64,000 nt of DNA, from positions 62,001 through 126,000 of the forward strand of contig NZ_JAMSLS010000003.1 of NCBI RefSeq assembly GCF_023806465.1, in the 5' to 3' direction. This DNA is from Thermomicrobium sp. CFH 73360 (GTDB lineage Bacteria > Chloroflexota > Chloroflexia > Thermomicrobiales > Thermomicrobiaceae). The position numbers were made by a program, and so were the translations under genes. This document shows, piece after piece, positions 1 to 64,000 of the stretch; positions within the stretch are counted from its first letter, which is position 1, and each line of letters begins with the position of its first letter. The notes beneath the pieces were generated by a model. It was not told where the DNA came from, did no database searches, and saw only the letters and a program-made list of their open reading frames with translations.

Positions 1-258
1 GATGACCAAGAGGTGCGGCGTGCACTGCCCGTTCGCTCCGATCTGACGGACGTGTATTCTGTCCTGCTGACCAAACTCCCAGAACAAGAGGGTGCCAATC
101 GGAAACCCGCGGTACATCGAGTCTAGGAGATCGCGCGCTCTCGTGTCCGGCCAGACAAATGGCCGCTGGAGGTCTGGTAGTGCCAGATGCCCGCTCTGGA
201 TGTCGAGCAAAAGCTTCTTGAGGGGGTATTCTGTCTTCTTGTAAAGCAGTGCGGTCAT
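1..258 (-). CDS. DUF262 (GmrSD/ParB-like nuclease) family protein, N-terminal fragment cut by the window edge
   Basis: Reading the minus strand from an ATG at 258-256 gives 86 open codons that leave the window at base 1. The visible part carries two DUF262 hallmarks: LPDLQRPFVW (residues about 33-42), the family nucleotide-binding/hydrolysis motif, and DSMYRGFPIGTLLFWE (about 52-67). A purine-rich GAGGGGAG lies about 8 bases before the ATG. DUF262 domains form the N-terminal half of GmrSD-type modification-dependent restriction enzymes and related defence proteins, but they also occur alone in proteins of unknown role. The C-terminal half, which would decide between these, is outside the window. 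Family assignment is firm; function is open. Confidence 0.85.
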   Translation of the reverse strand, partial: MTALLYKKTEYPLKKLLLDIQSGHLALPDLQRPFVWPDTRARDLLDSMYRGFPIGTLLFWEFGQQDRIHVRQIGANGQCTPHLLVI

Positions 259-817
259 GCTGTGGCTCCCCTCGATCGGCAGGACGATCCGAACAAAGAT
301 CTCGGATGGAGACGAGCTGCACAAGACCTTTCGGTGCCTGTTGCTGTTCATCTGGCCTGGCCGTGGTCAGGGCAGTACACCGACTCTCACTGCCGATCGG
401 CACCCCAAGAGCGAGCATCCGAGCCATGCCTGGTGGACGCTCCGCTTCCGACCGCTCTCCTGATTAACGTGAGGGGAGGTGATAGTCTGGACAATGACGG
501 GATCGTTGAGGCTGGCGAGAACCACCGGACTACCAAGACCGTCGTTTCCTGGTATCTGCTTCCACTCGCTGCGCTTCGTGTTCTCGTCCCCCTGCGTCTT
601 CTGTATCACCCGGCACAGCCAGCGACGGGACCCCTTCAAACATTCTGTGGATCACCGTCGTGGACCGCCCGCCGTATGGCACCGTGCAATGTCGCCCGTT
701 GAACGCTTTGCCGCTGCTTGCGCCCGTGACAGCGCCAAGTTATCCTCACTACGGCGATAACGCCCTGATATGGTACCGTAGCGGAACAGATACAGTTGAA
801 AGGGGGCGGAAGCGGCA
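259..817. other. Intergenic region, no gene recognised
   Basis: This is the divergent gap between the DUF262 gene (minus) and the permease gene (plus). Several overlapping frames are open for 60-170 codons, but none has a credible ribosome-binding site or recognisable protein motifs. It should contain the promoters of both flanking genes; I could not pick a convincing -35/-10 pair. Confidence 0.5.
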
Positions 818-2395
818 ATGTCAGTGCGACTCTTCGTCCGGCAGTCTTCGGGGCTTGTGCGCAGTATCTCGGCACTCGATGCCTTCATCGGGAATCTCTT
901 AATCATCAACCTGGTAATCACGGCGACCCAGATTGTTTTAATGCCCTGGCTCTTCCCAGGTCTCAATCTCCCCCTTTCCGTCCTGCTGACTGCACCGCTT
1001 GTCCTGCTCCCCGGGACGGTCTACCTGCTGTACGGACTCGCCATGCCACGTTCTGGTGGTGATTACGTCTACATTAGCCGGACACTCCATCCAGCGCTCG
1101 GCTTTGCAGCCAACTGTTCCGTTGTCCTCTGGAACATGTCCTGGATGGGAGCCTATGCGAACTGGGTCACGACCCAGGGAATCGCCGCGAGCCTCTCGAT
1201 CACCGGTGCCCTTTTCGGAAGCTCCGGTCTCACCGGGCTGGCCGACCGCCTGGCGACACCATGGGTGACGCTCCTCATCGGCACGCTGGTCAATGTCTTT
1301 CTTGCCCTCGTCCTGATCAGCGGACTCCGCCGTGCCCTCCTCGTTCAGCGCACCCTTTTCGTGCTCGCCTTCGCTTCGCTTGCACTCGGTGTCTTCGTTG
1401 TTGCTTTGTCCTCCCACGCGGACTTCCTTGCCCACGCACAACGCTTCTTCGACCCAGCGGCGCTCGAGCAAGCTGCTCGCCAGAGTGGGTTGGAGCTCCC
1501 CGCGTCTTGGAATGACCCGCTTCAGACGCTCTATGCGACCGGCCTCAACGCACTCGCGCTTCTCTTTATGTGGTTCGTCCAGTATGCCGGTGGCGAGATC
1601 CAAAGTGTGCGGCGCACATTGCCCCGCGCTGTGCTCGGTTCCCTCGCAGCTGGAACTGCAATGATTACGCTCATGGCCTGGGCTGCAGCAAAGACGTTCG
1701 GTCCTGATTTTCTGGCCGTCTTCAACCACGTCTTCTCCAACGCGCCTGATTCCTATCCGTTCCCTGTTGCGCCCAGTTGGCAGCTCTTGCAGAGTCTCTT
1801 AACCGAAAGTCCGCTCCTCGTCTGGCTTATGGCGGTTGCCTTCATCGCCTGGCCGATGGCCGCCATTATCATGAATCACCTGGCCAACAGTCGTTGTATG
1901 TTCGCTTGGGCCTTCGACCGCCTGCTTCCCGAGAAGCTCGCAGAGGTGAATGAGCGGACAGGGAGCCCAGTCGTCGCCGTCCTGCTCAGTGCGATCGGAG
2001 CTGAACTGTTCTTGCTGGTTTTCACCTTTTGGGGTGACACGGCTACCTTCTTCGGTGGAAGCACGCTCGGTTATCTGCTCGCTTTTGGCACCACGGCGTT
2101 GGCTGGTCTTCTCTGGCCATTCTTACGGCCGGAGTCGTTCCGGCGCTCTGCAGCTGCTGTCCGTCTGTTTGGGGTGCCGCTTCTCCCGCTCGCTGGGGCG
2201 GGAACACTCCTCTACTTCGCGTTTCTCTTCCTGGCTTTCCTCACCAACCCAGCTTTCGGGTTAGCACGGCTCGGTCTCATCGGTTTCGCACTGTACTGGC
2301 TGATCGGGCTGGTCATCTTCCTTGTCAGCTGGCAGATTCGGCGTCGTCAAGGGATCGACCTTTCCCTTGTCTACCGTGAAGTTCCGGCCGAGTGA
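818..2395 (+). CDS. APC-superfamily amino acid/polyamine permease
   Basis: A 525-residue integral membrane protein with about a dozen hydrophobic segments spread over its length. Near the N-terminus it has the APC pattern of an unwound first helix followed by a second helix and the loop MPRSGGDYVYISRTLHPALG (about residues 77-96); the PRSGGDYVYISR stretch is typical of amino-acid permeases of this superfamily. Length is usual for the family. GGGGGCGGAAG lies just before the ATG. The metallophosphoesterase gene follows after 9 bases and the tandem nitrilase gene after that, so the three are probably cotranscribed. With nitrilase-type amidohydrolases next door, uptake of an amino acid or amide is plausible, but the substrate cannot be read from sequence. 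Confidence 0.85.
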   Translation: MSVRLFVRQSSGLVRSISALDAFIGNLLIINLVITATQIVLMPWLFPGLNLPLSVLLTAPLVLLPGTVYLLYGLAMPRSGGDYVYISRTLHPALGFAANCSVVLWNMSWMGAYANWVTTQGIAASLSITGALFGSSGLTGLADRLATPWVTLLIGTLVNVFLALVLISGLRRALLVQRTLFVLAFASLALGVFVVALSSHADFLAHAQRFFDPAALEQAARQSGLELPASWNDPLQTLYATGLNALALLFMWFVQYAGGEIQSVRRTLPRAVLGSLAAGTAMITLMAWAAAKTFGPDFLAVFNHVFSNAPDSYPFPVAPSWQLLQSLLTESPLLVWLMAVAFIAWPMAAIIMNHLANSRCMFAWAFDRLLPEKLAEVNERTGSPVVAVLLSAIGAELFLLVFTFWGDTATFFGGSTLGYLLAFGTTALAGLLWPFLRPESFRRSAAAVRLFGVPLLPLAGAGTLLYFAFLFLAFLTNPAFGLARLGLIGFALYWLIGLVIFLVSWQIRRRQGIDLSLVYREVPAE

Positions 2396-2404
2396 GGTGC
2401 CCCC

Positions 2405-3394
2405 ATGCGCTGGTTCCGCCGAACGACGAGTCACCAGACGCGTTTTCGTCTCCTCTTCGCGACCGATCTGCACGGTGCCAACCTCGTCTTCCGAAAACTG
2501 GTCAACGCCGCATTGGTCTATGAGGCGAACGCTGTCCTTATTGGCGGTGACCTCACCGGAAAGGTACTGGTTCCACTCATTCGCCAGGCGCGTGGTGGCT
2601 GGCTCGTTTCAGTCGATGGGGAGACGAGACTGCTCGCCAGTGAGAGCGAGGCGGAGGCTTACACGACTGAGCTTGCCGATCGGGGTGCTTACGTCCTGCG
2701 CTGTGATCCGGAAACGTTCGAAACGCTAAAGAACGATCCGATTCGTCAGCATGAGGCCTTCCTGGCTCTCATGCGTGAGCGCCTCCTCCACTGGGGCTCG
2801 CTGGCGCGGGAACGTCTGGCACCGCGTGGGATCCGTTTCCTATGGAACTGTGGAAACGACGATCCGCTCGAGCTCGATTCACTCCTTGCTGAGGTTCCAG
2901 GTGCGGAGTTCCTTGAAGGACGTGCTCTTCCCCTTTTCGGACGTGTCTGGCTCGCCAGTGTGGGAGCCGCCAATCTCACACCATGGCACTGCCCACGCGA
3001 CATGCCCGAGGAGGAGCTCGCACGCCGCATCGACGCTGTCGCGACGCAGATCCCCAGAGAAGATCTCCCGTTTGCGATCTTCAATGTCCACTGTCCACCA
3101 TATGGAACTGGCCTCGATCTCGCGCCGCGCCTCGACGCGACGCTCAAGCCGGTGGTGGTCGGCGGTGTCGTCGAGATGGTACCGGTCGGGAGCACTGCTG
3201 TCCGAGCGGCGATCGAGCTTTATCAGCCGCAGCTGTCCCTGCACGGCCACATCCACGAGTCGCGTGGTGCTCAGCGGCTCGGACGCACCCTCTGCCTCAA
3301 CCCCGGCAGTGAGTATCAGGACGGAGTTCTGCGCGCTGCCGTGGTCGACTTCGAGGACGAGACCGTGCGAAACTACCTGCTGGTGAGCGCCTAA
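2405..3394 (+). CDS. Metallophosphoesterase (calcineurin-like) family protein
   Basis: A 329-residue soluble protein. Metal-ligand motifs of the calcineurin-like phosphoesterase fold occur in order: FATDLHGANL (DxH, about residues 19-28), GGDLTG (about 48-53), WNCGNDD (GND, about 150-156), FNVHCPPYGTG (about 226-236) and LHGHIHES (GHxH, about 279-286). It should therefore hydrolyse a phosphomonoester or phosphodiester using two metal ions; the substrate is unknown. It starts 9 bases after the permease stop and ends 19 bases before the nitrilase gene. The region between motifs 2 and 3 is longer than in minimal family members (an insert of about 70 residues, 60-130), which may be substrate-specific. 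Confidence 0.85.
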   Translation: MRWFRRTTSHQTRFRLLFATDLHGANLVFRKLVNAALVYEANAVLIGGDLTGKVLVPLIRQARGGWLVSVDGETRLLASESEAEAYTTELADRGAYVLRCDPETFETLKNDPIRQHEAFLALMRERLLHWGSLARERLAPRGIRFLWNCGNDDPLELDSLLAEVPGAEFLEGRALPLFGRVWLASVGAANLTPWHCPRDMPEEELARRIDAVATQIPREDLPFAIFNVHCPPYGTGLDLAPRLDATLKPVVVGGVVEMVPVGSTAVRAAIELYQPQLSLHGHIHESRGAQRLGRTLCLNPGSEYQDGVLRAAVVDFEDETVRNYLLVSA

Positions 3395-3413
3395 GTTTGC
3401 TGGAGGAAGCGTT

Positions 3414-5231
3414 GTGCTGACACGCTACTGCGTCGCCGCGATCCAGTTCGAGCCGGTCTTCGCCGCCAAGGAACGCAACGTCGAACGTCTGCTTGCACTT
3501 TGTGCCGAAGCAGCGCGGGGCGGTGCGCGCCTTCTCGTAACGCCCGAGATGGCAACGACTGGCTACTGCTGGTATGACCGGGCGGAAATTGCTCCCTTTG
3601 TCGAGCCGATTCCCGGGCCGACGACCGAGCGCTTCGTGATGCTCGCGCGTGAACACAACTGTTTTCTCGTGTTGGGTCTACCTGAGGTTGATCCCCGGAC
3701 AGGAATCTTTTACAACAGCGCCGCGTTTCTTGGGCCTTCTGGGGTCATCGGCGTCTACCGTAAGACACATAGTTTCATCAGTGAGCCCAAGTGGGCGAAG
3801 GACGGTGATCGCGGCTTCCCAGTCTGGGAGACGGAGCTCGGGCGCATCGGCATCCTCATCTGTATGGACGCTGATTACTTCGAGCCTGCACGGATCCTCG
3901 CGCTTCAGGGTGCCGATATTCTCTGCTTCCCGACCAATTGGCTGCTCGAAAAAGGCCCTGGGGCAGCGTGGATGGCACGGGCGTTCGAGAACGGTTGCTA
4001 CCTGATTGCGGCTGATCGGTATGGCTGCGAGCGCGGTGTGCAGTTCTCCGGTGGCTCGGCCATTATCGATCCGGACGGCCGGATCCAGTCGCGGCTCGAT
4101 ACCGGGGACGGGATCGTTTATGGAGCGGTGGATCTTAAGCGTGCCTGGGAGAAACGGTTTCCCGGAGCGACGACGTCAGACAAGCTCCTCGCACGGCGTC
4201 CAGAGTTCTACGATACGCTGACGCTCAATGCCTACCTCTGGAACCCGCTCGAGTTCCATGGGCTCTATGGCCACCGCCCACTCCCGCCTGGTCGGCGAAG
4301 CCGCGTCGCGGTTGTCCAGTTGCAGCCGCTCTCTGGGGCGTTCGCGGGAAATCTTGCAGCGATCGAGCGAGCGTTGGAGACCCTGCCGCGTGGGACGCGC
4401 CTCGTCGTCTTCCCTGAATATGCGCTCACGGGTGTTCCGCACGACGCCGATGAGGCCGCACGGCTCGCGCTTCCCGTGGCGGATGCGGTCACTGCGCTCC
4501 ATCGCCTCGCCCGCCGGTGTCGGACGGTCGTTGCAGCAGGCTTCCTCGAGCGCCTTCCTGATGGCGTTGCCTCGAGCGTCGTTTTGGTCGGTCCGCGCGG
4601 ACTCCTCGCGGCTTATCGGAAGACACATGTCGTCGGCTGGGAGCGCGCGTTCCTGACGTCGGGGAATGCGCGGCCACCAGTTGTCGATCTCCCGCTTGGC
4701 CGCGTCGGGCTGATCCTCGGAAGCGACCTCTGTTTTCCCGAAATCATCCGGGTGCTCGCCCTGGACGGTTGTGATCTCATTGTTGCTCCTGCCGGACCGC
4801 TCCTTCCGCCGGTCCAGGGCTTGGGACCGACTGCGGTTCCACTGCACGCACCAGCCGTCACAGCAGACGACCCAACGCATTTTCACCTAGCACGTGTGCG
4901 CGCGTTTGAAAATGCCACCTATATCGCCTATGCGGCACTCCCACAGCCGGAGGGTACTGGCTGGAGTGGACTGTTCGGACCAGAGCCCCAGACACGACCC
5001 CTGGAGCAACTCGTTGAGCCGACTGTGACGGGCGTGACTGTGGGAACAGTGGACACCACAAGTCGCTCCGCTCGTTTCCCTACCAACCCGGTACGCGCGA
5101 AGGAGCTTCTGCGGATGCGGCAACCGCATCTCTACGATTGCCTGCAACTCGCGTGCAACACCGAGAGTGTTTCCTTCAATTTTACCAGTGCGTCACCGGT
5201 CCACGCTGCCGATCCCGCAACGTCACGCTGA
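3414..5231 (+). CDS. Tandem nitrilase (carbon-nitrogen hydrolase) protein with a degenerate second domain
   Basis: A 605-residue protein made of two complete carbon-nitrogen hydrolase domains (about 1-285 and 296-580), starting at a GTG preceded by GGAGGAAG. Domain 1 has the full catalytic set: Glu45 in TPEMATTG, Lys117 in YRKTH and Cys150 in ILICMDADYF. Domain 2 keeps Glu335 (FPEYALTG) and Lys403 (YRKTH), but at the nucleophile position it reads LILGSDLCFPE, so Gly436 replaces cysteine. A cysteine occurs four residues later where family members usually have Arg. Domain 1 is probably an active amidase/nitrilase and domain 2 a non-catalytic or rewired partner; nitrilases normally dimerise, so the fusion may mimic an asymmetric dimer. 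It is convergent with and overlaps the arsenate reductase gene by 50 bases. Confidence 0.88.
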   Translation: MLTRYCVAAIQFEPVFAAKERNVERLLALCAEAARGGARLLVTPEMATTGYCWYDRAEIAPFVEPIPGPTTERFVMLAREHNCFLVLGLPEVDPRTGIFYNSAAFLGPSGVIGVYRKTHSFISEPKWAKDGDRGFPVWETELGRIGILICMDADYFEPARILALQGADILCFPTNWLLEKGPGAAWMARAFENGCYLIAADRYGCERGVQFSGGSAIIDPDGRIQSRLDTGDGIVYGAVDLKRAWEKRFPGATTSDKLLARRPEFYDTLTLNAYLWNPLEFHGLYGHRPLPPGRRSRVAVVQLQPLSGAFAGNLAAIERALETLPRGTRLVVFPEYALTGVPHDADEAARLALPVADAVTALHRLARRCRTVVAAGFLERLPDGVASSVVLVGPRGLLAAYRKTHVVGWERAFLTSGNARPPVVDLPLGRVGLILGSDLCFPEIIRVLALDGCDLIVAPAGPLLPPVQGLGPTAVPLHAPAVTADDPTHFHLARVRAFENATYIAYAALPQPEGTGWSGLFGPEPQTRPLEQLVEPTVTGVTVGTVDTTSRSARFPTNPVRAKELLRMRQPHLYDCLQLACNTESVSFNFTSASPVHAADPATSR

Positions 5232-5643
5232 CCCACAACCGCAGCCGTTGGGCGAGGGCGTCTCGCACTTGCCGAAACGCTTCCAACTTCTCCTCCTCAT
5301 TCCCCTCAACCGCCGCCGGATCGGGAAAGGACCAATGAATCTGCTCACCACCCGGAAAGACGGGGCAACGTTCTCGTGCCTGGTCGCAAACGGTGATCAC
5401 ATAGTCAAAGGTCTGTCCCAGGAACTCCTCAACTGATTTTGCGCGGAGCCCACCGGTGTGAATGCCAAGTTCCTCAAGCACGCGGATCGTCAGCGGGTGG
5501 ACCGCGGTTGGCTCTGTCCCGGCGGAGTACACCTCAACCGCCTCGCCCGCCATCCAGCGCAACAGCGCTTCGGCCATCTGTGAGCGCGCGGCATTGTGCG
5601 TGCAAACCACCAGCACGCGGATCGGTTTCTCGCCTTTTCCCAC
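5182..5643 (-). CDS. arsC: Arsenate reductase, thioredoxin-coupled low-molecular-weight phosphatase type
   Basis: A protein of about 153 residues of the LMW protein-tyrosine-phosphatase fold. It has the P-loop VVCTHNAARSQMAEALL (CX5R nucleophile loop near the N-terminus), then VCDQARERCP with the two extra cysteines six residues apart, and WSFPDP containing the general-acid Asp. Together these match the thioredoxin-recycled ArsC of Gram-positive type, which reduces arsenate to arsenite for export. I chose the GTG at 5643-5641 because AAGGGGGAGG precedes it at normal spacing; an ATG at 5709 would add 22 residues with no ribosome-binding site. The 3' end overlaps the nitrilase gene. No arsenite pump is adjacent; an ArsP-like permease lies 31 kb away. 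Confidence 0.88.
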   Translation of the reverse strand: MGKGEKPIRVLVVCTHNAARSQMAEALLRWMAGEAVEVYSAGTEPTAVHPLTIRVLEELGIHTGGLRAKSVEEFLGQTFDYVITVCDQARERCPVFPGGEQIHWSFPDPAAVEGNEEEKLEAFRQVRDALAQRLRLWVSVTLRDRQRGPVTHW

Positions 5644-5776
5644 TATCCTCCCCCTTGACTCATTTGGCTTCCCCGTCTGGAGTGTTTCAAGCCTCGTGTG
5701 ACCATCCATTGCAAAATCGTGAACACTGGTTGGTCAGGAACTCGTGGTACGCTCGCAGTAGCGCCGACTCGGGAGA

Positions 5777-6175
5777 ATGACGACGATGTCGAATCTCCAA
5801 CGGACAGCCAGTGCAGATCAGGCGATCGAACGCTGGCTCAAGCACGCGGTCGATCGACTCGTCAGGACGCTCGATCCAGAGCGGATCCTCCTCTTCGGCT
5901 CCTTTGCTCGCGGCACAGCAGGACGACGTTCGGATCTTGATCTCATCATCGTGTGGGATACCGAACTCGCCCCACTCGAGCGAATCGGGCGTGCGCTCGA
6001 ACTCCTCTCTGATGCTCCGCGCCCCGTCGATGTGTTGGTCTATACTCCCCGTGAATTTCTGGAGCGCGCTGACCTTCCGTTCCTCCGCGGCGTTCTGCAG
6101 GAGGCGAGAGTCCTCTATGAGCGTGGAGAAGCGACGACAGGAGGCGACACGCTGGCTCCGGCAAGCTGCGGATGA
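5777..6175 (+). CDS. MNT-type nucleotidyltransferase (minimal antitoxin-like partner of the HEPN gene)
   Basis: A 132-residue protein with the minimal nucleotidyltransferase signature LLFGSFARGTAGRRSDLDL (GSxxRG followed by SDxDL; residues about 35-53) and a third acidic strand at PRPVDVLVYTP. These are the Mg-binding aspartates of the DNA-polymerase-beta superfamily. It is followed by, and overlaps by 59 bases, a HEPN-domain gene, giving the MNT-HEPN order. In characterised pairs of this kind the MNT protein AMPylates or otherwise neutralises the HEPN ribonuclease. Start is the ATG of ATGACGACG after GGGAGA. Confidence 0.88.
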   Translation: MTTMSNLQRTASADQAIERWLKHAVDRLVRTLDPERILLFGSFARGTAGRRSDLDLIIVWDTELAPLERIGRALELLSDAPRPVDVLVYTPREFLERADLPFLRGVLQEARVLYERGEATTGGDTLAPASCG

Positions 6176-6524
6176 TCTCGAAGCGGCACAGGCGCTGTAC
6201 GATGCCAACAAGTTCGCTCAGGCATGCTTCTTTGCTCAGCAAGCAGCGGAGAAGGCATTGAAGGCGCTGTGGTACGCGCTCGACCTCGACCCCTGGGGGC
6301 ATTCGGTGACTCGCCTGATCGACGAGCTCCCAGAGGAGTTTCGGCGGTCTCTCTCGTCTCATCGCGATGCGGCACTGGCACTTGACAAACTGTATGTTCC
6401 GACTCGTTATCCTGACGCGCTTGGTGTGTTAACGCCGGCCGAGGCCTACACACGCGCAGAGGCGGAGCGTGCCGTTTCTGATGCCTGGGCGATCCTCATC
6501 GCGGTACGTGAAATGCTCGCGTGA
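6117..6524 (+). CDS. HEPN-domain protein, putative ribonuclease toxin of an MNT-HEPN pair
   Basis: A 135-residue helical protein starting at ATG 6117, inside the 3' end of the MNT gene in a different frame. The N-terminal helix pair (RWLRQAADDLEAAQ then FAQACFFAQQAAEKALKAL, about 12-50) is the classic HEPN helical hairpin. The RX4H motif follows as RSLSSH (about 80-85), the signature of metal-independent RNase HEPN domains. The 59-base overlap implies translational coupling. Known families pair MNT and HEPN as a type II or type VII toxin-antitoxin; whether this one is toxic is untested. Some HEPN/MNT pairs are not toxins, so a housekeeping role remains possible. Confidence 0.88.
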   Translation: MSVEKRRQEATRWLRQAADDLEAAQALYDANKFAQACFFAQQAAEKALKALWYALDLDPWGHSVTRLIDELPEEFRRSLSSHRDAALALDKLYVPTRYPDALGVLTPAEAYTRAEAERAVSDAWAILIAVREMLA

Positions 6525-6749
6525 ATCCGTCTCGACCCGCATCCGCCGGCTGGAGCCGTGGTGACCGACTGGATCGCGAGCGCTCCTGCAGTGCAGAACG
6601 ATGCTGCACTGAGCGACCGGCAATGTGCCACGCATCAGTCACGCCGACGTGTGCTAGGTCCTGCTCCTCGGACCTTGTTGCGGTACGCTTCCTAAGTCAA
6701 TCATGATTGTTCCACTCTGTGCAGGGAAGGAAGCGTGAGAGGGGTACGA

Positions 6750-7166
6750 ATGTCTGAGGCACATGATCCACAGCATGCACCTGCCCGCAAGCGGAACATC
6801 CGGCGTTCTTCACAACCTCCTGAACGCGCCAGTATCGAGGCAGCGGTGCGCGAGAAGATCGCCGCGATGCCTGAGCCCTGGCGGACAATCGGCGAGCGGT
6901 TGGATGCCTTGATCCGGTCCACTGCGCCCGAGCTTGTCCCGCGTCTCTGGTACGGCATGCCTGCCTATGCCAAGGCAGGCAAGGTTGTCTGTTTCTTTCG
7001 TGCTCCCGACCGGTTCGACGAGCGGTACCTCACGCTCGGCTTCACGGATGCTGCACAGCTTGACGAGGGCGTCATGTGGCCAACGTCCTATGCTCTCACC
7101 GACCTCACACCGAGTGAGGAGGAACGCATCGTCGCGCTGGTTCGGCGTGCGGTCGCTGGTGGTTGA
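6750..7166 (+). CDS. DUF1801 (YdhG-like) domain protein
   Basis: A protein of about 138 residues. The segment around residues 45-130 resembles the DUF1801/YdhG fold: [22 protein letters not shown] with a central PAY motif, followed by the [15 protein letters not shown] strand and a C-terminal helix [13 protein letters not shown]. The N-terminal 30 residues are basic and probably disordered. I chose the ATG at 6750 because AGAGGGG sits about 6 bases upstream; a GTG at 6735 would overlap that site. Family members have been linked to iron handling in Bacillus (frataxin-like) but most are uncharacterised. It stands alone, with 225 bases upstream. Confidence 0.75.
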
Positions 7167-7665
7167 GCGGACCGTGCTCACACGGGAGATGGGACTGCAC
7201 TCGGGGTGCCGTTACCTGGCAAACAGAATCGACGCGTGGGAGCGGGGTAGATCGTCCCAAAACGCTGAGCTCGTGCTCCAGATGGTTCTCGAGACGCGGG
7301 ATAAGGAGTCAGTGGGGCTGGGGAAAGAGCGAGCTTCCTACGTGGGTGTGGAGGAGCATGGTTCCCCCTCGCTTTGGACGCCATGGCAGAATGGAGCGAC
7401 AACCAACAGTGCTTCGGTAATGAGTGGATGGCCGTCTGCTCGTATGACGCAGGGATGAACCACGTCGTGTGCGGTTTTGCAAGGGGGATGCGAAAGACAC
7501 GCGGGCCCCCCGGAGGCGTGCATTTGCTCTGGACGTCGTGCGGTCTTGCCTCCGGTCGAGTCGCCTACCCGTGGGTGAGCTTTCCCCAACACTGGTGCCC
7601 TACGAAAGTACCGCCGCCGTCGTGTTGATTCGACCCTGACAGACTTGTCGCTTCTCTACCATGCG
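7167..7665. other. Intergenic region, no gene recognised
   Basis: About 500 bases between the DUF1801 gene and the MFS transporter. The open frames overlap one another on both strands, lack ribosome-binding sites and show no protein motif. I see no clear hairpin terminator after the DUF1801 stop. Confidence 0.5.
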
Positions 7666-8913
7666 ATGATGTCCCGGGAGACAGTGGTGCTGTACCAGCG
7701 TGACCGCGGCTATGCCTGGGTGATTGTTGGCACGCTCGCGCTGACGGAGACGGTTTCTTGGGGCGTGCTCTACTACGGATTTCCTGTCTTCCTTCTACCC
7801 ATGGAGCGCGAACTCGGGGAGTCGCGTGCCAGTTTTACCGGTGCATTCTCTCTCGCCCTGCTCCTCTCTGGGCTGGCCGCACCGCTGGTTGGTCGCATAC
7901 TCGACCGTGCTGGCCCGCGCTGGCCGATGACGCTCGGCTCGCTTCTTGCCACACTGCTCGTTCTTGCTTGGTCGCGTATTCAGGCACTACCTGCGTTCTA
8001 CGCGCTCTGGGCCGGTCTTGGACTTGCCATGGCACTCGTCCTTTACGAGCCGGCCTTTGCCACGCTCGCGAAGTGGTTCGAGCACCGTCGGCGGTTGGCA
8101 ATCACGGTTCTCACGCTTGTTGGTGGACTTGCCTCTGTCATCTTTACTCCGTTCAACACCTGGCTCGTCAGCCTCCTCGGCTGGCGTGCTGCGTTGGTCG
8201 CCCTCGCTGGATTGTTGTTCGTTGCCACAGCTCTGCCGCATGCGCTGCTGCTTCGTGCACCACCTGATCACCGTCCTGTCGGCCGGGAAACGCCGGTTTC
8301 CAATGTTCGCGCAGTGCTCCGCACCCCCACATTTTGGGCACTGAGCACGGCGTTGACACTCGCCGCGCTGGTGACGGTTGCTGTGAACGTGCATCTTCTC
8401 CCGTACCTTCAGGAACGCGGCTTCACGCCTGCCTTTGCTGCGACTGCAACCGGTCTGGTCGGCCTGATGCAAATTCCAGGGCGCTTACTCGTCGCACCGC
8501 TCGGTCGCTGGCTGTCTCACCGGACGTTGACGACCGCAGTCTTCCTCGTTCAAGGTGGTGCCTTGCTTCTCTTGCTCCTTCCCAATGGCAGGGAGGCTGT
8601 CGTCCTTGGGTTTGTCGTAGCGTTCGGGATGGCCAACGGGATGATTACGATCTTGCGGGCCGCACGTCCCGCCGAACTCTTTGGTAGTACCTCCTATGGT
8701 GTCATCGCTGGCACGATGACGCTCCCCATGACGTTGGCGCGTGCAGCGGCGCCCCTCGGTGTCGGCACACTCTATACGGTTTTTGGGCACTATGAACCGG
8801 TCTGGTGGGGCCTTGTCCTCGTCGGATGTATCTCGGCACTGGCGGCAGCGGTGGCCGAGTCCACTGCCGGGCGCACGCTCTCGCCCGCACTGCATTCATC
8901 CGAGCCGGAGTAG
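7666..8913 (+). CDS. Major facilitator superfamily transporter
   Basis: About 415 residues with twelve predicted membrane segments in two halves. The MFS motif between helices 2 and 3 is present as GRILDRAGPRWPM (about residues 85-97). A poorly charged central loop with RAPPDHRPVGRE (about 200-211) separates the two halves. The general pattern resembles the monocarboxylate/oxalate-formate antiporter branch, but no substrate can be named. The start is uncertain: the frame is open from a TTG at 7645, and tandem ATGs occur at 7666 and 7669; none has a clear ribosome-binding site. The 3' end overlaps the convergent ABC permease gene by 18 bases. Confidence 0.82.
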   Translation: MMSRETVVLYQRDRGYAWVIVGTLALTETVSWGVLYYGFPVFLLPMERELGESRASFTGAFSLALLLSGLAAPLVGRILDRAGPRWPMTLGSLLATLLVLAWSRIQALPAFYALWAGLGLAMALVLYEPAFATLAKWFEHRRRLAITVLTLVGGLASVIFTPFNTWLVSLLGWRAALVALAGLLFVATALPHALLLRAPPDHRPVGRETPVSNVRAVLRTPTFWALSTALTLAALVTVAVNVHLLPYLQERGFTPAFAATATGLVGLMQIPGRLLVAPLGRWLSHRTLTTAVFLVQGGALLLLLLPNGREAVVLGFVVAFGMANGMITILRAARPAELFGSTSYGVIAGTMTLPMTLARAAAPLGVGTLYTVFGHYEPVWWGLVLVGCISALAAAVAESTAGRTLSPALHSSEPE

Positions 8914-9702
8914 TGCTTCTCGCTGGAAGAGACGGCGACCAGCGCGCAAAATGCCAAAAGCCGCTGCCCAGACGACCACACAGCCGAGTAGTGCGAGGCG
9001 CCAGTCGATCAGGAAGAGCCCGCTTGCCTGTGCCACCATGACGCCGATAAGCGGCATTGCCAGTAACCCGCTTAGCTGCATGACTTCCTGGAAACCACGG
9101 ACTCGAGCGGAAATGAGCACAACGGCACCGAGCCCTAGGAGAGCGATGCCGGGCATCCCAAGCCCGACCAAGAGCATCCACGGCGGGCTCGGTAAGAGCG
9201 GAGGACCGACGCCAGTCACCGCGATTCCGACCACCGCGCTGACGAGCGAGCCGAGCCACCCGATCACGACGGCGGGGAGCACGGCAGCCAATACCTTCCC
9301 GAGGAAGAGTTCTTCATCGCGGATCGGGGTCACCAACAGTGCCTCCAGCGTCCGCCGCTCCCGTTCTCCAGCGAGACTGTCGGCGGCGATCGCCGTTGCG
9401 ACCGCGAGGGGAACCAACAAGATGAGCGGTGCGAACTGGTAGCTTATGAGCACTACCGCAATTTGCTGCCCCGGTTCCAGCCGCTCGAGCTGTGCTCGGT
9501 CGGCAGCAGGGAGGGCGCGAATCAGTGGTTCGAGTTCGCTGTCTGGTACCTCGCCGAGGAACCGTCCCAAGAGACCGAAACCAACCGGCATCGCCAGGAA
9601 GAAGACGAGCGGCAGGACGATCAGCGGCACGAGCACTGGCCGGCTTCGGCGCACCGCGAGGAGATCCTTGCGCACGATCGCCCGAACACGCTGCCAGTGC
9701 AC
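8896..9702 (-). CDS. ABC-2 type transporter permease
   Basis: A 268-residue membrane protein. One hydrophobic segment follows the N-terminal RKDLLAVRRSRPVL motif (about 11-24), then comes an extracytoplasmic stretch (about 45-90) and five C-terminal membrane segments. ERERRTLEALLVTPIRDEE (about 115-133) is the characteristic cytoplasmic coupling segment of ABC-2 permeases of the NatB/DrrB kind. It starts 3 bases after the stop of the ATPase gene and must form the exporter with it. The exported substrate (lipid, drug or ion) cannot be assigned. Confidence 0.88.
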   Translation of the reverse strand: MHWQRVRAIVRKDLLAVRRSRPVLVPLIVLPLVFFLAMPVGFGLLGRFLGEVPDSELEPLIRALPAADRAQLERLEPGQQIAVVLISYQFAPLILLVPLAVATAIAADSLAGERERRTLEALLVTPIRDEELFLGKVLAAVLPAVVIGWLGSLVSAVVGIAVTGVGPPLLPSPPWMLLVGLGMPGIALLGLGAVVLISARVRGFQEVMQLSGLLAMPLIGVMVAQASGLFLIDWRLALLGCVVVWAAAFGILRAGRRLFQREALLRLG

Positions 9703-9705
9703 GTC

Positions 9706-10653
9706 TCACCTCCGTTCTGTTCGTTGGTGCAATGCGAGGTACACGTCCTCCAACGACGGTGTACGGAGTTCCACCCCGTACACCGCTATCCCGGCCCCGA
9801 CAAGTGTGGCGACCACGTCGGGCACTGCGCGCTTCGCCAGCTGCTCCACAAGGATCCTGCCGGGCTCCGGCTTTGCCTGCGCGCGCATGCCGCGACGAGC
9901 GAGGACGTCGAGTGCGCTGTTGACCTGTTCTGGTTCCACCTCAATGGTCACCCGTGCTGGGACACCAAGTGCCGCGGCAAGTTCTCGCGGTGGCCCCTCC
10001 ACTAGGACTCGGCCACGCTCCAGAATCACCACCCGGTCGCACAAACGCTCGGCTTCGTCAAGGTTGTGCGTTGCCAGGAGAATTGTCCGCCCCTCGCGTC
10101 GCCGCTCGGCGATCAGCTCCCGGACGTGGTGTGCTGCCACCGGATCGAGCGCCGCAGTTGGCTCGTCCAGGAGCAAGAGTTCTGGGTTGTGGAGAAGACA
10201 GCGGGCCAGCGCAAGACGCTGGCGCATCCCAGCGCTGTAGGTCGCCACACGGCGTTCAGCCACCTCGGCCAGCCCAAACTGCTCCAGTAATGCTGCGATG
10301 CGCTGGGCCTGGACTACCCGCGGGACGTCGTAGAGATCGGCGAAGACCTGTAAGAGTTCCCGTGCCGTCAGGCGCTCGTCGAGCCCCGGAGATTCACCAA
10401 CGACACCGGTCCGTTGGCGGATCTGCTCGCCGTCGACCGTTGGTTCAAGTCCGAAGACGCGCACTGTTCCACCGTGCGGCGTGAGCAGACCGAGTACGAG
10501 ACGGATTGTGGTCGTCTTCCCTGCCCCGTTATGGCCGAGCAGACCAACGATCTCGCCGGCAGCGACCTGGAAGCTGATCCCGGCGAGTGCGACTGTCTGA
10601 CCAAACCGCCGCTCCAGCCGGTCGACTTGGATAATAGGTCCGTCGAACACCAC
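9706..10653 (-). CDS. ABC-2 type transporter ATP-binding protein
   Basis: About 315 residues: an ABC ATPase domain (about 1-220) plus the C-terminal DUF4162-like extension typical of NatA/DrrA exporters. Visible motifs are Walker A GHNGAGKTTTI, signature YSAGMRQRLALA, Walker B LLLLDEPTAALDP and switch histidine LLATHNLDEAE. I chose the GTG at 10653 because CGGGGAG lies about 7 bases upstream; an ATG at 10707 has no such site and would add 18 residues unlike the family. It forms a two-gene unit with the permease downstream. Confidence 0.88.
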   Translation of the reverse strand: MVFDGPIIQVDRLERRFGQTVALAGISFQVAAGEIVGLLGHNGAGKTTTIRLVLGLLTPHGGTVRVFGLEPTVDGEQIRQRTGVVGESPGLDERLTARELLQVFADLYDVPRVVQAQRIAALLEQFGLAEVAERRVATYSAGMRQRLALARCLLHNPELLLLDEPTAALDPVAAHHVRELIAERRREGRTILLATHNLDEAERLCDRVVILERGRVLVEGPPRELAAALGVPARVTIEVEPEQVNSALDVLARRGMRAQAKPEPGRILVEQLAKRAVPDVVATLVGAGIAVYGVELRTPSLEDVYLALHQRTERR

Positions 10654-11493
10654 GTGGCTAACTCCCCGAAACACCACAGCACCGAGTCGGGTGTGGCCCT
10701 CGTGCATTGGTCAGCGTAGCTAGGACCCCGGCCGCGTTGTGAACGGGCTGTGCTGTCCGCTTCCTGATGTGCCGCTTGCCGAGCGCGCCGCACAGTCAGC
10801 GCTAACACGACGTTGGAATTCTTCAGTCGACCGTCACGCCTCTGCAAGCGGAGAGCAGTGCGTGACAGCACGCCGGGTGGCTGTACACTGTCGTCCTACG
10901 ACGCTGAGTGTGGCAAGAGAATCGCGAGAAGAGAGGGACTATCGGGAGCATCTCTGCGCGCGGGTCGCGGCACGCTCGGACCCTGCCGGCGATGTCTCAT
11001 TCTCGAGTATGTGGGGAACATCCCCGTGTGCTCCTCAGCGCGAGTTCCTTCTCAGATGCTCGGCCGAGCACGAGGCGGCTCTCCGGAAGAGGCTGCAGTT
11101 GAGTCGAAGGCGGCTGGGACATACCGAGACAGGCGCAAAGCCACCGACTGCTGACGTGCGGGTTCACGTAGCGCTTGTACCACAGCCTGCCTGCCTTGGA
11201 GACTCGCGATCCACCTTACGCTCTTGGGATGGGGCAGTGGCAGCGGCTCGAGTGCGTGCAGCGGCGAGGTCAGGGCTGTACAGCCGTTGCGCAGGAGTAT
11301 TGGCCCCCGTGCGTGTGCTGACAAGGGGACTGGAGTGTCCCGGACCGTCGTTGGAGCGCTCGTTCACCCTGGCGTGATACTGGGCCATGGGCAAGCGGTG
11401 GCCCCGTCGCGAACCACACGGGTAGGAGCAGCCTCGCAGCATGTCAAGCGTATCGAACAAGCGAAATGTGAGTTGTGCCGGCGTTTAGTTGTG
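10654..11493. other. Long divergent intergenic region, no gene recognised
   Basis: About 840 bases between the exporter operon (minus) and the ECF importer (plus). Open frames of up to 212 codons exist but are mutually overlapping, rich in Arg, Cys and Ser as expected of shadow translation, and have no motif. The right end leads into the riboswitch-like leader at 11494. Confidence 0.5.
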
Positions 11494-11578
11494 CCTCCCG
11501 AAGCCGATGGGCCATTTGCGAGAAGATACCCGACATCACACCGGATTGGATGGTGCCAATTGGCTGTTGTCCGGGATA
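11494..11578 (+). promoter_or_regulatory. Candidate TPP (thiamine pyrophosphate) riboswitch-like leader
   Basis: Upstream of the ECF S-component gene the DNA shows, in order and spacing, elements of the THI-box aptamer. The core GAGAAGATACCC spans 11520-11531, GGG at 11509-11511 can pair with CCC 11529-11531 (P2-like), and ACCGGAT is followed by the hairpin TTGG-ATGGTG-CCAA (11546-11559), resembling P5 CUGG-AUAAUA-CCAG. A closing stem joins TCCCG 11496-11500 to CGGGA 11572-11576 and AGCC 11502-11505 to GGCT 11562-11565. Departures from consensus are GCGAGA instead of CUGAGA and no clear GCGNAGGGA box, so this is a divergent member or a chance resemblance. The gene context, a vitamin-type ECF importer, fits thiamine or its pyrimidine precursor. 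Confidence 0.45.
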
Positions 11579-11622
11579 CACGTTCCGCGCACGCTTGCCA
11601 TATTGGAGAGAGGAGGATGGTC

Positions 11623-12183
11623 ATGCAGATTGGACGACCCAAGCAGTCACAGCGGTTCGCGTTCACTCCCCTCACCATCGCCCTCAGCGGCGTGATGATC
11701 GCTGTTGTCTTCGTGGCCACCCGTTTCATCCAGGTGCCGATCCCAAGCGGTTATATTCACCTCGGCGATATTGCCATCTATACGGGTGCTTTCCTGTTCG
11801 GCCCCATCGTCGGGGGCATCAGCGGAGCGCTTGGGCCGATGCTGGCTGACCTCACCAGTGGCTATGGTCAGTACGCTCCGGCGACGCTTGTGCTCCATGG
11901 GCTCCAGGGTCTCCTCGCCGGTTGGATCGGATGGCGCGCCGGGATCTGGCGCATGATCCTCGCTGTGACCATTGGCGGTCTTCTCATTGTCGTCGGGTAT
12001 TTCTTGTACGAAGTCGCTGTGCTGCGCATCGGTCTCGCCACCGCGACGGCCAACGTTCCCTTCAATCTTTGGCAGGTCGTGTCGGGTGCGGTCGGTGGTG
12101 TCGCGTTGACGATCCTCTTTCGGGAGAGCTATGCCGCGCTCCTCGCTCGTCTGCAGCCGCAACGGTTCCGCCGTGAGGCCTGA
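11623..12183 (+). CDS. ECF transporter S component (substrate-binding membrane subunit, HmpT/PF07155-like)
   Basis: A 186-residue protein with five to six membrane segments. The sequence IHLGDIAIYTGAFLFGP (about 43-59), then a glycine-rich turn and LADLTSGYGQYAPATLVLHG (about 76-95), matches the ECF-type S-component pattern in which GD and the SGY..APAT helix line the vitamin pocket. ATG 11623 is chosen because AGGAGG ends 6 bases before it; ATG 11617 abuts the same site. The energising module follows after 67 bases, so this is a dedicated importer. With the TPP-like leader, hydroxymethylpyrimidine or thiamine is the most likely substrate, but riboflavin-type S components share this family. 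Confidence 0.82.
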   Translation: MQIGRPKQSQRFAFTPLTIALSGVMIAVVFVATRFIQVPIPSGYIHLGDIAIYTGAFLFGPIVGGISGALGPMLADLTSGYGQYAPATLVLHGLQGLLAGWIGWRAGIWRMILAVTIGGLLIVVGYFLYEVAVLRIGLATATANVPFNLWQVVSGAVGGVALTILFRESYAALLARLQPQRFRREA

Positions 12184-12250
12184 GTACTCGCCCGCGGACC
12201 AATCTTCTGCGCCGAACTGGTGAGCGCGAGCGTGATGCTCGTCCATCTGT

Positions 12251-14971
12251 GTGGATGACCGTTCAATGGATCCGGACATCCAACCGGTAGAAGCCTCGAC
12301 CTCGGATGCCAGGCCGAGCATGGCGACACGCGTCGTCGTTCGGGCTGAGCGGTTCACTTACCGCTATCCTGCTCTTGTCCCTGGTGAACAACCACAGACG
12401 GCGCTTGACGATCTCACCTTCGCCATTCCCGCGCGACAAGTCGTTGGCCTGGTCGGTGCGAGTGGGAGTGGTCTGACCACGCTTTGCCTCGCCCTTGCTG
12501 GCTTGGTTCCCTATGAGACTGGCGGGACTGTGCGCGGATGGCTCGTTGTTGCTGGTCAGGAGACGACCAGCGTTCCACCGGCTGAGCTCGCCCGCTCGGT
12601 CGGCATCGTCTTCGAGGATCCGGAGGCCAATCTCATTGGGCTTTCTGTGGCGGACGAGGTTGCTTTTGCGCTCGAGCTCCGCGGGCTCCCACCGAGGGAA
12701 GTCGCGCAGCGGGTCGCTTGGGCGCTCGAGACTGTTGGTCTCGCGCACGACGCTGATCGGCCGTCCGGGCAACTTTCTGGCGGGCAGAAGCAGCGTCTCG
12801 CCCTGGCTGTTGCGCTCGCAGCCCAGCCCGAACTGCTCGTACTCGATCAACCAACCAGCCAGCTGGATCCACGCGGAAAGCGCGAACTTCTCCAGGCGCT
12901 CGCTGCGCTGGCAGCTGATCCCGTTCGCTCGCTGACGATCGTTTTGGCTGAGCGTGACAGTGACCTCCTGCTCCCGCTCGTCGAGCGCGTGCTCGGCCTC
13001 GCCAATGGTCGGCTTGTCCTTGATGCTCCACCCGCGGAAGCCTTCACCGATCCCGAACGTCTCCGCACACTCGGTACCGCTGAGCCCCAGCTGGCGGCAC
13101 TAACCCGTCATCTTCGGACGCGCGGCCTGTCGACTGCGCCGTGCCTCTTCCGCCATGTCAGCGAAGCCGCGGCGTACTTGCGCACGGCGTTTGAGCGAGA
13201 GAGACAGGACTCGGGTAGACCGAGTCCTCTCGACCTGTCACAGAGTTCATCGGCCCAGCTGTGCGGTGCTGCCGGCCAAATGTTCGGCCCTGATCTCGCT
13301 CCTGAGCCAGTCCTTCGGATCGAGCGCCTCTCTTATCACTATCCGAACGGGCCGCTGGTCTTACGTGATGTAGAGCTCACCCTTGCCCCCGGCGAGGTGG
13401 TCGCTGTCGTCGGACCGAACGGCTCAGGAAAGACGACGCTTGCCCGGCAGGTGATCGGGGCTCTCCATCCCACTGCTGGTCGGGTCCTCGTTACCGGCCA
13501 GGACACACGGACGAAGACGATCGCCCAGCTCGCTGCGTTCGTCGGTTACGTCGCGCAGAATCCGGACCACCAACTCGTGCAGGCGACCCCCTTGGCCGAA
13601 GTCGCTTTCGGGCTTCGGCAACTCGGGCTCCCGGCCGAGGAGGTCGAGCAGCGAGCCCGCGAAACGCTCGCGCGCTTTGGTCTTCTGCCCTTTGCCGAGC
13701 GACAGCTCCCTCTCCTGAGTCGCGGGCAACGCCAGTTGGTTGCCCTCGCGGCAGCGGTGGCGCGCGAGCCCGCGCTGCTCGTCCTCGACGAACCGACCAG
13801 TGCTCTCGATCAAGCTGGCCGTGAGCTCCTCGTGCATCTCCTCGCCGAGCGTGCTGCCACTGGTGCGAGCACGCTGCTCATTAGCCACGATCTCCGGTTG
13901 GTTGCACGGTGTGCGCACCGCGTTGTTCTGCTCAGCGAGGGAATCGTGCGGGCCGAAGGACCGCCACATGTTGTTCTTGGTGATGCTGCGCTTTTGGAGG
14001 CGAATGGATTTGTCCCACTTCCGGTCACCGAACTGAGTTGTGCGTTGGGGTTAGCGCCAGCGCTCGAGCCTGAAGAACTCATCGCGGCGCTTTTTGTGCC
14101 ATCCGCTGTGGTCGCTCCTGAGCCAACCCGAGGCTCTCGCTCGCCGACAGCGCCATCCATGCACGCCGAACCGGCCTTGTCGCCACGCCAACACGCGCTG
14201 CCTGCACTGGCACGCCTTGATCCCCGGGTCAAGCTCGCGCTCGTCCTCGTCGCTGCGCTACCGCTGCTCCTCTGGCAGAATCCGCTTGTCCTCGTGGTCG
14301 TGGTCATCCTGTTGCACGTTCTCCTCTGGCGTGGTGGCGGTTTCGACCGCGCGCGACTCACAGCGGTTTGGCGAGCGCTCGCGCCACTCCTCTTACTCGT
14401 GCTCCTGCTCCGTCCCCTCTTCGATCGTGCTGGTGAGCCGGTCCTTGTCTCTTACGGTCCGTTCACGCTTACCCTGCCAAGCATCCTTGGCGCGGTGGGT
14501 ACGGCGCTCCGACTGGTCGCACTGGCGCTGCTCGCACTAGCCTGGGTCGCAACGACAAGTGAGCGAGCGTTGGTGCAAGGTCTTGTGCGGCTGGGGCTTC
14601 CGGCGAGCGTGGGACTTGCGCTCACTATTGGCCTTCGTTTCATTCCGATCTTTGCTCAGACGTTCTCCACAGCATCCGAAGCGCTGCAGACCCGCGGCTG
14701 GGTCATCCCGGAACGGGGGATGGCACGTCTGCGCGCCCTGCTGCCTGTTCTGTCCGCTGCTCTTGCGGCGACATTGCGTCAAGCGCAACAGCTGAGCTGG
14801 GTGCTCACGGTACGTGGCGTGGGCGTGCGCGGGCACCGCCCGCGTTTTGGGGAGCTCCGCCTCAGCCGACTTGACTGGATCGTACTCGTGGCTGGCCTTG
14901 CTGCAGAGTTCCTGCTCCTTGCGGCCACGCTCACCGGATTCGGTCGCTCTCCGCTGTGGCCGGTGGGCTGA
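12251..14971 (+). CDS. ECF transporter energising module: fused ATPase-ATPase-EcfT protein with one degenerate ATPase
   Basis: A 906-residue fusion of the three usual ECF subunits. NBD1 (about 27-260) has an intact signature LSGGQKQR (175-182), but Walker A reads GASGSGLTT with Leu75 instead of Lys. The Q-loop is FEDPEAN (Glu122), the catalytic Glu is replaced in VLDQPTSQLDP (Gln200) and the switch His is replaced in LAERD (Arg235). NBD2 (about 355-600) has canonical Walker A GPNGSGKTT, Q-loop YVAQNPDHQ, Walker B LVLDEPTSALD and switch LLISHD, but its signature is altered to LSRGQ. The C-terminal part (about 650-906) is EcfT, with membrane helices and the coupling motifs QTRGW and TVRGVG. Pairing rules give one dead and one live ATP site. 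The start is uncertain: GTG 12251, ATG 12266 and ATG 12320 are all possible. Confidence 0.9.
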   Translation: MDDRSMDPDIQPVEASTSDARPSMATRVVVRAERFTYRYPALVPGEQPQTALDDLTFAIPARQVVGLVGASGSGLTTLCLALAGLVPYETGGTVRGWLVVAGQETTSVPPAELARSVGIVFEDPEANLIGLSVADEVAFALELRGLPPREVAQRVAWALETVGLAHDADRPSGQLSGGQKQRLALAVALAAQPELLVLDQPTSQLDPRGKRELLQALAALAADPVRSLTIVLAERDSDLLLPLVERVLGLANGRLVLDAPPAEAFTDPERLRTLGTAEPQLAALTRHLRTRGLSTAPCLFRHVSEAAAYLRTAFERERQDSGRPSPLDLSQSSSAQLCGAAGQMFGPDLAPEPVLRIERLSYHYPNGPLVLRDVELTLAPGEVVAVVGPNGSGKTTLARQVIGALHPTAGRVLVTGQDTRTKTIAQLAAFVGYVAQNPDHQLVQATPLAEVAFGLRQLGLPAEEVEQRARETLARFGLLPFAERQLPLLSRGQRQLVALAAAVAREPALLVLDEPTSALDQAGRELLVHLLAERAATGASTLLISHDLRLVARCAHRVVLLSEGIVRAEGPPHVVLGDAALLEANGFVPLPVTELSCALGLAPALEPEELIAALFVPSAVVAPEPTRGSRSPTAPSMHAEPALSPRQHALPALARLDPRVKLALVLVAALPLLLWQNPLVLVVVVILLHVLLWRGGGFDRARLTAVWRALAPLLLLVLLLRPLFDRAGEPVLVSYGPFTLTLPSILGAVGTALRLVALALLALAWVATTSERALVQGLVRLGLPASVGLALTIGLRFIPIFAQTFSTASEALQTRGWVIPERGMARLRALLPVLSAALAATLRQAQQLSWVLTVRGVGVRGHRPRFGELRLSRLDWIVLVAGLAAEFLLLAATLTGFGRSPLWPVG

Positions 14972-15254
14972 GGCGGAGCAGTCTCAGTTCGACCGCAATT
15001 CGCGCAGGGCAGGAGGCACGTGCTGCACGCGATGCGACGGTCCCAGTGGTCAAAGTTAGCACCACGAAGGAAAGGCATATCGCGAGCGAACGGTCACCAG
15101 CTATTCTGCTCGGAATCGGCGGCTTTGGCCCCGGGGTACCCTCCGGTGTATCGTCGCGTACTCGCCAACAAGCGTTGGCATGCAACCACTCACGGCGCAC
15201 CTTCGTGGTACAGCGCACCCCTATGGTCGGTTGTTGATCCACCAATTGCGTCGC

Positions 15255-16046
15255 TCAGTAGATGCACTTGATATAGCCGCCGTCCACCTGGAGTGAGGCG
15301 CCAGTAATGTAGCTTGCGCGTTCTGAGGCGAGGAAGACGACCGCGTTCGCGAACTCTTCCGGATCACCGTACCGGCCCAGCGGGATCTGGGCAATTGTCC
15401 GTTGGCGTATTTCCTCGACCGACACTCCGGCTCGTTCGGCATTGACTTGATCCAGGTAGAGTAGCCGCTCCGTGGCGATCCGTCCGGGGAGCACATTGTT
15501 AACACGGATGTTATACGGAGCGAGTTCCTCGGCGAGTGTCTTGGCCAGCGCCGCCACTCCTGCGCGGAAGACGTTGGACAAGATGAGGTTGGGAATCGGC
15601 ACCTTGATTGAGGACGACGTCATCACGATGATGGCGCCGCCTCCCCGTGCTCGCATCGACGGGAGCACGCCCCGGATCAGGCGTACGACACTCATCAGCG
15701 TCAGCTCGAACGCTGCCTGCCAGGGGGTATCGTCCGGAAAGTCCTGGAAAGTGCCAGCTGGCGGACCTCCGGCGTTCGTCACCAGGATGTCGACACCACC
15801 GAAGTGGGAGACCGTTCGCTCGACGAAGTGCGCGATGTCCTCAGCGCGTGTCACGTCTGCCGGAACCGCCAATGCGTCCACCCCGTATTCGCGCGCGGCT
15901 TTGGCCACCGCTTCCAGCGCTGTCTCGTTCCGGCTACAGATCGCGAGGTTCGTCCCCTCTCGCGCGAAGCCAAGCGCCACGGCCCTGCCGAGCCCTTGAC
16001 TGGCTGCTGCCACCATCGCGACCTTCCCGCGGAGCCCAAGATCCAT
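15255..16046 (-). CDS. Atypical short-chain dehydrogenase/reductase lacking the YxxxK pair
   Basis: A 263-residue SDR-fold protein, with GGGAGG 6 bases before its ATG. The NAG motif (VTNAGGPPAG, about 88-97), the PG motif after the active site (NNVLPGRIATE) and the C-terminal ITGASLQVDGGY are conserved. The cofactor loop is VAAASQGLGRAVA instead of TGxxxGxG. Where Tyr-x-x-x-Lys is expected the protein reads LSNVFRAGVAALAKTL, so the pair is Ser and Arg. This matches a known branch of beta-ketoacyl-reductase-like SDRs that lack the tetrad. Catalysis by another mechanism or a non-enzymatic role is possible. It stands alone, convergent with the ECF gene across 283 bases. Confidence 0.85.
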   Translation of the reverse strand: MDLGLRGKVAMVAAASQGLGRAVALGFAREGTNLAICSRNETALEAVAKAAREYGVDALAVPADVTRAEDIAHFVERTVSHFGGVDILVTNAGGPPAGTFQDFPDDTPWQAAFELTLMSVVRLIRGVLPSMRARGGGAIIVMTSSSIKVPIPNLILSNVFRAGVAALAKTLAEELAPYNIRVNNVLPGRIATERLLYLDQVNAERAGVSVEEIRQRTIAQIPLGRYGDPEEFANAVVFLASERASYITGASLQVDGGYIKCIY

Positions 16047-16463
16047 CGCGCACCTCCCGACGAACGCATGGCGCCGGACGACCCTGGCCGGCGCCTCCTC
16101 GCACCCGCTGCCAGTATGGGCCGAGCGGCGCGCGTTGACAAGCCGGACTGAGGCGGTGTGTCACGACCAGAGGAGCGCTGAACTCGTTGCTCTACCCAGT
16201 ACGGAATGCCCGGCACGGAGCTGACATTTGCTGGAGTCGAGAACCTCCCTTTGTCTCCTCGTCTCTCCCATCCAATGCGTCTGTGCGGAGCCAGGGCCTC
16301 GAGGTGAGACCTCGCATGCCCAGGCAGGAATGATCAAGGATGCCGCACAGGATGGAGTGCGGTCGCCAGGGGTCGGCATGCTCGCGGGCATGTGCGAGCA
16401 TCGGGAGCTTTTGTGCCGCAATGCTGTCCTGGCGACGACAAGGCTTAGAACCTGCCCTGGCCA
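16047..16463. other. Intergenic region, no gene recognised
   Basis: A 417-base gap between the VOC gene and the SDR gene, both on the minus strand. It should hold the SDR promoter. Open frames here lack start signals and motifs. Confidence 0.5.
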
Positions 16464-16838
16464 CTACTCAGCAAAGGCCATAAACTCGAGTAAGTTCCCA
16501 AATGGGTCGCGGCAAAAGAAGCGAGGTCGTCCCGGAATTGGCGTCGCGTCGTAGGGGTGATATCCGGCCTCGACAAGCCGAGCGCGGATGGCTGCGAGGT
16601 CGTCGACTTCGAAACAGATGTGGCGCCGTGAGCGACCGCGCGTCTCGTCATCCTCGGCGACGATGTGGAGTTCGCTTGGCCCAACGTCGAACCACAGCAG
16701 GATATTGAGTCCAGCTAAACTCTCCGGAACCGGTTTCTCTCGGAGTCCGAGCACGCCACCGTAGAAGGCGCGTGCTGTCTCCGTCCCGTCGAGCGGTGCT
16801 GTGATAGAGACATGTTGAATCCGCTTCAGCGTGGTCAT
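16464..16838 (-). CDS. VOC-family (glyoxalase/dioxygenase fold) protein
   Basis: A 124-residue protein with the paired beta-alpha-beta-beta-beta units of the vicinal-oxygen-chelate fold. QHVSITAP begins unit 1 with a potential metal-ligand His, FYGGVLGLRE follows, HICFEVDDLAAIRARL opens unit 2 with a second His, and the end FFCRDPFGNLLEFMAFAE carries the conserved DPxGNxxEF with a Glu ligand. GGAGGAGG precedes the ATG. The family includes glyoxalases, isomerases and ring-cleaving dioxygenases; residues alone do not choose among them. It lies just before the catabolic island but on the other strand, so a link is only possible. Confidence 0.85.
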   Translation of the reverse strand: MTTLKRIQHVSITAPLDGTETARAFYGGVLGLREKPVPESLAGLNILLWFDVGPSELHIVAEDDETRGRSRRHICFEVDDLAAIRARLVEAGYHPYDATPIPGRPRFFCRDPFGNLLEFMAFAE

Positions 16839-17505
16839 GCCATCCTCCTCCGTGGCGAACGTCCGCTCCTACCCGTGACCGTCATCCTTCCGCTGCGGCA
16901 CGATCGCCGCATCCACCATGCGTCGCAAATACGCTGCCCCTGGGCCTCTCCAACGCAGCGCAGCGCCACCCACTGTGCGCGACAATAGTCTGCTCCCTGG
17001 CCTCATCTCGCCAGATCGGCTTCTCCCGCCGAATTTCCTTTGGGACGGCGCGTGAACCGATGAATGAGCCCTACCTCATTGCCGCTGCCAGCACCACGCC
17101 GCAGTTCCGGATCGGTATCGACCGACCTTCGAGGGGAACCTGTGGCGCACCTTCCCGACGGGGGCGGAGCAGCTCCTGAAGTCGCCAACCCTGGCTGGTT
17201 CCCCTGACCATAGACGGAGATGAGGGGCAAGTGGCCGGCCGGATCTCGGTGATCAGACCTGGCCACCAGCCTTGTGCCCCATCAGAAAGGGGGAGCGCGA
17301 GACGGTGGTACGGTTGGGAGTCCAGAATTGAGCCTTGTGGTTGCCATCGGATGTGCGACTTGCTGGCGTTCCCTCGGAAACCGGCGCGCTTGGCAGTCGG
17401 TCTCCCATTGTGCAGTCTGCTTCTCCCTGTCTCTCATGCTCAGCATCCTGAGCGCAGTGACAGTTCCTGGAAGGCGATGGTGCTCAACCTCCGGTCTGTT
17501 TCCTC
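16839..17505. other. Intergenic region upstream of the ABC importer operon
   Basis: About 670 bases between the VOC gene start and the promoter at 17506. No open frame has a credible start or protein motif, and codon-position bias is weak. It separates divergent genes and probably contains control sequence for the importer. Confidence 0.5.
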
Positions 17506-17534
17506 TTGACAGCCACACCGCCCGCTCTTACGAT
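17506..17534 (+). promoter_or_regulatory. Sigma-70-type promoter of the ABC importer operon
   Basis: TTGACA at 17506-17511 is followed, after exactly 17 bases, by TACGAT at 17529-17534. The ATG of the first permease gene lies 73 bases downstream. The -10 region continues into a direct repeat CGATAAT-CGATAAT (17531-17544) that contains AATCGAT, a core also present in the palindrome at the GntR gene, so it may be an operator. Confidence 0.6.
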
Positions 17535-17606
17535 AATCGATAATCGCAGATTCGCAACGGCCAAGCGCGTTCCGCTACCAAGTGAGCCGAGACGGCAGGA
17601 GATGCG

Positions 17607-18476
17607 ATGAGTTGGCCACAGTTTGTGACCGTTACACTGAACGGTTTGACGCTCGCGGCGCTGTACTTCATCGTTGCTATCGGCTTCACCCTGATCTTCG
17701 GAGTGCTCCGCGTGGTCAACCTTGCCCATGGATCGCTCTACCTGTTTGGTGGCTACCTCGGCTGGAGCGTTGCCGATCGGACGGGGAGCTGGGTGCTGGG
17801 CGCTGTTGCTGCTCTGTTTGTCACAGCTCTTGCTGGACTGTTGCTGCAACTGGGTCTACTTCGACGGATCCATGGCCAGGAGCTCCGCGAAGCGCTCGTG
17901 ACCATCGGCGTCTCGATCGTTGCCGCCGATCTCATGCTGGCACGTTGGGGCGGCTTCACCTATGACTTTTCGCCGCCGGAAGTGATTACTGGCGGTCTCC
18001 GTATCCCGCTGCTCGACATCGGCTATCCCCGCTATCGCCTCTTCGTGCTTGCCTTCGCCATAGCGCTCGGACTCATACTCTGGTTTGTCCTCGCGCGCAC
18101 TCGTCTTGGAATCACGGTGCGTGCTGCCATCGATGACCGCGACATGGTCGCGGCAGTCGGCATCGACGTGCAGCGCCTCTTCGCGCTCATGTTCGCAGTT
18201 GGTGCCGGACTCGCGGGGCTCGCCGGGGTGATCGGCGGTTCAGTACTCTCGATCTCCTCAGGGGAAGACGCTCGGTATCTCTTAGCCTCGCTCATTGTGG
18301 TCATTGTCGGCGGGATGGGTAGTCTGCCGGGCACGGCGGTCGCGGCAGTGCTCGTTGCGCTGGTCGAGCAGTACAGCCTCGCACTCTTTCCCACCTACGC
18401 AGCGATCGTGAGCTTTCTGCTGATGGTCGTGGTGCTCGCCCTTCGTCCGCAAGGTCTATTCGGGAGGCCAGCGTGA
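17607..18476 (+). CDS. livH: Branched-chain amino acid-type ABC transporter permease (LivH)
   Basis: A 289-residue membrane protein with about eight helices, beginning with the family pattern TLNGLTLAALYFIVAIGFTL, followed by FGVLRVVNLAHGSLYLFGGY (about 33-52). The cytoplasmic EAA-like loop is LARTRLGITVRAAIDDRDMVAAVGID (about 156-181), and GGMGSLPGTAVAAVLVALVEQ lies near the C-terminus. This is one half of the HAAT-family channel; such systems import branched-chain amino acids but also amides, urea and aromatic acids. GGAGATGCG precedes the ATG. The stop overlaps the next gene's GTG (GTGA), so the two halves are translationally coupled. Confidence 0.9.
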   Translation: MSWPQFVTVTLNGLTLAALYFIVAIGFTLIFGVLRVVNLAHGSLYLFGGYLGWSVADRTGSWVLGAVAALFVTALAGLLLQLGLLRRIHGQELREALVTIGVSIVAADLMLARWGGFTYDFSPPEVITGGLRIPLLDIGYPRYRLFVLAFAIALGLILWFVLARTRLGITVRAAIDDRDMVAAVGIDVQRLFALMFAVGAGLAGLAGVIGGSVLSISSGEDARYLLASLIVVIVGGMGSLPGTAVAAVLVALVEQYSLALFPTYAAIVSFLLMVVVLALRPQGLFGRPA

Positions 18477-19450
18477 GGAAGACTCGTCTCCTTGCAGCAC
18501 TGCTTCTCTTACTCTTATTGACGTTTCCCCTCTGGGGCAGTGCCTACTTTGTCGGGCGCATCTTCACTCCCGCACTGTTTTTCGGCATTATCGCGCTCAG
18601 TCTTTCCTTGCTCGCTGGCTACGGCGGGATGGTCTCCTTAGCGCAGATGACGCTGGCAGGCCTGGCTGGTTATGGCTACGGCTATCTGACGATCACTCTC
18701 GGACAGCCGTGGTGGATTGGCATCCTTGCCGGACTGGCAGTTGCGACGCTCGCGGCACTGGTCTTCGGACTGATTGCGGTGCGTTCAACTGGCATCTACT
18801 TCCTGATGATCACTGTCGCGCTTGGCATGGTCGCCTACGCCCTTGCCAACCAGAATCGTTCGATCTTCGGCGGTCACACTGGGATTCTTGGTATCCGTGC
18901 TCCAGAACTTTTCGGCCATTCCCTGGTCGAGCGCACAATCTTCTACTACCTCTGTCTCGCAGTCGGTCTTGCGACCTATGGTTTTGTGCGTTATCTTGCT
19001 GGCACGCCCTTCGGGTTGGCCCTGCAAGCGCTGCGCGACGACCCGCGGCGCTTGTGTACGCTGGGCTATAACGTCGCGCTCCATCGCGTGGCAGCGTTTA
19101 CCCTTTCCGGCTTCCTGGCCGGAATCGGGGGCTTGCTTCTCGTCTGGTACAACGGAGCTATCTCGCCAACAACGATCGATCTCACCCGGCTGATCAACAT
19201 TCTTGTCATTGCTGTGATCGGTGGCCTGGCCTACGCCGAGGGAGCATTTCTCGGGGCGCTGGTCTTTGTTCTCGTCACCAATTTTGCCAGTTCCTTTACA
19301 CAGCGCTTCAACACGATGATCGGACTCACCTTTCTCGCGATCGTCCTGTTCTCTCCCGAAGGGTTGAGCGGCATCGCGCTGCGCCTTTGGTCACTGCTGC
19401 GCCGCACGCTCCTGACGCGTGTTGCACCATCGCGCCATACCGGTCTGTAG
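18473..19450 (+). CDS. livM: Branched-chain amino acid-type ABC transporter permease (LivM)
   Basis: A 325-residue membrane protein, the second half of the HAAT channel. Typical features are the early segment FGIIALSLSLLAGYGGMVSLAQ (about 35-56), FGLIAVRSTGIYFLMITVALG (about 102-122), the coupling loop GLALQALRDDPRRLCTLGYNV (about 182-202) and the C-terminal segment with GLAYAEGAFLGALVF. It starts at a GTG overlapping the livH stop by four bases and ends 75 bases before the binding-protein gene, with GAGGAGGAG in the gap. Confidence 0.9.
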   Translation: MRKTRLLAALLLLLLLTFPLWGSAYFVGRIFTPALFFGIIALSLSLLAGYGGMVSLAQMTLAGLAGYGYGYLTITLGQPWWIGILAGLAVATLAALVFGLIAVRSTGIYFLMITVALGMVAYALANQNRSIFGGHTGILGIRAPELFGHSLVERTIFYYLCLAVGLATYGFVRYLAGTPFGLALQALRDDPRRLCTLGYNVALHRVAAFTLSGFLAGIGGLLLVWYNGAISPTTIDLTRLINILVIAVIGGLAYAEGAFLGALVFVLVTNFASSFTQRFNTMIGLTFLAIVLFSPEGLSGIALRLWSLLRRTLLTRVAPSRHTGL

Positions 19451-19525
19451 CGAAGGGAGGTGTCTTCTCGTGTCGTGTGTGAAGGCCTGTTCCGGCGATC
19501 CGACGACAAGGAGAGGAGGAGAACG

Positions 19526-20953
19526 ATGAACAGGCAGGAACGTCGGTTGAGTCGTCGGGTACTCCTTCGGCGCGCGGGACTCTTCGGTCTGGCAGCCTCT
19601 GCGTCGGCTCTCCTGGGAGCTTGTGCCGGCCAGCAGGCGACGCCAACTCCCGCTCCACCGGCTGCGAGCCCCACGCCTGCTGCGGCTGCCTCACCGACTG
19701 CCCCACCAGCGACACCAGCCGCAGCGGCTAGTCCGACGGCCACGGTTGGACCGGCTGCCGGTGAGATCGTCATCGGCATCCTCGCGACGTTGGAAGGAGC
19801 CTTCGCACTGTACGGTGAGGAGGCTGTTCGTGGTGTCGAGCTCGCCGTGGCCGAGTTTGGCGGAGCCATCGCTGGCAAGAAGATCCGTCTTGTCAAAGAG
19901 AGTACCGATGCCACACCGCAAGTCGCTCGCGAGAAGGCTCGGAAACTCATCGAGCAGGACAAGGTCGACTGCATCGTCGGACCGCTCTCCGGGGACGAAG
20001 GGCTGGCGCTCCGCGACTACGCCAAGACAATTCCCGATAAGACGATCGTCAACGGCACGTCGGCTGCCCAGGACACAACGCTGCGTGATCCGGCTCCTAA
20101 CTTCTTCCGCTTCTCGACTGATGGCGTCCAGTGGATGGCTGGCCTGGGTACCTACTGTTATGAGGTTAAGGGATATCGCCGCGTCGCCACCCTCGGTGAG
20201 GATTACTCGTATCCCTATAGCCAAGTAGCGGGCTTCCTTCTGGAGTTTTGCCGACTCGGCGGTGACTGTGTCGCCCAATTCTGGGTTCCGATCGGGACGA
20301 AGGACTACAGTTCGGTCATCACAGCCATGCCCAGCGACATCGATGCGATTTACGTCATACTTGGTGGGGCCGATGCGGTCAATTTCCTCAAGGCGTACGC
20401 AGACTTTGGGGGCAAGGCGGCTCTCATTGGTGGGAGCTCGACTATTGATCAGAACGTTCTCGAGACGAAAGGTGCACTGCGCGAGCGAGTCATCGGTATT
20501 CCAGGTGCCATGCCGGTCGCGGCGGATAATCCCGATCCGGCTTGGAAAGCATGGGTCGACGCGTACCGGAAGCAGTTTCCCCAAGGCCTCAGCACGCCGT
20601 CGCTCTTCTGTTGGGGCTACTACGTTAACGCCAAGGGCTTACTCCTGGGTCTCCAGGCTGTCAACGGAGACCTAAGTGATGGACAGAAAGAGCTTCAAGC
20701 GGCTCTCGCCAAGGTTGAGTTCGACGGTCCTACTGGTCATATCAAGCTGGATAAGAATCGCCAGGCGATCGCGAACAACTTTGTTGTCGAAGTGGCCGAA
20801 GGACCGGACGGCAACTTGTACAATAAGCTCGTGAGGGTGGTCGAAGGAGTCAACCAGACGCTCGGCCTGCCCGAGGACAAGTACCTCGCACTCGGCTCGT
20901 TCACGCGCGACAACCCAACCTGCGAGAAAATCAAGCAGACCTTCGGGTCCTGA
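19526..20953 (+). CDS. ABC transporter substrate-binding lipoprotein (Leu/Ile/Val-binding type)
   Basis: A 475-residue protein. The N-terminus MNRQERRLSRRVLLRRAGL has an RR motif ahead of a hydrophobic stretch ending in the lipobox LLGAC, so it is probably a Tat-exported lipoprotein anchored at Cys32. A low-complexity Pro/Ala/Thr linker (about 36-75) precedes the periplasmic-binding fold, which begins EIVIGILATLEGAFALYGEEAVRG. The domain ends near TFGS. GAGGAGGAG precedes the chosen ATG; an upstream GTG at 19460 is not supported. It captures the solute for LivHM. Catabolic neighbours suggest a carboxylate or aromatic compound rather than only amino acids, but this is inference. Confidence 0.88.
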   Translation: MNRQERRLSRRVLLRRAGLFGLAASASALLGACAGQQATPTPAPPAASPTPAAAASPTAPPATPAAAASPTATVGPAAGEIVIGILATLEGAFALYGEEAVRGVELAVAEFGGAIAGKKIRLVKESTDATPQVAREKARKLIEQDKVDCIVGPLSGDEGLALRDYAKTIPDKTIVNGTSAAQDTTLRDPAPNFFRFSTDGVQWMAGLGTYCYEVKGYRRVATLGEDYSYPYSQVAGFLLEFCRLGGDCVAQFWVPIGTKDYSSVITAMPSDIDAIYVILGGADAVNFLKAYADFGGKAALIGGSSTIDQNVLETKGALRERVIGIPGAMPVAADNPDPAWKAWVDAYRKQFPQGLSTPSLFCWGYYVNAKGLLLGLQAVNGDLSDGQKELQAALAKVEFDGPTGHIKLDKNRQAIANNFVVEVAEGPDGNLYNKLVRVVEGVNQTLGLPEDKYLALGSFTRDNPTCEKIKQTFGS

Positions 20954-20956
20954 GTT

Positions 20957-21730
20957 ATGGTCACTGTCGAGTTGCATCGCTCCCAAACCGCGGCTCGCGC
21001 CTTGGAACTCCAGGGCGTGAGCCGCCGCTTTGGTGGACTCGTCGCTGTCCGCGATGTCTCGCTGGCACTCGAGCCGGGCGAGCGACGTGCCATCATCGGT
21101 CCGAACGGTGCGGGGAAAACGACGCTCTTCAACATCATTACGGGCGAACTCCGCCCCACGGCTGGTATTATTCGTTTCTTTGGTCGCGACGTCACGCGCC
21201 TGCCGCCTCACCAGCGTATCCGGCTCGGCCTGGCGCGCACCTACCAGACCCCGCTCGTCTTCCCGCGCCTTAGTGTCGCCGAGAATCTCTACTTGGCCGT
21301 CCGGGGTGTCCAGCCGTGGCGACTCAGTCTCCGGCGACCCAGGGCTGAGGATCCGGAGCGCGTCGAGGTCGAGCGCCTCGCCGAACTTGTCGGTCTTCGG
21401 CATGCCTTACACGCGCTCGCTGGTGTGCTATCGCATGGGGAGCAACGACAACTCGAACTCGGGATGGCACTTGCTAGTCGCCCGAGGCTGCTGCTCCTCG
21501 ATGAGCCGGCTGCCGGCCTCTCCCCCGGCGAACGAGAGCAGCTCACCGCGCTCCTCTTCGCGCTCGACACTGAGATCACAGTCTTGCTCATCGAGCACGA
21601 CATGGATGTCGCGTTCCAGGTGGCGCAGCGGGTGACAGTGCTCCACGAGGGGAGGGTCATCGCTGAGGGAACACCGGACGAGATTGCCATGAATGCAACC
21701 GTGCAACAGGTCTACCTCGGAGGGACGTGA
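20957..21730 (+). CDS. livG: Branched-chain amino acid-type ABC transporter ATP-binding protein (LivG)
   Basis: A 257-residue ABC ATPase. Walker A is GPNGAGKTTLFN, the Q-loop region GLARTYQTPLVFPRLSVAEN is typical of LivG, the signature is LSHGEQRQLELGMAL, Walker B is LLLLDEPAAGLSPGE and the switch region is LLIEHDMDVAF. The stop overlaps the start of livF. With livF it powers the LivHM channel. Confidence 0.9.
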   Translation: MVTVELHRSQTAARALELQGVSRRFGGLVAVRDVSLALEPGERRAIIGPNGAGKTTLFNIITGELRPTAGIIRFFGRDVTRLPPHQRIRLGLARTYQTPLVFPRLSVAENLYLAVRGVQPWRLSLRRPRAEDPERVEVERLAELVGLRHALHALAGVLSHGEQRQLELGMALASRPRLLLLDEPAAGLSPGEREQLTALLFALDTEITVLLIEHDMDVAFQVAQRVTVLHEGRVIAEGTPDEIAMNATVQQVYLGGT

Positions 21731-22461
21731 TGACCGACACGCCGCTCCTCGAAGTCCGCGGGTTGCATGCCTACTACGGCCAGAGCCATGTCCTGCAAGG
21801 GATCGATCTGGTGCTCGGGCACGAGCCTCTCGCCGTCCTCGGACGGAACGGTATGGGAAAAACAACGCTCTGCCTCGCACTCACCGGTCTTTTACCGAGC
21901 GTCCGCGGGTCTATTCGCTTTGCTGGGCACGAGCTCGTCGGCCAGGCACCGCATCGGATCGCTGCACTTGGGGTGGGGTACGTCCCGCAAGGGCGACGGA
22001 TCTTCCCCTCCCTGACAGTTGAGGAGCATCTCCGGCTCGTTCCGCGCCGTGCCACTGGCACGGGTGACGTATGGACACCAGAACGCATCTATGCGCTCTT
22101 TCCGCGTTTGGCCGAACGAAGACGCCAGCCGGCCGGCACGCTTTCCGGTGGTGAGCAGCAGATGCTGGCCATCGCTCGCGCGCTCCTCACCAACCCGCAA
22201 CTGTTGATCATGGACGAACCATCGGAGGGGCTCGCTCCGGTCATCGTCGAGCAACTCATTGCCACACTCCGACATCTCGCGGAGGGCGGGCTTGCCATTC
22301 TCCTCGTCGAGCAACGACTGGCTGTCGCGACCGCTGTCGCTCAGCGCATCGCCATCATGGTCGGCGGACGGATCGCGCTCGAGACGACCTCTGACAGACT
22401 CCTCGCTGATCCGGCGCTGCAACAGCGATACCTTGGGGTGAGTGCCCGGCGCGCGGCATAG
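21730..22461 (+). CDS. livF: Branched-chain amino acid-type ABC transporter ATP-binding protein (LivF)
   Basis: A 243-residue ABC ATPase, with start ATG 21730 (a GTG at 21727 is also in frame) overlapping the livG stop. It begins LLEVRGLHAYYGQSHVLQGI, the usual LivF opening. Walker A is GRNGMGKTTLC, GVGYVPQGRRIFPSLTVEEH is the Q-loop, LSGGEQQMLAIARAL the signature, LLIMDEPSEGLAPVI Walker B and ILLVEQRLAVA the switch region, where Glu-Gln replaces His as is normal in LivF. It completes the five-gene importer. Confidence 0.9.
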   Translation: MTDTPLLEVRGLHAYYGQSHVLQGIDLVLGHEPLAVLGRNGMGKTTLCLALTGLLPSVRGSIRFAGHELVGQAPHRIAALGVGYVPQGRRIFPSLTVEEHLRLVPRRATGTGDVWTPERIYALFPRLAERRRQPAGTLSGGEQQMLAIARALLTNPQLLIMDEPSEGLAPVIVEQLIATLRHLAEGGLAILLVEQRLAVATAVAQRIAIMVGGRIALETTSDRLLADPALQQRYLGVSARRAA

Positions 22462-22476
22462 GGAAAGGGGGCGAGG

Positions 22477-23739
22477 ATGCCGACTGTCGTGCTGATCGGC
22501 ACGCTCGATACCAAGGGTACGGAGTATGCATTTCTGCGACAGCGCCTCCGCGAGCACGGTTGTGAGGTTGTTCTTGTAGACGCAGGCGTGCTTGGTGAAC
22601 CCCAGACCGTCCCAGACGTCACCCGTGAAGCCGTCGCGCGGGCTGCCGGTGTCGAGCTCGCGGAACTCGTCGCCCGCGCTGACCGCGGGTATGCCATCGC
22701 CACCATGGCACGGGGAGCAACCGCGGTCGTGCAGGAACTCTTCCAGGCAGGACGCTTGCACGCGATCCTTGCGCTCGGCGGATCTGGGGGATCAGCAATT
22801 GCCACTGCAGCCATGCGCGCGCTCCCGATCGGCGTCCCCAAGTTGATGGTCTCGACCCTCGCCTCCGGTGACACGCGGCCGTATGTCGGAGCCAGCGATA
22901 TCGCCATGCTCTACCCGGTCGTCGACATCGCCGGAATTAACCGGATCAGTGAGCGCATCCTGACCAATGCTGCAGCAGCGATCGCTGGTATGGCGCAGGC
23001 CTACGAAACCTACCAGCCGACGGTGCCAAGCAAACCGCTCGTCGCCGCCACAATGTTTGGCGTCACAACACCCTGCGTCACTGAAGCTCGCCAGGAACTT
23101 GAGGCGCGCGGCTACGAAGTTTTGGTGTTCCATGCTACTGGTACCGGTGGCCAGGCGATGGAGGGACTCGTCAAGGGTGGCTTCTTGGCCGGTGTGCTCG
23201 ATATCACCACGACAGAGCTCGCCGACGAACTCGTCGGGGGTGTGCTTTCTGCGGGGCCAGAGCGATTGGAAGCAGCGGGTGCAGCTGGCATCCCGCAAGT
23301 TGTCTCCCTGGGGGCACTGGACATGGTCAACTTTGGCCCGCGTGACACTGTCCCCGAGCGCTTCCGGCAGCGCCGCCTCTACCAGCACAACCCCACCGTG
23401 ACGCTGATGCGCACCACCCCGGAGGAGTGTGCCGAACTCGGCAAGATCATCGCCCAAAAGCTGAACGCTGCGCGTGGTCCAGTGGCGGTCTTTATCCCAC
23501 TGCGTGGCTTTTCTGCGATCGACGTGGAAGGCAAGCCGTTCTATGATCCGGAGGCAGATCGCGCTCTGATTGAAGCGCTCAAAGCCAACCTCGCCCCTCA
23601 TGTCGAGGTACACGAGTGGGATACCGATATCAACGATCCGGCGTTCGCTCGGGCGATGGCCGCACGCCTCGATGAACTGATTCGGGCACAGGCTACGGAG
23701 AGGACGCTCTCGCCTGCGCCTGAAGGAGAGACCAGCTGA
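22477..23739 (+). CDS. Tm-1-like ATP-binding domain protein (UPF0261)
   Basis: A 420-residue protein opening with VVLIGTLDTKGTEYAFLR, the UPF0261/Tm-1 N-terminal signature. LALGGSGGSAIATAAMRALPIG (about 91-112) and STLASGDTRPYVGASDIAM (about 126-144) form the nucleotide-binding part, by analogy with the tomato Tm-1 structure. The C-terminal half includes RGFSAIDVEGKPFYDPEADR. Bacterial members are usually next to, and in fungi fused with, a PEP-hydrolase-like TIM barrel; that gene follows here after 21 bases. The biochemical role is unknown. GGGGGCGAGG precedes the ATG, and linkage to the importer operon is tight (15 bases after livF). Confidence 0.88.
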   Translation: MPTVVLIGTLDTKGTEYAFLRQRLREHGCEVVLVDAGVLGEPQTVPDVTREAVARAAGVELAELVARADRGYAIATMARGATAVVQELFQAGRLHAILALGGSGGSAIATAAMRALPIGVPKLMVSTLASGDTRPYVGASDIAMLYPVVDIAGINRISERILTNAAAAIAGMAQAYETYQPTVPSKPLVAATMFGVTTPCVTEARQELEARGYEVLVFHATGTGGQAMEGLVKGGFLAGVLDITTTELADELVGGVLSAGPERLEAAGAAGIPQVVSLGALDMVNFGPRDTVPERFRQRRLYQHNPTVTLMRTTPEECAELGKIIAQKLNAARGPVAVFIPLRGFSAIDVEGKPFYDPEADRALIEALKANLAPHVEVHEWDTDINDPAFARAMAARLDELIRAQATERTLSPAPEGETS

Positions 23740-23760
23740 GCTGGGGAAGGAAGGCAACCA

Positions 23761-24600
23761 ATGAGTTGGCGACCGATGACGCGTGCCGAAGCACTTGCCA
23801 AGCTGCGTGCCACCCTGGCCGAGGGAAAGCCGATCATCGGCGCTGGCGCAGGAACAGGACTCTCGGCCAAATGCGCCGAGGCGGGTGGAGCAGACCTGAT
23901 AATCATTTACAACTCGGGTCGCTACCGGATGGCTGGGCGAGGTTCCCTGGCCGGGCTCATGCCCTACGGCGATGCCAACGCCATCGTCGTTGAGATGGCT
24001 GCCGAAGTCCTTCCCGTTGTCCGCCATACACCAGTCCTGGCTGGCGTTTGCGGTACCGACCCGTTTCGCCTTATGCCGGTCTTTCTCCGTCAGCTCAAGG
24101 AGATGGGCTTTGTTGGCGTCCAGAACTTCCCGACCGTGGGGTTGATCGACGGGATTTTCCGCCAGAACCTCGAAGAGACTGGAATGGGGTTCGATCTCGA
24201 GGTCGAGATGATTCGGATCGCCCACGAACTCGATATGCTAACTGCCCCATACGTGTTTGATCCGGATCAGGCTCGGGCGATGGCCGAGGTGGGAGCGGAC
24301 ATCATTGTTCCGCATGTCGGGCTGACGACAAAGGGGATGATCGGGGCCAAGACCGCGCTCACGCTCGATGAGGCCGTCGAACGCGTCCAGGCGATGTGCG
24401 ATGCCGCCAAAGCGGTCAATCCGGACGTGATCGTGCTCTGCCATGGTGGGCCGATCGCCGAGCCTGAGGATGTCGCGTACGTGCTCGCCCGGACGCGCGG
24501 CGTGGTCGGCTTCTTTGGTGCCTCGAGTGTCGAACGATTGCCGACTGAGCGGGCGATGGTCGAGACGATGCAACGATTCAAGGCACTCCGCCCAGCGTGA
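23761..24600 (+). CDS. Phosphoenolpyruvate hydrolase-family TIM-barrel protein
   Basis: A 279-residue protein of the PEP-hydrolase/isocitrate-lyase-like TIM-barrel class. Conserved stretches are [31 protein letters not shown] split over residues about 24-54, [10 protein letters not shown] (about 67-76), the GVCGTDPF loop (about 96-103) and [15 protein letters not shown] (about 117-131), ending with [11 protein letters not shown] and [12 protein letters not shown]. It forms the usual pair with the Tm-1-like protein upstream. Family members are thought to act on phosphoenolpyruvate-like or acyl-pyruvate substrates, but few have been tested. GGAAGGAAGG precedes the ATG. It is the last gene before a 430-base gap. 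Confidence 0.88.
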
Positions 24601-24960
24601 GGGAAGCGTGGTGCAATGTTCCACGAGCGAGGGACAAGTCATGCTCCTCAAGCCTTGAGCCCGAACTGCTTGACCTATCCCTGGGTATGGACGAGTGCAC
24701 TGGTTGCGACGGAATCAAGAAGGAGGAAGCGAGAGATCGAGGCGCAAGATCTAGGACCCAAAGCAGGTTCCGCGCCGATTTCCGGCGTGTCCTCGGAGCA
24801 AACTCGGGCCAGCAGTTGGAGCCGCGGTCGCATTTGTACGCGGCGCAGCTCATCCTCACTGCCCCGGAGTCGGTAATGATCTGTCGAGGGGCCGGGTACC
24901 GAGCAGTTGGTTACCGCCTGAAACCGGGGCAAAGGTAAGCAAGGCTCAGCAGTGTGGCGC
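24601..24960. other. Intergenic region within the catabolic island
   Basis: About 360 bases between the TIM-barrel gene and the GntR promoter. No motif-bearing frame and no convincing hairpin terminator was seen. The gap ends in the promoter at 24961, so the GntR gene and probably the genes after it form a second transcript. Confidence 0.5.
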
Positions 24961-24988
24961 TTGACAGCCTGCGGGGCGGACGTAGTAT
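24961..24988 (+). promoter_or_regulatory. Promoter of the GntR regulator gene
   Basis: TTGACA at 24961-24966, a 16-base spacer and TAGTAT at 24983-24988. The -35 context (CTTGACAGCC when read with flanks) is the same as at the importer promoter at 17506. The predicted start of transcription falls at the left edge of the palindrome at 24997. Confidence 0.55.
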
Positions 24989-24996
24989 CATCCTAT

Positions 24997-25008
24997 AGAA
25001 TCGATTCT
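24997..25008. promoter_or_regulatory. Perfect 12-bp palindrome, candidate GntR operator
   Basis: AGAATCGATTCT is a perfect inverted repeat at the predicted transcription start of the GntR gene, 23 bases before its ATG. FCD-type GntR regulators bind short palindromes and commonly repress themselves. The core AATCGAT also occurs at the -10 region of the importer promoter (17535-17541). Confidence 0.5.
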
Positions 25009-25030
25009 CGAAGGAAGTGTGAGGCCATCG

Positions 25031-25741
25031 ATGTCGGATCCCAGGTCACGCAACCGCGATCAACTCCTTCCGAAGCCGATCGTCCGCCGCGTTCTCCGCG
25101 AAGAGATCAAGGAGTACCTGATCGACGCGATCCTCCGTCGCCGCCTTGCCCCCGGTGACCGCATTGTCGAGACGCGCATCGCGCAGGAACTCGGTGTCAG
25201 CCAAACGCCGGTCCGTGAGGCGCTGCGGGATCTCGAGCTTCTCGGTTTCGTCACCAGCGAACCCTTCCGTGGTACTCGTGTCCGCGCCTTCACCCACGAA
25301 GAACTGGTCCAGATCTATCCCATTCGCGCCGCGATTGAGGGAGTTGCGGCCCGTGCCGCTGCGACCCGCATCACCACCGAGCAGCTTCTTGCCCTGGAGG
25401 AACAGCTCGACCGCATGCGCGAGGCGACCGAGTTCGGCGACGAGGCGACGGCGATCGAGGCTGACATCGCCTTCCACCGTATCATCGTCGAGGCGTCCGG
25501 GAACCACCTCCTCCAACAGTTCTGGACAAGTCTGAGTCTGGCAACCACCACCTTTCTCACCTTCTCTCTTCACCGTCGGGCAATCGAGGGACTTGCCGCA
25601 CGTCACGAACCTATCTTGGAAGCGTTGCGTACGCGCAATCCTGACCTCGCGGAAGCGGTGATGCGTCGTCATATTGAGGAGCCGGGACGCTGGGTCTACG
25701 AAGCACTGTCTCGAGAGCAGAGCGCTGACCAGGAGCGTTGA
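25031..25741 (+). CDS. GntR-family transcriptional regulator, FCD (FadR) subfamily
   Basis: A 236-residue regulator. The winged helix spans about 15-80, with LAPGDRIVETRIAQELGVSQ and TPVREALRDLELLGFV as the GntR helix-turn-helix. The FCD ligand domain (about 90-225) has the metal-binding pattern: IAFHRIIVEASGN supplies Asp and His, ARHEPILEAL a second His and MRRHIEE a third. FCD regulators usually sense carboxylate or sugar-acid intermediates. GAGG 6 bases before ATG 25031 favours that start over GTG 25019. A palindrome lies just upstream. Its place in the middle of the island suggests it controls both halves. Confidence 0.88.
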   Translation: MSDPRSRNRDQLLPKPIVRRVLREEIKEYLIDAILRRRLAPGDRIVETRIAQELGVSQTPVREALRDLELLGFVTSEPFRGTRVRAFTHEELVQIYPIRAAIEGVAARAAATRITTEQLLALEEQLDRMREATEFGDEATAIEADIAFHRIIVEASGNHLLQQFWTSLSLATTTFLTFSLHRRAIEGLAARHEPILEALRTRNPDLAEAVMRRHIEEPGRWVYEALSREQSADQER

Positions 25742-25787
25742 GCTGTCAATGTTTTGCCAAAGCAAGTGGTGAGAAGGGAGCAGTTCA

Positions 25788-26510
25788 GTGGGTGTTCGTC
25801 TGATTGATCTCTCCATGCCGGTGCACAACGACATGATCACCTTTCCGCGTGTCCCACCTCCCAAGATCGAGATGCACGAGTCGTGGGAGGAGTTTGCTGA
25901 GCGGATCGGTGCTGCTCAGTATGGCGCGACGTGGCTCACAGCCAGCTACCGCCTGCAACTCAACGATCACGTCGGCACGCATATTGATGCCCGGAAACAC
26001 CTCGTCGCCGAGGCTCCCGGGCCGGAGGGTATCCCCCTCGAGTACTGCTATTCCGATGGTGTCCTCCTGGACTTCCGCCACAAGGAGAAAGGCTCTGGTA
26101 TCACTGCTGCTGAACTCCAGGAAGCGCTTGACAGGATTGGTTACCGCCTCAAGCCACTCGACATTGTCCTCATCTGGACGGGTGCTGGTGCATATCAGAA
26201 CGAGCAGCGCTACCTCACCGATCACTGCGGCATGACCCGCGAGGCAACGCTCTGGCTCATCGACCAGGGAATCAAGGTGATGGGAATCGATGCCATCACC
26301 TTCGACCCACCTGTCTGGGCCATGTTCGAGCGTAAGCAGTTCTGGGAAGCTCATCTTGTGATGCGGGAGCACGAGTACTACCACATCGAGAATATGACGA
26401 ACTTCGATCAGATCCCGCGTCCCTATGGGTTCAAGGTTGCGGCCTTCCCCATCAAATGGGTTGGAACGACCGCAGCCCCGGTGCGTGCAGTCGCCATTGT
26501 CGAGGAGTAG
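25788..26510 (+). CDS. Cyclase-family (kynurenine formamidase-like) metal-dependent hydrolase
   Basis: A 240-residue protein starting at GTG 25788, with AAGGGAG about 9 bases upstream. It has the cyclase-family metal motif HVGTHIDARKH (about 64-74) and IDLSMPVHNDM near the start. LKPLDIVLIWTGAG and VMGIDAITFDPP are core strands, and HLVMREHEYYHIENMTN (about 188-204) carries the conserved Glu/His region. The family hydrolyses amide or lactone bonds (formylkynurenine, isatin, acyl amides). Its substrate is presumably an intermediate of the pathway encoded here. The next gene's ribosome-binding site overlaps its stop codon. Confidence 0.87.
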   Translation: MGVRLIDLSMPVHNDMITFPRVPPPKIEMHESWEEFAERIGAAQYGATWLTASYRLQLNDHVGTHIDARKHLVAEAPGPEGIPLEYCYSDGVLLDFRHKEKGSGITAAELQEALDRIGYRLKPLDIVLIWTGAGAYQNEQRYLTDHCGMTREATLWLIDQGIKVMGIDAITFDPPVWAMFERKQFWEAHLVMREHEYYHIENMTNFDQIPRPYGFKVAAFPIKWVGTTAAPVRAVAIVEE

Positions 26511-26515
26511 TTCCC

Positions 26516-27487
26516 ATGAGGAGGGCTGCCACGGCTGCGCTTGTCCGCTGGTTTGACGATCCCGCCTGTGCCGACGTCACGCAGGCCGGTGGCAAAGGGG
26601 CGAGTCTGGCTCGTCTGGCGACTGCGGGTCTTCCTGTCCCGCCAGGCTTCGTCGTCACCAGTGCCGCTTTCGCGGCGTTCCTGGAAGCGACAGGACTTGA
26701 CGCGACCATCCGCGCACTGCTTCGGCAACTTGATCCGGGTCAGCGGCACCAGCTGGAGGCTATCGCGACGGAGCTCCGGCAGCTTATCACGAGCCAACCA
26801 ATCCCACTGGAGCTCGATGCAGCGGTCGCTAGCGCCTACGCTGAACTCGGCCACGGTGAACCGATCCCTGTGGCGGTCCGCTCCAGTGCGGTGGCGGAGG
26901 ATTCCCATCAGGCGTCCTTTGCCGGTCAGCAGGAAACGTTCCTCGATGTGCGCGGGATCGATGCGGTGCTGGAGCGAATCCGCGATTGCTGGGCATCCCT
27001 CTTCGGCCCGCGCGCCCTTTTCTATCGTGCTCGCAAGGGGTCGCTCGACGACCTCGCCTTCGCTGTTGTCGTTCAACAGCTCGTCGTGCCGGAGAAGGCA
27101 GGCGTGCTCTTCACGGCTGATCCCGTCCAGCGGCGACGCGATGTGCTTGTGGTCGAGGCGGTCTGGGGCTTCGGCGAGTTGCTCGTCTCCGGTGAGGTTA
27201 CGCCCGACCATTATGAACTCGACCGACGGAGCCGCCAGCTACTCCGTACCCTCGTCCCGCTCAAGTCGCAGATGCTGGTGCGAGCTGAGCAGGGTGGACT
27301 GATCGCGGTATCCGTGCCTGAGCATCGGAAACGTGCCCGCGTGCTCGACGAGCAGGAACTCGCCGCACTCTGCGCGCTGGCGGAGCAGGTCGAAGCGTTC
27401 TTTGCTGCGCCACAAGACGTCGAGTGGGCGATCGACGAAGGACAGCTGTTTCTCTTGCAAAGTCGTCCGATCACGACGCTCGTCTGA
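26516..27487 (+). CDS. PEP synthase/PPDK-type ATP-grasp domain protein (stand-alone nucleotide-binding half)
   Basis: A 323-residue protein equal to the N-terminal ATP-grasp part of PEP synthase and nothing more. Motifs in order are VTQAGGKGASLARL (about 19-32), GLPVPPGFVVTSAAF (about 35-49), VAVRSSAVAEDSHQASFAGQ (about 120-139), QLVVPEKAGVLFTADPV (about 186-202), WGFGELLVSGEVTPD (about 214-228) and the C-terminal VEWAIDEGQLFLLQSRPITT with the DxE and QxRP residues. The phosphohistidine domain is absent; a separate gene at 30375 provides one. The same split is known in phenylphosphate synthase (two subunits of about 40 and 70 kDa), which transfers the beta-phosphate of ATP to phenol. GAGGAG overlaps the upstream stop. 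Confidence 0.88.
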   Translation: MRRAATAALVRWFDDPACADVTQAGGKGASLARLATAGLPVPPGFVVTSAAFAAFLEATGLDATIRALLRQLDPGQRHQLEAIATELRQLITSQPIPLELDAAVASAYAELGHGEPIPVAVRSSAVAEDSHQASFAGQQETFLDVRGIDAVLERIRDCWASLFGPRALFYRARKGSLDDLAFAVVVQQLVVPEKAGVLFTADPVQRRRDVLVVEAVWGFGELLVSGEVTPDHYELDRRSRQLLRTLVPLKSQMLVRAEQGGLIAVSVPEHRKRARVLDEQELAALCALAEQVEAFFAAPQDVEWAIDEGQLFLLQSRPITTLV

Positions 27488-27502
27488 GGGCAGGAGCGGC
27501 CA

Positions 27503-28117
27503 ATGCCGACCGATCGCGAGCTGCTCGATCGAGCACACCAGTGGATCGCTCCGTACTGGAACGCCGAGCACTTGCGCCGGACACTCGACTGGCTCTTTAT
27601 CCTGGAGCCGCAGGCAAGCCTGGCGCTTCGGCTGGCGGCGCTGACTCATGATATGGAACGCCACTTCCCAGGGCCTGATTCTCCGCGGCTCAATGTGCAG
27701 CGCGGTATCCCTGATCGCCTCTATGAGGAGCAGCACCAGAAGCGTTCGGCACGCATCGTCGCTGTGTGGCTGACCGAACAGGAGGCCGACCTTGCCCTTG
27801 TCGAGGCCGTACGCGATCTTGTGGCAGTGCATGAGTGGGGAGGCTGGCCGGAAGCTGACCTGCTGCAGGCGGCCGACTCACTCAGCTTCCTCGAGGTCAA
27901 CGTTGATCGCTTCATCGGCCGTGGGCTTACCGGTGAGCAGGGCTTCACGCCCGAGCTCGTTGCCGTCCATTTCCGCTATATGGCGGAGCGGATCAGGATC
28001 CCCCGAGTCCGCGAGCTTGCGGAGCCGCTCCTCCGCACTGCACTGGCCCGACTGCAAGAGCAAACGGTGATCGCTGCCTCTGCTCCAGTGGACGGTCGAT
28101 CCGGAGGCAGCCGATGA
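27503..28117 (+). CDS. HD-domain-like protein of unknown function
   Basis: A 204-residue, mostly helical protein. LAALTHDMERHFPGPDS (about 49-65) contains an HD pair and a following His, and LVAVHEWGGWPEADLLQAAD (about 109-128) contains a second His and a late Asp, in the order expected of an HD-type metal site. The classical HD signature is incomplete, so the family call is tentative. It starts 15 bases after the ATP-grasp gene and overlaps the FAD-subunit gene by four bases (ATGA), so it is made together with them. In phenylphosphate synthase operons a small third subunit accompanies the two kinase halves, but that one has CBS domains and is unlike this protein. Confidence 0.7.
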   Translation: MPTDRELLDRAHQWIAPYWNAEHLRRTLDWLFILEPQASLALRLAALTHDMERHFPGPDSPRLNVQRGIPDRLYEEQHQKRSARIVAVWLTEQEADLALVEAVRDLVAVHEWGGWPEADLLQAADSLSFLEVNVDRFIGRGLTGEQGFTPELVAVHFRYMAERIRIPRVRELAEPLLRTALARLQEQTVIAASAPVDGRSGGSR

Positions 28118-29013
28118 TGGACTGCACAGTCGTTGCTCCTACGGTGCTCGATGAGGTGCTGGCGCTGCTCGCTAGTGCAGGGGAGGATGCCGTCCCCGTC
28201 GCTGGAGGAGTTTGGGTCACGCTGACACTCCGCCATGGACTCATCAGTCCGCGCCTGCTCGTTCACCTGCGAAGAGTTCCGGAACTCGGCCGCATGGTCG
28301 TGGAACCGACTGGTGAACTCGTCATCGGGGCGTCGATCACACACCGCGCGGTCGAGCGCTCGTCGCTTGTCCGTTCGCATTCACCTATTCTAGCAGAGAT
28401 GCTTGCCGAAGTGGCGAACGTCCGTGTGCGCGAACAGGCGACGCTGGTCGGCAATCTCTGTGAAGCTGACCCGGCTTCCGATCCACCGACGGTCTTGGCC
28501 GCCCTCGGTGCCTCGGTTGAGCTCCTGAGCCGGCGCGGGCGTCGCCTGGTACCCGTGGCCGATTTTGTCCTCGGGGCTTACCAGACCGCGCGTGCGCCGG
28601 ACGAGCTCGTCACCGCGATCCGAGTACCGCCGCTGCCACCACGAGCAGGAGTCGCTTATCTCAAGTTCCGCACCCGTTCGCACGAGGATCGTCCCGCTCT
28701 GGGAGTAGCGGCTGTCGTCTTGCCCGATGACGCAGGACGCATCGCGGCAATCGACCTTGTCGTCGGTGCAGCCGGCGATCATCCGCAGCGCGTACCGTCG
28801 GTGCTCGAACACGCTCGTGGACTCCCACTCGATGAGGAACTCGTCACCGTGCTCGCCAGCGCATATGCTGGAGCTGTCGAGACAGTCTCCGATCTCCGGG
28901 CCAGTGCCTGGTACCGCCGGGAGATGGTCAGAGTGTTCGTTGCTCGTGCACTGCGCCTGGCTGCAAAGCGCGCCGGTCTTTACTACCAGCAGGGAGGGAG
29001 TATGGACGCATGA
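28114..29013 (+). CDS. Molybdenum hydroxylase FAD-binding subunit (CoxM/XDH medium-subunit family)
   Basis: A 299-residue protein of the CO-dehydrogenase flavoprotein family. The FAD contacts are changed from consensus: AGGVWVTL replaces AGGTDLL (about 30-37) and ATLVGNLCEADPASDPP replaces GTIGGN-type (about 109-125). FLVLGAYQTA-like segment VADFVLGAYQTARAPDELV, then YLKFRTRSHEDRPALGVAA (about 174-192) and the C-terminal ASAWYRREMVRVFVARAL are typical. It passes electrons from the molybdenum and 2Fe-2S subunits (32574 and 34871) to an acceptor. It is separated from them by three unrelated genes, which is unusual. Both ends overlap neighbours by four bases. Confidence 0.87.
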   Translation: MMDCTVVAPTVLDEVLALLASAGEDAVPVAGGVWVTLTLRHGLISPRLLVHLRRVPELGRMVVEPTGELVIGASITHRAVERSSLVRSHSPILAEMLAEVANVRVREQATLVGNLCEADPASDPPTVLAALGASVELLSRRGRRLVPVADFVLGAYQTARAPDELVTAIRVPPLPPRAGVAYLKFRTRSHEDRPALGVAAVVLPDDAGRIAAIDLVVGAAGDHPQRVPSVLEHARGLPLDEELVTVLASAYAGAVETVSDLRASAWYRREMVRVFVARALRLAAKRAGLYYQQGGSMDA

Positions 29014-29999
29014 AGCTCGCCACGTTTGCGGTCCCGAGCCCGGCCGGTGCCATTCGCCGGATGGGCGCTTTGGCCGATGGTTGGCTTGTCGATCTCCAGG
29101 TCGCCTATTCCGCCTACCTCGCACGGACCGATCCTGGCTGTGAGGCCGAGCGGCTGGCTGCGCTGCTCTTGCCAGACGATATGGTTGCCTTTCTGGGGCA
29201 TGGGACACTTGGATGGGAAGCAGCAGCTCGGGCGGTCGAGGAGGGACTCCGCGTCGAAGAAGCGTTCGGGAGACGTACGCGGTATCGACTCGAGGAAGTT
29301 CGTCTTCTCGCGCCGCTGCCGCGCCCGCGGGTGATCCGGGATTTCCTCACCTTTGAAGGGCATATGCGCAATGCGAGCCGTGCCCTTGGCCGCGGCGGCG
29401 AAATTCCGCCAGCCTGGTATGAGGTGCCAGCCTACTACAAAGGGGATCCCGAGACGGTCGTCGGCCCCGACGCGGACGTGGTGATGCCGCAGTACACACA
29501 GCAATTTGACTTCGAGCTCGAACTCGGAATGGTGATCGGCCGGCGCGGCAAGGATATTCCGGTTGCGGAGGCACACCGGTACATCGCTGGTTTCACCATC
29601 TTCAACGACTTCAGTGCGCGCGACCAGCAAATGCGTGAGGCTCCGATCGGGATGGGGCCGAGCAAGGGGAAGGATTTCGATACCGGCAACGCCATTGGCC
29701 CCTTCCTGGTCACTCCCGACGAACTCGACGTGACAAACCTGCGCATGGTGGCGCGTGTCAACGGCGAGGTGTGGTCAGAAGGATCGAGCGCGGGGATGCA
29801 TTTCTCGTTTGCCCAACTCATTGCGCACGTCTCGCAGAGCGAGACCATCTACCCAGGCGAGCTCTGGGGTTCGGGTACGGTGACCAACGGCTGTGGGCTT
29901 GAACTCGGCCGCTACCTGAAGCCTGGCGACGTCGTCGAATTGGAGGTGGAAGGGATCGGTGTGCTGCGCAACCGCGTGGTGCGTCAGCCTGCGTCGTGA
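29010..29999 (+). CDS. Fumarylacetoacetate hydrolase-family protein
   Basis: A 329-residue FAH-fold protein. The metal-binding triad appears as FDFELELGMVIGR (about 168-180; Glu residues) with YIAGFTIFNDFSARDQQ (about 191-207; Asp), followed by GMGPSKGKDFDTGNAIGPFL (about 213-232). The C-terminal part ELWGSGTVTNGCGLELGRYL and LKPGDVVELEVEGIG is standard. FAH proteins cleave C-C bonds of acylpyruvates, or isomerise, hydrate or decarboxylate oxo-acids late in aromatic and sugar-acid breakdown. The N-terminal domain of about 100 residues is present. The start overlaps the upstream stop by four bases. Confidence 0.9.
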   Translation: MKLATFAVPSPAGAIRRMGALADGWLVDLQVAYSAYLARTDPGCEAERLAALLLPDDMVAFLGHGTLGWEAAARAVEEGLRVEEAFGRRTRYRLEEVRLLAPLPRPRVIRDFLTFEGHMRNASRALGRGGEIPPAWYEVPAYYKGDPETVVGPDADVVMPQYTQQFDFELELGMVIGRRGKDIPVAEAHRYIAGFTIFNDFSARDQQMREAPIGMGPSKGKDFDTGNAIGPFLVTPDELDVTNLRMVARVNGEVWSEGSSAGMHFSFAQLIAHVSQSETIYPGELWGSGTVTNGCGLELGRYLKPGDVVELEVEGIGVLRNRVVRQPAS

Positions 30000-30036
30000 G
30001 CAGCGTGTGCGGAAGGGAAGGAAGGAGGAGTGTCCG

Positions 30037-30333
30037 ATGCCGTTCGTTGTCGTCGCCCACTACTACGCCAAGGAAGGAAAGGCCGACGAGATCGCAGCCA
30101 TCTTGAAAGAGATGGTCACGCTCTCACGGTCGGAGCCCGGCTGCTTGGTCTATTACGTCAACCGGTCACAAGACGATCCGCGCAAGTTCTTGCTCTACGA
30201 GCAATACCGGAGTCGTGAGGACTACGAGGCACACAAGGCGACCCCGTACTTTCAGGAGAAGATTCTTGGGACGGTCGTCCCGATGCTCGAGAGTCGCGTG
30301 CCAGAGTTCTACGAGCTCGTTGAGCCAGAGTGA
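30037..30333 (+). CDS. Antibiotic biosynthesis monooxygenase (ABM) domain protein
   Basis: A 98-residue protein of the dimeric alpha/beta-barrel class. It opens with FVVVAHYYAKEGKADEI, has the SRSEPGCLVYYVNRS strand (about 30-44) and FLLYEQYRSREDYEAH (about 51-66), then a C-terminal helix region. ABM proteins are cofactor-free oxygenases of quinol-like substrates or isomerase-like enzymes. GGAAGGAGGAG lies before ATG 30037, fixing the start. Its place between the FAH and phosphotransferase genes suggests a step in the same pathway. Confidence 0.85.
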   Translation: MPFVVVAHYYAKEGKADEIAAILKEMVTLSRSEPGCLVYYVNRSQDDPRKFLLYEQYRSREDYEAHKATPYFQEKILGTVVPMLESRVPEFYELVEPE

Positions 30334-30374
30334 GCGTTGATTCGCTGTTGTGCTGCGCGGAGAGGAGGGAAACC

Positions 30375-32069
30375 ATGGCCCAGGAGCGACCGGAAGTCCA
30401 GCTCCCCGTGACCTTCTTAGGTGACGAGTCCTTCCCCGTCGAATGGGCCAGTGAGGAGGAGAAGCAGCTTTTCTGGTGGTGGGATGACCTCCACTGCCCG
30501 AACCCACTCTCCCCGATGTTCTTCGAACTCGGCGGTTGGTGGGCAACCTGTGCTTATCTCTATCGTCGGTTTGGTGCACCGTTTGGCGTCGACTGGAAGG
30601 CGAAGTTGGTCAACGGCTATCTCTATACCGCTGTTGTCCCGCGCGATCCCAAAGAGGCGCAAGAGATCGCGCCCTATTACAACATGGTCATGCGCGTGTA
30701 TGCCGAGAAAGGCCTGGAATGGTGGCAGGAGCGGCTCCGCCCAGAGATTGAGCGGAACTTTGCCTATCTCGATTCCTTCCCCTATGAGACGGCTTCGCTC
30801 CCCGCACTCATGGTCCTCTTGGAGGATGCAATCGACATCCAAGAGCGTCACTGGCGGATCCACTGGATCCTCAACCTCTCGCAGTTCCAAGCCTCCCTCG
30901 ACTTCCAGAGCGCCGTGCGTGAGGTCATCGGCGACGTCGATTCCACCCTGCTCGAGCGGATCATGGTCTCGGATAGTGACCGCAACTGGGACGCTGTCCG
31001 CGCGCTCTGGGAAGCGAAGGAGCGAGTCAAGCGCAACGTCGTGCTTACCGATGCCTTCAGCAAAGAGACGCCGGTCGAAATCCTCGCCGAACTCGAGAAG
31101 ACGGCCGAGGGCCGTGAATTCCTTCGCTGGCTCGACGAGTACAAGCGCGAGTTCGGTCATAAGGCGCTTTTCAGCCACGAGTATATCTACCCGACCTGGT
31201 ACGAGAATCCCGCCCCGATCATCGCCGCGATCCAAGGGTATCTCCAGACGGACTATTCTTATCCAGAGGCCATTCAGCGCCTCCGTCAGGATCGCGATGC
31301 TGCTATCCAGGAGCTCCTCAGCAAGATTCCGCCGGGTGACGTCCGTGGACGCGAACGCGTGGAGGCGGCCCTTCACCGCGTCCTCCAGATGATGCCACTC
31401 ACTCCTGACCATCACTTCTATATCGACCAGGGTACATTTGCCCGCATGCGCTACGTTCTCCTGGCGATCGGACGACGCCTGGTGGAGGCGGGCCTTCTCG
31501 ACGAGCCGGACGACGTGCTCTTCCTCCGCTACCATGAACTCCGCGTCCTCGCTGCCGAACCCTCCAACCTGCCGAACGCTAAGGAACTGGTTCGCCAGCG
31601 TCGTGAAGCACGTGAGCATGCATTCTCTATCCGCCCGCGTGAGTGGATTGGCACGGCCAGCGAGTGGGCACTCTTCCAGGAACCTTATAAGACACTCTGG
31701 GGATATCCTCAGAAGTTCTTCGACTCGCTCAAGCCGCGAGAGGTCACGCAACGGATCGAAGGAATTCCAGCCTCGGCAGGGGTGATTGAAGGCACTGCCT
31801 TCGTCGCCCACACGCTTGAGGATGTCGATGCGCTCAAAGGTAGCGAGATTCTGGTCTGCCGCATGACCAACCCAGCTTGGGTGGTCGCCTTCACCAAGAT
31901 CGCTGGCTTGGTGACCGATTCCGGTGGACAACTCTCGCACCCTGCGGTCGTGTCGCGCGAGTTCGGCATCCCTGCAGTCGTCGGCACGAGCGTTGCGACG
32001 CAGGTGATCCGTACGGGACAGCGGATCCGTGTCAACGGCTCAGCTGGCGTCGTAGAGATCCTGAGCTGA
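30375..32069 (+). CDS. PEP-utilising (phosphohistidine swivelling) domain protein, partner half of a split PEP-synthase-like enzyme
   Basis: A 564-residue protein, with GAGAGGAGGG before its ATG. The last 90 residues form the PEP-utilising mobile domain: GIPASAGVIEGTAFVA opens it and DSGGQLSHPAVVSREFGIP carries the phospho-acceptor His at about 522. The preceding 470 residues are helical, rich in Trp and charged residues, and resemble the substrate-side part of phenylphosphate synthase and related enzymes rather than the PEP/pyruvate TIM barrel, which is absent. With the ATP-grasp protein at 26516 it would make a complete ATP-dependent dikinase-type phosphotransferase. The acceptor should be a hydroxyl-bearing pathway substrate. 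This is inference from domain logic. Confidence 0.85.
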   Translation: MAQERPEVQLPVTFLGDESFPVEWASEEEKQLFWWWDDLHCPNPLSPMFFELGGWWATCAYLYRRFGAPFGVDWKAKLVNGYLYTAVVPRDPKEAQEIAPYYNMVMRVYAEKGLEWWQERLRPEIERNFAYLDSFPYETASLPALMVLLEDAIDIQERHWRIHWILNLSQFQASLDFQSAVREVIGDVDSTLLERIMVSDSDRNWDAVRALWEAKERVKRNVVLTDAFSKETPVEILAELEKTAEGREFLRWLDEYKREFGHKALFSHEYIYPTWYENPAPIIAAIQGYLQTDYSYPEAIQRLRQDRDAAIQELLSKIPPGDVRGRERVEAALHRVLQMMPLTPDHHFYIDQGTFARMRYVLLAIGRRLVEAGLLDEPDDVLFLRYHELRVLAAEPSNLPNAKELVRQRREAREHAFSIRPREWIGTASEWALFQEPYKTLWGYPQKFFDSLKPREVTQRIEGIPASAGVIEGTAFVAHTLEDVDALKGSEILVCRMTNPAWVVAFTKIAGLVTDSGGQLSHPAVVSREFGIPAVVGTSVATQVIRTGQRIRVNGSAGVVEILS

Positions 32070-32573
32070 AGCGGAGGGTGCCAAGATGACGAGCGGTCGG
32101 CCGCAACCGGTCGCAGCGGATCGGCCTGACGGCGTGGGTCGTTGCAGCACATCTGACCGCGGCCGGCCGCTCGTGGTCCTCGCGTCCTCACCCACTGATC
32201 GCGGAACCGCCGATTCTCGTGTCCGGTGCGCTCAGCAAGAACAACGGATGACGTGGTGGCACGTGGCCTGGTGGGATTTCGTTGGCAGTGTCGCTGCCCC
32301 GTACCCTGCGGCACGGTCTATCTCATCTGACGCGGTAGCGAAGAGGGACTGTTTTCCACCCCAAGCGAACAGCGGTTCGCCTGGTGATCCCTGTTTTGTG
32401 CGACAGCTCTACTGCGTTGCTGGCGCAAGCATTACGCTCTCTATGGTGCATCGGCACTCGTGGGTCGAGACTTCCTCCTTCCCTGCTCCTGTTGGGTTGT
32501 TCTGCTCTTCGCGTACCGGACCAGTGTAACCTGATCTCGATGCTTGCGGCTCGCGCTGACGGGAGGAGATAGG
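32070..32573. other. Gap inside the catabolic operon, no gene recognised
   Basis: A 504-base gap between co-directional genes that otherwise nearly touch. A GGAGGG site stands 7 bases before an ATG at 32086, and the frame stays open for 147 codons to 32529, but the translation has no motif and looks like random high-GC coding. It could be the remains of a lost gene. GGGAGGAG at the right end serves the next gene. Confidence 0.45.
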
Positions 32574-34871
32574 GTGAGTGGTCGCACAACGTTCGGCATG
32601 ATCGATGCATGGGAGCGCGTGACCGCACGCATCCGCTTGAGCCAGGACGTGAGCATTCCGGGGATGCTGCACGCTGCGGTCGTGCGCAGTACCATACCGC
32701 ACGGCCGTCTCCGTCGCATCGAGACGAGTGGAGCCTGGACGGTGCCGGGCGTCGTCGCCGTTGTGACTGCTGCTGACCTCGCTCGCATCCCGAACTTGCG
32801 CCCTGTCTACGGTCCCCAGATCGAAGACCAACCCGTGCTCGCGCACGAGCGCGTCCGTTACGTCGGCGACATGGTTGCACTCGTCGCTGCGGAGAACGCG
32901 CGTGCGGCTCGCGAGGCCGCTGCCCGGGTCGTCGTCGAGTACGATCCGCTGCCTGCAGTCTTCGACCCGATTGAGGCGCTGCGACCAGACGCGCCGCTGA
33001 TCCACGAGCTCCGCCCCGAAGAGCCGCATCGCGGCCATGCCGTTTACTTCGGTCTGCGACCGATCTTTGGGACCAACTGCTGTAACCATTTCCGGCTCTA
33101 CACTGGCGACATTGAGCGTGGTTTCGCCGAGGCCGACCTCGTGCTCGAAGAGACGTTCCGCGTGCCGGCTGCGCAGCACGTGGCGATGGAGCCGCATGCT
33201 GCGCTTGCCTACTGGGAAGATGGACGTCTGGTGGTCATCAGCGGCACCCAGACGCCCTTCAACACCCGTCAGATCCTTGCCCAACTCTTCGGGCTTGCTC
33301 CAGAACAGGTACGCGTCATTGTACCCCCGATGGGGGGGTCCTTCGGCTCCAAGGTTTTCCCGCGCATTGAGCCGCAGGTGGCAGTCCTTGCCTACCTCAC
33401 TGGTCGTCCTGTCAAGCTTGTGCTCGATCGCTACGAGGAGTTCGTGACGCTCACTCGCCACGCGACGGTCGTCACGATCCGCCTTGGCCTTACGCGTGAC
33501 GGTCGCATCACAGCCAAGCGGGTGCAGGCGTACTGGAGTACTGGAGCCTATGCTGATTGCGGCCCGGATGTCGCACGCAAGGGTGGCTTCGGCAGTGTGG
33601 GCCCGTATCGCATCCCACATGTGGCGGTGGACTCCTACTGCGTCTATACCAATCTCCCGCCTGCCGGTGCCTTCCGCGGCTACGCCGTTACTGAGGTTGT
33701 CTGGGCCTCGGAGCGCATGATGGACATCGCTGCTGACGCGCTCGGGCTCGATCCGCTCGAGTTTCGCCTACGCAATCTCCTTCATGATGGTGAGCAGTTC
33801 GCGACCGGCGAGACGCTGCACGATGTTCACTTCCGCGAATGCCTAGAGGCGGTCGCTCGCGCACTCCACTGGGAACAAGGTTCCCGCGCGCGATCGCCCG
33901 AGGGTCGCCTCCGGGCCAAGGGGCTTGCTGTCGTCATGAAAGGGATGACAACACCGAGCCGCTCGGAGGCTCGTGTCGGTGTCGACCGCGCCGGACGCGT
34001 GACGGTCTATTCCTCGACTGTCGAACTCGGCCAAGGTGCCCGTACCGTGCTGGCACAGCTTGCGGCGGAGCCACTCGAAATACCCTACACGACTGTCCGT
34101 GTCGTCGATCCAGATACCGATCGCACTCCATTCGATAACCGCACCACCTCAAGTCGCTCAACCTACATGATGGGCAACGCAGTCCGCCAAGCCGCAGAGG
34201 CGCTCGCTCGGCGCCTTCGCGAGCTCGCAGCAGAGCGTCTTGAGGCCGCGCCGGAGGACCTCGAGCTTCTCCCTGGAGCGGTTTGTGTCCGCGGTGTGCC
34301 GGAGCGCTGTGTGAGCTGGGGTGAGCTCGTCACTGCGACGGGGAGCGACGAACTGCAAGAACACGCCGTCTTTAGGAACGAAGGTGGACTCGATCCCGAA
34401 ACGGGACACGGCATTGCTTCCTCACACTGGCATCAAGGAGCGGCAGGTGCCGAAGTCGAGGTTGATCCAGAGACAGGGCAAGTACGCATTCTGCGACTTC
34501 ATGCTGCAGTCTATGCTGGCCGCGTGGTCAATCAACTCACGGCAGCATTGCAAAACGAAGGCAGTATGATCATGGGACTCGGTAGCGCGCTCTTCGAGGA
34601 GCTTGTCTACGACGAAGGGCAGCCGCTCACGACGAATCTCTCAGACTATCTCATCCCCTCGTTTCTCGATCTTCCGGTGACACTCTCACACGACCTCTTG
34701 GAGTGTCCTGGGGCCGAGGTGCATGGGCTTGGTGAAACCGCTCTGCCGCCCGTCCCCGCGGCCATCGGCAACGCCGTCGCGCGGGCCATCGGTGCTTGCC
34801 TCACGGAATTACCGCTGACCCCCGAACGCGTGTTACGTGCCCTGCGCGCCACTCGGCAGGAGGCGTCCTGA
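32574..34871 (+). CDS. Molybdenum hydroxylase large (molybdopterin-binding) subunit, xanthine dehydrogenase family
   Basis: A 765-residue protein starting at GTG 32574 with GGGAGGAG 5 bases upstream. The N-terminal domain has VPGVVAVVTAADL and the motif YVGDMVALVAA; the Mo-pterin domain has PPMGGSFGSKV (family GGGFGGK, about 254-264), ETHxPL-like HVAMEPHAALAYW (about 203-215), PPAGAFRGYAVTEV (about 361-374) and the C-terminal GLGETALPPVPAAIGNA with the catalytic Glu. The AFRG motif groups it with xanthine/aldehyde/heterocycle hydroxylases rather than aerobic CO dehydrogenases, which have a CSFR motif. It would hydroxylate a carbon next to N or a carbonyl, using water. Substrate unknown. Confidence 0.9.
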   Translation: MSGRTTFGMIDAWERVTARIRLSQDVSIPGMLHAAVVRSTIPHGRLRRIETSGAWTVPGVVAVVTAADLARIPNLRPVYGPQIEDQPVLAHERVRYVGDMVALVAAENARAAREAAARVVVEYDPLPAVFDPIEALRPDAPLIHELRPEEPHRGHAVYFGLRPIFGTNCCNHFRLYTGDIERGFAEADLVLEETFRVPAAQHVAMEPHAALAYWEDGRLVVISGTQTPFNTRQILAQLFGLAPEQVRVIVPPMGGSFGSKVFPRIEPQVAVLAYLTGRPVKLVLDRYEEFVTLTRHATVVTIRLGLTRDGRITAKRVQAYWSTGAYADCGPDVARKGGFGSVGPYRIPHVAVDSYCVYTNLPPAGAFRGYAVTEVVWASERMMDIAADALGLDPLEFRLRNLLHDGEQFATGETLHDVHFRECLEAVARALHWEQGSRARSPEGRLRAKGLAVVMKGMTTPSRSEARVGVDRAGRVTVYSSTVELGQGARTVLAQLAAEPLEIPYTTVRVVDPDTDRTPFDNRTTSSRSTYMMGNAVRQAAEALARRLRELAAERLEAAPEDLELLPGAVCVRGVPERCVSWGELVTATGSDELQEHAVFRNEGGLDPETGHGIASSHWHQGAAGAEVEVDPETGQVRILRLHAAVYAGRVVNQLTAALQNEGSMIMGLGSALFEELVYDEGQPLTTNLSDYLIPSFLDLPVTLSHDLLECPGAEVHGLGETALPPVPAAIGNAVARAIGACLTELPLTPERVLRALRATRQEAS

Positions 34872-35362
34872 TGGGACAAGTTGTTCACCTTGCCGTCAAC
34901 GGTGAGTACCACGAACTTTCGGTCCTCTGCGACGAGACCCTTCTCGAAACCTTGCGTGATCGTCTTGGGCTCACCAGCGTGCGGGAAACCTGCGGTATCG
35001 GCATCTGCGGTGCGTGCACTGTGCTTGTTGATGGACGTCCCGTTTCCAGCTGCCTGCTTCTTACGAGTCTCGCAGATGACGCCCAGGTGACAACGCTCGA
35101 AGGACTGGTTGGTCCGAACGGTGCGCTCCATCCCGTTCAGGAAGCGTTCCTCGCGCAGCAAGCTTTTCAGTGCAGCTACTGTACGCCAGGGATGATCTTG
35201 AGTGTCGTAGCATTGCTCACGGAAAATCCTACCCCTACCCCCGAGGAGGCCGCGGCTTACCTCGCCGGCAATCTCTGTCGCTGTGGCTCCTACCTCCGTA
35301 TCCTTGCGGCAGTGGAGGATGCTGCTCGGCGGTTGCAGCAGACCAGGAAACTGTCACGGTGA
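34871..35362 (+). CDS. Molybdenum hydroxylase 2Fe-2S subunit
   Basis: A 163-residue protein with two [2Fe-2S] sites. The plant-ferredoxin-type cluster is CGIGICGACTVLVDGRPVSSC (about 40-60; Cys at 40, 45, 48 and 60), and the helical cluster is CSYCTPGM with NLCRCGSY (C-x2-C then C-x-C). The ATG overlaps the stop of the large-subunit gene by one base (TGATG), a usual large-small coupling. It carries electrons from the molybdenum site to the FAD subunit encoded at 28114. It is the last gene of the operon; a hairpin terminator lies 140 bases beyond. Confidence 0.92.
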   Translation: MGQVVHLAVNGEYHELSVLCDETLLETLRDRLGLTSVRETCGIGICGACTVLVDGRPVSSCLLLTSLADDAQVTTLEGLVGPNGALHPVQEAFLAQQAFQCSYCTPGMILSVVALLTENPTPTPEEAAAYLAGNLCRCGSYLRILAAVEDAARRLQQTRKLSR

Positions 35363-35500
35363 AGGCAAAGCGCCGGACACGACTCCGGCGGTGCAGGCGA
35401 GCATCTGCTTACCCTTCGGATCCTGTGCTATGCCTATACGCACCACGAGACCTTGCCGGGCTGAAGCTGATCTACAGGTGGTACAGTAGGGCCGGTGATG

Positions 35501-35533
35501 ACTCTCGGGATTCTCACACGGCCGAGAGTTTTT
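35501..35533 (+). terminator. Intrinsic terminator of the catabolic operon
   Basis: ACTCTCGG (35501-35508) pairs perfectly with CCGAGAGT (35522-35529), an 8-bp stem with a 13-base loop, followed by TTTTT ending at 35533. It is well placed 140 bases after the 2Fe-2S subunit gene. Confidence 0.75.
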
Positions 35534-35587
35534 CGCCATCCGTCGAGTGCAGGCAGCCGATTCATCCTCGATGCAAGACTGAGCATG

Positions 35588-36126
35588 ATGTCGAACGTCC
35601 AGATCTTCACCATTGGCCACTCTAATCGCTCCTTGGAGGAATTTCTGGCTCTGCTCCGCGCGTATGGGATTCGCTGTCTGGTGGACGTGCGGCGTTTCCC
35701 CACTCACGCCGGAATCCACAGTTCGATCGGGAACTCCTTGCCCAGCAGCTGCCAGAGCACGGCATGAGCTATCGGCACTGCCCCGCTCTCGGTGGTCGGC
35801 GCCGACCGCGGCCTGATTCGCCCAATACAGGCTGGGTCAAGGCCGGCTTCCGTGGCTTCGCCGATTACACGCAGACTCCTGTCTTTGCTGCTGCGCTCGA
35901 GGAACTTCTCCAGGTGGCGATACGCGAGGGGTCACTCGCTCTGCTCTGTGCCGAAGCGGTGTCGTGGCGCTGTCACCGGAGCCTTATCGCCGATGCGCTC
36001 GCTGCGCGTGGTATCTCTGGCTGGCATATCCTCTCCCCCACGCGTCTGCAGCCGCACCAGCTAACTGTCTTCTCCCGCGTTGTCGATGGCGTCGTCCAGT
36101 ATCCCGGCTACGTGCAGGCTCCATAA
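35588..36126 (+). pseudogene. DUF488-family gene interrupted by a -1 frameshift at a C-run
   Basis: The first part, from ATG 35588, reads VQIFTIGHSNRSLEEFLALL, then CLVDVRRFP, the DUF488 opening. After that the match moves to the -1 frame: HSRRNPQFDRELLAQQLPEH, then MSYRHCPALGGRRRPRPDSP, AGFRGFADY, CAEAVSWRCHRSLIADAL and a normal end at 36126. Adding one C to the CCCC at 35698-35701 restores RFPHSRRNPQF exactly as expected of the family, giving about 180 residues. The heptamer T-TTC-CCC at 35695-35701 is in phase for -1 slippage. Causes may be a sequencing or assembly indel, a real recent mutation, or slippage. DUF488 function is poorly known; nucleic-acid-related roles are suggested. Confidence 0.85.
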
Positions 36127-36873
36127 TCCGCCTATCTGCCATAACACTCGGGTGAGGACGGAGACGCTCGACACTGTTGTCGCGCTCCTGTTGAGCGGAT
36201 CGCAATCTCCGGCGCGTCAACTGGGCTGCAGTGTTCCGCTTTGACTCTATGTATCTCGGCGCTCGGTGTCCACCAGTTCGGGTTCTCAGGAAGCACGCGC
36301 AGCTCGGTAGCTGCGGTGGAGTGTAGGAGTGTCCTGTGCCGACTACGATTCCTCCATAGCTGATTCACGACGCGTGGTTCCCATCTCGGAGCAGCCGGAC
36401 GACCGCGGTCGCCCGGTATTGCCCCAGTTCGGTCCCTCGCGATCACGAGGGATTCTGGTATCGGGTGATCCCGAAACCCGTTCTCGGCGATCGCGCCCAG
36501 AGACGTTACGGCACCCAGTAGTGTACGGCAATCCCCGACGATTCCCAAACGCCTTGTTGACAAAGGCCGAGCGGTGCGCTACGCTGTCGACAACGGTTGG
36601 TTGCGAAGGTCTGTTGCACGCATGCACGATCGTCGCGTGAGATTCGACTGTTCCCCAGCTCGTGCCTGGCTCCTTGGCCAGGATGCTGGGCCGAGTGTTC
36701 CTCGAGGCCCCTGATCCCCCTGATGCGGCCGGTTCGGCCGCCTCTGACAGAAGATGCAATCTCTCTGCCCAGAGTGCGTATCTGATGCGACTCCGAGCAT
36801 GGTGGAACCGTGTCCCGTGCGGTCGGGTCGCTTCAGCGGCTGATGCAACGGTCTCGCTGAAAGGGGGATCTCC
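36127..36873. other. Intergenic region, no gene recognised
   Basis: About 750 bases between the DUF488 remnant and the permease gene. Several frames on each strand are open for 60-140 codons, but they overlap, lack start sites and have no motif. The GGGGGATC before GTG 36874 belongs to the permease. Confidence 0.5.
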
Positions 36874-38223
36874 GTGAGCAGTGCCGTTCCACGACAGCCT
36901 TTGGCGTCGGCTCAGCGCTCAAGCCTCAGCTTCGTCCTCGCACTCGGTCTCTTCGTTCTGAGTCTTGCCTTCCTGCTCGGTACCGTCGTCGATATGCGAC
37001 GGGCTTTCCTCCTTGCTCCCGAGTCCTATGACAAACTCGGCTCTCCCTCAGCCTTCTTGTACGTCACTCCGTGGCATCTTGGTGCACTCGTGCTTGCGTT
37101 CGTGCTCTGTTGGCTCGCCTATCGGGCGCTGCGGACCACCGAGTCGACGCTCAGCCTTAGCGACCTCCGTCGGGCCCGTGACGTCCTCGCGGGACTACTC
37201 ATGGGCCTCCTGGTCGTTGATCTCTTCGTCTATCGAATCGTCCAAGCGCAGCGCGTCGCGGCCGCTGGGAAGGCGGGTATTGCCAAGACCTTTGCCGTCG
37301 ATGCGCTGCCGACCTGGCTGCGTCCGTTCGGCGAGGCGGTCAACTTCCTTCTCGTCGTCTGGCATGCAACGACTTTGGGAATCTTGCTCGGCGCGTTGTT
37401 CCTTGTCTTGCTCTGCTCGAGCGAGCGGCTGAAGCGTGCCTTCAGCCTGCGTGGGTTCCAGGCCCATGTTACCGGCAGCGTCAGTGCGCTCGCCTATCCG
37501 TTCTGTTCGTGCTGCGCGGGCCCGCTCGGAGCCAGTCTCTACCGTGGTGGTGCCTCGCTCAACGCGTCTCTCGCGTTTGTGGTCGGAGCTCCTCTCCTCA
37601 ACGTGACAACATTGTTCCTCGCTTCCGCCCTGCTGCCTCCGGAATTCGCTCTGTTGCGCATTGTTGGAGGTGTCATCTTGGCCGTCTTCGGGACCTGGCT
37701 TGTCGCCTTAGCTGTTCGACGTCGACCACCCGTGATTGTTGGTGACGCGAGCATGCGTGGTCTACGCTGGCTTGAGCGTCTCACGCGGGCATTTGCGTTC
37801 GAACAGGTCGTCCAGGGGCGACGAGTCGAATCTCCGTCGGAACTCATCGCAGCATGGCTCCGTACGACCTGGGTGATTGCCCGTGTCGCGGTGCCGATGC
37901 TTTTCATCGCTGCCGCAGTGATTGGCTGGGTAGCTCCCGTGGTCACTGCGCTCGGCGGCGGTAACACCGTTGGTACCGTGATCTTTGCCACCGTGGTCGG
38001 AGTTCTCTTCATGATTCCCACTTGGACGGAACTCGCCATCGCCGCGCCACTCATCCAACAGGGTCTTACGGGCCCAGCCGCGGCGCTTCTGCTCGCCCTG
38101 CCAGCGGTCAGCTTGCCGAGTCTTCTCATCTACGGCGCTGCGCTGCGTGATTGGCGTGTCCCGGCGTTGCTCGTCCTGGTGGTGGCTGTGGTCAGCATCG
38201 GCGCAGGGCTGCTGTTCCTGTGA
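36874..38223 (+). CDS. Permease of the ArsP/DUF318 type
   Basis: A 449-residue membrane protein with about ten hydrophobic segments, starting at GTG after AAAGGGGGA. The first half contains YPFCSCCAGPLGASLYRGGA (about 209-228) followed by LNASLAFVVGAPLLN, the cysteine-containing motif of the ArsP_1 permease family. The second half repeats the fold with PTWTELAIAAPLIQQGLTGPAAALLLALPAVSLP. ArsP proteins export trivalent organoarsenicals; other members are of unknown use. The cysteine pair could bind a thiophilic metalloid. No arsR or other ars gene is adjacent. A strong hairpin follows the stop. Confidence 0.82.
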   Translation: MSSAVPRQPLASAQRSSLSFVLALGLFVLSLAFLLGTVVDMRRAFLLAPESYDKLGSPSAFLYVTPWHLGALVLAFVLCWLAYRALRTTESTLSLSDLRRARDVLAGLLMGLLVVDLFVYRIVQAQRVAAAGKAGIAKTFAVDALPTWLRPFGEAVNFLLVVWHATTLGILLGALFLVLLCSSERLKRAFSLRGFQAHVTGSVSALAYPFCSCCAGPLGASLYRGGASLNASLAFVVGAPLLNVTTLFLASALLPPEFALLRIVGGVILAVFGTWLVALAVRRRPPVIVGDASMRGLRWLERLTRAFAFEQVVQGRRVESPSELIAAWLRTTWVIARVAVPMLFIAAAVIGWVAPVVTALGGGNTVGTVIFATVVGVLFMIPTWTELAIAAPLIQQGLTGPAAALLLALPAVSLPSLLIYGAALRDWRVPALLVLVVAVVSIGAGLLFL

Positions 38224-38263
38224 CCGCCTGAGTGTGTCGCGCATTCGTGTCCGGGTTTTTCAC

Positions 38264-38308
38264 CACCCCGTGCCCTCGCGCGTGCGGGGCACGGGGTGAG
38301 ACCTTTTG
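38264..38308 (+). terminator. Strong intrinsic terminator after the ArsP-like permease
   Basis: CACCCCGTGCCC (38264-38275) pairs perfectly over 12 bp with GGGCACGGGGTG (38287-38298), with an 11-base loop, followed within 5 bases by a short TTTT. It sits 40 bases after the permease stop. Confidence 0.75.
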
Positions 38309-38617
38309 GCTGCGCAACGCTTTCAGGTGTGTTGCCTTGTCAAAAGCCGCTTGCCGAAAAGCCGGAGAGAGCGCTGGTCTTCTCGTCTGTTCTTCCTCAC
38401 GTGGCTCCTTCTGACGGGAGGGTCAATCAGTACTGCGCTGCCGCACGCAATGAGGCGCCTGGGAACAGCGCATGACCAAAAAGCTTGGCGTGTTTTCTTT
38501 CTCCAGTTTTGTCCTCGCCGTCCCTGGCCTGTGGGCGAAGAGATTCCAGGCTGGGGCCCACACAACTCTCTCGTGGACGTTCCTCCGTTCCGATCACCGG
38601 CATCGAGCGTGCGGTGT
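38309..38617. other. Intergenic region between convergent genes, no gene recognised
   Basis: Roughly 310 bases between the permease terminator and the 3' end of the Mrr_N pseudogene. I see no gene. Confidence 0.5.
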
Positions 38618-39196
38618 TCAGGGTGCAGATTCGGCGCGAGATAGCTCGTTCACTGCTGCCCATCCCATCTCGGTGAGCTTCCAGATCCCTCGCGGTGAAC
38701 TCGATTCCAGTAAGCCCTCTTGGACCATCATCTTCCGGCACCATTGTGCCGTATTCTTCCATCTGATACTTCCATTGGATCGCAATGGGCTGCGATCGTA
38801 GTCATTCAACACTGCTCCCATCTTTTGCTCAACAAGCTGTAGGACGTGCTCAGTCCTGCCTGCCCCGCCAAGCTGTGCGAGCGCTTCCAGGATTGGCCGC
38901 CTAAAGGCTTCTTCCGGTGTCCGAAGACCACGCGGAAGCCGCTTCCCCGTGGCTGGTCGTGGTCTGCGCCTCGGCGTGGGGAGGGACTAGGTGAAGAGCT
39001 CAGACCATTAAAACTGCATCTCTTTGACGCGTGCTCGAAAGGCCTCGCATTGACGGGCGACCTCGATTGCCCGTTGTGCCTCGTCCAACTGTCCTTGCTC
39101 CAGGCAGAGTGCTCCTTGCCGACGAACGGCCTCAACGACAGCAGTGATCTCTTGAAGAAGCAACTCGAAGGCAACCTGTACATCATTCTGCGTCAT
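38618..39196 (-). pseudogene. Mrr_N winged-helix protein gene with two in-frame stop codons
   Basis: One continuous reading frame of 193 codons runs from ATG 39196 to the stop at 38618. Residues 1-62 (MTQNDVQVAFELLLQEITAV and on) are a helical coiled region common in front of Mrr_N domains. TAA then occurs at 39010-39008 and TAG at 38989-38987. Past these, with no shift, the frame gives TPEEAFRRPILEALAQLGG, then RWKNTAQWCRKMMVQEGLL and SSPRGIWKLTEMG, the Mrr N-terminal winged helix. No usable start codon lies between the second stop and the domain. Both stops are one C-to-T change from Gln codons. The frame is otherwise intact, so inactivation looks recent. A separate 62-residue peptide may still be made. 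Confidence 0.82.
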
Positions 39197-39560
39197 AAGG
39201 AAACCTCTCCGAAGACCCCTCTCGTCTCGGCTATCAAGAAATTGTATTTGCTCATGGACCCTAGCCTATCCTGGTCATAACTGTGTGGGGACGAGCAGAT
39301 TCATCACCACCTCGGCTGTGGACTCTAGCGTTTATCTGATGAAAACCCAGAGAAGACCATTCTCACTCACCTCCACTGGTGGTTGGCCGGCTATTGTTCT
39401 GGTGTGGAGAGGCACTGTGCTGCCCGACGCCTGAGCACAGCAACGTGGGTAACTTCCGAGTTTCCGAGTGGAGAGATCCGTTCTTTGGGAGCGGATGATG
39501 GACTGACTCAAGTGTGGAGCACATTTGAGAAGCAAGTGCGCTGGTCACAAGCGATACGTC
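39197..39560. other. Intergenic region, no gene recognised
   Basis: 364 bases between the end of the formate dehydrogenase operon and the Mrr_N pseudogene, both on the minus strand. It should contain the pseudogene's promoter. No gene or clear hairpin seen. Confidence 0.5.
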
Positions 39561-39917
39561 CTATGCCCGTGGCTTGTCTGCGCTCGGTGCGCCGAGTGCC
39601 AACCATGCACGGAAGTCTGGGTCGTGCTGCGCCAATTGATATTCCATCAACACTTCTTGGCACATTGCCCGCAATCCCCCGCTCCCCGGGGTTTCCAGCA
39701 CCAGCTGCAGCAGCCATCCCTCAAACGCCTCTGGCTCCGGGTCGGCTGCAATCGCTTGCTCCAGCACCCAGCGCTTGAGCTCCTGCCCAAGCGTGTCTGG
39801 TGTCTGGTCGCGCTTGCGTCGCTTCCGTCGACCTTCGCTCGCTTCCATGGCGGCAAGCAGTGCACGACAGAAGACTGAAGGTCGGGTCAGTTGTGCTGGA
39901 TCGATCACCGGCGGCAT
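39561..39917 (-). CDS. Small uncharacterised protein at the end of the formate dehydrogenase operon
   Basis: A 118-residue protein starting at ATG 39917 with AAAGGACGAGG just upstream. It is soluble and helical, with a basic patch GRRKRRKRDQ (about 30-39) and a C-terminal half rich in Glu, Leu and Trp. Steady high-GC codon bias and a good ribosome-binding site support it as real. I recognise no family. It follows fdhE after 170 bases on the same strand, so it may be part of the operon. A basic linker plus helices could mean a small adaptor, but that is speculation. Confidence 0.6.
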   Translation of the reverse strand: MPPVIDPAQLTRPSVFCRALLAAMEASEGRRKRRKRDQTPDTLGQELKRWVLEQAIAADPEPEAFEGWLLQLVLETPGSGGLRAMCQEVLMEYQLAQHDPDFRAWLALGAPSADKPRA

Positions 39918-40087
39918 GGCCTCGTCCTTTCGACCGAGATGGCCCCTTGCCCCTCCCAAGACGGCTTGTCAAGCAAATTCGAATCGGGCAACTTACTCCC
40001 TGTTGCTGCGCCGGCCGCGTATCGCATGTCTGCCGCAACGTGACATTGCTGGGAACGGGTGCAATCGGCACTGCCCGCACCAGACAG

Positions 40088-40960
40088 TTAGGCAAGCAGT
40101 TCCTGTGCGACTACCTGGACCTCCAGCGGGTATCCTAGTCCCTCCGGCCGCTGATATCCCCGATCCTGAGCCAGTAAGTCGAACTCGACCGTTGTCAGAT
40201 CCTGGAGGAGTATTTCACCATGGCTCCACGGTCCAAGCGTCGCGAATGTTTTCACGTAGCCGCGACACTGTTCACACACCTCGACGCGCTGGGAGTCCTG
40301 TTTCCCCTCCTCAGCGAAGTAGCGGAGGCTACGGTGGTCGCTGTTTCCACAAAACGGGCACTGCTGGTGCGGGTAACGCCACCCAGTACCGCACCGACCA
40401 CAACGCAACCAACGCTCTCGCTCGAGTCCTCGAAACTCTGCCAGAGTGGGCCAAGCAGCACAATGGGGACAATAGCCCACTCGCCAACGTAGTAGCTCGC
40501 CCAAGGACATGACACGACTGGCTGACGCCAGGACAGGGATACTGAGGACGTTCCCAAGTACAGTAATGAGTTGCACGGCAATCTGCGTTGAGCTCGCCAG
40601 TTGTTCAAAAGCCACCGCATTGCCTTGGACACCTGCTTGGACGAGTTCGAGTGCAGAAAGTCGTCTCTGCGCCACAGCTTCCACTAGTGCTTGACTCTCT
40701 GGTAAGCCGTGCTCGGCGAGAAGTTCACTGGCCTCTTGAAAGAGTCGTTCCATCATGCCCAGATCAATCGCAAGTGTCTGCTGGTGGAGAAGCGGGACAC
40801 TCAAGTGCGGCTCCGGTAGACGCTGTGTCGTGGGCACAGTCACGAGCGATCCCTCCGTGGTGTCAGTCAGCCGTAGCACGAGCACATAGAGCCGTGCCAG
40901 CGGGGCCAGGACCGCATCGTGCTGAGCGAGAGCTTCGAGCCGTGCAACAATTGCGGTCAT
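40088..40960 (-). CDS. fdhE: Formate dehydrogenase accessory protein FdhE
   Basis: A 290-residue rubredoxin-like protein. The C-terminal half holds four CxxC knuckles: YCPHCAAWP (about 160), LRCGRCGTGW (about 183), CPFCGNSDH (about 198) and VCEQCRGYVKTF (about 223-234), as in FdhE, which binds the Tat-exported catalytic subunit and is needed for active respiratory formate dehydrogenase. The N-terminal half is helical. The ATG overlaps the stop of the small lipoprotein gene by four bases. Its presence supports a Tat-exported enzyme. Confidence 0.9.
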   Translation of the reverse strand: MTAIVARLEALAQHDAVLAPLARLYVLVLRLTDTTEGSLVTVPTTQRLPEPHLSVPLLHQQTLAIDLGMMERLFQEASELLAEHGLPESQALVEAVAQRRLSALELVQAGVQGNAVAFEQLASSTQIAVQLITVLGNVLSIPVLASASRVMSLGELLRWRVGYCPHCAAWPTLAEFRGLERERWLRCGRCGTGWRYPHQQCPFCGNSDHRSLRYFAEEGKQDSQRVEVCEQCRGYVKTFATLGPWSHGEILLQDLTTVEFDLLAQDRGYQRPEGLGYPLEVQVVAQELLA

Positions 40961-41208
40961 TCGACGGTCATCCCAGCCAGTTGGCTCGCCTCTCCTTCTT
41001 TCGGGGTGTTGTAGTAGATGATCCTGGGGCCGCCAGGATGGAGTTGCACCTCCTGGGCGCGATTCCCGATATCGCCGCCGGAGCCACCACCACGTGACCG
41101 GGATGCTTCCGGGCTACAGGCTAAAAGCAGGGCTGTAAGAAGGATAACCATGACCCAGCGCAGCCCTTGCTGGATGCGGCGTGACGTGCTGAAGCTCTTT
41201 CTTACCAC
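40957..41208 (-). CDS. Small lipoprotein encoded inside the formate dehydrogenase operon
   Basis: An 83-residue protein. After a basic start (MVRKSFSTSRRIQQG) comes a hydrophobic stretch ending in the lipobox LLLAC, so Cys31 would be lipidated. The mature part has a Gly-rich linker (SRGGGSGGDIG) and then RAQEVQLHPGGPRIIYYNTP. It starts one base after the nrfD-like stop region and overlaps fdhE by four bases, so it is translated with them. I know no named subunit of this kind in formate dehydrogenases; it may tether or stabilise the complex outside the membrane. Confidence 0.72.
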   Translation of the reverse strand: MVRKSFSTSRRIQQGLRWVMVILLTALLLACSPEASRSRGGGSGGDIGNRAQEVQLHPGGPRIIYYNTPKEGEASQLAGMTVE

Positions 41209-41209
41209 C

Positions 41210-42100
41210 TTACGCTGCCTCCGAGGAGAGAATCACGGCAACACGCAGGAAGAAGGCACCAGCCAACACAAGTACTGCCAGGCTTGGGACGGCATAGCGC
41301 CCAAGCAGTTGGGGGCGCCAGGTCAAGATCAAAGGCAGCAGAACACCGAACACAAGCGTCAGTGCCAAGATCACACCGTACACGTTGCCCAGCACGAGAC
41401 GTAAGACGCTGCCTTGCAGTGTGAAGAGAAGCCCCAGAGCCACCACGAGCGTGACCCCCAGGGCGCCAAAGAGCAGCTGCCCAAGCCATGTTGAAGTCGC
41501 TGGGGCTCGACGACGAGTAATCAGCAGTAAGAGTGCACACGCTGCGGCCATCCCTGAGGCGAAGAAGAGCGCTCCCAACCACACCGTATCGCCCCACAGC
41601 GGACGGTTCGTCGCATTGAGCAACACGCCCTTGTATCCGGCGTAGAACGTTCCGGCTAGACCAGCCACGAAGGCCAGGATGGTTCCGATCGGTTCCCGAC
41701 CGAGGAACGCCAGCCCGCGAGGCAGCCGCCCAGCCTCAGCCAGGCTGCCCACGAGGATCAGGAACGAAGTCCCGCCGAAGACGAAGAGGGCCCATGCCCC
41801 CAGTGCCATCACCGACCACCACTTGAGGAACGTCGGGAGCAAAGTCTCAGAGAAGAGCAACATATGCCAGAACCGGTCTGGCCGCTTGAGATCAGCGATT
41901 AAGAGCAGACCGCTCAACACACTGCCGACCATGGCGATGCCGAAGCCCCAACGCGCCACGAGGCGGTCATCGCGGTTCCGACTGAACAACCAGAGGAGTG
42001 CCGCAATGCCGGCTGATGTCCCAGCTAGCCCGGCGACGAAGAACTCGACAACGGCAAACCAGCCCCAGTGTGGAGAGACTGTATAGAACGTGTCCGGCAT
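41210..42100 (-). CDS. nrfD: NrfD/polysulfide-reductase-type membrane subunit of formate dehydrogenase
   Basis: A 296-residue protein with about eight to nine membrane segments. It begins FYTVSPHWGWFAVVEFFVAGLAG with the typical GGxxAG-like pattern slightly changed, followed by ADLKRPDRFWHMLLF (about 68-82), a conserved NrfD loop. This family takes electrons from the four-cluster ferredoxin subunit to the quinone pool without haem. It replaces the cytochrome b subunit FdnI of enterobacterial enzymes. The gene lies 12 bases after the ferredoxin-subunit stop. Confidence 0.88.
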   Translation of the reverse strand: MPDTFYTVSPHWGWFAVVEFFVAGLAGTSAGIAALLWLFSRNRDDRLVARWGFGIAMVGSVLSGLLLIADLKRPDRFWHMLLFSETLLPTFLKWWSVMALGAWALFVFGGTSFLILVGSLAEAGRLPRGLAFLGREPIGTILAFVAGLAGTFYAGYKGVLLNATNRPLWGDTVWLGALFFASGMAAACALLLLITRRRAPATSTWLGQLLFGALGVTLVVALGLLFTLQGSVLRLVLGNVYGVILALTLVFGVLLPLILTWRPQLLGRYAVPSLAVLVLAGAFFLRVAVILSSEAA

Positions 42101-42112
42101 GTCCCGCCCCCT

Positions 42113-42928
42113 TCACTCCCCGTCGTTCCCCTGCTTTGCCGCAGCAGCCAGCTGATCCATCCGCTGCTTTCGCAGCCCGACGAGTCCCAGGAGACCGAGT
42201 ACCACAGCGGTCGCAGTCGAGACGGCCGCGGCCGCGGGTACGCGGGTCGAGGGGAGCTGCGGGTTCGACGGCAGGCCATACTTCTCCGGTTCGTCGAGCA
42301 GCAGGTAGAACGAATTCAACCCGCCGAGGATCGACTCGTCGTGGCCATAGAGCCGAGCCTGCGTCACACCCTGAGCATGCAGCTGTTCGAGCCGCTGTTG
42401 TGCCCGCTGGCGAAGCTCCGAGATCGGCCCGAATTGGATCGATTGGGTCGGACAAGCCTGGGCACAAGCCGGTACCATCCCGGCCTGCAGCCGGTCGTAG
42501 CAGAGCGTGCACTTCATTGCGGTATTCGTCTCAGGGTTGATCTCGATGACGCCGAATGGGCAGGCCGAGATGCACGCCCGGCACCCGTTGCAGACGTCCT
42601 GTTGGATCACCACGGTGTCGAACTCGGTCCGGATGATGGCTCCTGTCGGGCAGGCCTCAAGGCAGGCGGCACGGACACAGTGCTTGCAGACGTCGCTCAT
42701 CATGAGCCAGCGGCCAGTCGAGCGATCCGGCGTGAAGTCCTCAATGAACTTGACGTGTCGCCACTGGATGCCGCTGAGCGACACAGTGTTATCGTAGGAC
42801 ATGCCACTGAGCTGCACCTTGCCGCCGTTCCGTGCCGGGAGCTGGTTCCATGCCTTGCAGGCGACCTCGCAGGCTTTGCAACCAATACACACCGAGGTGT
42901 CAGTGAAGAAGCCCATCGGTTCCGCCAT
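42113..42928 (-). CDS. fdoH: Formate dehydrogenase iron-sulfur (four 4Fe-4S) subunit
   Basis: A 271-residue protein with four ferredoxin-type cysteine groups: CIGCKACEVACKAWN (about 15-29), CKHCVRAACLEACPTG (about 81-96), CNGCRACISACPFG (about 113-126) and CTLCYDRLQAGMVPACAQACP. The C-terminus has one hydrophobic helix (STATAVVLGLLGLVGL) that anchors it to the membrane, as in FdnH. It links the molybdenum subunit to the NrfD-type subunit. The gene lies 67 bases downstream of the catalytic subunit gene. Confidence 0.92.
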   Translation of the reverse strand: MAEPMGFFTDTSVCIGCKACEVACKAWNQLPARNGGKVQLSGMSYDNTVSLSGIQWRHVKFIEDFTPDRSTGRWLMMSDVCKHCVRAACLEACPTGAIIRTEFDTVVIQQDVCNGCRACISACPFGVIEINPETNTAMKCTLCYDRLQAGMVPACAQACPTQSIQFGPISELRQRAQQRLEQLHAQGVTQARLYGHDESILGGLNSFYLLLDEPEKYGLPSNPQLPSTRVPAAAAVSTATAVVLGLLGLVGLRKQRMDQLAAAAKQGNDGE

Positions 42929-42995
42929 GGCTCATCTCCCCCAGAGATCCCCAGGGCGACCAGCCGTGGCCGCCCTGGGTCTCCTCCAGTCCCCA

Positions 42996-45900
42996 CTACT
43001 GCGCTTTCTCGACGTTGACCAAAAGGGCCTTGGCTTCGTGGATCATCACATTCGGGTCAGCGACCCAGGAAGTCAGGTCGTTTACGACATCCCCAACCGC
43101 TAACCCCATGAAGCCCCAGTGCCACGGCATTCCAATCTGATGCACCGTCTTCCCGTTGACCGTCAGGGGCCGCAGCCGTGGCGTCACGAGCGCCTTCGCG
43201 ACGATCGAGCCTCGCTTCGAGCTAACGCGTACGAGGTCAAGATTCTTGATCCCCTTCTCCGCCGCGAGCTCGGGGCTGATTTCCACGAACAGCTCTGGCT
43301 GCAGCTCGGCCAGCCACGGCAGCCAGCGGCTCATCGCACCAGAGAGGTGGTGCTCCGTTAGGCGGTAGGTCGTCAACACGATCGGGTACTGGGTATCGCC
43401 CACGGTTGCCAGCTGGTTCCGCTCGTGCTCGTAGATCTTGGCGATCGGATTGATTTGCCACTTCGGATACAAGAGGTTCGGCACCGGGGATTCGACCGGC
43501 TCGTAATGGGTGGGTAGCGGTCCGTCTTGCAACCCAGTTGGCACAAAAAGCCACCCCTTCCCGTCGGGTAGCAGAATGAAGGGGCTCTTGCCGTCGTGCG
43601 CGTCCATCCCTGCCGCACCAGGCTTGGCTGGGGTATCTGGTGCCTTGGTGGCAGGGAAGTCCGGCACGTCGTACCCAACCCATTTCTTCTGCGTCGCATC
43701 CCACCAGACAAGCTTCTTGCGCTCCGACCAGGGATTCCCATTGGGGTCGGCGGACGCCCGATTGTAGAGAATACGTCGGTTGGCCGGCCACGCAAAGGCC
43801 CAACCGAGGTGCGTCCCTGGCTTGTCATCCGGATCTGGATTCCGGTTCGCTGGCAAGAACTTCCCTTCCTCGGGATACGCCCCGCAGTAGATCCAGGAGG
43901 CACAGGTCGTTGAGCCATCATCCTTGAGTTCGCCGAACCCCTTCAGGAGTTCGCCAGTGTCGGTCTTAAATCCGTTAATTTCTCGCCAAATCTTCATGAC
44001 GTCTGGCTCACCCTGAATCCGGGTATTCGTTGGGTAATGGCCAGGATCATAATCGAAGTCCCAGGTAAGGTTCTTGAATCCTTCGTCACGCGGGAGCGTC
44101 GAGTCTGCGTACAGTTTCTTCAGGCGCAGGGCCAACTGGTGGGTAAACCACGCGTCAGAGCGGCAGTCTCCTGGAGGATCGGCGGCCTTCTCATGGAACT
44201 GGATCCAGCGTTGCGTGTTGGTGAAGGTGCCCTCAATTTCCGCAACCTGTGCCGATGGGAAGAGGAACACCTCCGTCTTAATCTCTTCCGGTTTCATCTC
44301 GCCACGCTCGACCTCCGGTGACTTGTACCAGAAGGCCGCCGTCTCAATCTCGAAGTTGTCCTTCACCACCATCCAATCCAAGTTGGCCAGGGCGCGTCGG
44401 ATCAGGCTCCCGTTGATCGACGTCGCCGGGTTTTGCCCGAAGAAGAATGCCCCCTTGATCTCCCCACGTGCCATGGCGTGGAAGCTGGCCATGAAGGAGT
44501 AGTCACCAGCGATCTTTGGATGCCAGTCATAGCCGAAGTCGTTCTCCGGCTTGGCTGCATCCCCATACATGGACTTGAGATAGCTCACCAAGAACTTCGG
44601 CAAATTGGCCCAGAACCCGGTCGGTCGTGTCTCCGTGAGCATATAGTCGCGCAGGGTATCATGGTTGCGTCGGGCGTCCGGATGGGCCATATAGCCGTGA
44701 ATCGAATGGTGTAATGTCGGAACATCGGTCGAGCCTTGGATCGTTGCGTGGCCGCGCAACGCGAGAATACCTCCACCCGGCCGGCCAACGTTGCCAAGGA
44801 GCAGCTGGAGGAGTGCCGCCGCACCAATGTTCTGCACGCCGTAGGTGTGTTGCGTCCAGCCCATGGCGTAGACCATCATGGTGGTCCGCTCGGGGCCGGA
44901 GTTCTCCGCGAGTATCTCCGCCACGCGCAGGAAGAGCTCCTTCGGCGTGCCACAGATCTGCTCCACCATCTCTGGGGTGTACCGTGAGAAGTGTCGCCGG
45001 ACAATCTGGAAGACCGTCCGCGGATGCTGCAGCGTCGGATCCTTCTCCGCCGCCGGCGGCACCATCTTTTGGATCATCTCCGCAAACGTTGCTGCCTTCT
45101 TCGCTTCTTCGCGCGCCTTGGCCACGTCCCAGGCAGCCACACGTTTGTATTGCCATGTTGCGTTGTCATAGACGTATTTCTGGTTCGTACCCTGTGGTGC
45201 CTCCTTGAGCCCGGAGAATACACCCTCTAAGTCTTCCGTATCCTGGAAATCGTCGCGGATGATCGTCGCGGCATTGGTGTAATTGACGACGTAGTCTTTG
45301 AAATATTTTTCGTTTTCTATCACGTACCGGATGAGCCCACCCAGGAAGGCAATGTCGGTTCCTGAACGCAACGGAACATAGAGGTCAGCGAGTGCCGATG
45401 TCCGGGTGAAGCGTGGATCGATATGAACCACCTTTGCCCCCCGCCGCTTCGCCTCAGCTACCCAGCGGAAAGCGACCGGGTGGTTCTCCGCCATATTCGA
45501 GCCCATAATGAAGATGAGATCGGAATTGACACAATCACCCGCGTGATTGGTTGCACCACCGCGCCCGAGCCGAGTCCCCAGACCGGGGACGGTCGAGCTG
45601 TGTCATATCCGCGCCTGGTTTTCGATCCGCACAATCCCCAGGCCGCGCATCAGCTTCTGATGAATGTGGTTCCACTCGTTATCAATCGTTGCACCACCCA
45701 ACGCGAAGATCGCCGTCGTATGCATGACCCGCTTCCCGTTGGGCAGTGTCTCCACAAACGTCTCATCCCGCGTCTTCTTGACCAGCTCCGCGACGCGGTC
45801 CATCGCCCAGTCAAGATCCACAACTTCCCACTGTGTCCCATACGGCTTGCGGTACAGGACCTTCGTCAGCCGGTTTGGGTTGACGTGCAGCTGGTAAGTC

Positions 45901-46181
45901 GCTGCTCCCTTGGGGCACAGGTTCCCTTTGTTTACCGGACTCTTCGGGTTCCCCTCGATATTGACAATCTGCCCGTTCACGACGTGCACCAGCGTGCCGC
46001 AGCCGACCGCGCAGTACGGGCAGACGCTCGGATAAACTTGCGCATCTTTGATGCGCAGCTGTTGGGCACGCACCTGCTTCGGCCGCAGGTCCACGCCCAG
46101 CCCGAGCAACGCTCCCGCTGCCGTCCCGGCTGCCGCGCCGCCGACCTTGAGGAACTGCCGACGCGACACAGCCATGGCCAT
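42996..46181 (-). CDS. fdoG: Selenocysteine-containing formate dehydrogenase catalytic subunit (Tat-exported, molybdenum or tungsten)
   Basis: The gene reads through an in-frame TGA at 45605-45603 as selenocysteine 193, giving about 1061 residues. Before it the frame ends GLGIVRIENQARI; after it HSSTVPGLGTRLGRGGATNH and IFIMGSNMAENHPV continue in the same frame, exactly the FdnG/FdoG context for Sec196. The N-terminus has the Tat motif SRRQFLKVGG and then the 4Fe-4S group CPYCAVGCGTLVHVVNG with GNLCPKG. GGAGGAGGG precedes ATG 46181. It oxidises formate to CO2 outside the membrane and passes electrons to the ferredoxin and NrfD subunits. Standard gene calling would split it at the TGA into 45603-46247 and 42996-45506. 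Confidence 0.93.
45570..45605 (-). promoter_or_regulatory. Selenocysteine codon and SECIS-like hairpin in fdoG
   Basis: After TGA (45605-45603) and 12 bases, GTCCCC (45590-45585) pairs with GGGGAC (45579-45574) around the loop GGTCT (45584-45580). A 6-bp stem closed by a GGUCU loop just after UGA is the arrangement recognised by SelB in Escherichia coli formate dehydrogenase mRNAs. No selA, selB, selC or selD lies in the window. Confidence 0.8.
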
Positions 46182-46249
46182 TACGGTACCCTCCTCCACA
46201 CTCCGTAAGGACACGCTGAGGCGCAGGAATGGTTCAACGTTGATCATAT

Positions 46250-46276
46250 CTTATACACGGTGGTTGACCATGTCAA
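46250..46276 (-). promoter_or_regulatory. Promoter of the formate dehydrogenase operon with overlapping inverted repeat
   Basis: On the minus strand TTGACA (46276-46271) is followed after 15 bases by TATAAG (46255-46250), or after 17 by TAAGAT. The -35 box lies in TTGACCATGTCAA (46264-46276), a 5-bp inverted repeat TTGAC/GTCAA with a 3-base centre. Its other arm, TTGACC at 46264-46269, could be the -35 of the divergent lipoprotein gene. A regulator bound there could control both. Confidence 0.5.
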
Positions 46277-46330
46277 GAGCTGCTCGCTATCCTTGCCCCA
46301 GCGCTCAGTCGAAGGCGCGGGAGATTTGTC

Positions 46331-46753
46331 ATGCATCGTTGGTCCATACCCCTTCTCTTTTTCGTGCTCACAGTCCTGGCGTGTTCTCGCCCCGTTCCTA
46401 CAACGACCCCCACGCCTTTCGCGAACCCGGCCGATGAAATTCGCTTCGTCGTCACCCGGTACCTCGACGCCATCTACCACGGTCGTGCTGGCGAAGCCTG
46501 GCTCATGCATTCCCGCGCGACGAACGAGGGGGAGTCGTTTGATGAGTTCGCGGCGGTGGTCCAGGTGGCGAAGCAAGTTGGTAGCCGCATCGAGATTCTC
46601 CAAATCGACGAGCCCGAAATCCGCGGCGATCAAGCGTCCGTCATTGTCGTCCAACGCCTTGGCCCGCGTGTCACGACCTATATGTTCCGTCTCGTCTACG
46701 AAGATGGTCACTGGAAGATCCACAACCCTCGTGACCTTGTCCCACAACCCTAA
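46331..46753 (+). CDS. Lipoprotein with a DUF4878/NTF2-like domain
   Basis: A 140-residue protein. The signal peptide HRWSIPLLFFVLTVLAC ends in the lipobox VLAC, so Cys18 is the predicted lipid anchor. A short Thr/Pro linker leads into IRFVVTRYLDAIYHGRAGEAWLMHS (split: IRFVVTRYLDAIY then HGRAGEAWLMHS), the helical opening of NTF2-like DUF4878 domains, ending in VYEDGHWKIHNP. This fold is found in many small bacterial lipoproteins and has no defined activity. It is transcribed divergently from the formate dehydrogenase operon with 150 bases between. Confidence 0.8.
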   Translation: MHRWSIPLLFFVLTVLACSRPVPTTTPTPFANPADEIRFVVTRYLDAIYHGRAGEAWLMHSRATNEGESFDEFAAVVQVAKQVGSRIEILQIDEPEIRGDQASVIVVQRLGPRVTTYMFRLVYEDGHWKIHNPRDLVPQP

Positions 46754-47545
46754 GACGCTGTCGGTTGTCGTGCCCCTGATGATCGGCCGGCTCGCGCCCG
46801 GCTATCGCCACTCTCTGTCGCAGCGCAGCCTGTTCGTCATCACGTAAGCGCCTGCGCCAGCATTCGGACTTTCGCTCCTATCCCAGCAGGACCGGATGGA
46901 ACTTGACGATGACGGCGAATGCAAGGAGCGTCTCATTTCCTTTCCGCTGACCCCTTCCCGGTTCACCTCGGGCAATTCCCACAAGCGGAGTGTTGCCTGC
47001 GCCCCACGCCCGTGAGCAGCCGTTCCCCATCCCGGCATGCGAGCGTGCGTCACCGCATGTGTTCCCCCTGGGCCGGCGTCACTTCTGTCTCGCCCGTGCA
47101 GTCGCGCCCAGTTGCGAGTACGGTGAGCTGCCAGAGAATGACGACATGCCTCGCTGTGGGGTTCCCTGTCGTCCACGGTTCTGACCCCGTGGTGCCACGA
47201 ACGTGCATGCGTCCTTCCGGTGGTGCTCGTGCGGCCGGGTAGTCCACCCTACCGTCGTGGAAGATCGTTCTGCCTTCACAGATGGTCCTCTGCTGCTCAA
47301 CACGAAGAGCGCGCTTGCTCCCAGGTCGTGGCCCGAGTATTTGCGTGTCACGGTGTGTCCGGCATCCGCCGCGTTCAGGCAACCGATCGACACGTCCTCT
47401 CCATGTATTCGAAGCGGCCTTGCACCCCTGTCACCAGCGAGAGGAACCGATGGTGTTGCTCGTGTTCCACTCGTTCCCTCATCGAGAATGGGGAAGTGAG
47501 GGAATGCATTGCGATGCGACGCTTCCAAGAGAGACCCTCGCACCC
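46754..47545. other. Intergenic region, no gene recognised
   Basis: About 790 bases between the lipoprotein gene and the NUDIX region. Frames up to 170 codons are open on both strands but overlap and lack motifs or start sites. The last part before 47678 encodes, in the NUDIX frame, a possible zinc ribbon (see the NUDIX entry). Confidence 0.5.
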
Positions 47546-47677
47546 ATGAGGAGCAATGATGCGATCTGCTGTCTGCGCTGCTCGAGGACAACAGAGCTCT
47601 CGCTATTGACGAGTCTCCTCTTCGCTGGATGTCCGCGATGCGGCCATACTCGAGAGGGTGTCAGAGAGGAGCATGCC

Positions 47678-48166
47678 ATGCCTGAGCACAACCGTCATGT
47701 TGTTGCCGTCGGTGGTGTGGTTCGCCGCGGCGATGCCATTCTCTTGGTCCGCCAATGCTACGGTCCCTCCCGTGGACTCTATCTCTTCCCGGGCGGTCTC
47801 GTGGAGCCTGGCGAGACGCTGGATCAGGCGGTTGTCCGGGAAGTGACCGAAGAAACTGGCATCCAGACCGCTGTCTGCGGCGTCTTGGGCCTGCGCACCC
47901 GTTGCGACGGTGCCCGAAATGACACGTACGTGATGTTTCTCTTAGACTGGATCGCTGGTGAGCCGCACGCTGACGGACAGGAGATTGACGACGCGCGCTT
48001 CTTCTCTCTCCAGGAGCTCCATGACCCCGCCGTCCCAGTCACTGCGCTCTCGCGCTACATCGCGTTGCGTGTGCTGGAGGGGCGCTGCGCGCTCCAGCCT
48101 TTCGCCAGCGACTTTGACTACGCTGCAGCAGAGCGTGATCCGGCGACTTGGCGATTGTTCTGCTGA
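47678..48166 (+). CDS. NUDIX hydrolase, possibly with an N-terminal zinc ribbon
   Basis: A 162-residue NUDIX protein from ATG 47678 (AGAGAGGA 8 bases upstream). The NUDIX box is GGLVEPGETLDQAVVREVTE followed by ETGI (about 38-61), with all conserved Gly, Glu and Arg residues; VAVGGVVRRGDAILLVRQ opens the fold. It should hydrolyse a nucleoside diphosphate linked to another group. In the same frame upstream, from an ATG at 47546, the DNA encodes ICCLRC, 16 residues, then CPRCG, a CxxC-x16-CxxC zinc ribbon like those in NudC-type enzymes. The longer start would give 206 residues but has a poor ribosome-binding site. Confidence 0.87.
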   Translation: MPEHNRHVVAVGGVVRRGDAILLVRQCYGPSRGLYLFPGGLVEPGETLDQAVVREVTEETGIQTAVCGVLGLRTRCDGARNDTYVMFLLDWIAGEPHADGQEIDDARFFSLQELHDPAVPVTALSRYIALRVLEGRCALQPFASDFDYAAAERDPATWRLFC

Positions 48167-48318
48167 GTGATCCTTCGTCCTGGCATCGACGCGGTCTTAG
48201 GAAGAGTCCACCGCAAGCTTCCCGTGCCTGACCTGCCTCAGGATCGGGGACTCTTGGCCGCTCGATGTGCTCAGGCGTGGGTCACGTCGTCCACCTTGAC
48301 CGATGGAACAGTCTACCT

Positions 48319-48348
48319 TTGACCTGATGACCTGATGATCTTCATACT
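48319..48348 (+). promoter_or_regulatory. Possible promoter with tandem repeat upstream of the DUF2173 gene
   Basis: TTGACC (48319-48324), an 18-base spacer and CATACT (48343-48348). The spacer contains the tandem 8-mer GACCTGAT-GACCTGAT (48321-48336), which may bind a regulator. The ATG lies 95 bases downstream. Confidence 0.35.
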
Positions 48349-48442
48349 GTACTTCTCTAGGGTACCCCTTACAATCATTTTGCTTGCCCGGGAGGTGTCC
48401 CGCTCCGAAGTGACCTCGTGTCCCCACGGAAGGAGGAAACCA

Positions 48443-48784
48443 ATGGCGGTCAATCTCGATCGGCTCATGAACCTGCGCGGCGTCTTCGCTGCTGGCGAGT
48501 TCGGCCCTGATGGATCCCTTGTCGCGTACACAGGGCCGCTTTCCGAGGAACACGCGGCGATGACTGCGCTCATGTGCGCTGCAAACAACCTGATGCTGCG
48601 GATGCAGGCCGAGGTGTACTCCCGGTATACGGGGATGCAGTGGACTCCTCTGCGTGGCTGGGCCGTGGCAGCGGGGGATTATGCGGTCTGTGTTATGGGA
48701 AATGCTGGCGTGTTTGTGAAGTCAGACGAAGCAGACTTTAACCAGATCTTCCGCGAATTAGGACAGGAAGCGGGCGTGCTCTAG
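48443..48784 (+). CDS. DUF2173 family protein
   Basis: A 113-residue protein with GGAAGGAGG before its ATG. It begins MAVNLDRLMNLRGVFAAGEF and continues GPDGSLVAYTGPLSEEHAAM, the DUF2173 opening, which resembles a roadblock/longin-type fold. The C-terminal part includes YAVCVMGNAGVFVKSDEAD. In other bacteria members are found near sulfur-oxidation or signalling genes, but no activity is known. Here it stands alone between the NUDIX and HicB-DinB genes. Confidence 0.8.
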   Translation: MAVNLDRLMNLRGVFAAGEFGPDGSLVAYTGPLSEEHAAMTALMCAANNLMLRMQAEVYSRYTGMQWTPLRGWAVAAGDYAVCVMGNAGVFVKSDEADFNQIFRELGQEAGVL

Positions 48785-49234
48785 GACCTCTAAAGAACAC
48801 CGCGTGACTTGTCCCTCTCGGGGCGGGATACCTCACCGGATTTTAGTCAGCTCGCCGAGGTCGGCAGGAGTTCCCCTGTTGAACCTGTCCGCCGTACCCG
48901 CGTTGGACCGCCAGAGGATCGTTGCGAGTGGTGAGAGCTCGGTACGACCTCTCTGGTGTTTCCCAAAAGCTGTGCCGAGGCGTAGACCACTTCGGTGGCC
49001 GGGCAGCGCCCCGGCGAACCCGATCGGTCCCTCGGTTCTGTGTCCACCGAGGCCGCCTGCTCAATCTCATGGACTAGGTTGGAAGAGGAGGAACGCCTCC
49101 GTCGTCACTCCACTCTCGGGGAAAGGTATCCGCGGATAGCGATTCCCGTGTAGTGTCTGACACGCTTCCCCGTGCTGCTCGTGCGCCATCCTTGTCGCCT
49201 GGCGGTGGTTCGTCGGTGCGCGAGTGGTGTCGGC
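48785..49234. other. Intergenic region between convergent genes, no gene recognised
   Basis: 450 bases between the DUF2173 and HicB-DinB genes. No frame has a motif or start signal, and no clear bidirectional hairpin terminator was found. Confidence 0.5.
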
Positions 49235-49975
49235 TCATGTCTCTCGAGCCCGCTCCATGCACTGCACCCACGCGAGGAGTTCTATGGCGTGCTTGCACAG
49301 GTGACTTGTCCGACGCCGGAGCACCTTGGCAACCGTCCACTGCTCACCGTCGCGCTCCACCACCCGACTTCCCCATACGGCCCACCAGGCCCGAGTGACC
49401 GAAACAAAGGCCTGCGCTGCCTGCCGGAGCGCCAGGAGTGGGTCTTCCGGAAGTGCCAACGCACCGGCGTCGGGAGCTAGCCGCGCAGCATACCAGCGGT
49501 CAAACTCCGCGACGTGCCGCACGATTTGCGGTGGTGTGCAACCAGACGGACGATGGTCAAGTGGTAGGGTTTCCCACTCCCGTGTCCGATCTGTCAGCGC
49601 GACCAGCTCGTTGAGCGCCGCGTCGCCGACCTCCAACGCGTGGGCCAGCTCCTCAGGTGTGATGACGCGCTGGTCGATCTCAAACAACGGTCTTCGGCCA
49701 TCGGGAGATGCCTCTGCAACTTCGACCACGGTGATCGCATTCGTGGGGCACTCAGCGACAGTGAGCCCCTTCGCACACAGCCACGTTCGATGTTTTGCGA
49801 TCGCCATCGGTGCCTCCGTGATGAGTTCCTCAAGTGAGCAACCGGTGATCAGGCATCCGGGAAGTTCGATGATGAAACCCAGCCAGGTCGACTCCCATCG
49901 CTCAGCGACCAGCCTCCAGTGTGCGACGATCACTGCGCTACTCGCCTTCCACGTCTCCGGTGAACAGGTGTCCAC
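49235..49975 (-). CDS. HicB-like domain fused to a DinB-like domain
   Basis: Up to 246 residues. The first part, TWLGFIIELPGCLITGCSLE followed by ELITEAPMAIAKHRTWL (about 29-66), is a HicB-type partial RNase-H-like fold with the ELPGC motif. The second part (about 95-240) is a four-helix DinB-like domain: VALTDRTREWETLPLD, PQIVRHVAEFDRWYAARL and SHLCKHAIELLAWVQ with His residues that could bind metal. HicB domains are usually antitoxin parts paired with HicA, and no HicA gene is here. The start is unclear: GTG 49975 has no site, while GTG 49933 follows GGAAGGCGAG. Function unknown. Confidence 0.78.
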   Translation of the reverse strand: MDTCSPETWKASSAVIVAHWRLVAERWESTWLGFIIELPGCLITGCSLEELITEAPMAIAKHRTWLCAKGLTVAECPTNAITVVEVAEASPDGRRPLFEIDQRVITPEELAHALEVGDAALNELVALTDRTREWETLPLDHRPSGCTPPQIVRHVAEFDRWYAARLAPDAGALALPEDPLLALRQAAQAFVSVTRAWWAVWGSRVVERDGEQWTVAKVLRRRTSHLCKHAIELLAWVQCMERARET

Positions 49976-50499
49976 AGGTGTGGCAAGATGCCCGTCCGCG
50001 CTCCCCTTTCACCCTTACGAGGACGCTGCGATGCCTCGAAGACACTGTGCTGACGAGGTGACAGCTGCACCGCACACCTCTGCGATACATACAACGCGCA
50101 GTTCGGGAATCTGTCACGTAGTGGTGGAAAAGGGGAAGCGGGCGGAAACGTGTTTTCACTCTGCGTTCTTACCAATCGCCGAGAGGAAGCCAAGGTTGCG
50201 GTATGCCGAGTAGGCCAGTGGATGACTTCGGGGGGCAGCCTGAGATAGAGTGTTCTTCCTCCTCGTTGAACTGTCCATGCGGCTGACATTGAGCTCACCC
50301 CGCAACGCCATCTTCAGCGCTGATGGTGATGTGCCCGTATGGCTCCTGCGAGCGAGGATTGGATGCGGTTCGGCTGGACACTGGCGAGACAGTTGGCGGT
50401 ACGGCTGGGAACAAGCGCCTTGACTTCGTCCTCGGGAGGACTATGTCTGGAATTGGAGAGTCGCGGTGAGGAGGGCTGCGGGGTGTTTTCCCAGGGTGA
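49976..50499. other. Intergenic region between the HicB-DinB gene and the flagellar operon
   Basis: About 520 bases, at the 3' end of the flagellar operon. No supported gene. It should contain the operon terminator and the promoter of the HicB-DinB gene; I could not identify either with confidence. Confidence 0.5.
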
Positions 50500-50745
50500 T
50501 CAGCGTTGCTGTTCGCCCGCCCCGGCCAGGGCACGCTTGAGACGCTCTAAGACACGCTGTGGGGAGTATGCTGCCTGCCGGTTTGCTGCCTCCACTGCCG
50601 CGAGGAGCTCTGCCCGCACGATCGGGATCTCACGTGAGGCCTCGATCCCCAGTTTCACTCGTTCTCCCTCGACTGCGAGGACGATGACCCGGATTCCCTC
50701 CCCAATGACGACCGCCTCGCCCGGGCGACGGGTTAAGACAAGCAC
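50500..50745 (-). CDS. csrA: Carbon storage regulator CsrA
   Basis: An 81-residue protein with the full CsrA signature: MLVLTRRPGEAVVIGEGIRV at the start with the RNA-binding LTRR, and VKLGIEASREIPIVRAELL (about 31-49), followed by a longer helical tail than in E. coli CsrA (61 residues). It binds GGA sites in mRNA; in flagellated bacteria with FliW it represses flagellin translation. It lies 13 bases after fliW, the usual order of the pair. Confidence 0.93.
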   Translation of the reverse strand: MLVLTRRPGEAVVIGEGIRVIVLAVEGERVKLGIEASREIPIVRAELLAAVEAANRQAAYSPQRVLERLKRALAGAGEQQR

Positions 50746-50758
50746 CGGCGTGCCCCTT

Positions 50759-51196
50759 TCACCGCGTCAGGATCGGATGACGCGTCCCCCAGCCCGACTC
50801 GGTCAGGACGACTTGCGTGCCGCAACCCCGTTCGAAATCAAGGACCAGGGGGCCAAGTAGGTTCGCTGTCACCAACCCGTCCTCGTGCACACTGAGCGTC
50901 GCCCACAGCTCGACCTGCTCGCTGCGCCCGACGCCAAGAGCCACAAGCGCTGCGCGGTCAGATGCGGCCAGCTGTTCGAAGAAGTCCGGAACCAGCTCCA
51001 GGACCGGCGCGAGCACGAACTCGATCCCGGGTTCGTCGAGAGAGCGGAGCAGGAGCAGCCCGGGGAGGTCTTCCGGGGCTTCCACCATAAAGCGTCGCCA
51101 TTCCGGACAACCCACAAGTCCGTTGGGGAAGATGATCTCGGTGTGGATCGCCGTGAGATTGCTAACCGTCTGGGGTTCGCTCATCGGTTGTGTCAT
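50759..51196 (-). CDS. fliW: Flagellar assembly factor FliW
   Basis: A 145-residue FliW. FPNGLVGCPEWRRFMVEAPED (split: FPNGLVGCPEWRRF, about 29-42) is the conserved family opening, and LWATLSVHEDGLVTANLLGP (about 100-119) is the conserved strand pair before the C-terminal VLDFERGCGTQVVL. FliW binds flagellin or, when free, CsrA, and so couples flagellin export to its translation. ATG 51196 is chosen because AAGGAGCAGAGG precedes it; GTG 51223 is less likely. Flagellin itself is not in the window. Confidence 0.92.
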   Translation of the reverse strand: MTQPMSEPQTVSNLTAIHTEIIFPNGLVGCPEWRRFMVEAPEDLPGLLLLRSLDEPGIEFVLAPVLELVPDFFEQLAASDRAALVALGVGRSEQVELWATLSVHEDGLVTANLLGPLVLDFERGCGTQVVLTESGWGTRHPILTR

Positions 51197-51219
51197 CCTC
51201 TGCTCCTTATACGTGGTCG

Positions 51220-52095
51220 TCACCGGAGGTAATCGAGCAGTGTCGGTTGGATTGCGCGAGCCCCTGCCTGTAATGCCGCCCGGTAGGTCAGTTCTTCCTT
51301 TGAGAAACGGGTGACAGCCTCAGCCATGTCGGTATCGCCGGCTTCGCTCAGGAGCCGCAACGTACTTGTGTGTGCATCGAGCAAGCGGTCTCGCTGTGCC
51401 TCAAGCCGATTAACCCGGGCGCCGACTGAGGCCTGGGCTGCCAAAAGCTGCGTGTGCGCTGCGTCGATGGTGGAAAGCGTCGCCCGAATAGCTACTGGGT
51501 CGTTTGCTGCAACAGCATCACGTGCCTGCTTGAGTGCCTGAAGCACTGGCAAAATCGCCGTGTCACCGGTCACGTTGATCTCAATGCTGACCCCGCGGTC
51601 GATCAGTCGGGAGAGTGGATGGCTGTTTCCTTGATACGTCGGTGGATCGGCCGAGAGGTCAAACGGCTCAGTCTGCGTCAGGGTGCCAGCAAAGAGGTAT
51701 TGGCCAGCGTGTGCATAGTTGCCTGTTGTAGCGATCTGCTCCTGCAGCGCGGTCAACTCTTGCCAGATTGCTTGACGGTCGTCGGCGGAAAGCGAGTCAT
51801 TCGCAGCCTGCACCACGAGTTCCCGTGCCCGCTGCAGCGATTGCCCCACAGTCGTCAGTGCTTGATCCGTCAAGTCGAGCCACGTCTTCGCCTGCTCAAC
51901 GTTCGCGAGGTACTGCTCGATCTCCTGGGCGGCCGAGCCGAGCCGAAGCACCGTTGCCGTTCCGACCGGGTCATCGGATGGCCGGGCAATGCGGCGTGCC
52001 GAGGTGATCTGCTGATACACCCGCTCCATCCGCGCCAGATTCCCTACAAGGTTCCGGAGCAGCGTGTCCACCAGCATTCCGTGCGTCACCCGCAT
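51220..52095 (-). CDS. flgL: Flagellar hook-associated protein FlgL
   Basis: A 291-residue protein. It opens MRVTHGMLVDTLLRNLVGNL, with ARRIARPSDDPVGTATVLRL (about 32-51), the flagellin-like D0/D1 pattern of FlgL, and ends with the mirror helix GDTDMAEAVTRFSKEELTYR and AALQAGARAI. The ATG is preceded by GAAAGGGG. It forms the junction between hook and filament with FlgK, whose gene lies 40 bases upstream in the operon. Confidence 0.92.
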   Translation of the reverse strand: MRVTHGMLVDTLLRNLVGNLARMERVYQQITSARRIARPSDDPVGTATVLRLGSAAQEIEQYLANVEQAKTWLDLTDQALTTVGQSLQRARELVVQAANDSLSADDRQAIWQELTALQEQIATTGNYAHAGQYLFAGTLTQTEPFDLSADPPTYQGNSHPLSRLIDRGVSIEINVTGDTAILPVLQALKQARDAVAANDPVAIRATLSTIDAAHTQLLAAQASVGARVNRLEAQRDRLLDAHTSTLRLLSEAGDTDMAEAVTRFSKEELTYRAALQAGARAIQPTLLDYLR

Positions 52096-52135
52096 TATTG
52101 TGCCCCTTTCTCCGACCGGCTCAGCAGGGTTGCGC

Positions 52136-53542
52136 TCACCGGCCAACCAGCCCCATTCCGTTGATGATGCGGTCGAGCATCTCATCCACGGCGGTAATAG
52201 CGCGCGCTGCTGCACTGTAGGCCTGCTGGAACTTCACCAAGTTCGCCATCTCCTCGTCCAGTGAGACCGACATGATCTCCTGCCGCTGCCGGTCGATCGC
52301 CTGTACCAGGGACCGCTGGTTCTCGCGTGTCACCTGGGCCGTCTGGGAGGCGCCGCCGACCTCGGCGACCAGCGTGTTGTAAAAGTCATTGATCGTCGCC
52401 GTATTGCCGTTCAACACGAGTTTCGAGCGGAGCTCAGCGATCGCACGCGCGAGAGTGTTGTTCCCTGGCTCGTCCGCGGCGTCCGCCGCTGCGATAAGCT
52501 GCGGGTTTGCTGCAATTGTTGCTTCGATTTCGAGATCACCGCTTGGTGTCACCACGAAGAACGGGCGTCCGGGCGGTGGCCCAGGCGGATCGGTCAGACC
52601 GTAGCCAGTGCTGTGCAACGCGTTTACCTCGTTCGCCAGTGCGTCGCGAATTGCCTCCAACTTCTGCACGAGACCGGGCAGAATGACGTTGTGCGTATCG
52701 AGCAATGCCTGCAGCGAACCGCGTTCCAGGGCCACTGGGCTATTTGTTCCCTGCCAGCGGATACTGGCGGTTCCTCCGGAAACCTGGACGGCGAGCGGGA
52801 ACCACTGATCCTGATCCACCAGCGGATAACCACCCAGAGAGAGGTTGACGGCGCCGTTGGGGAGTGTCCGGATCGTGACGCCGGTAAAGTTCGCCAGCTT
52901 GTCCAAGAGGAGGTCCCGCTGGTCCATGAGATCGTTCGGGGTCTGTCCTGTCGCAAGAGCCGCGACGATCTGCTGGTTGAGTGCTGCCAGCCGCTGCGCG
53001 ATGCTGTTCACCTCGCTGACTTGGAGAGAGAGCTTCATCGCGGCGTCGGCTTGGAGTTCACCGAGTTGTCGTCGCATCCGGTTGAGATTCGTGGCGAGCG
53101 TCGCGGCATCCTGGACCAGCGCTGCGCGCGCTGCCAGATCTTCTGGCTGGTTTCCCACCGCCTGCCAGGCGCGCCAGAAGCGGTCAAGCAGCGCTCCGAG
53201 CCCGGCCTCTGTCGGTTCGTTGAAGACGGCTTCAATCTGGGCGTACGCATCCACTTGTGCCGAGGCTTCACCGAGTGCCTGTGACTGTACCCGGTACTGA
53301 AGATCGAAAACCGATTCCCGCACCCGGGTGATGCTTGCCACCAGCACCCCGGTGCCCACCTGCCCAGCGAGTCCCGAGCGATTGAAGGCGGGAACGGTAT
53401 ACGGCATGCTCGGCACCAGCTGGACGCGTTGCCGGGCAAATCCGGGAGTGTTCGCGTTCGCAATGTTGTGATTGGCGGTATCAACAGCGCGTTGTTGGGC
53501 CATTAAGCCGCGAAACGCTGTCTCCAGAGCTCGGAATACCAT
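52136..53542 (-). CDS. flgK: Flagellar hook-associated protein FlgK
   Basis: A 468-residue protein. The start MVFRALETAFRGLMAQQRAV and NHNIANANTPGFARQRVQL (about 24-42) is the rod/hook-type D0 helix with the FlgK-specific GFARQR. The C-terminal VSLDEEMANLVKFQQAYSAA with ITAVDEMLDRIING is typical. The chosen ATG at 53542 is the family start; an upstream ATG at 53602 would add 20 unlike residues. It joins the hook to FlgL and the filament. Confidence 0.92.
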   Translation of the reverse strand: MVFRALETAFRGLMAQQRAVDTANHNIANANTPGFARQRVQLVPSMPYTVPAFNRSGLAGQVGTGVLVASITRVRESVFDLQYRVQSQALGEASAQVDAYAQIEAVFNEPTEAGLGALLDRFWRAWQAVGNQPEDLAARAALVQDAATLATNLNRMRRQLGELQADAAMKLSLQVSEVNSIAQRLAALNQQIVAALATGQTPNDLMDQRDLLLDKLANFTGVTIRTLPNGAVNLSLGGYPLVDQDQWFPLAVQVSGGTASIRWQGTNSPVALERGSLQALLDTHNVILPGLVQKLEAIRDALANEVNALHSTGYGLTDPPGPPPGRPFFVVTPSGDLEIEATIAANPQLIAAADAADEPGNNTLARAIAELRSKLVLNGNTATINDFYNTLVAEVGGASQTAQVTRENQRSLVQAIDRQRQEIMSVSLDEEMANLVKFQQAYSAAARAITAVDEMLDRIINGMGLVGR

Positions 53543-53607
53543 ACCCGGTCCGCCTTCCCGCTCCCTCTGAGGAACAGTTTCGGCACCTTTGTTTGTGCGC
53601 AACAGTC

Positions 53608-54015
53608 CTAAATGCGGAGATCCGAGAGTCCCTGTCGGTATCGAGCGAGCGTCGCGAGTGTTCCTTCACTGTCTAGCCGACTCTCGGCTGCGAAGCGAGC
53701 TGCACCACCCCGACCAGGCCGGTAACCCTGGCCGCGTGCCTGCACGCTCCTGGCGTCAACCAGGAACTGGTCGGTCGTGGTGAAGAGGGTCTGCACAAGG
53801 AGTGCAGCGCGCTCGCGCAGCGTCACCAGTGCCGCGACCCGCTCCGGATCGGCGGTCGTCGGCGCGAGTACGGTCGCTCGCTCTTCGAGCAATCGCGCGA
53901 CGGCCACTATCTCCTCTGGGGTACCACCCGTTAACGCCTCGACGAGTGCGGCCAAAAGCTCCCCAACCACGGCGAGTTCGTCACGTGCGCCGCGCCCGTG
54001 CGTTGCTTTGCCCAT
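53608..54015 (-). CDS. FlgN-like flagellar export chaperone
   Basis: A 135-residue helical protein between flgM and flgK, the usual site of flgN. The pattern VVGELLAALVEALTGG, IVAVARLLEERATVL and the C-terminal TLATLARYRQGLSDLRI resembles FlgN, which binds FlgK and FlgL tails before export. Sequence similarity across this family is weak, so the call relies on size, predicted helices and gene order. Confidence 0.7.
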   Translation of the reverse strand: MGKATHGRGARDELAVVGELLAALVEALTGGTPEEIVAVARLLEERATVLAPTTADPERVAALVTLRERAALLVQTLFTTTDQFLVDARSVQARGQGYRPGRGGAARFAAESRLDSEGTLATLARYRQGLSDLRI

Positions 54016-54030
54016 GCTGTCCCCCAGCAG

Positions 54031-54342
54031 CTATTCGCTTTCCAGCGTCGGCCGGAGCTCGGCAGCGATGCGGTCTGCGACCGCCTCCAACGGTGCCTGG
54101 TAGCGGCCAGCCTCCAGGAGCTTCCGGATCGCTGCCACCCGCCCTTCCCGTACATCCGGTGCTTGCCGCACGATCTCAATCGCTCGCTGGACTTCCTGCA
54201 GCTCCGGTGTCAGCTCAGCAGCCTGTGATGGGCGATCCGGCCGACTGACCGGAGTGACCGGCTGGCGAGCCTGCTGCTGCTCAGGCGGTTCAACCCGCTG
54301 GATCGAGGGATCGTGCCAGACGTGCCCGACCTGGTTGACCAT
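54031..54342 (-). CDS. flgM: Anti-sigma-28 factor FlgM
   Basis: A 103-residue protein with a disordered polar N-terminus and the FlgM C-terminal region: VQRAIEIVRQAPDVREGRVA and AIRKLLEAGRYQAPLEAVAD. This part binds sigma-28 (FliA, encoded at 57084) and holds it inactive until FlgM is exported through the finished hook. It lies 15 bases before the flgN-like gene. Confidence 0.88.
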   Translation of the reverse strand: MVNQVGHVWHDPSIQRVEPPEQQQARQPVTPVSRPDRPSQAAELTPELQEVQRAIEIVRQAPDVREGRVAAIRKLLEAGRYQAPLEAVADRIAAELRPTLESE

Positions 54343-54448
54343 GACCCTTTTCCTATCCTGCCAGCGTGCGGCACTCGCGTCCCGCTCTGCTCAGTCTATC
54401 GGCAGGCCGCTGGACTTTCTGAAGGGTATCTCCTGCGGGTGCCCGCCG

Positions 54449-55228
54449 TCACTGCCGAAGCCGCGTCGCAATCTCAACCAACTCGTCCAGCGTCTGGAGC
54501 GCCCGTAAGTTCGCAGTATATGCGCGCTGTGCCATGATCAACTGCGTCATCTGCTCGACGAGATCAACGTTGGAGTGCTCGCGCACACCGTTCAGGACGA
54601 GTGGCGCGCTCCCTTCACCAGTTCCCGCAGCTTCCGGTTGTCCCGCTGCGTCGGTTGCTAACCACCGTCCCTGACCAGCCGCGAGTAAGCCCTGTGGGTT
54701 TGGGAAGCGGACAACCTCGAGGCGTCCCACTGGCTGTGTGTCACCTGCTCCAAGTGCTCGCACGAAGATGGTTCCATCAGGAGCAATCTGATCCAACTGT
54801 GCTCCGGCTGGAAGAACGAGCGGTGGTAGTGGCAGGCTCCCGTCCTCGAAGACCAGCCGGCCCGCTCCGTCCAGACTCACGCGCCCACTTCGCCGGTAGG
54901 CGACCGTCCCGTCCGGAAGCTGCACCGGGAGAAACGTGTCTGGCCTGGCAAGCACAAGGTCGGACGGGTCACCGGTTACTACAATCGGCCCCAGGGTGAA
55001 CTGGCGAGTAGTTCCGACCAGCTCCACACCAGTTCCCACGCCGACCGGCCCTAGCGTGGCCGCTCCTGCCCGTGCCACAACGTACTCTTGCGGTGGGATT
55101 GCAGCGAATTCGGCTCGCACAGCCTTGAAGCCGTCCGTCTCCACGTTGGCCAGGTTGTGCGCAATGGTGTCGAGTCGGATCTGCTGGGCGCGTGCACCGC
55201 TGACCGCAGGGAAATAGAGCGCTTCCAT
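54449..55228 (-). CDS. flgG: Flagellar hook-basal body protein (FlgF/FlgG family)
   Basis: A 259-residue rod-type protein. It opens MEALYFPAVSGARAQQIRLD and IAHNLANVETDGFKA, and ends SNVDLVEQMTQLIMAQRAYT followed by NLRALQTLDELVEIATRL, the two halves of the D0 coiled region. ATG 55228 follows GAGGAAGG at good spacing. As in Bacillus, two paralogues lie side by side; deciding which is FlgF (proximal rod) and which is FlgG (distal rod) is not possible from these features alone. Confidence 0.85.
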   Translation of the reverse strand: MEALYFPAVSGARAQQIRLDTIAHNLANVETDGFKAVRAEFAAIPPQEYVVARAGAATLGPVGVGTGVELVGTTRQFTLGPIVVTGDPSDLVLARPDTFLPVQLPDGTVAYRRSGRVSLDGAGRLVFEDGSLPLPPLVLPAGAQLDQIAPDGTIFVRALGAGDTQPVGRLEVVRFPNPQGLLAAGQGRWLATDAAGQPEAAGTGEGSAPLVLNGVREHSNVDLVEQMTQLIMAQRAYTANLRALQTLDELVEIATRLRQ

Positions 55229-55239
55229 CGCTACCTTCC

Positions 55240-55986
55240 TCACCCTTGCGTCACTCGGCCAACCGAGTTCACTGCGAGCCGTAGCGTCTCATCAGCGAGT
55301 TGCAGCGTGCGGGCAGCCAGCTGATAGCTCCGTGTTGCTGCCAGCATGTCCGTTAGCGTCTTCGTCAGGTCAACGTTCGCTGCCTCGAGAAACCCCTGGC
55401 TCACACCTGCGGTCTGCGATGGAGTCCCCGCTGCTGCAGTACGCAACCGGTTTCCCGTGCTTCGCTCGAACTGCGTCTCGGGTGGAAATTCCACCAGGAG
55501 CAAGCGCCCGATCACCTGGTCTCCCACCAGGACCGTACCGTCTGGTTCCACCCAGACGTCTCCCGGGGGCAGCACCAATGATCCTTGCTCGCCGAGCACC
55601 GGATATCCATCGGCCGTGACCAGACGCCGTTGGGCATCAAGCTGGAAGCGCCCGTCTCGCGTGTACTCAACGCCGTCAGGTGTCTGAATCGCAAAGAAGG
55701 CAGTGCCAGCGATCGCCAAATCCAGCGGCCGTCCGGTCTCGACCAGCGCGCCTTGCCCGATGTCGATCCGCGGCTGATCCCAGCGAACCGCCGTCGAGAG
55801 TGTCCCGACCGGGCTTGCCTGCCCGTGTCCCAGTCGGAGAAGGAAGAGCTGCTGGAAATCTCGAATGGTGCTCTCGTCCTGCTTGTAGCCTGGCGTATCG
55901 ATGTTGGCCAGATTCGTGCTCAGCGTCAGCTGCCGAGCAAATTGCGCCATCATCCCAGCCGCTGCTTGATAGATGGTGCGGATCAT
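55240..55986 (-). CDS. flgF: Flagellar hook-basal body protein (FlgF/FlgG family)
   Basis: A 248-residue rod-type protein. It starts MIRTIYQAAAGMMAQFARQL and STNLANIDTPGYKQDES, contains PLDLAIAGTAFFAIQTPDG and YTRDGRFQLDAQRRLV, the FlgE/F/G core, and ends NVDLTKTLTDMLAATRSYQL with the mirror helix. It is the partner of the paralogue immediately downstream; the two genes are separated by 11 bases. It overlaps the upstream membrane-protein gene by four bases. Confidence 0.85.
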   Translation of the reverse strand: MIRTIYQAAAGMMAQFARQLTLSTNLANIDTPGYKQDESTIRDFQQLFLLRLGHGQASPVGTLSTAVRWDQPRIDIGQGALVETGRPLDLAIAGTAFFAIQTPDGVEYTRDGRFQLDAQRRLVTADGYPVLGEQGSLVLPPGDVWVEPDGTVLVGDQVIGRLLLVEFPPETQFERSTGNRLRTAAAGTPSQTAGVSQGFLEAANVDLTKTLTDMLAATRSYQLAARTLQLADETLRLAVNSVGRVTQG

Positions 55987-56678
55987 GTCTCACTCCTCGG
56001 CGCTGATCGGCGTCGCCACGAACGACCGAGCCCAATGGCCGCGAGCCAACCGGCATTCACCAGGATGAGCCCCAGCAGGTGCTCCGCTGCTCGTCCCTTG
56101 CCAGTTTGGGGAAGTGTCGGTGGCAGGAGCTCGAGCTCGACTGGGGTTCCTGGGAGTGCACCGATGAGGACACGGCGCGCATCTGGAGCCGAATCGGGAT
56201 CCGGTTCTGGTTCGACCGTTACCAGCACCGTATCCCAACCGGCTTCTGGGATCGGCTCCGGCAGGAGAAGATCTACGTGTGTCACTGGCAGTTGCTTGGC
56301 GTCGAACTTCCCAAGCAGGTATGCCTCTCCGGTCTTTGACCGCATCAGCCACAGCGCGTAGCGGTCCTTCCCGTCAAGGAGAGGAAGGTCAACGAAGTCG
56401 GCACGCACGTCTCCCTCACGAAAGGTGATCAGGACGACCCCACTCGCCTGTGGTGGTCCCCATGTACTCACTGTCGGCACATGTGAGAGAATTACCCGAA
56501 CCGGGAACGCCTCGGCCCGTGTCCGTTCCGCTACCCAAAGCCAAATCACCGCCGCCAGCGTTATCCCGATGGCGAGCACGTGCCAGAGTGTGAAGGTCGG
56601 CTTGATCGCCGGGACTGCTCGCCCTTTGGAGCGCTTGCCCGCCTCGCTGGCAATGCTTTCCCCGTCTACCCAGCGCAC
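55983..56678 (-). CDS. Membrane protein with an LPQTG sorting-type tail in the flagellar operon
   Basis: A 231-residue protein starting at GTG 56678. One membrane helix (LWHVLAIGITLAAVIWLWVA, about 31-50) leads to an outside domain with TWGPPQASGVVLITFREGD and RYALWLMRSKTGEAYLLGKF, which resembles the C-terminal domain of anti-sigma-K factors. The end is TLPQTGKG, then a hydrophobic helix (LLGLILVNAGWLAAIGLG) and RSWRRR, the layout of a sortase sorting signal. No sortase is in the window. It is translationally coupled to the rod gene downstream (4-base overlap). It may act in rod or stator anchoring, but that is a guess. Confidence 0.65.
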   Translation of the reverse strand: MRWVDGESIASEAGKRSKGRAVPAIKPTFTLWHVLAIGITLAAVIWLWVAERTRAEAFPVRVILSHVPTVSTWGPPQASGVVLITFREGDVRADFVDLPLLDGKDRYALWLMRSKTGEAYLLGKFDAKQLPVTHVDLLLPEPIPEAGWDTVLVTVEPEPDPDSAPDARRVLIGALPGTPVELELLPPTLPQTGKGRAAEHLLGLILVNAGWLAAIGLGRSWRRRSAPRSET

Positions 56679-56681
56679 GGC

Positions 56682-57068
56682 TCACGCCTCCCAGCCACTC
56701 CAATTCCCATCCCCCGTGAGGCCAGTGCGACGGTGTAGCCTCTCACTTCCTCCATCGGCGTCAATGACGCGAGCACGCGGGAGATCAAGCGGCGGCCGGA
56801 GCGTCTCTTCAAGGGTGGCGCGGTCGGTTGCTTTCAGGAGTGCGACCAGCTCGGCCACTGCCGTGCTGGCATCCTGCAGACGCTCGTCATTCGTCTCCCC
56901 GCGATCCTTGCCGTCTCCGCTCTCCAACCGAGTAGCAAGCTCGGCGACTGCCCGTTCCAGCACGCGCTGCCGGTGCCACAGCGTGGCAGAGTTCCACGCA
57001 GCAAGCGAGGCGATCGCCAAAAGGCCGACCAGTGCAACCAGCTGCATTTCGGCCAAACCAAACTCCAT
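56682..57068 (-). CDS. Small membrane protein with a coiled-coil, unknown function
   Basis: A 128-residue protein. One membrane helix (EMQLVALVGLLAIASLAAW, about 7-25) is followed by a probable coiled coil (RQRVLERAVAELATRLE, about 33-49; DASTAVAELVALLKATD, about 66-82) and a polar tail. It lies 15 bases after fliA and 3 bases before the LPQTG-protein gene, so it is part of the flagellar operon. I recognise no family. Confidence 0.65.
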   Translation of the reverse strand: MEFGLAEMQLVALVGLLAIASLAAWNSATLWHRQRVLERAVAELATRLESGDGKDRGETNDERLQDASTAVAELVALLKATDRATLEETLRPPLDLPRARVIDADGGSERLHRRTGLTGDGNWSGWEA

Positions 57069-57083
57069 CTTACTCCTCCTCGT

Positions 57084-57857
57084 TCAGAGGTCAGACTCTT
57101 GAACACCACGCTCGCGCAGCAGCGCGCGCAGCTGAAGCCGCACCCGGTTCAAGATTTGGCTCACGCGTGATTCCGAAATGCGCAGCACTTGACTGATCTC
57201 TCGCATGGTCAGTTCCTCGTAGTAGTACAGCGAGACGATCAACCGGTCGCGTGGGCTCAGTGTCGCCAGCGCCGTCGCAATTCGGTTCTTGATATCCTCT
57301 TCGGCCGCAACCTCAGCCGGCTCGAGCGCGCTTGGATCGGCGAGCTGCTCCTCGAGCGAGAGTTCGTCCGGGTCATCGGTCGTTTGCAGTGGCAAGAAGA
57401 CACAGGCTGCATCGCTCACTGCCTGCTGGAGTTCGCCGACCGTCATCCCCAGATGGTCGGCGAGTTCTTGCTCACTTGGCATCCGACCGTGCTCGGCAAA
57501 GAGTTCCCGCGTCGCTTGCTCGATCTGCCGAGCACGGCTCCGGGCGCTGCGCGGCACGATGTCGAGCGTGCGAAGCGCGTCCAAGATCGCGCCGCGGATT
57601 CGCATCACCGCGTAGCTCTCGAACTTCACCCCGCGGGAATCGTCGAATCGCTCCAGCGCCTCAAGCAGGCCGATAGTGCCGTAACCGATCAAGTCGTCTC
57701 GCTCGATGCTCGGCGGGAGCGAGAGGCGCATCCGATCCACCACATATTTGACCAGTTGGGCATATCGTTCCACCAGTTGTGCTCGCTCGTCCGGTGTCCG
57801 CTCGTCCCGGCGGAGTCGCTCTCGCAGTTTCCTTTCCTGGTGCGCTGGAACAGCCAT
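57084..57857 (-). CDS. fliA: Flagellar sigma factor FliA (sigma-28, WhiG/SigD family)
   Basis: A 257-residue group 3 sigma factor. Region 2 is DDLIGYGTIGLLEALERFDD (about 54-73) with GVKFESYAVMRIRGAILDAL, region 3 is RSARSRARQIEQATREL and region 4 is LSPRDRLIVSLYYYEELTMR followed by EISQVLRISESRVSQILNR. It directs RNA polymerase to late flagellar genes and is held by FlgM (54031). Tandem starts TTG 57860 and ATG 57857 are possible; ATG is preferred. Confidence 0.93.
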   Translation of the reverse strand: MAVPAHQERKLRERLRRDERTPDERAQLVERYAQLVKYVVDRMRLSLPPSIERDDLIGYGTIGLLEALERFDDSRGVKFESYAVMRIRGAILDALRTLDIVPRSARSRARQIEQATRELFAEHGRMPSEQELADHLGMTVGELQQAVSDAACVFLPLQTTDDPDELSLEEQLADPSALEPAEVAAEEDIKNRIATALATLSPRDRLIVSLYYYEELTMREISQVLRISESRVSQILNRVRLQLRALLRERGVQESDL

Positions 57858-57887
57858 CAATAGTGCCCTTCACGCTGTGGTCACAGC

Positions 57888-58157
57888 TCAGCCTGGGCGT
57901 TGCTCGCTGGAACGGTTGTCCATCGGCTCATAGATCGCTGCTGGCTCATCGTCCTTGACTTGCCGGTTGAGTAGGTGCTCAATCACCAGTCCCGCAGTGA
58001 GCAACAGCACAAGTGCCACCGTGCTACTCACAGAAACCCACGTCAGCGACTGGCTCCGGGCGAGTCCGGTCAGATAGACCGTCAAAAACCCGGCCAGACT
58101 GATGAGCAGTATCAGTGGTCGGATCGTGAGATTTTTGGACTGCTTTACGTCCTGCAT
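57888..58157 (-). CDS. Small two-helix membrane protein, unknown function
   Basis: An 89-residue protein with two membrane helices (IRPLILLISLAGFLTVYLTG, about 12-31; WVSVSSTVALVLLLTAGLVI, about 39-58), then a polar tail VKDDEPAAIYEPMDN. It lies between flhF and fliA on the same strand. Base composition and position suggest a real gene, but no family is recognised. It could be an assembly factor or inner-membrane helper. Confidence 0.6.
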   Translation of the reverse strand: MQDVKQSKNLTIRPLILLISLAGFLTVYLTGLARSQSLTWVSVSSTVALVLLLTAGLVIEHLLNRQVKDDEPAAIYEPMDNRSSEQRPG

Positions 58158-58269
58158 GGCAGGAGTCCTTCACGAGAGGAGTACTCACCTACCCCGCAGA
58201 CCAGACAGTACCCCGCTTCACTCTTCTGCTCCTAGGGCCGCGCGACCCAAAGATGAGAGTGCCGGCCTC

Positions 58270-58296
58270 CTAGGAAGGCAGGTGCTGCAGTCCTAG
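58270..58296. repeat. Inverted repeat at the flhF stop codon
   Basis: CTAGGA (58270-58275) and TCCTAG (58291-58296) enclose an inner GCAG/CTGC stem (GCAG 58278-58281 and CTGC 58285-58288) with a GTG loop and a symmetric 2x2 mismatch. The hairpin covers the flhF stop codon. It has no U-run, so it is more likely an RNA-processing or attenuation element than a terminator. Confidence 0.4.
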
Positions 58297-59297
58297 ACCG
58301 GGACAGCGCGCCCAAGCCGCCGTTCGAGTCGTTCCAGTGTCCATGCCGCAAGTTCCGCAAGTGCCGGTGCCGATGCGTTCACAAAGTCATCCGGTATGCG
58401 CGGGCCGGTGGTCAGTGCAATGACTGGCCGTCCCAGCTGTTCGGCCAGCCCTAACGCCATGCCCGGTCGTCGCGTTTCGTCCAGCTTGGTCAAAACGAGC
58501 GCACGCGCTCGGAGCGGTGCATAGCGGCGAGCAGCCTCGAGTGTCTCTTCGAGATCGCCACCGACCGAGAGCGCAAGGCTGACCACAACGTGACTCTGGA
58601 CAAGCGCGCTTTCCAGGGCTGCGATTGCGCGCGGATCGTAGGGGTTGGCACCTGCAGTGTCGATCACCACAAGCGATGCGTGCGTCATGCGGAGTGCTCG
58701 CTGGAGTTCGACACTGTTGGCAACGCGGGTGAACGGCAAAGCTAACCCGCGAGCAAGCGTCTCGCTCCGCACGTCATGTGCCTCATCGCCACCGAGACTA
58801 ATCACCTGCGCAGGAAAGCCATCGGCTTGCGCTGCCCCGGCGAGCTTGAAGGCAGTCGTTGTCTTGCCCACACCCGTGGGCCCAACCAATGCCAGCAGCA
58901 GTCGCCCGCCCAGCGGGAGCCACGGTGCAACGGGGATGTACTCGGCAATCCGGGCCGCGAGCGCGCGGCGGAGCTCCTGCCCGTGACCGCGCTGCGCGCG
59001 GTAGATGCGCACAAGCTCCGCGGCCAAGCGCGTGCTGAGCCCAAGGGCATTGAGACCGAGCAGCAATGGGTCACCGGCAGCAGAAGCGGCAGACGAGCGT
59101 GCTTCCCCTGCTGCCCTGACCGGAGCTTTGGGGCTCGCCGGAGCAGCAACCAGCTCAACGACGCTGTCATGGCCGAGGAGCTGCCGTGAACCGAGATGGC
59201 GGACGTCCAAGATCACCGCATCAGGACCAAGTTCCGTCTTTGCCAAGAGCATCGCGGCTTGGATCGATTCGGCCCGGTAAGTGCGTACCTCCAGCAT
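58293..59297 (-). CDS. flhF: Flagellar SRP-type GTPase FlhF
   Basis: A 334-residue protein. The N-terminus MLEVRTYRAESIQAAMLLAK is the short B domain; the NG GTPase domain has LVGPTGVGKTTTAFKLAG (about 147-164; P-loop), ISLGGDEAHDV, VVIDTAGANPYDP (G3) and LVLTKLDETRRPG (G4 TKLD). FlhF places and helps recruit the first basal-body parts at the membrane. FlhG, its usual ATPase partner, is not next to it here. It starts 3 bases after the flhA stop. Confidence 0.92.
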   Translation of the reverse strand: MLEVRTYRAESIQAAMLLAKTELGPDAVILDVRHLGSRQLLGHDSVVELVAAPASPKAPVRAAGEARSSAASAAGDPLLLGLNALGLSTRLAAELVRIYRAQRGHGQELRRALAARIAEYIPVAPWLPLGGRLLLALVGPTGVGKTTTAFKLAGAAQADGFPAQVISLGGDEAHDVRSETLARGLALPFTRVANSVELQRALRMTHASLVVIDTAGANPYDPRAIAALESALVQSHVVVSLALSVGGDLEETLEAARRYAPLRARALVLTKLDETRRPGMALGLAEQLGRPVIALTTGPRIPDDFVNASAPALAELAAWTLERLERRLGRAVPV

Positions 59298-59300
59298 GGC

Positions 59301-61376
59301 TTACCCCCTCACCGTTCCAAGGACCTGAACACGGACGGTTGGAACAACTTCCTGATAGGCGAGAACTGCCAAATTCGGCAGTGAGCGCCGCAGTGTGTGG
59401 CTCAGTGCTGCTCGCAGACTTGCCGGAACCAGGAGCACCGGCTGGTAGCCAAGTGCTGCGACACGCTCCATCTCCTGTGCGACCGCGCTCAGGAGTGCTT
59501 GCAGGCGCTCCGGTGCCAGCGCGAGCTGCGGACCCTCTTCACTCTGATGGATCGTCTCGCTCAGCTGCCCCGCCAGTTCCGGATGAAGGACAATTGCCCC
59601 CAGCGTCCCGTCGGATGCCATGTACTGCTGGGTGAGCGCGGCGGCCAGTGCATGTCGCACATGTTCTGCCAGGACGTACACGTTGCGGACCGTTCGCGCG
59701 TGGTTGCCGAGCACTTCCAGGATTGTTACCAAGTCTCGGATTGGTACCTGCTCTGCCAGCAAGAGCTGCAACACTTGGTGCACCTCGCTGAGTGACAAGA
59801 GATGCGGGACGAGCTCGTCGACCACTGCGGGGTGCTCGCGCCTCACCGTATCGAGTAACCGTTGCACGTCCTGGCGCCGGAGCAGTGCTGCCGCGCGCTG
59901 CCGCACGACTTCGCTCAGATGCGTCGTGATGACCGAGGCTGCATCGACCACCGCGTAGCCCTGTGCTTCGGCCGCCGCCCGTTGTCCCTCCGGAATCCAT
60001 ACCGCTGGTAGCCCAAATGCTGGCTCCCGTGCGACAAGACCTTCCAGCTGGGGAGCCTCGCCGGTTGTCGTCATCACCATGAGCCGGTCGGGATAGACCT
60101 CACCGTCACCAGCCTTGATGCCCCGCACGAGGATCCGGTACTCATTGGGGCGCAGTGCCAGGTTGTCGCGGATTCGCACGGTTGGCATCACGAATCCAAG
60201 TTCTTGCGCAATTTGCTTGCGCAGCAGCGTGATCCGCCGTAAAAGCTGTCCACCAGCTGTTTGGTCAACCAGCGGAATGAGGCCGTACCCAATCTCCAAC
60301 TCGAGCGGATCGACCGGTGTGACTTCCGGCAGTGTCTCCTCGGTGTCAGGAGCTGGCCGTGCCGCCTCAACGGATGGCAGCTGCTTTGGGCGGCGCAGTG
60401 CGAGGGCCGCTCCCAGCATGCCCACCGCACCCAGGAAGAACGGTGGTGCTGGCAGCCCCGGCGCGAGTCCGAGGACCGCGAGCAGGACACCAGCAATCGC
60501 CAGTGCACGCGGCGCGCTGAAAATTTGGCGCGCCACATCCAGGCCCAAGTTGGCGTCCGAGGCACTCCGGGTAACGATAATCCCTGTTGCCGTTGAGATC
60601 AGCAATGCGGGAATCTGCGTGACCAATCCGTCACCAACGGTGAGAAGTGCATAGGTTCGTAGCGCTTCTCCCAGCGACATGCCGCGCTGCAGCGCCCCGA
60701 TCGCGATACCGCCGAGAATGTTGATGAGGATAATGACGATGCCGGCAATCGCGTCTCCCTTGACGAACTTACTCGCCCCATCCATCGCGCCATAGAAGTC
60801 GGCCTCGCGCGCGATTTCCTGTCGCCGGCGTCGTGCTTCTTCCTCACCAATCAAACCAGCGTTCAAGTCCGCGTCAATCGCCATCTGCTTCCCCGGCATC
60901 GCGTCGAGTGTGAAGCGGGCCGCCACTTCCGCGACACGGCCCGCTCCATTGGTGATTACCACGAACTGGATAACCACAAGAATGACGAACACCACGATAC
61001 CGACGACGTAGTTGCCACCGACGACAAAGCGGCCGAAGGCGTTGATCACTTCCCCGGCGTTCCCTTGCAGCAGAATCAAGCGTGTCGAAGTAATGTTGAG
61101 CGCTAAGCGGAAAAGTGTTGCCAGCAAGAGGACGGTGGGAAAGGCTGAGAACTGGAGCGGCTCCTGGATGTAGAGGGAAACCAGCAAGATGGTCAGTGCG
61201 AGCGCGATGTTCGTCGTGATGAGGATATCCAGCATGTGTGATGGGACCGGCAAGATCATCAGCGCGACAATTGCGACGACGCCCGCAGCCAACGCGACGT
61301 CGCTGTAGCGGACGAGTCGTCGCAGCCCGCTCATTGGCTCGATCTCATTCGTGCGCGATGCTGGTGTGCTCGCCAT
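59301..61376 (-). CDS. flhA: Flagellar export gate protein FlhA
   Basis: A 691-residue type III export gate protein. Eight membrane helices lie in the first 325 residues, with the FHIPEP-family signature RVAEVAARFTLDAMPGKQMA and IDADLNAGLIGEEEARRRRQ (about 145-185), followed by the large cytoplasmic domain with EYRILVRGIKAGDGEVYPDR and AVPVVWIPE-like PAVWIPEGQRAAAEAQGY. It forms the nonameric ring that docks chaperone-substrate complexes. It is between flhB and flhF, all on one transcript. Confidence 0.95.
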   Translation of the reverse strand: MASTPASRTNEIEPMSGLRRLVRYSDVALAAGVVAIVALMILPVPSHMLDILITTNIALALTILLVSLYIQEPLQFSAFPTVLLLATLFRLALNITSTRLILLQGNAGEVINAFGRFVVGGNYVVGIVVFVILVVIQFVVITNGAGRVAEVAARFTLDAMPGKQMAIDADLNAGLIGEEEARRRRQEIAREADFYGAMDGASKFVKGDAIAGIVIILINILGGIAIGALQRGMSLGEALRTYALLTVGDGLVTQIPALLISTATGIIVTRSASDANLGLDVARQIFSAPRALAIAGVLLAVLGLAPGLPAPPFFLGAVGMLGAALALRRPKQLPSVEAARPAPDTEETLPEVTPVDPLELEIGYGLIPLVDQTAGGQLLRRITLLRKQIAQELGFVMPTVRIRDNLALRPNEYRILVRGIKAGDGEVYPDRLMVMTTTGEAPQLEGLVAREPAFGLPAVWIPEGQRAAAEAQGYAVVDAASVITTHLSEVVRQRAAALLRRQDVQRLLDTVRREHPAVVDELVPHLLSLSEVHQVLQLLLAEQVPIRDLVTILEVLGNHARTVRNVYVLAEHVRHALAAALTQQYMASDGTLGAIVLHPELAGQLSETIHQSEEGPQLALAPERLQALLSAVAQEMERVAALGYQPVLLVPASLRAALSHTLRRSLPNLAVLAYQEVVPTVRVQVLGTVRG

Positions 61377-61394
61377 CGGTCGCCCCTCTCACCC

Positions 61395-62492
61395 TCACAG
61401 CCAGGACTGGCGGGTCGGCCCACCGGTACCGACTGGGACAGTTGCCCGTCGCAGTTGGTAGACGTAGGCAATGATGTCCGCGACAGCCTCGTAGAGCGTC
61501 ACCGGGATCTCTTGGCCAACCTCGACCATCCGGTAGAGTGCCTGTGCCAGCGGCTGATTCCGCAGGACAGGAATTGCATGCTGCCGTGCAATCCCCGTGA
61601 TTCGCTCCGCGACCGCCCCCGCACCCTTCGCAACGACGACCGGAGCACGCATCGTATGTGGCTCGTACCGGAGGGCCACCGCCAGGTGCGTGGGGTTGGT
61701 CACGACCACCGTGGCGGTGGGCACTTGCGCCATCATGCGCCGCATGGCGTACTGGCGTTGCAAGCGTCGAATACGCGCTTTGATCTCAGGGTCGCCTTCC
61801 GTCTGCCGGAGCTCCTCTTTTAGCTCGTGACGTGTCATGCGCAGCCGCTGCTCCAGATCCCAGCGCTGATAGCCGTAGTCCAGTATCGCGAGAGCGAGAT
61901 ACGCAGCTCCAATGCGGAGCGCCAAGTCGCGGATGCTCTGCCCCAGCGCCTGAGCAATGACGAAAGGTTCGGCACCCGTCAGATCCGCGTATCGCGGGAG
62001 ATCACGTCGGATAAGCGGATAGGTCACGGCTAAGACAATGGCAATCTTCACGAGCGCCTTGGCGGTCTCAAAGAGACCGCGGCGCGAGAAGAGCCGTTGG
62101 AAGCCAGCGATCGGGTCGATCCGCCGGAGATCCGGTTTGAGGACTGCTGGCGCAAACACCACTCCAGCCTGAAGCAGGGTGCTCGCTACGCCGATCAAGA
62201 GGAACAGACCGAGGATCGGCAGCGTGAGCTGGAGGAACGTCGTGCCGCTTACCCAGGCGAGTTCCAGGACTTGCGGACTGGTCAGATCGTGTGGGAGTGG
62301 TTCGCGGAACGTGCGTTCCAGATAGCCCCAGAGCTTCGTTGCAGCCGAGTTCGCGTACCAGGGCAAGAAGAAGGTGCCCGCAAGGAGTGCGAGTGCCGAG
62401 GTGAGTTCGGCACTCCGCGGTACCTGGCCACGTTTACGCGCTTCCTCACGTCGTCGCGGTGTCGCTCGTTCCGTCCGCTCGGTTGCCATCAC
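61395..62492 (-). CDS. flhB: Flagellar export switch protein FlhB
   Basis: A 365-residue protein. The N-terminal basic motif ERATPRRREEARKRGQVPRS (about 7-26) precedes four membrane helices, then the cytoplasmic domain with the self-cleavage site NPTH in VVVTNPTHLAVALRYEP (about 263-279), followed by APVVVAKGAGAVAERI. Cleavage at NPTH switches export from hook to filament proteins. The stop of fliR lies one base away, so the genes are tightly packed. Confidence 0.95.
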   Translation of the reverse strand: MMATERTERATPRRREEARKRGQVPRSAELTSALALLAGTFFLPWYANSAATKLWGYLERTFREPLPHDLTSPQVLELAWVSGTTFLQLTLPILGLFLLIGVASTLLQAGVVFAPAVLKPDLRRIDPIAGFQRLFSRRGLFETAKALVKIAIVLAVTYPLIRRDLPRYADLTGAEPFVIAQALGQSIRDLALRIGAAYLALAILDYGYQRWDLEQRLRMTRHELKEELRQTEGDPEIKARIRRLQRQYAMRRMMAQVPTATVVVTNPTHLAVALRYEPHTMRAPVVVAKGAGAVAERITGIARQHAIPVLRNQPLAQALYRMVEVGQEIPVTLYEAVADIIAYVYQLRRATVPVGTGGPTRQSWL

Positions 62493-63275
62493 TCACCTCG
62501 CCGCCAGAAGGACCCGCGTGACGACGCCAAGGAGTCCGTCCGTTGTTGCCTGTGCCAGGAGCTGCAGCAAGAAGGGAATCGAGAGAAGCAGAACAAGAAA
62601 GCCGAGGAGGATTTTGGCCGGGAGTCCGACGAAGAAGACGCTCATCTGCGGCACCATGCGGTTGAGAAGACCGAGCCCGATATCCGCAACGAGAAGCGAT
62701 CCAGCAACTGGTAGGCCGATGCGCAGCGCATCGCTGAACATCGCTCCGGTGAGGGCGATGACTGCGGCCGGTGTCTCACTATCCGGGAGTGCAGTTCCTG
62801 GCGGAAGCAGCACCAAGCTTCGTGCAAGGGCAGCAATGAGCAAGTGATGACCATTCGCACCGAAGAACACCAGCGCGGCCAGCACAAGGTACAGCGTGTT
62901 GAGCGCCGTACCGTGCGTGCCGAGTGCCGGATTGAAGGTGGCAGCCAGACCGAAACCAAGCTGATAGCCGATCAGTGAGGCAGCCATCTCGATTGCAGCG
63001 AAGACGGCCGCGACGGCGAGCCCAAGCGCGAGTCCCGTCACGAGTTCACGGGCGAGCGCCACTGCAAACACGGTCGGTTGGCTGAGCGCGGTTGCCTCGA
63101 CGCGCACGAACGGCGTGAGGGCAAGTGTGAGGACGACAGCAAGTGCCACGCGTGCCGGCAGCGGCACCGCGCTCCCGCTGAATCCGGGCAACAGGGAGAG
63201 AACGAGGCCAATCCTCGTCACCACGAGAACAAACAACGCAACCGAACTTGGGATGAGCGGCGTGGAGACCTCCAT
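62493..63275 (-). CDS. fliR: Flagellar export apparatus protein FliR
   Basis: A 260-residue membrane protein with about six hydrophobic segments. LVVTRIGLVLSLLPGFSGSA (about 18-37) and LARELVTGLALGLAVAAVFA (about 73-92) match FliR, as do YQLGFGLAATFNPALGTHG and LLNRMVPQMSVFFVGLPAKI near the C-terminus. It is part of the FliPQR export gate. It lies directly upstream of flhB and downstream of fliQ. Confidence 0.94.
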   Translation of the reverse strand: MEVSTPLIPSSVALFVLVVTRIGLVLSLLPGFSGSAVPLPARVALAVVLTLALTPFVRVEATALSQPTVFAVALARELVTGLALGLAVAAVFAAIEMAASLIGYQLGFGLAATFNPALGTHGTALNTLYLVLAALVFFGANGHHLLIAALARSLVLLPPGTALPDSETPAAVIALTGAMFSDALRIGLPVAGSLLVADIGLGLLNRMVPQMSVFFVGLPAKILLGFLVLLLSIPFLLQLLAQATTDGLLGVVTRVLLAAR

Positions 63276-63284
63276 CGCGACCTC

Positions 63285-63554
63285 TCATCGTCGTAAGACT
63301 GGGAGCAACAGGAAGAGTTCCGTTGCGAGCGTTGCCAGCTGCCGTCCCATCCAGGATCCCGCGAAAAGGAGAATGAGGAACGTAATGACGATCTTCGGAA
63401 TGAAGACGAGCGTCTGCTCGTTGACTTGGGTAACGGCTTGGAGAACGCTAACCAGAAGGCCTACCACGAGAATTGTCAACAGGATCGGCGCCGAGACCAG
63501 GAGCGTCGTGGTGATCGCAGCGCGGCCCAGTTCGAGGAGTAACGCCTCGTTCAT
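63285..63554 (-). CDS. fliQ: Flagellar export apparatus protein FliQ
   Basis: An 89-residue protein with two membrane helices: TTLLVSAPILLTILVVGLLV and LVFIPKIVITFLILLFAGSW, joined by the conserved loop SVLQAVTQVNEQTL. It assembles with FliP and FliR in the gate. The gene is 10 bases after the fliP stop and 10 before fliR. Confidence 0.95.
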   Translation of the reverse strand: MNEALLLELGRAAITTTLLVSAPILLTILVVGLLVSVLQAVTQVNEQTLVFIPKIVITFLILLFAGSWMGRQLATLATELFLLLPVLRR

Positions 63555-63563
63555 GCCGATCTC

Positions 63564-64000
63564 CTATCCAGCACCGAAACTCGTCACGAGCGATCGCACC
63601 AGAAGATCCCAACCGTCGACCATGACAAAGAGCAGGAGCTTGAACGGGAGCGAGATGACGACCGGCGGAACCATGATCATCCCCATCGCCATGAGCGTGC
63701 TGGAAACGATGAGGTCGATAACCAGGAAGGGGATGAACAGAACGAACCCCATCGTGAAAGCGGTCTTCAGCTCGCTGAGAATGAAGGCTGGCACCAGCAC
63801 CCACGTCGGAACGTCGTCGGGGTTACGCGGGCGCGGTAAGTTGCCGAGATTCATGAACAGGGCGATGTCACGCTCACGTGTCTGGCGGAACATGAAGTCG
63901 CGTAGTGGCTTCAGGCCACGCTCGAGGGCCGTCCGCTGGTCGATCTCGCCCTGCAGGTAGGGCTGGAGTGCATCGCGGTTGATGGCCTGCCAAGTTGGGG
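63564..64000 (-). CDS. fliP: Flagellar export apparatus protein FliP, 5' part beyond the window
   Basis: The C-terminal 145 residues of FliP; the frame runs open to the right edge. From the edge it reads PTWQAINRDALQPYLQGEID, then ALERGLKPLRDFMFRQTRER and DIALFMNLG. The FliP-specific PTWVLVPAFILSELKTAFTM and PFLVIDLIVSSTLMAMGMIM, VPPVVISLPFKLLLFVMVDG follow. An ATG at 63893 is internal and not the start. FliP forms the pentameric core of the export gate. Confidence 0.94.
   Translation of the reverse strand, partial: PTWQAINRDALQPYLQGEIDQRTALERGLKPLRDFMFRQTRERDIALFMNLGNLPRPRNPDDVPTWVLVPAFILSELKTAFTMGFVLFIPFLVIDLIVSSTLMAMGMIMVPPVVISLPFKLLLFVMVDGWDLLVRSLVTSFGAG

Follow-up and report, generated by a model that had tools for sequence, protein, structure and literature searches.

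The window analysed here is a 64,000-nucleotide stretch of a contig of the heat-loving bacterium Thermomicrobium sp. CFH 73360. Positions 12251–14971 of its forward strand contain a reading frame free of internal stop codons, which encodes a single-chain ECF module of 906 residues. Pfam domains are arranged along the chain as two ABC_tran domains followed by CbiQ at residues 654–856, and we refer to this order as A-A-T. The first ATPase domain, NBD1, comprises residues 28–290 (12332–13120) and matches PF00005 in two stretches. The second, NBD2, comprises residues 351–600 (13301–14050), with the PF00005 match at residues 371–517. Both domains are of the ECF type according to the NCBIfam models ECF_ATPase_1 and ECF_ATPase_2, each of which matches the chain in two stretches above its cut-off (TIGR04520, 358 bits against 315; TIGR04521, 339 bits against 330). 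The coupling component T (CbiQ/EcfT) is present as the C-terminal domain, residues 650–906 (14198–14968; PF02361, E-value 1.3e-24, 87.5 bits against a cut-off of 25). In the AF2 model of the chain (mean pLDDT 85.7, pTM 0.82), two long helices of the T domain, residues 785–813 and 824–854, are followed by the X-Arg-X motifs TRG and VRG. Directly upstream, on the same strand, lies the gene of an HmpT-like ECF S protein (11617–12183; PF07155, E-value 1.4e-31, 110 bits), which starts with the ATG at 11617 or at 11623. Together, the S protein and the A-A-T chain are predicted to form an ECF importer that has an S gene of its own. Beside this operon, the opposite strand encodes the ATPase and permease of an ABC-2 type exporter (8896–10707), and permease genes of a branched-chain amino acid/urea-type ABC importer are located downstream on the forward strand, from position 17607 onwards.

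The best solved relative of the S protein is the S chain of PDB entry 4hzu (E-value 1.8e-14; 6e-20 with a profile), which we take to be HmpT of an ECF complex. The kinship to HmpT hints weakly at a vitamin of the pyridoxine/HMP type as the substrate. No substrate riboswitch was detected in the window, at 16 related loci, or in a relaxed search upstream of the S gene, and inspection of the neighbouring genes in relatives yielded no substrate clue. Orthologues of the S gene occur across the order, and they adjoin A genes in genera g1, g5 and g6 and in genomes of the same order. The host genome (G000) encodes three CbiQ-type T components, each located near its own ATPases, but it also contains other S-like proteins away from the module, at C1:370602 and C12:192983. 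The S component may well be dedicated to this module alone, as would be expected of a group I ECF transporter. Two further ECF modules are present in the host genome, at C12:236797–239276 and C23:317408–319883; one of them has a fused double ATPase with the signatures LSGGE and LSSGE, and the other has a single ATPase.

The two ATPase domains differ in their nucleotide motifs, which were identified by motif reading and by an alignment of NBD1 with NBD2, where the motif residues of each pair fall in one column. The Walker A motif of NBD1, GASGSGLTT (from residue 69; 12455–12481), has Leu75 (codon 12473–12475) in place of the lysine. The Q-loop VFEDP contains Glu122 (12614–12616) instead of glutamine, the Walker B motif LLVLDQP has Gln200 (12848–12850) in place of the catalytic glutamate, and the histidine of the switch motif LAERD is replaced by Arg235 (12953–12955). 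NBD1 retains the P-loop glycines, the Walker A threonine pair, the A-loop aromatic residue, Walker B Asp199, and a perfect LSGGQ signature at residue 175 (12773–12787). The nucleotide motifs of NBD2 are canonical, with the Walker A motif GPNGSGKTT from residue 388 (Lys394; 13412–13438), the Q-loop VAQNP, the Walker B motif LLVLDEP, and the switch LISHD. The signature of NBD2 is LSRGQ at residue 489 (13715–13729); the position of its Arg491 is usually occupied by a basic residue in aligned orthologues from the same order. These residues are exactly those named in the first-pass annotation, and the motif states bear out its view that one of the two composite sites is degenerate and the other consensus. 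It had also proposed head-to-tail pairing, with the NBD1 Walker A motif facing LSRGQ and the NBD2 Walker A motif facing LSGGQ. This pairing agrees with the AF2 model, in which residues 27–591 fold into one NBD1–NBD2 sandwich of the usual kind, and the NBD pair overlays as a single unit on ATP-bound fused DppD (483 residues, rmsd 3.2 Å, Z 31.4). The chain has the characteristics of an asymmetric ABC transporter with a degenerate site: one NBD lacks the catalytic glutamate, the signature of its partner is altered, the other site is consensus, and the degeneracy is kept among orthologues.

All four NBD1 substitutions are conserved together in the A-A-T fusions of all six Thermomicrobium genomes that carry the gene, at protein identities of 66–93%, and so are the lysine, glutamine, glutamate and histidine of NBD2. 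The gene is split over two contigs in one of the six genomes, and its reading frame is intact in every one. Leu75 is encoded by CTG, CTA, TTG or CTC, Gln200 by CAA or CAG, and Arg235 by CGT, CGG or CGC. In the closer genome pairs, dN/dS is 0.15–0.19 for NBD1, 0.12–0.15 for NBD2, 0.10–0.16 for T, and about 1 for the linker between NBD1 and NBD2. The interdomain linkers (13121–13300, residues 291–350; 14051–14197, residues 601–649) are weakly constrained, with dN/dS mostly 0.3–1.1, in contrast to the strong constraint on the domains. Since the codons vary while the residues are fixed, and dN/dS of NBD1 is close to that of NBD2, selection holds NBD1 as tightly as NBD2, and Leu75 itself is maintained. 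Fixation in six genomes, the four leucine codons, and the equal dN/dS indicate that the substitutions are selected. The assertion of the first-pass annotation that the losses are not random therefore holds, and none of the A-A-T homologues in the six genomes has a canonical NBD1 of the kind expected for a strain mutation or sequence error. Both of these origins are ruled out by the six genomes and the synonymous codon turnover, and a pseudogene is ruled out by dN/dS and the codon turnover.

Among the relatives surveyed, A-A-T fusions are confined to Thermomicrobium. Families f3 and f5 and genus g6 encode A, A′ and T individually, and genera g4 and g5 have a fused pair of ATPases with a separate T gene. 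The NBD2 signature in the orthologues of the order is never LSGGQ but LGRG, LSRS, LNRS, LRRG or LGRA, and the LSRGQ of Thermomicrobium is among the most consensus-like. The switch histidine of NBD1 is lost in all of the order's aligned orthologues, where Arg, Gln, Ser, Asn or Gly replaces it. Within the order, the Walker A lysine and the Q-loop glutamine are lost only in Thermomicrobium, and so is the catalytic glutamate, except for one change of Glu to Asp in family f3. The alignments indicate a staged decay, in which the signature and the switch histidine changed first, and the lysine, glutamine and glutamate were lost later, in the ancestor of the genus. Because the former changes are order-wide and the latter are restricted to the genus, the decay of the two halves of the site was not simultaneous. 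The first-pass annotation had invoked complementary decay of both halves of one site. Both halves are indeed altered, but not in one event, as the altered signature and histidine loss throughout the order's orthologues and the near-consensus state of LSRGQ argue against a single step.

The polarity of this asymmetry was followed in a survey of 171 different ECF ATPase pairs with both members complete. Of these, 140 are fused proteins and 31 are the products of neighbouring genes, and nearly all come from Chloroflexota, Bacillota and Actinomycetota. Two queries from the branch of the Thermomicrobium protein served as seeds, and the proportions therefore describe that branch and not ECF transporters at large. 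The site composed of NBD1 motifs and the NBD2 signature deviates from the consensus in 150 of the 171 pairs, and the opposite site deviates in three (L185, L189 and L251). The lysine, glutamine, glutamate and histidine of NBD2 are intact in every pair. Parsimony on a tree inferred after removal of the motif columns placed approximately ten changes of the histidine, nine of the glutamine, six of the glutamate, and one of the lysine on the NBD1 side and none on the NBD2 side; the halves of L251 were swapped in this run, which affects only the counts for the two signatures. The catalytic glutamate was lost only where the switch histidine was also lost (six events). As a control, the EcfA1/EcfA2 pairs of group II transporters were canonical at every position in 30 of 30 cases. 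Therefore, the earlier statement that both sites work in typical ECF pairs is correct for group II but does not extend to the protein's own branch. Judging from the motifs, one-sided asymmetry is not peculiar to the Thermomicrobium protein and is widespread in a neglected ECF branch.

Several surveyed pairs display other forms of degeneracy. Deep decay of the same site, with the Walker A lysine retained, occurred independently in L105 from another class of Chloroflexota (Gln to Asp, Glu to Ala, His to Pro), in L241 (Glu to Asn, His to Asp), and in L250 (Glu to Gln, His to Asp, with LSRGQ). In the unfused adjacent A/A′ pairs L212–L231 from Bacillota, A has the signature LSGGQ and often a change of the switch His to Gln and a Q-loop Asp or Glu, and A′ has LSKGQ or LSRGQ with the remaining motifs canonical. 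The fused proteins L020, L022–L024 and L026–L028 from family f9 have Ser or Gly in place of the Q-loop glutamine (VALVGSNAF) and the NBD2 signature LPPARRR, which represents another degenerate pattern. The NBD2 signature of L162–L191 from Actinomycetota is mostly LSAG, LSEG or LSSG in otherwise canonical pairs. Among the fusions, only L251 has its polarity reversed, with LSAGQ in the first half and LSGGE in the second. Its interpretation as a permuted fusion was rejected, because its halves score as EcfA1 and then EcfA2, and it is counted as a genuine exception. The profile scores of NBD1 from the Thermomicrobium chain are ambiguous in this respect (158.6 and 160.7 bits), and neither half was therefore assigned to EcfA1 or EcfA2.

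The module combines features of several known systems. Group II modules, such as ECF-FolT2 of Lactobacillus delbrueckii (EcfA/EcfA′/T), share the A-A′-T design, a CbiQ-type T with X-Arg-X motifs, and a membrane S component; they differ in having two canonical ATP sites (30 of 30 sampled pairs), a requirement for both catalytic glutamates (PMC10368641), separate genes, and S components used in common. In Bacillus subtilis, YkoEDC resembles the module in its fused double ATPase and has a dedicated S component (PMC5037267), as the module may. However, T is a separate gene in YkoEDC and other ECF systems with fused ATPases. The one-sided asymmetry extends to the surveyed relatives whose ATPases are fused, but among these fusions only the Thermomicrobium protein lacks the Walker A lysine. 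NBD1 of the yeast transporter Pdr5 lacks the Walker A lysine, the catalytic glutamate and the switch histidine; Glu244 replaces the Q-loop glutamine, the NBD2 signature is altered, and the NBD2 site is live (PMC7756269, PMC8421411). Pdr5 provides a precedent for a one-live-site mechanism (PMC7756269, PMC6533308). However, it is a eukaryotic exporter of the fungal PDR type with unrelated membrane domains, and the PDR layout NBD1-TMD1-NBD2-TMD2 differs from the order NBD-NBD-CbiQ; the resemblance is convergence. RbsA and NupO are bacterial importers with two NBDs per chain, of which one site lacks the Walker A lysine and has a deviating signature, and the study describing them set ECF transporters aside (PMC11466899). 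They too offer a precedent for the mechanism, but they belong to another importer type and have lost the lysine in the second NBD. The RbsA-type layout, with a separate permease and no CbiQ, is not matched by the Thermomicrobium chain, which contains CbiQ and adjoins an S gene. CFTR, TAP, MRP1 and heterodimeric bacterial exporters also combine one degenerate and one consensus site (PMC7756269). They differ in being exporters or a channel. None of them is known to have lost the Walker A lysine from its degenerate site. The loss of this lysine makes Pdr5 and the RbsA-type importers closer analogues than CFTR and TAP, with which the module had initially been compared; that comparison captures the degenerate/consensus division but does not identify the nearest counterparts.

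Based on the motif states, their fixation under selection, the one-sided polarity across relatives, and the predicted structure, the chain is probably the complete motor of a micronutrient ECF importer that runs on one hydrolytic site, while the other site is structural or allosteric. The hydrolytic site would consist of the Walker A motif, Q-loop, catalytic glutamate and switch histidine of NBD2, closed by the LSGGQ of NBD1. The degenerate site, site 1, formed by the nucleotide motifs of NBD1 and the LSRGQ of NBD2, would not hydrolyse ATP and may serve as a structural or allosteric hinge that holds the NBD pair together; LSRGQ taken alone, however, departs only mildly from the consensus. The T coupling helices, held by a pair of NBDs that are not equivalent, would be driven by ATP binding and hydrolysis at the NBD2 site, and one ATP would be hydrolysed per cycle at that site. 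Both catalytic glutamates are required in group II transporters (PMC10368641), which speaks against such a motor, and we know of no experimental precedent for a one-site ECF motor. In group II transporters, the T helices CH2 and CH3 are anchored in EcfA and EcfA′ through X-Arg-X motifs and are pushed by NBD closure (PMC10368641). The T domain of the Thermomicrobium chain retains two such motifs, and because a single T is combined with two unlike NBDs, the NBDs may plausibly divide the labour between them.

The one-site motor can be envisaged in two versions, which differ in the state of site 1. Site 1 may bind ATP stably without hydrolysing it and act as an ATP-filled clamp, similar to proposals for CFTR, MRP1 and TAP. 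We consider this version plausible but short of probable. The P-loop glycines, threonine pair and A-loop aromatic residue preserved in NBD1 favour it, and site 1 of Pdr5, with Cys in place of the lysine, is still described as nucleotide-binding (PMC8421411). However, all four of the lysine, glutamine, glutamate and histidine are replaced in NBD1, and the Walker A lysine was lost in none of the 101 other fused pairs of our first survey, which places the Thermomicrobium protein beyond the usual clamp stage. In the second version, which we regard as rather unlikely, site 1 is empty and closed by the protein itself, with Leu75 in the lysine pocket and a salt bridge between Glu122 and Arg491. The selection on Leu75 itself is consistent with this arrangement. 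Moreover, an acidic Q-loop residue is accompanied by a basic NBD2 signature in 16 of 19 pairs, compared with 24 of the 152 other pairs (counted per pair), an association that allows for ancestry only through the parsimony count. That count places five of the eight independent gains of the Q-loop acid together with a basic signature, but three without one.

The remaining explanations depart from the one-site motor or from its pairing of the domains. Slow ATP hydrolysis in site 1 by other residues is improbable; the retained Walker B Asp199 and P-loop glycines favour it, but neither the Walker A lysine nor the catalytic glutamate is present. Two chains could alternatively pair NBD2 with NBD2 in two symmetric LSRGQ sites, leaving NBD1 as a regulatory appendage, which the intact nucleotide motifs of NBD2 and the closeness of LSRGQ to the consensus would permit. 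This arrangement is highly improbable, as NBD1 has kept a perfect LSGGQ, the AF2 model joins NBD1 to NBD2 in the usual sandwich, and the unfused A and A′ genes of relatives are adjacent within one operon. The chance that NBD1 is decaying without function, through pseudogenisation or relaxed constraint, is negligible despite the four missing catalytic residues, because purifying selection on NBD1 equals that on NBD2, the frame is intact in every genome, and LSGGQ is kept.

ABC exporters with degenerate sites are well known (PMC7756269), as are the degenerate sites of the fused-NBD importers RbsA and NupO (PMC11466899); searches of the open-licence literature yielded no report of such a site for any ECF transporter. 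The Thermomicrobium protein is an extreme case within a wider polar class of ECF ATPase pairs that has apparently gone unremarked. We only tentatively, and with more doubt than confidence, extend this to a branch with one hydrolytic site, of which the Thermomicrobium protein would be the end point, a single-chain, single-ATP motor with a nucleotide-free second site closed by Leu75 and the Glu122–Arg491 pair. On that reading, two hydrolysis-competent sites would not be intrinsic to ECF transport. The one-site motor matters because, in the well-studied branch, either single E-to-Q variant of the group II transporter ECF-FolT2 is devoid of ATPase activity and transport (PMC10368641). Evolution made the same Glu-to-Gln change in one half of the Thermomicrobium pair, added the loss of the lysine, and kept both under selection. 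With the wider survey, the finding raises the questions, for the entire branch, of how many ATP molecules an ECF cycle uses and whether the NBDs that hold CH2 and CH3 have different jobs, for which the operon series from separate A, A′ and T through fused A-A to fused A-A-T provides natural intermediates.
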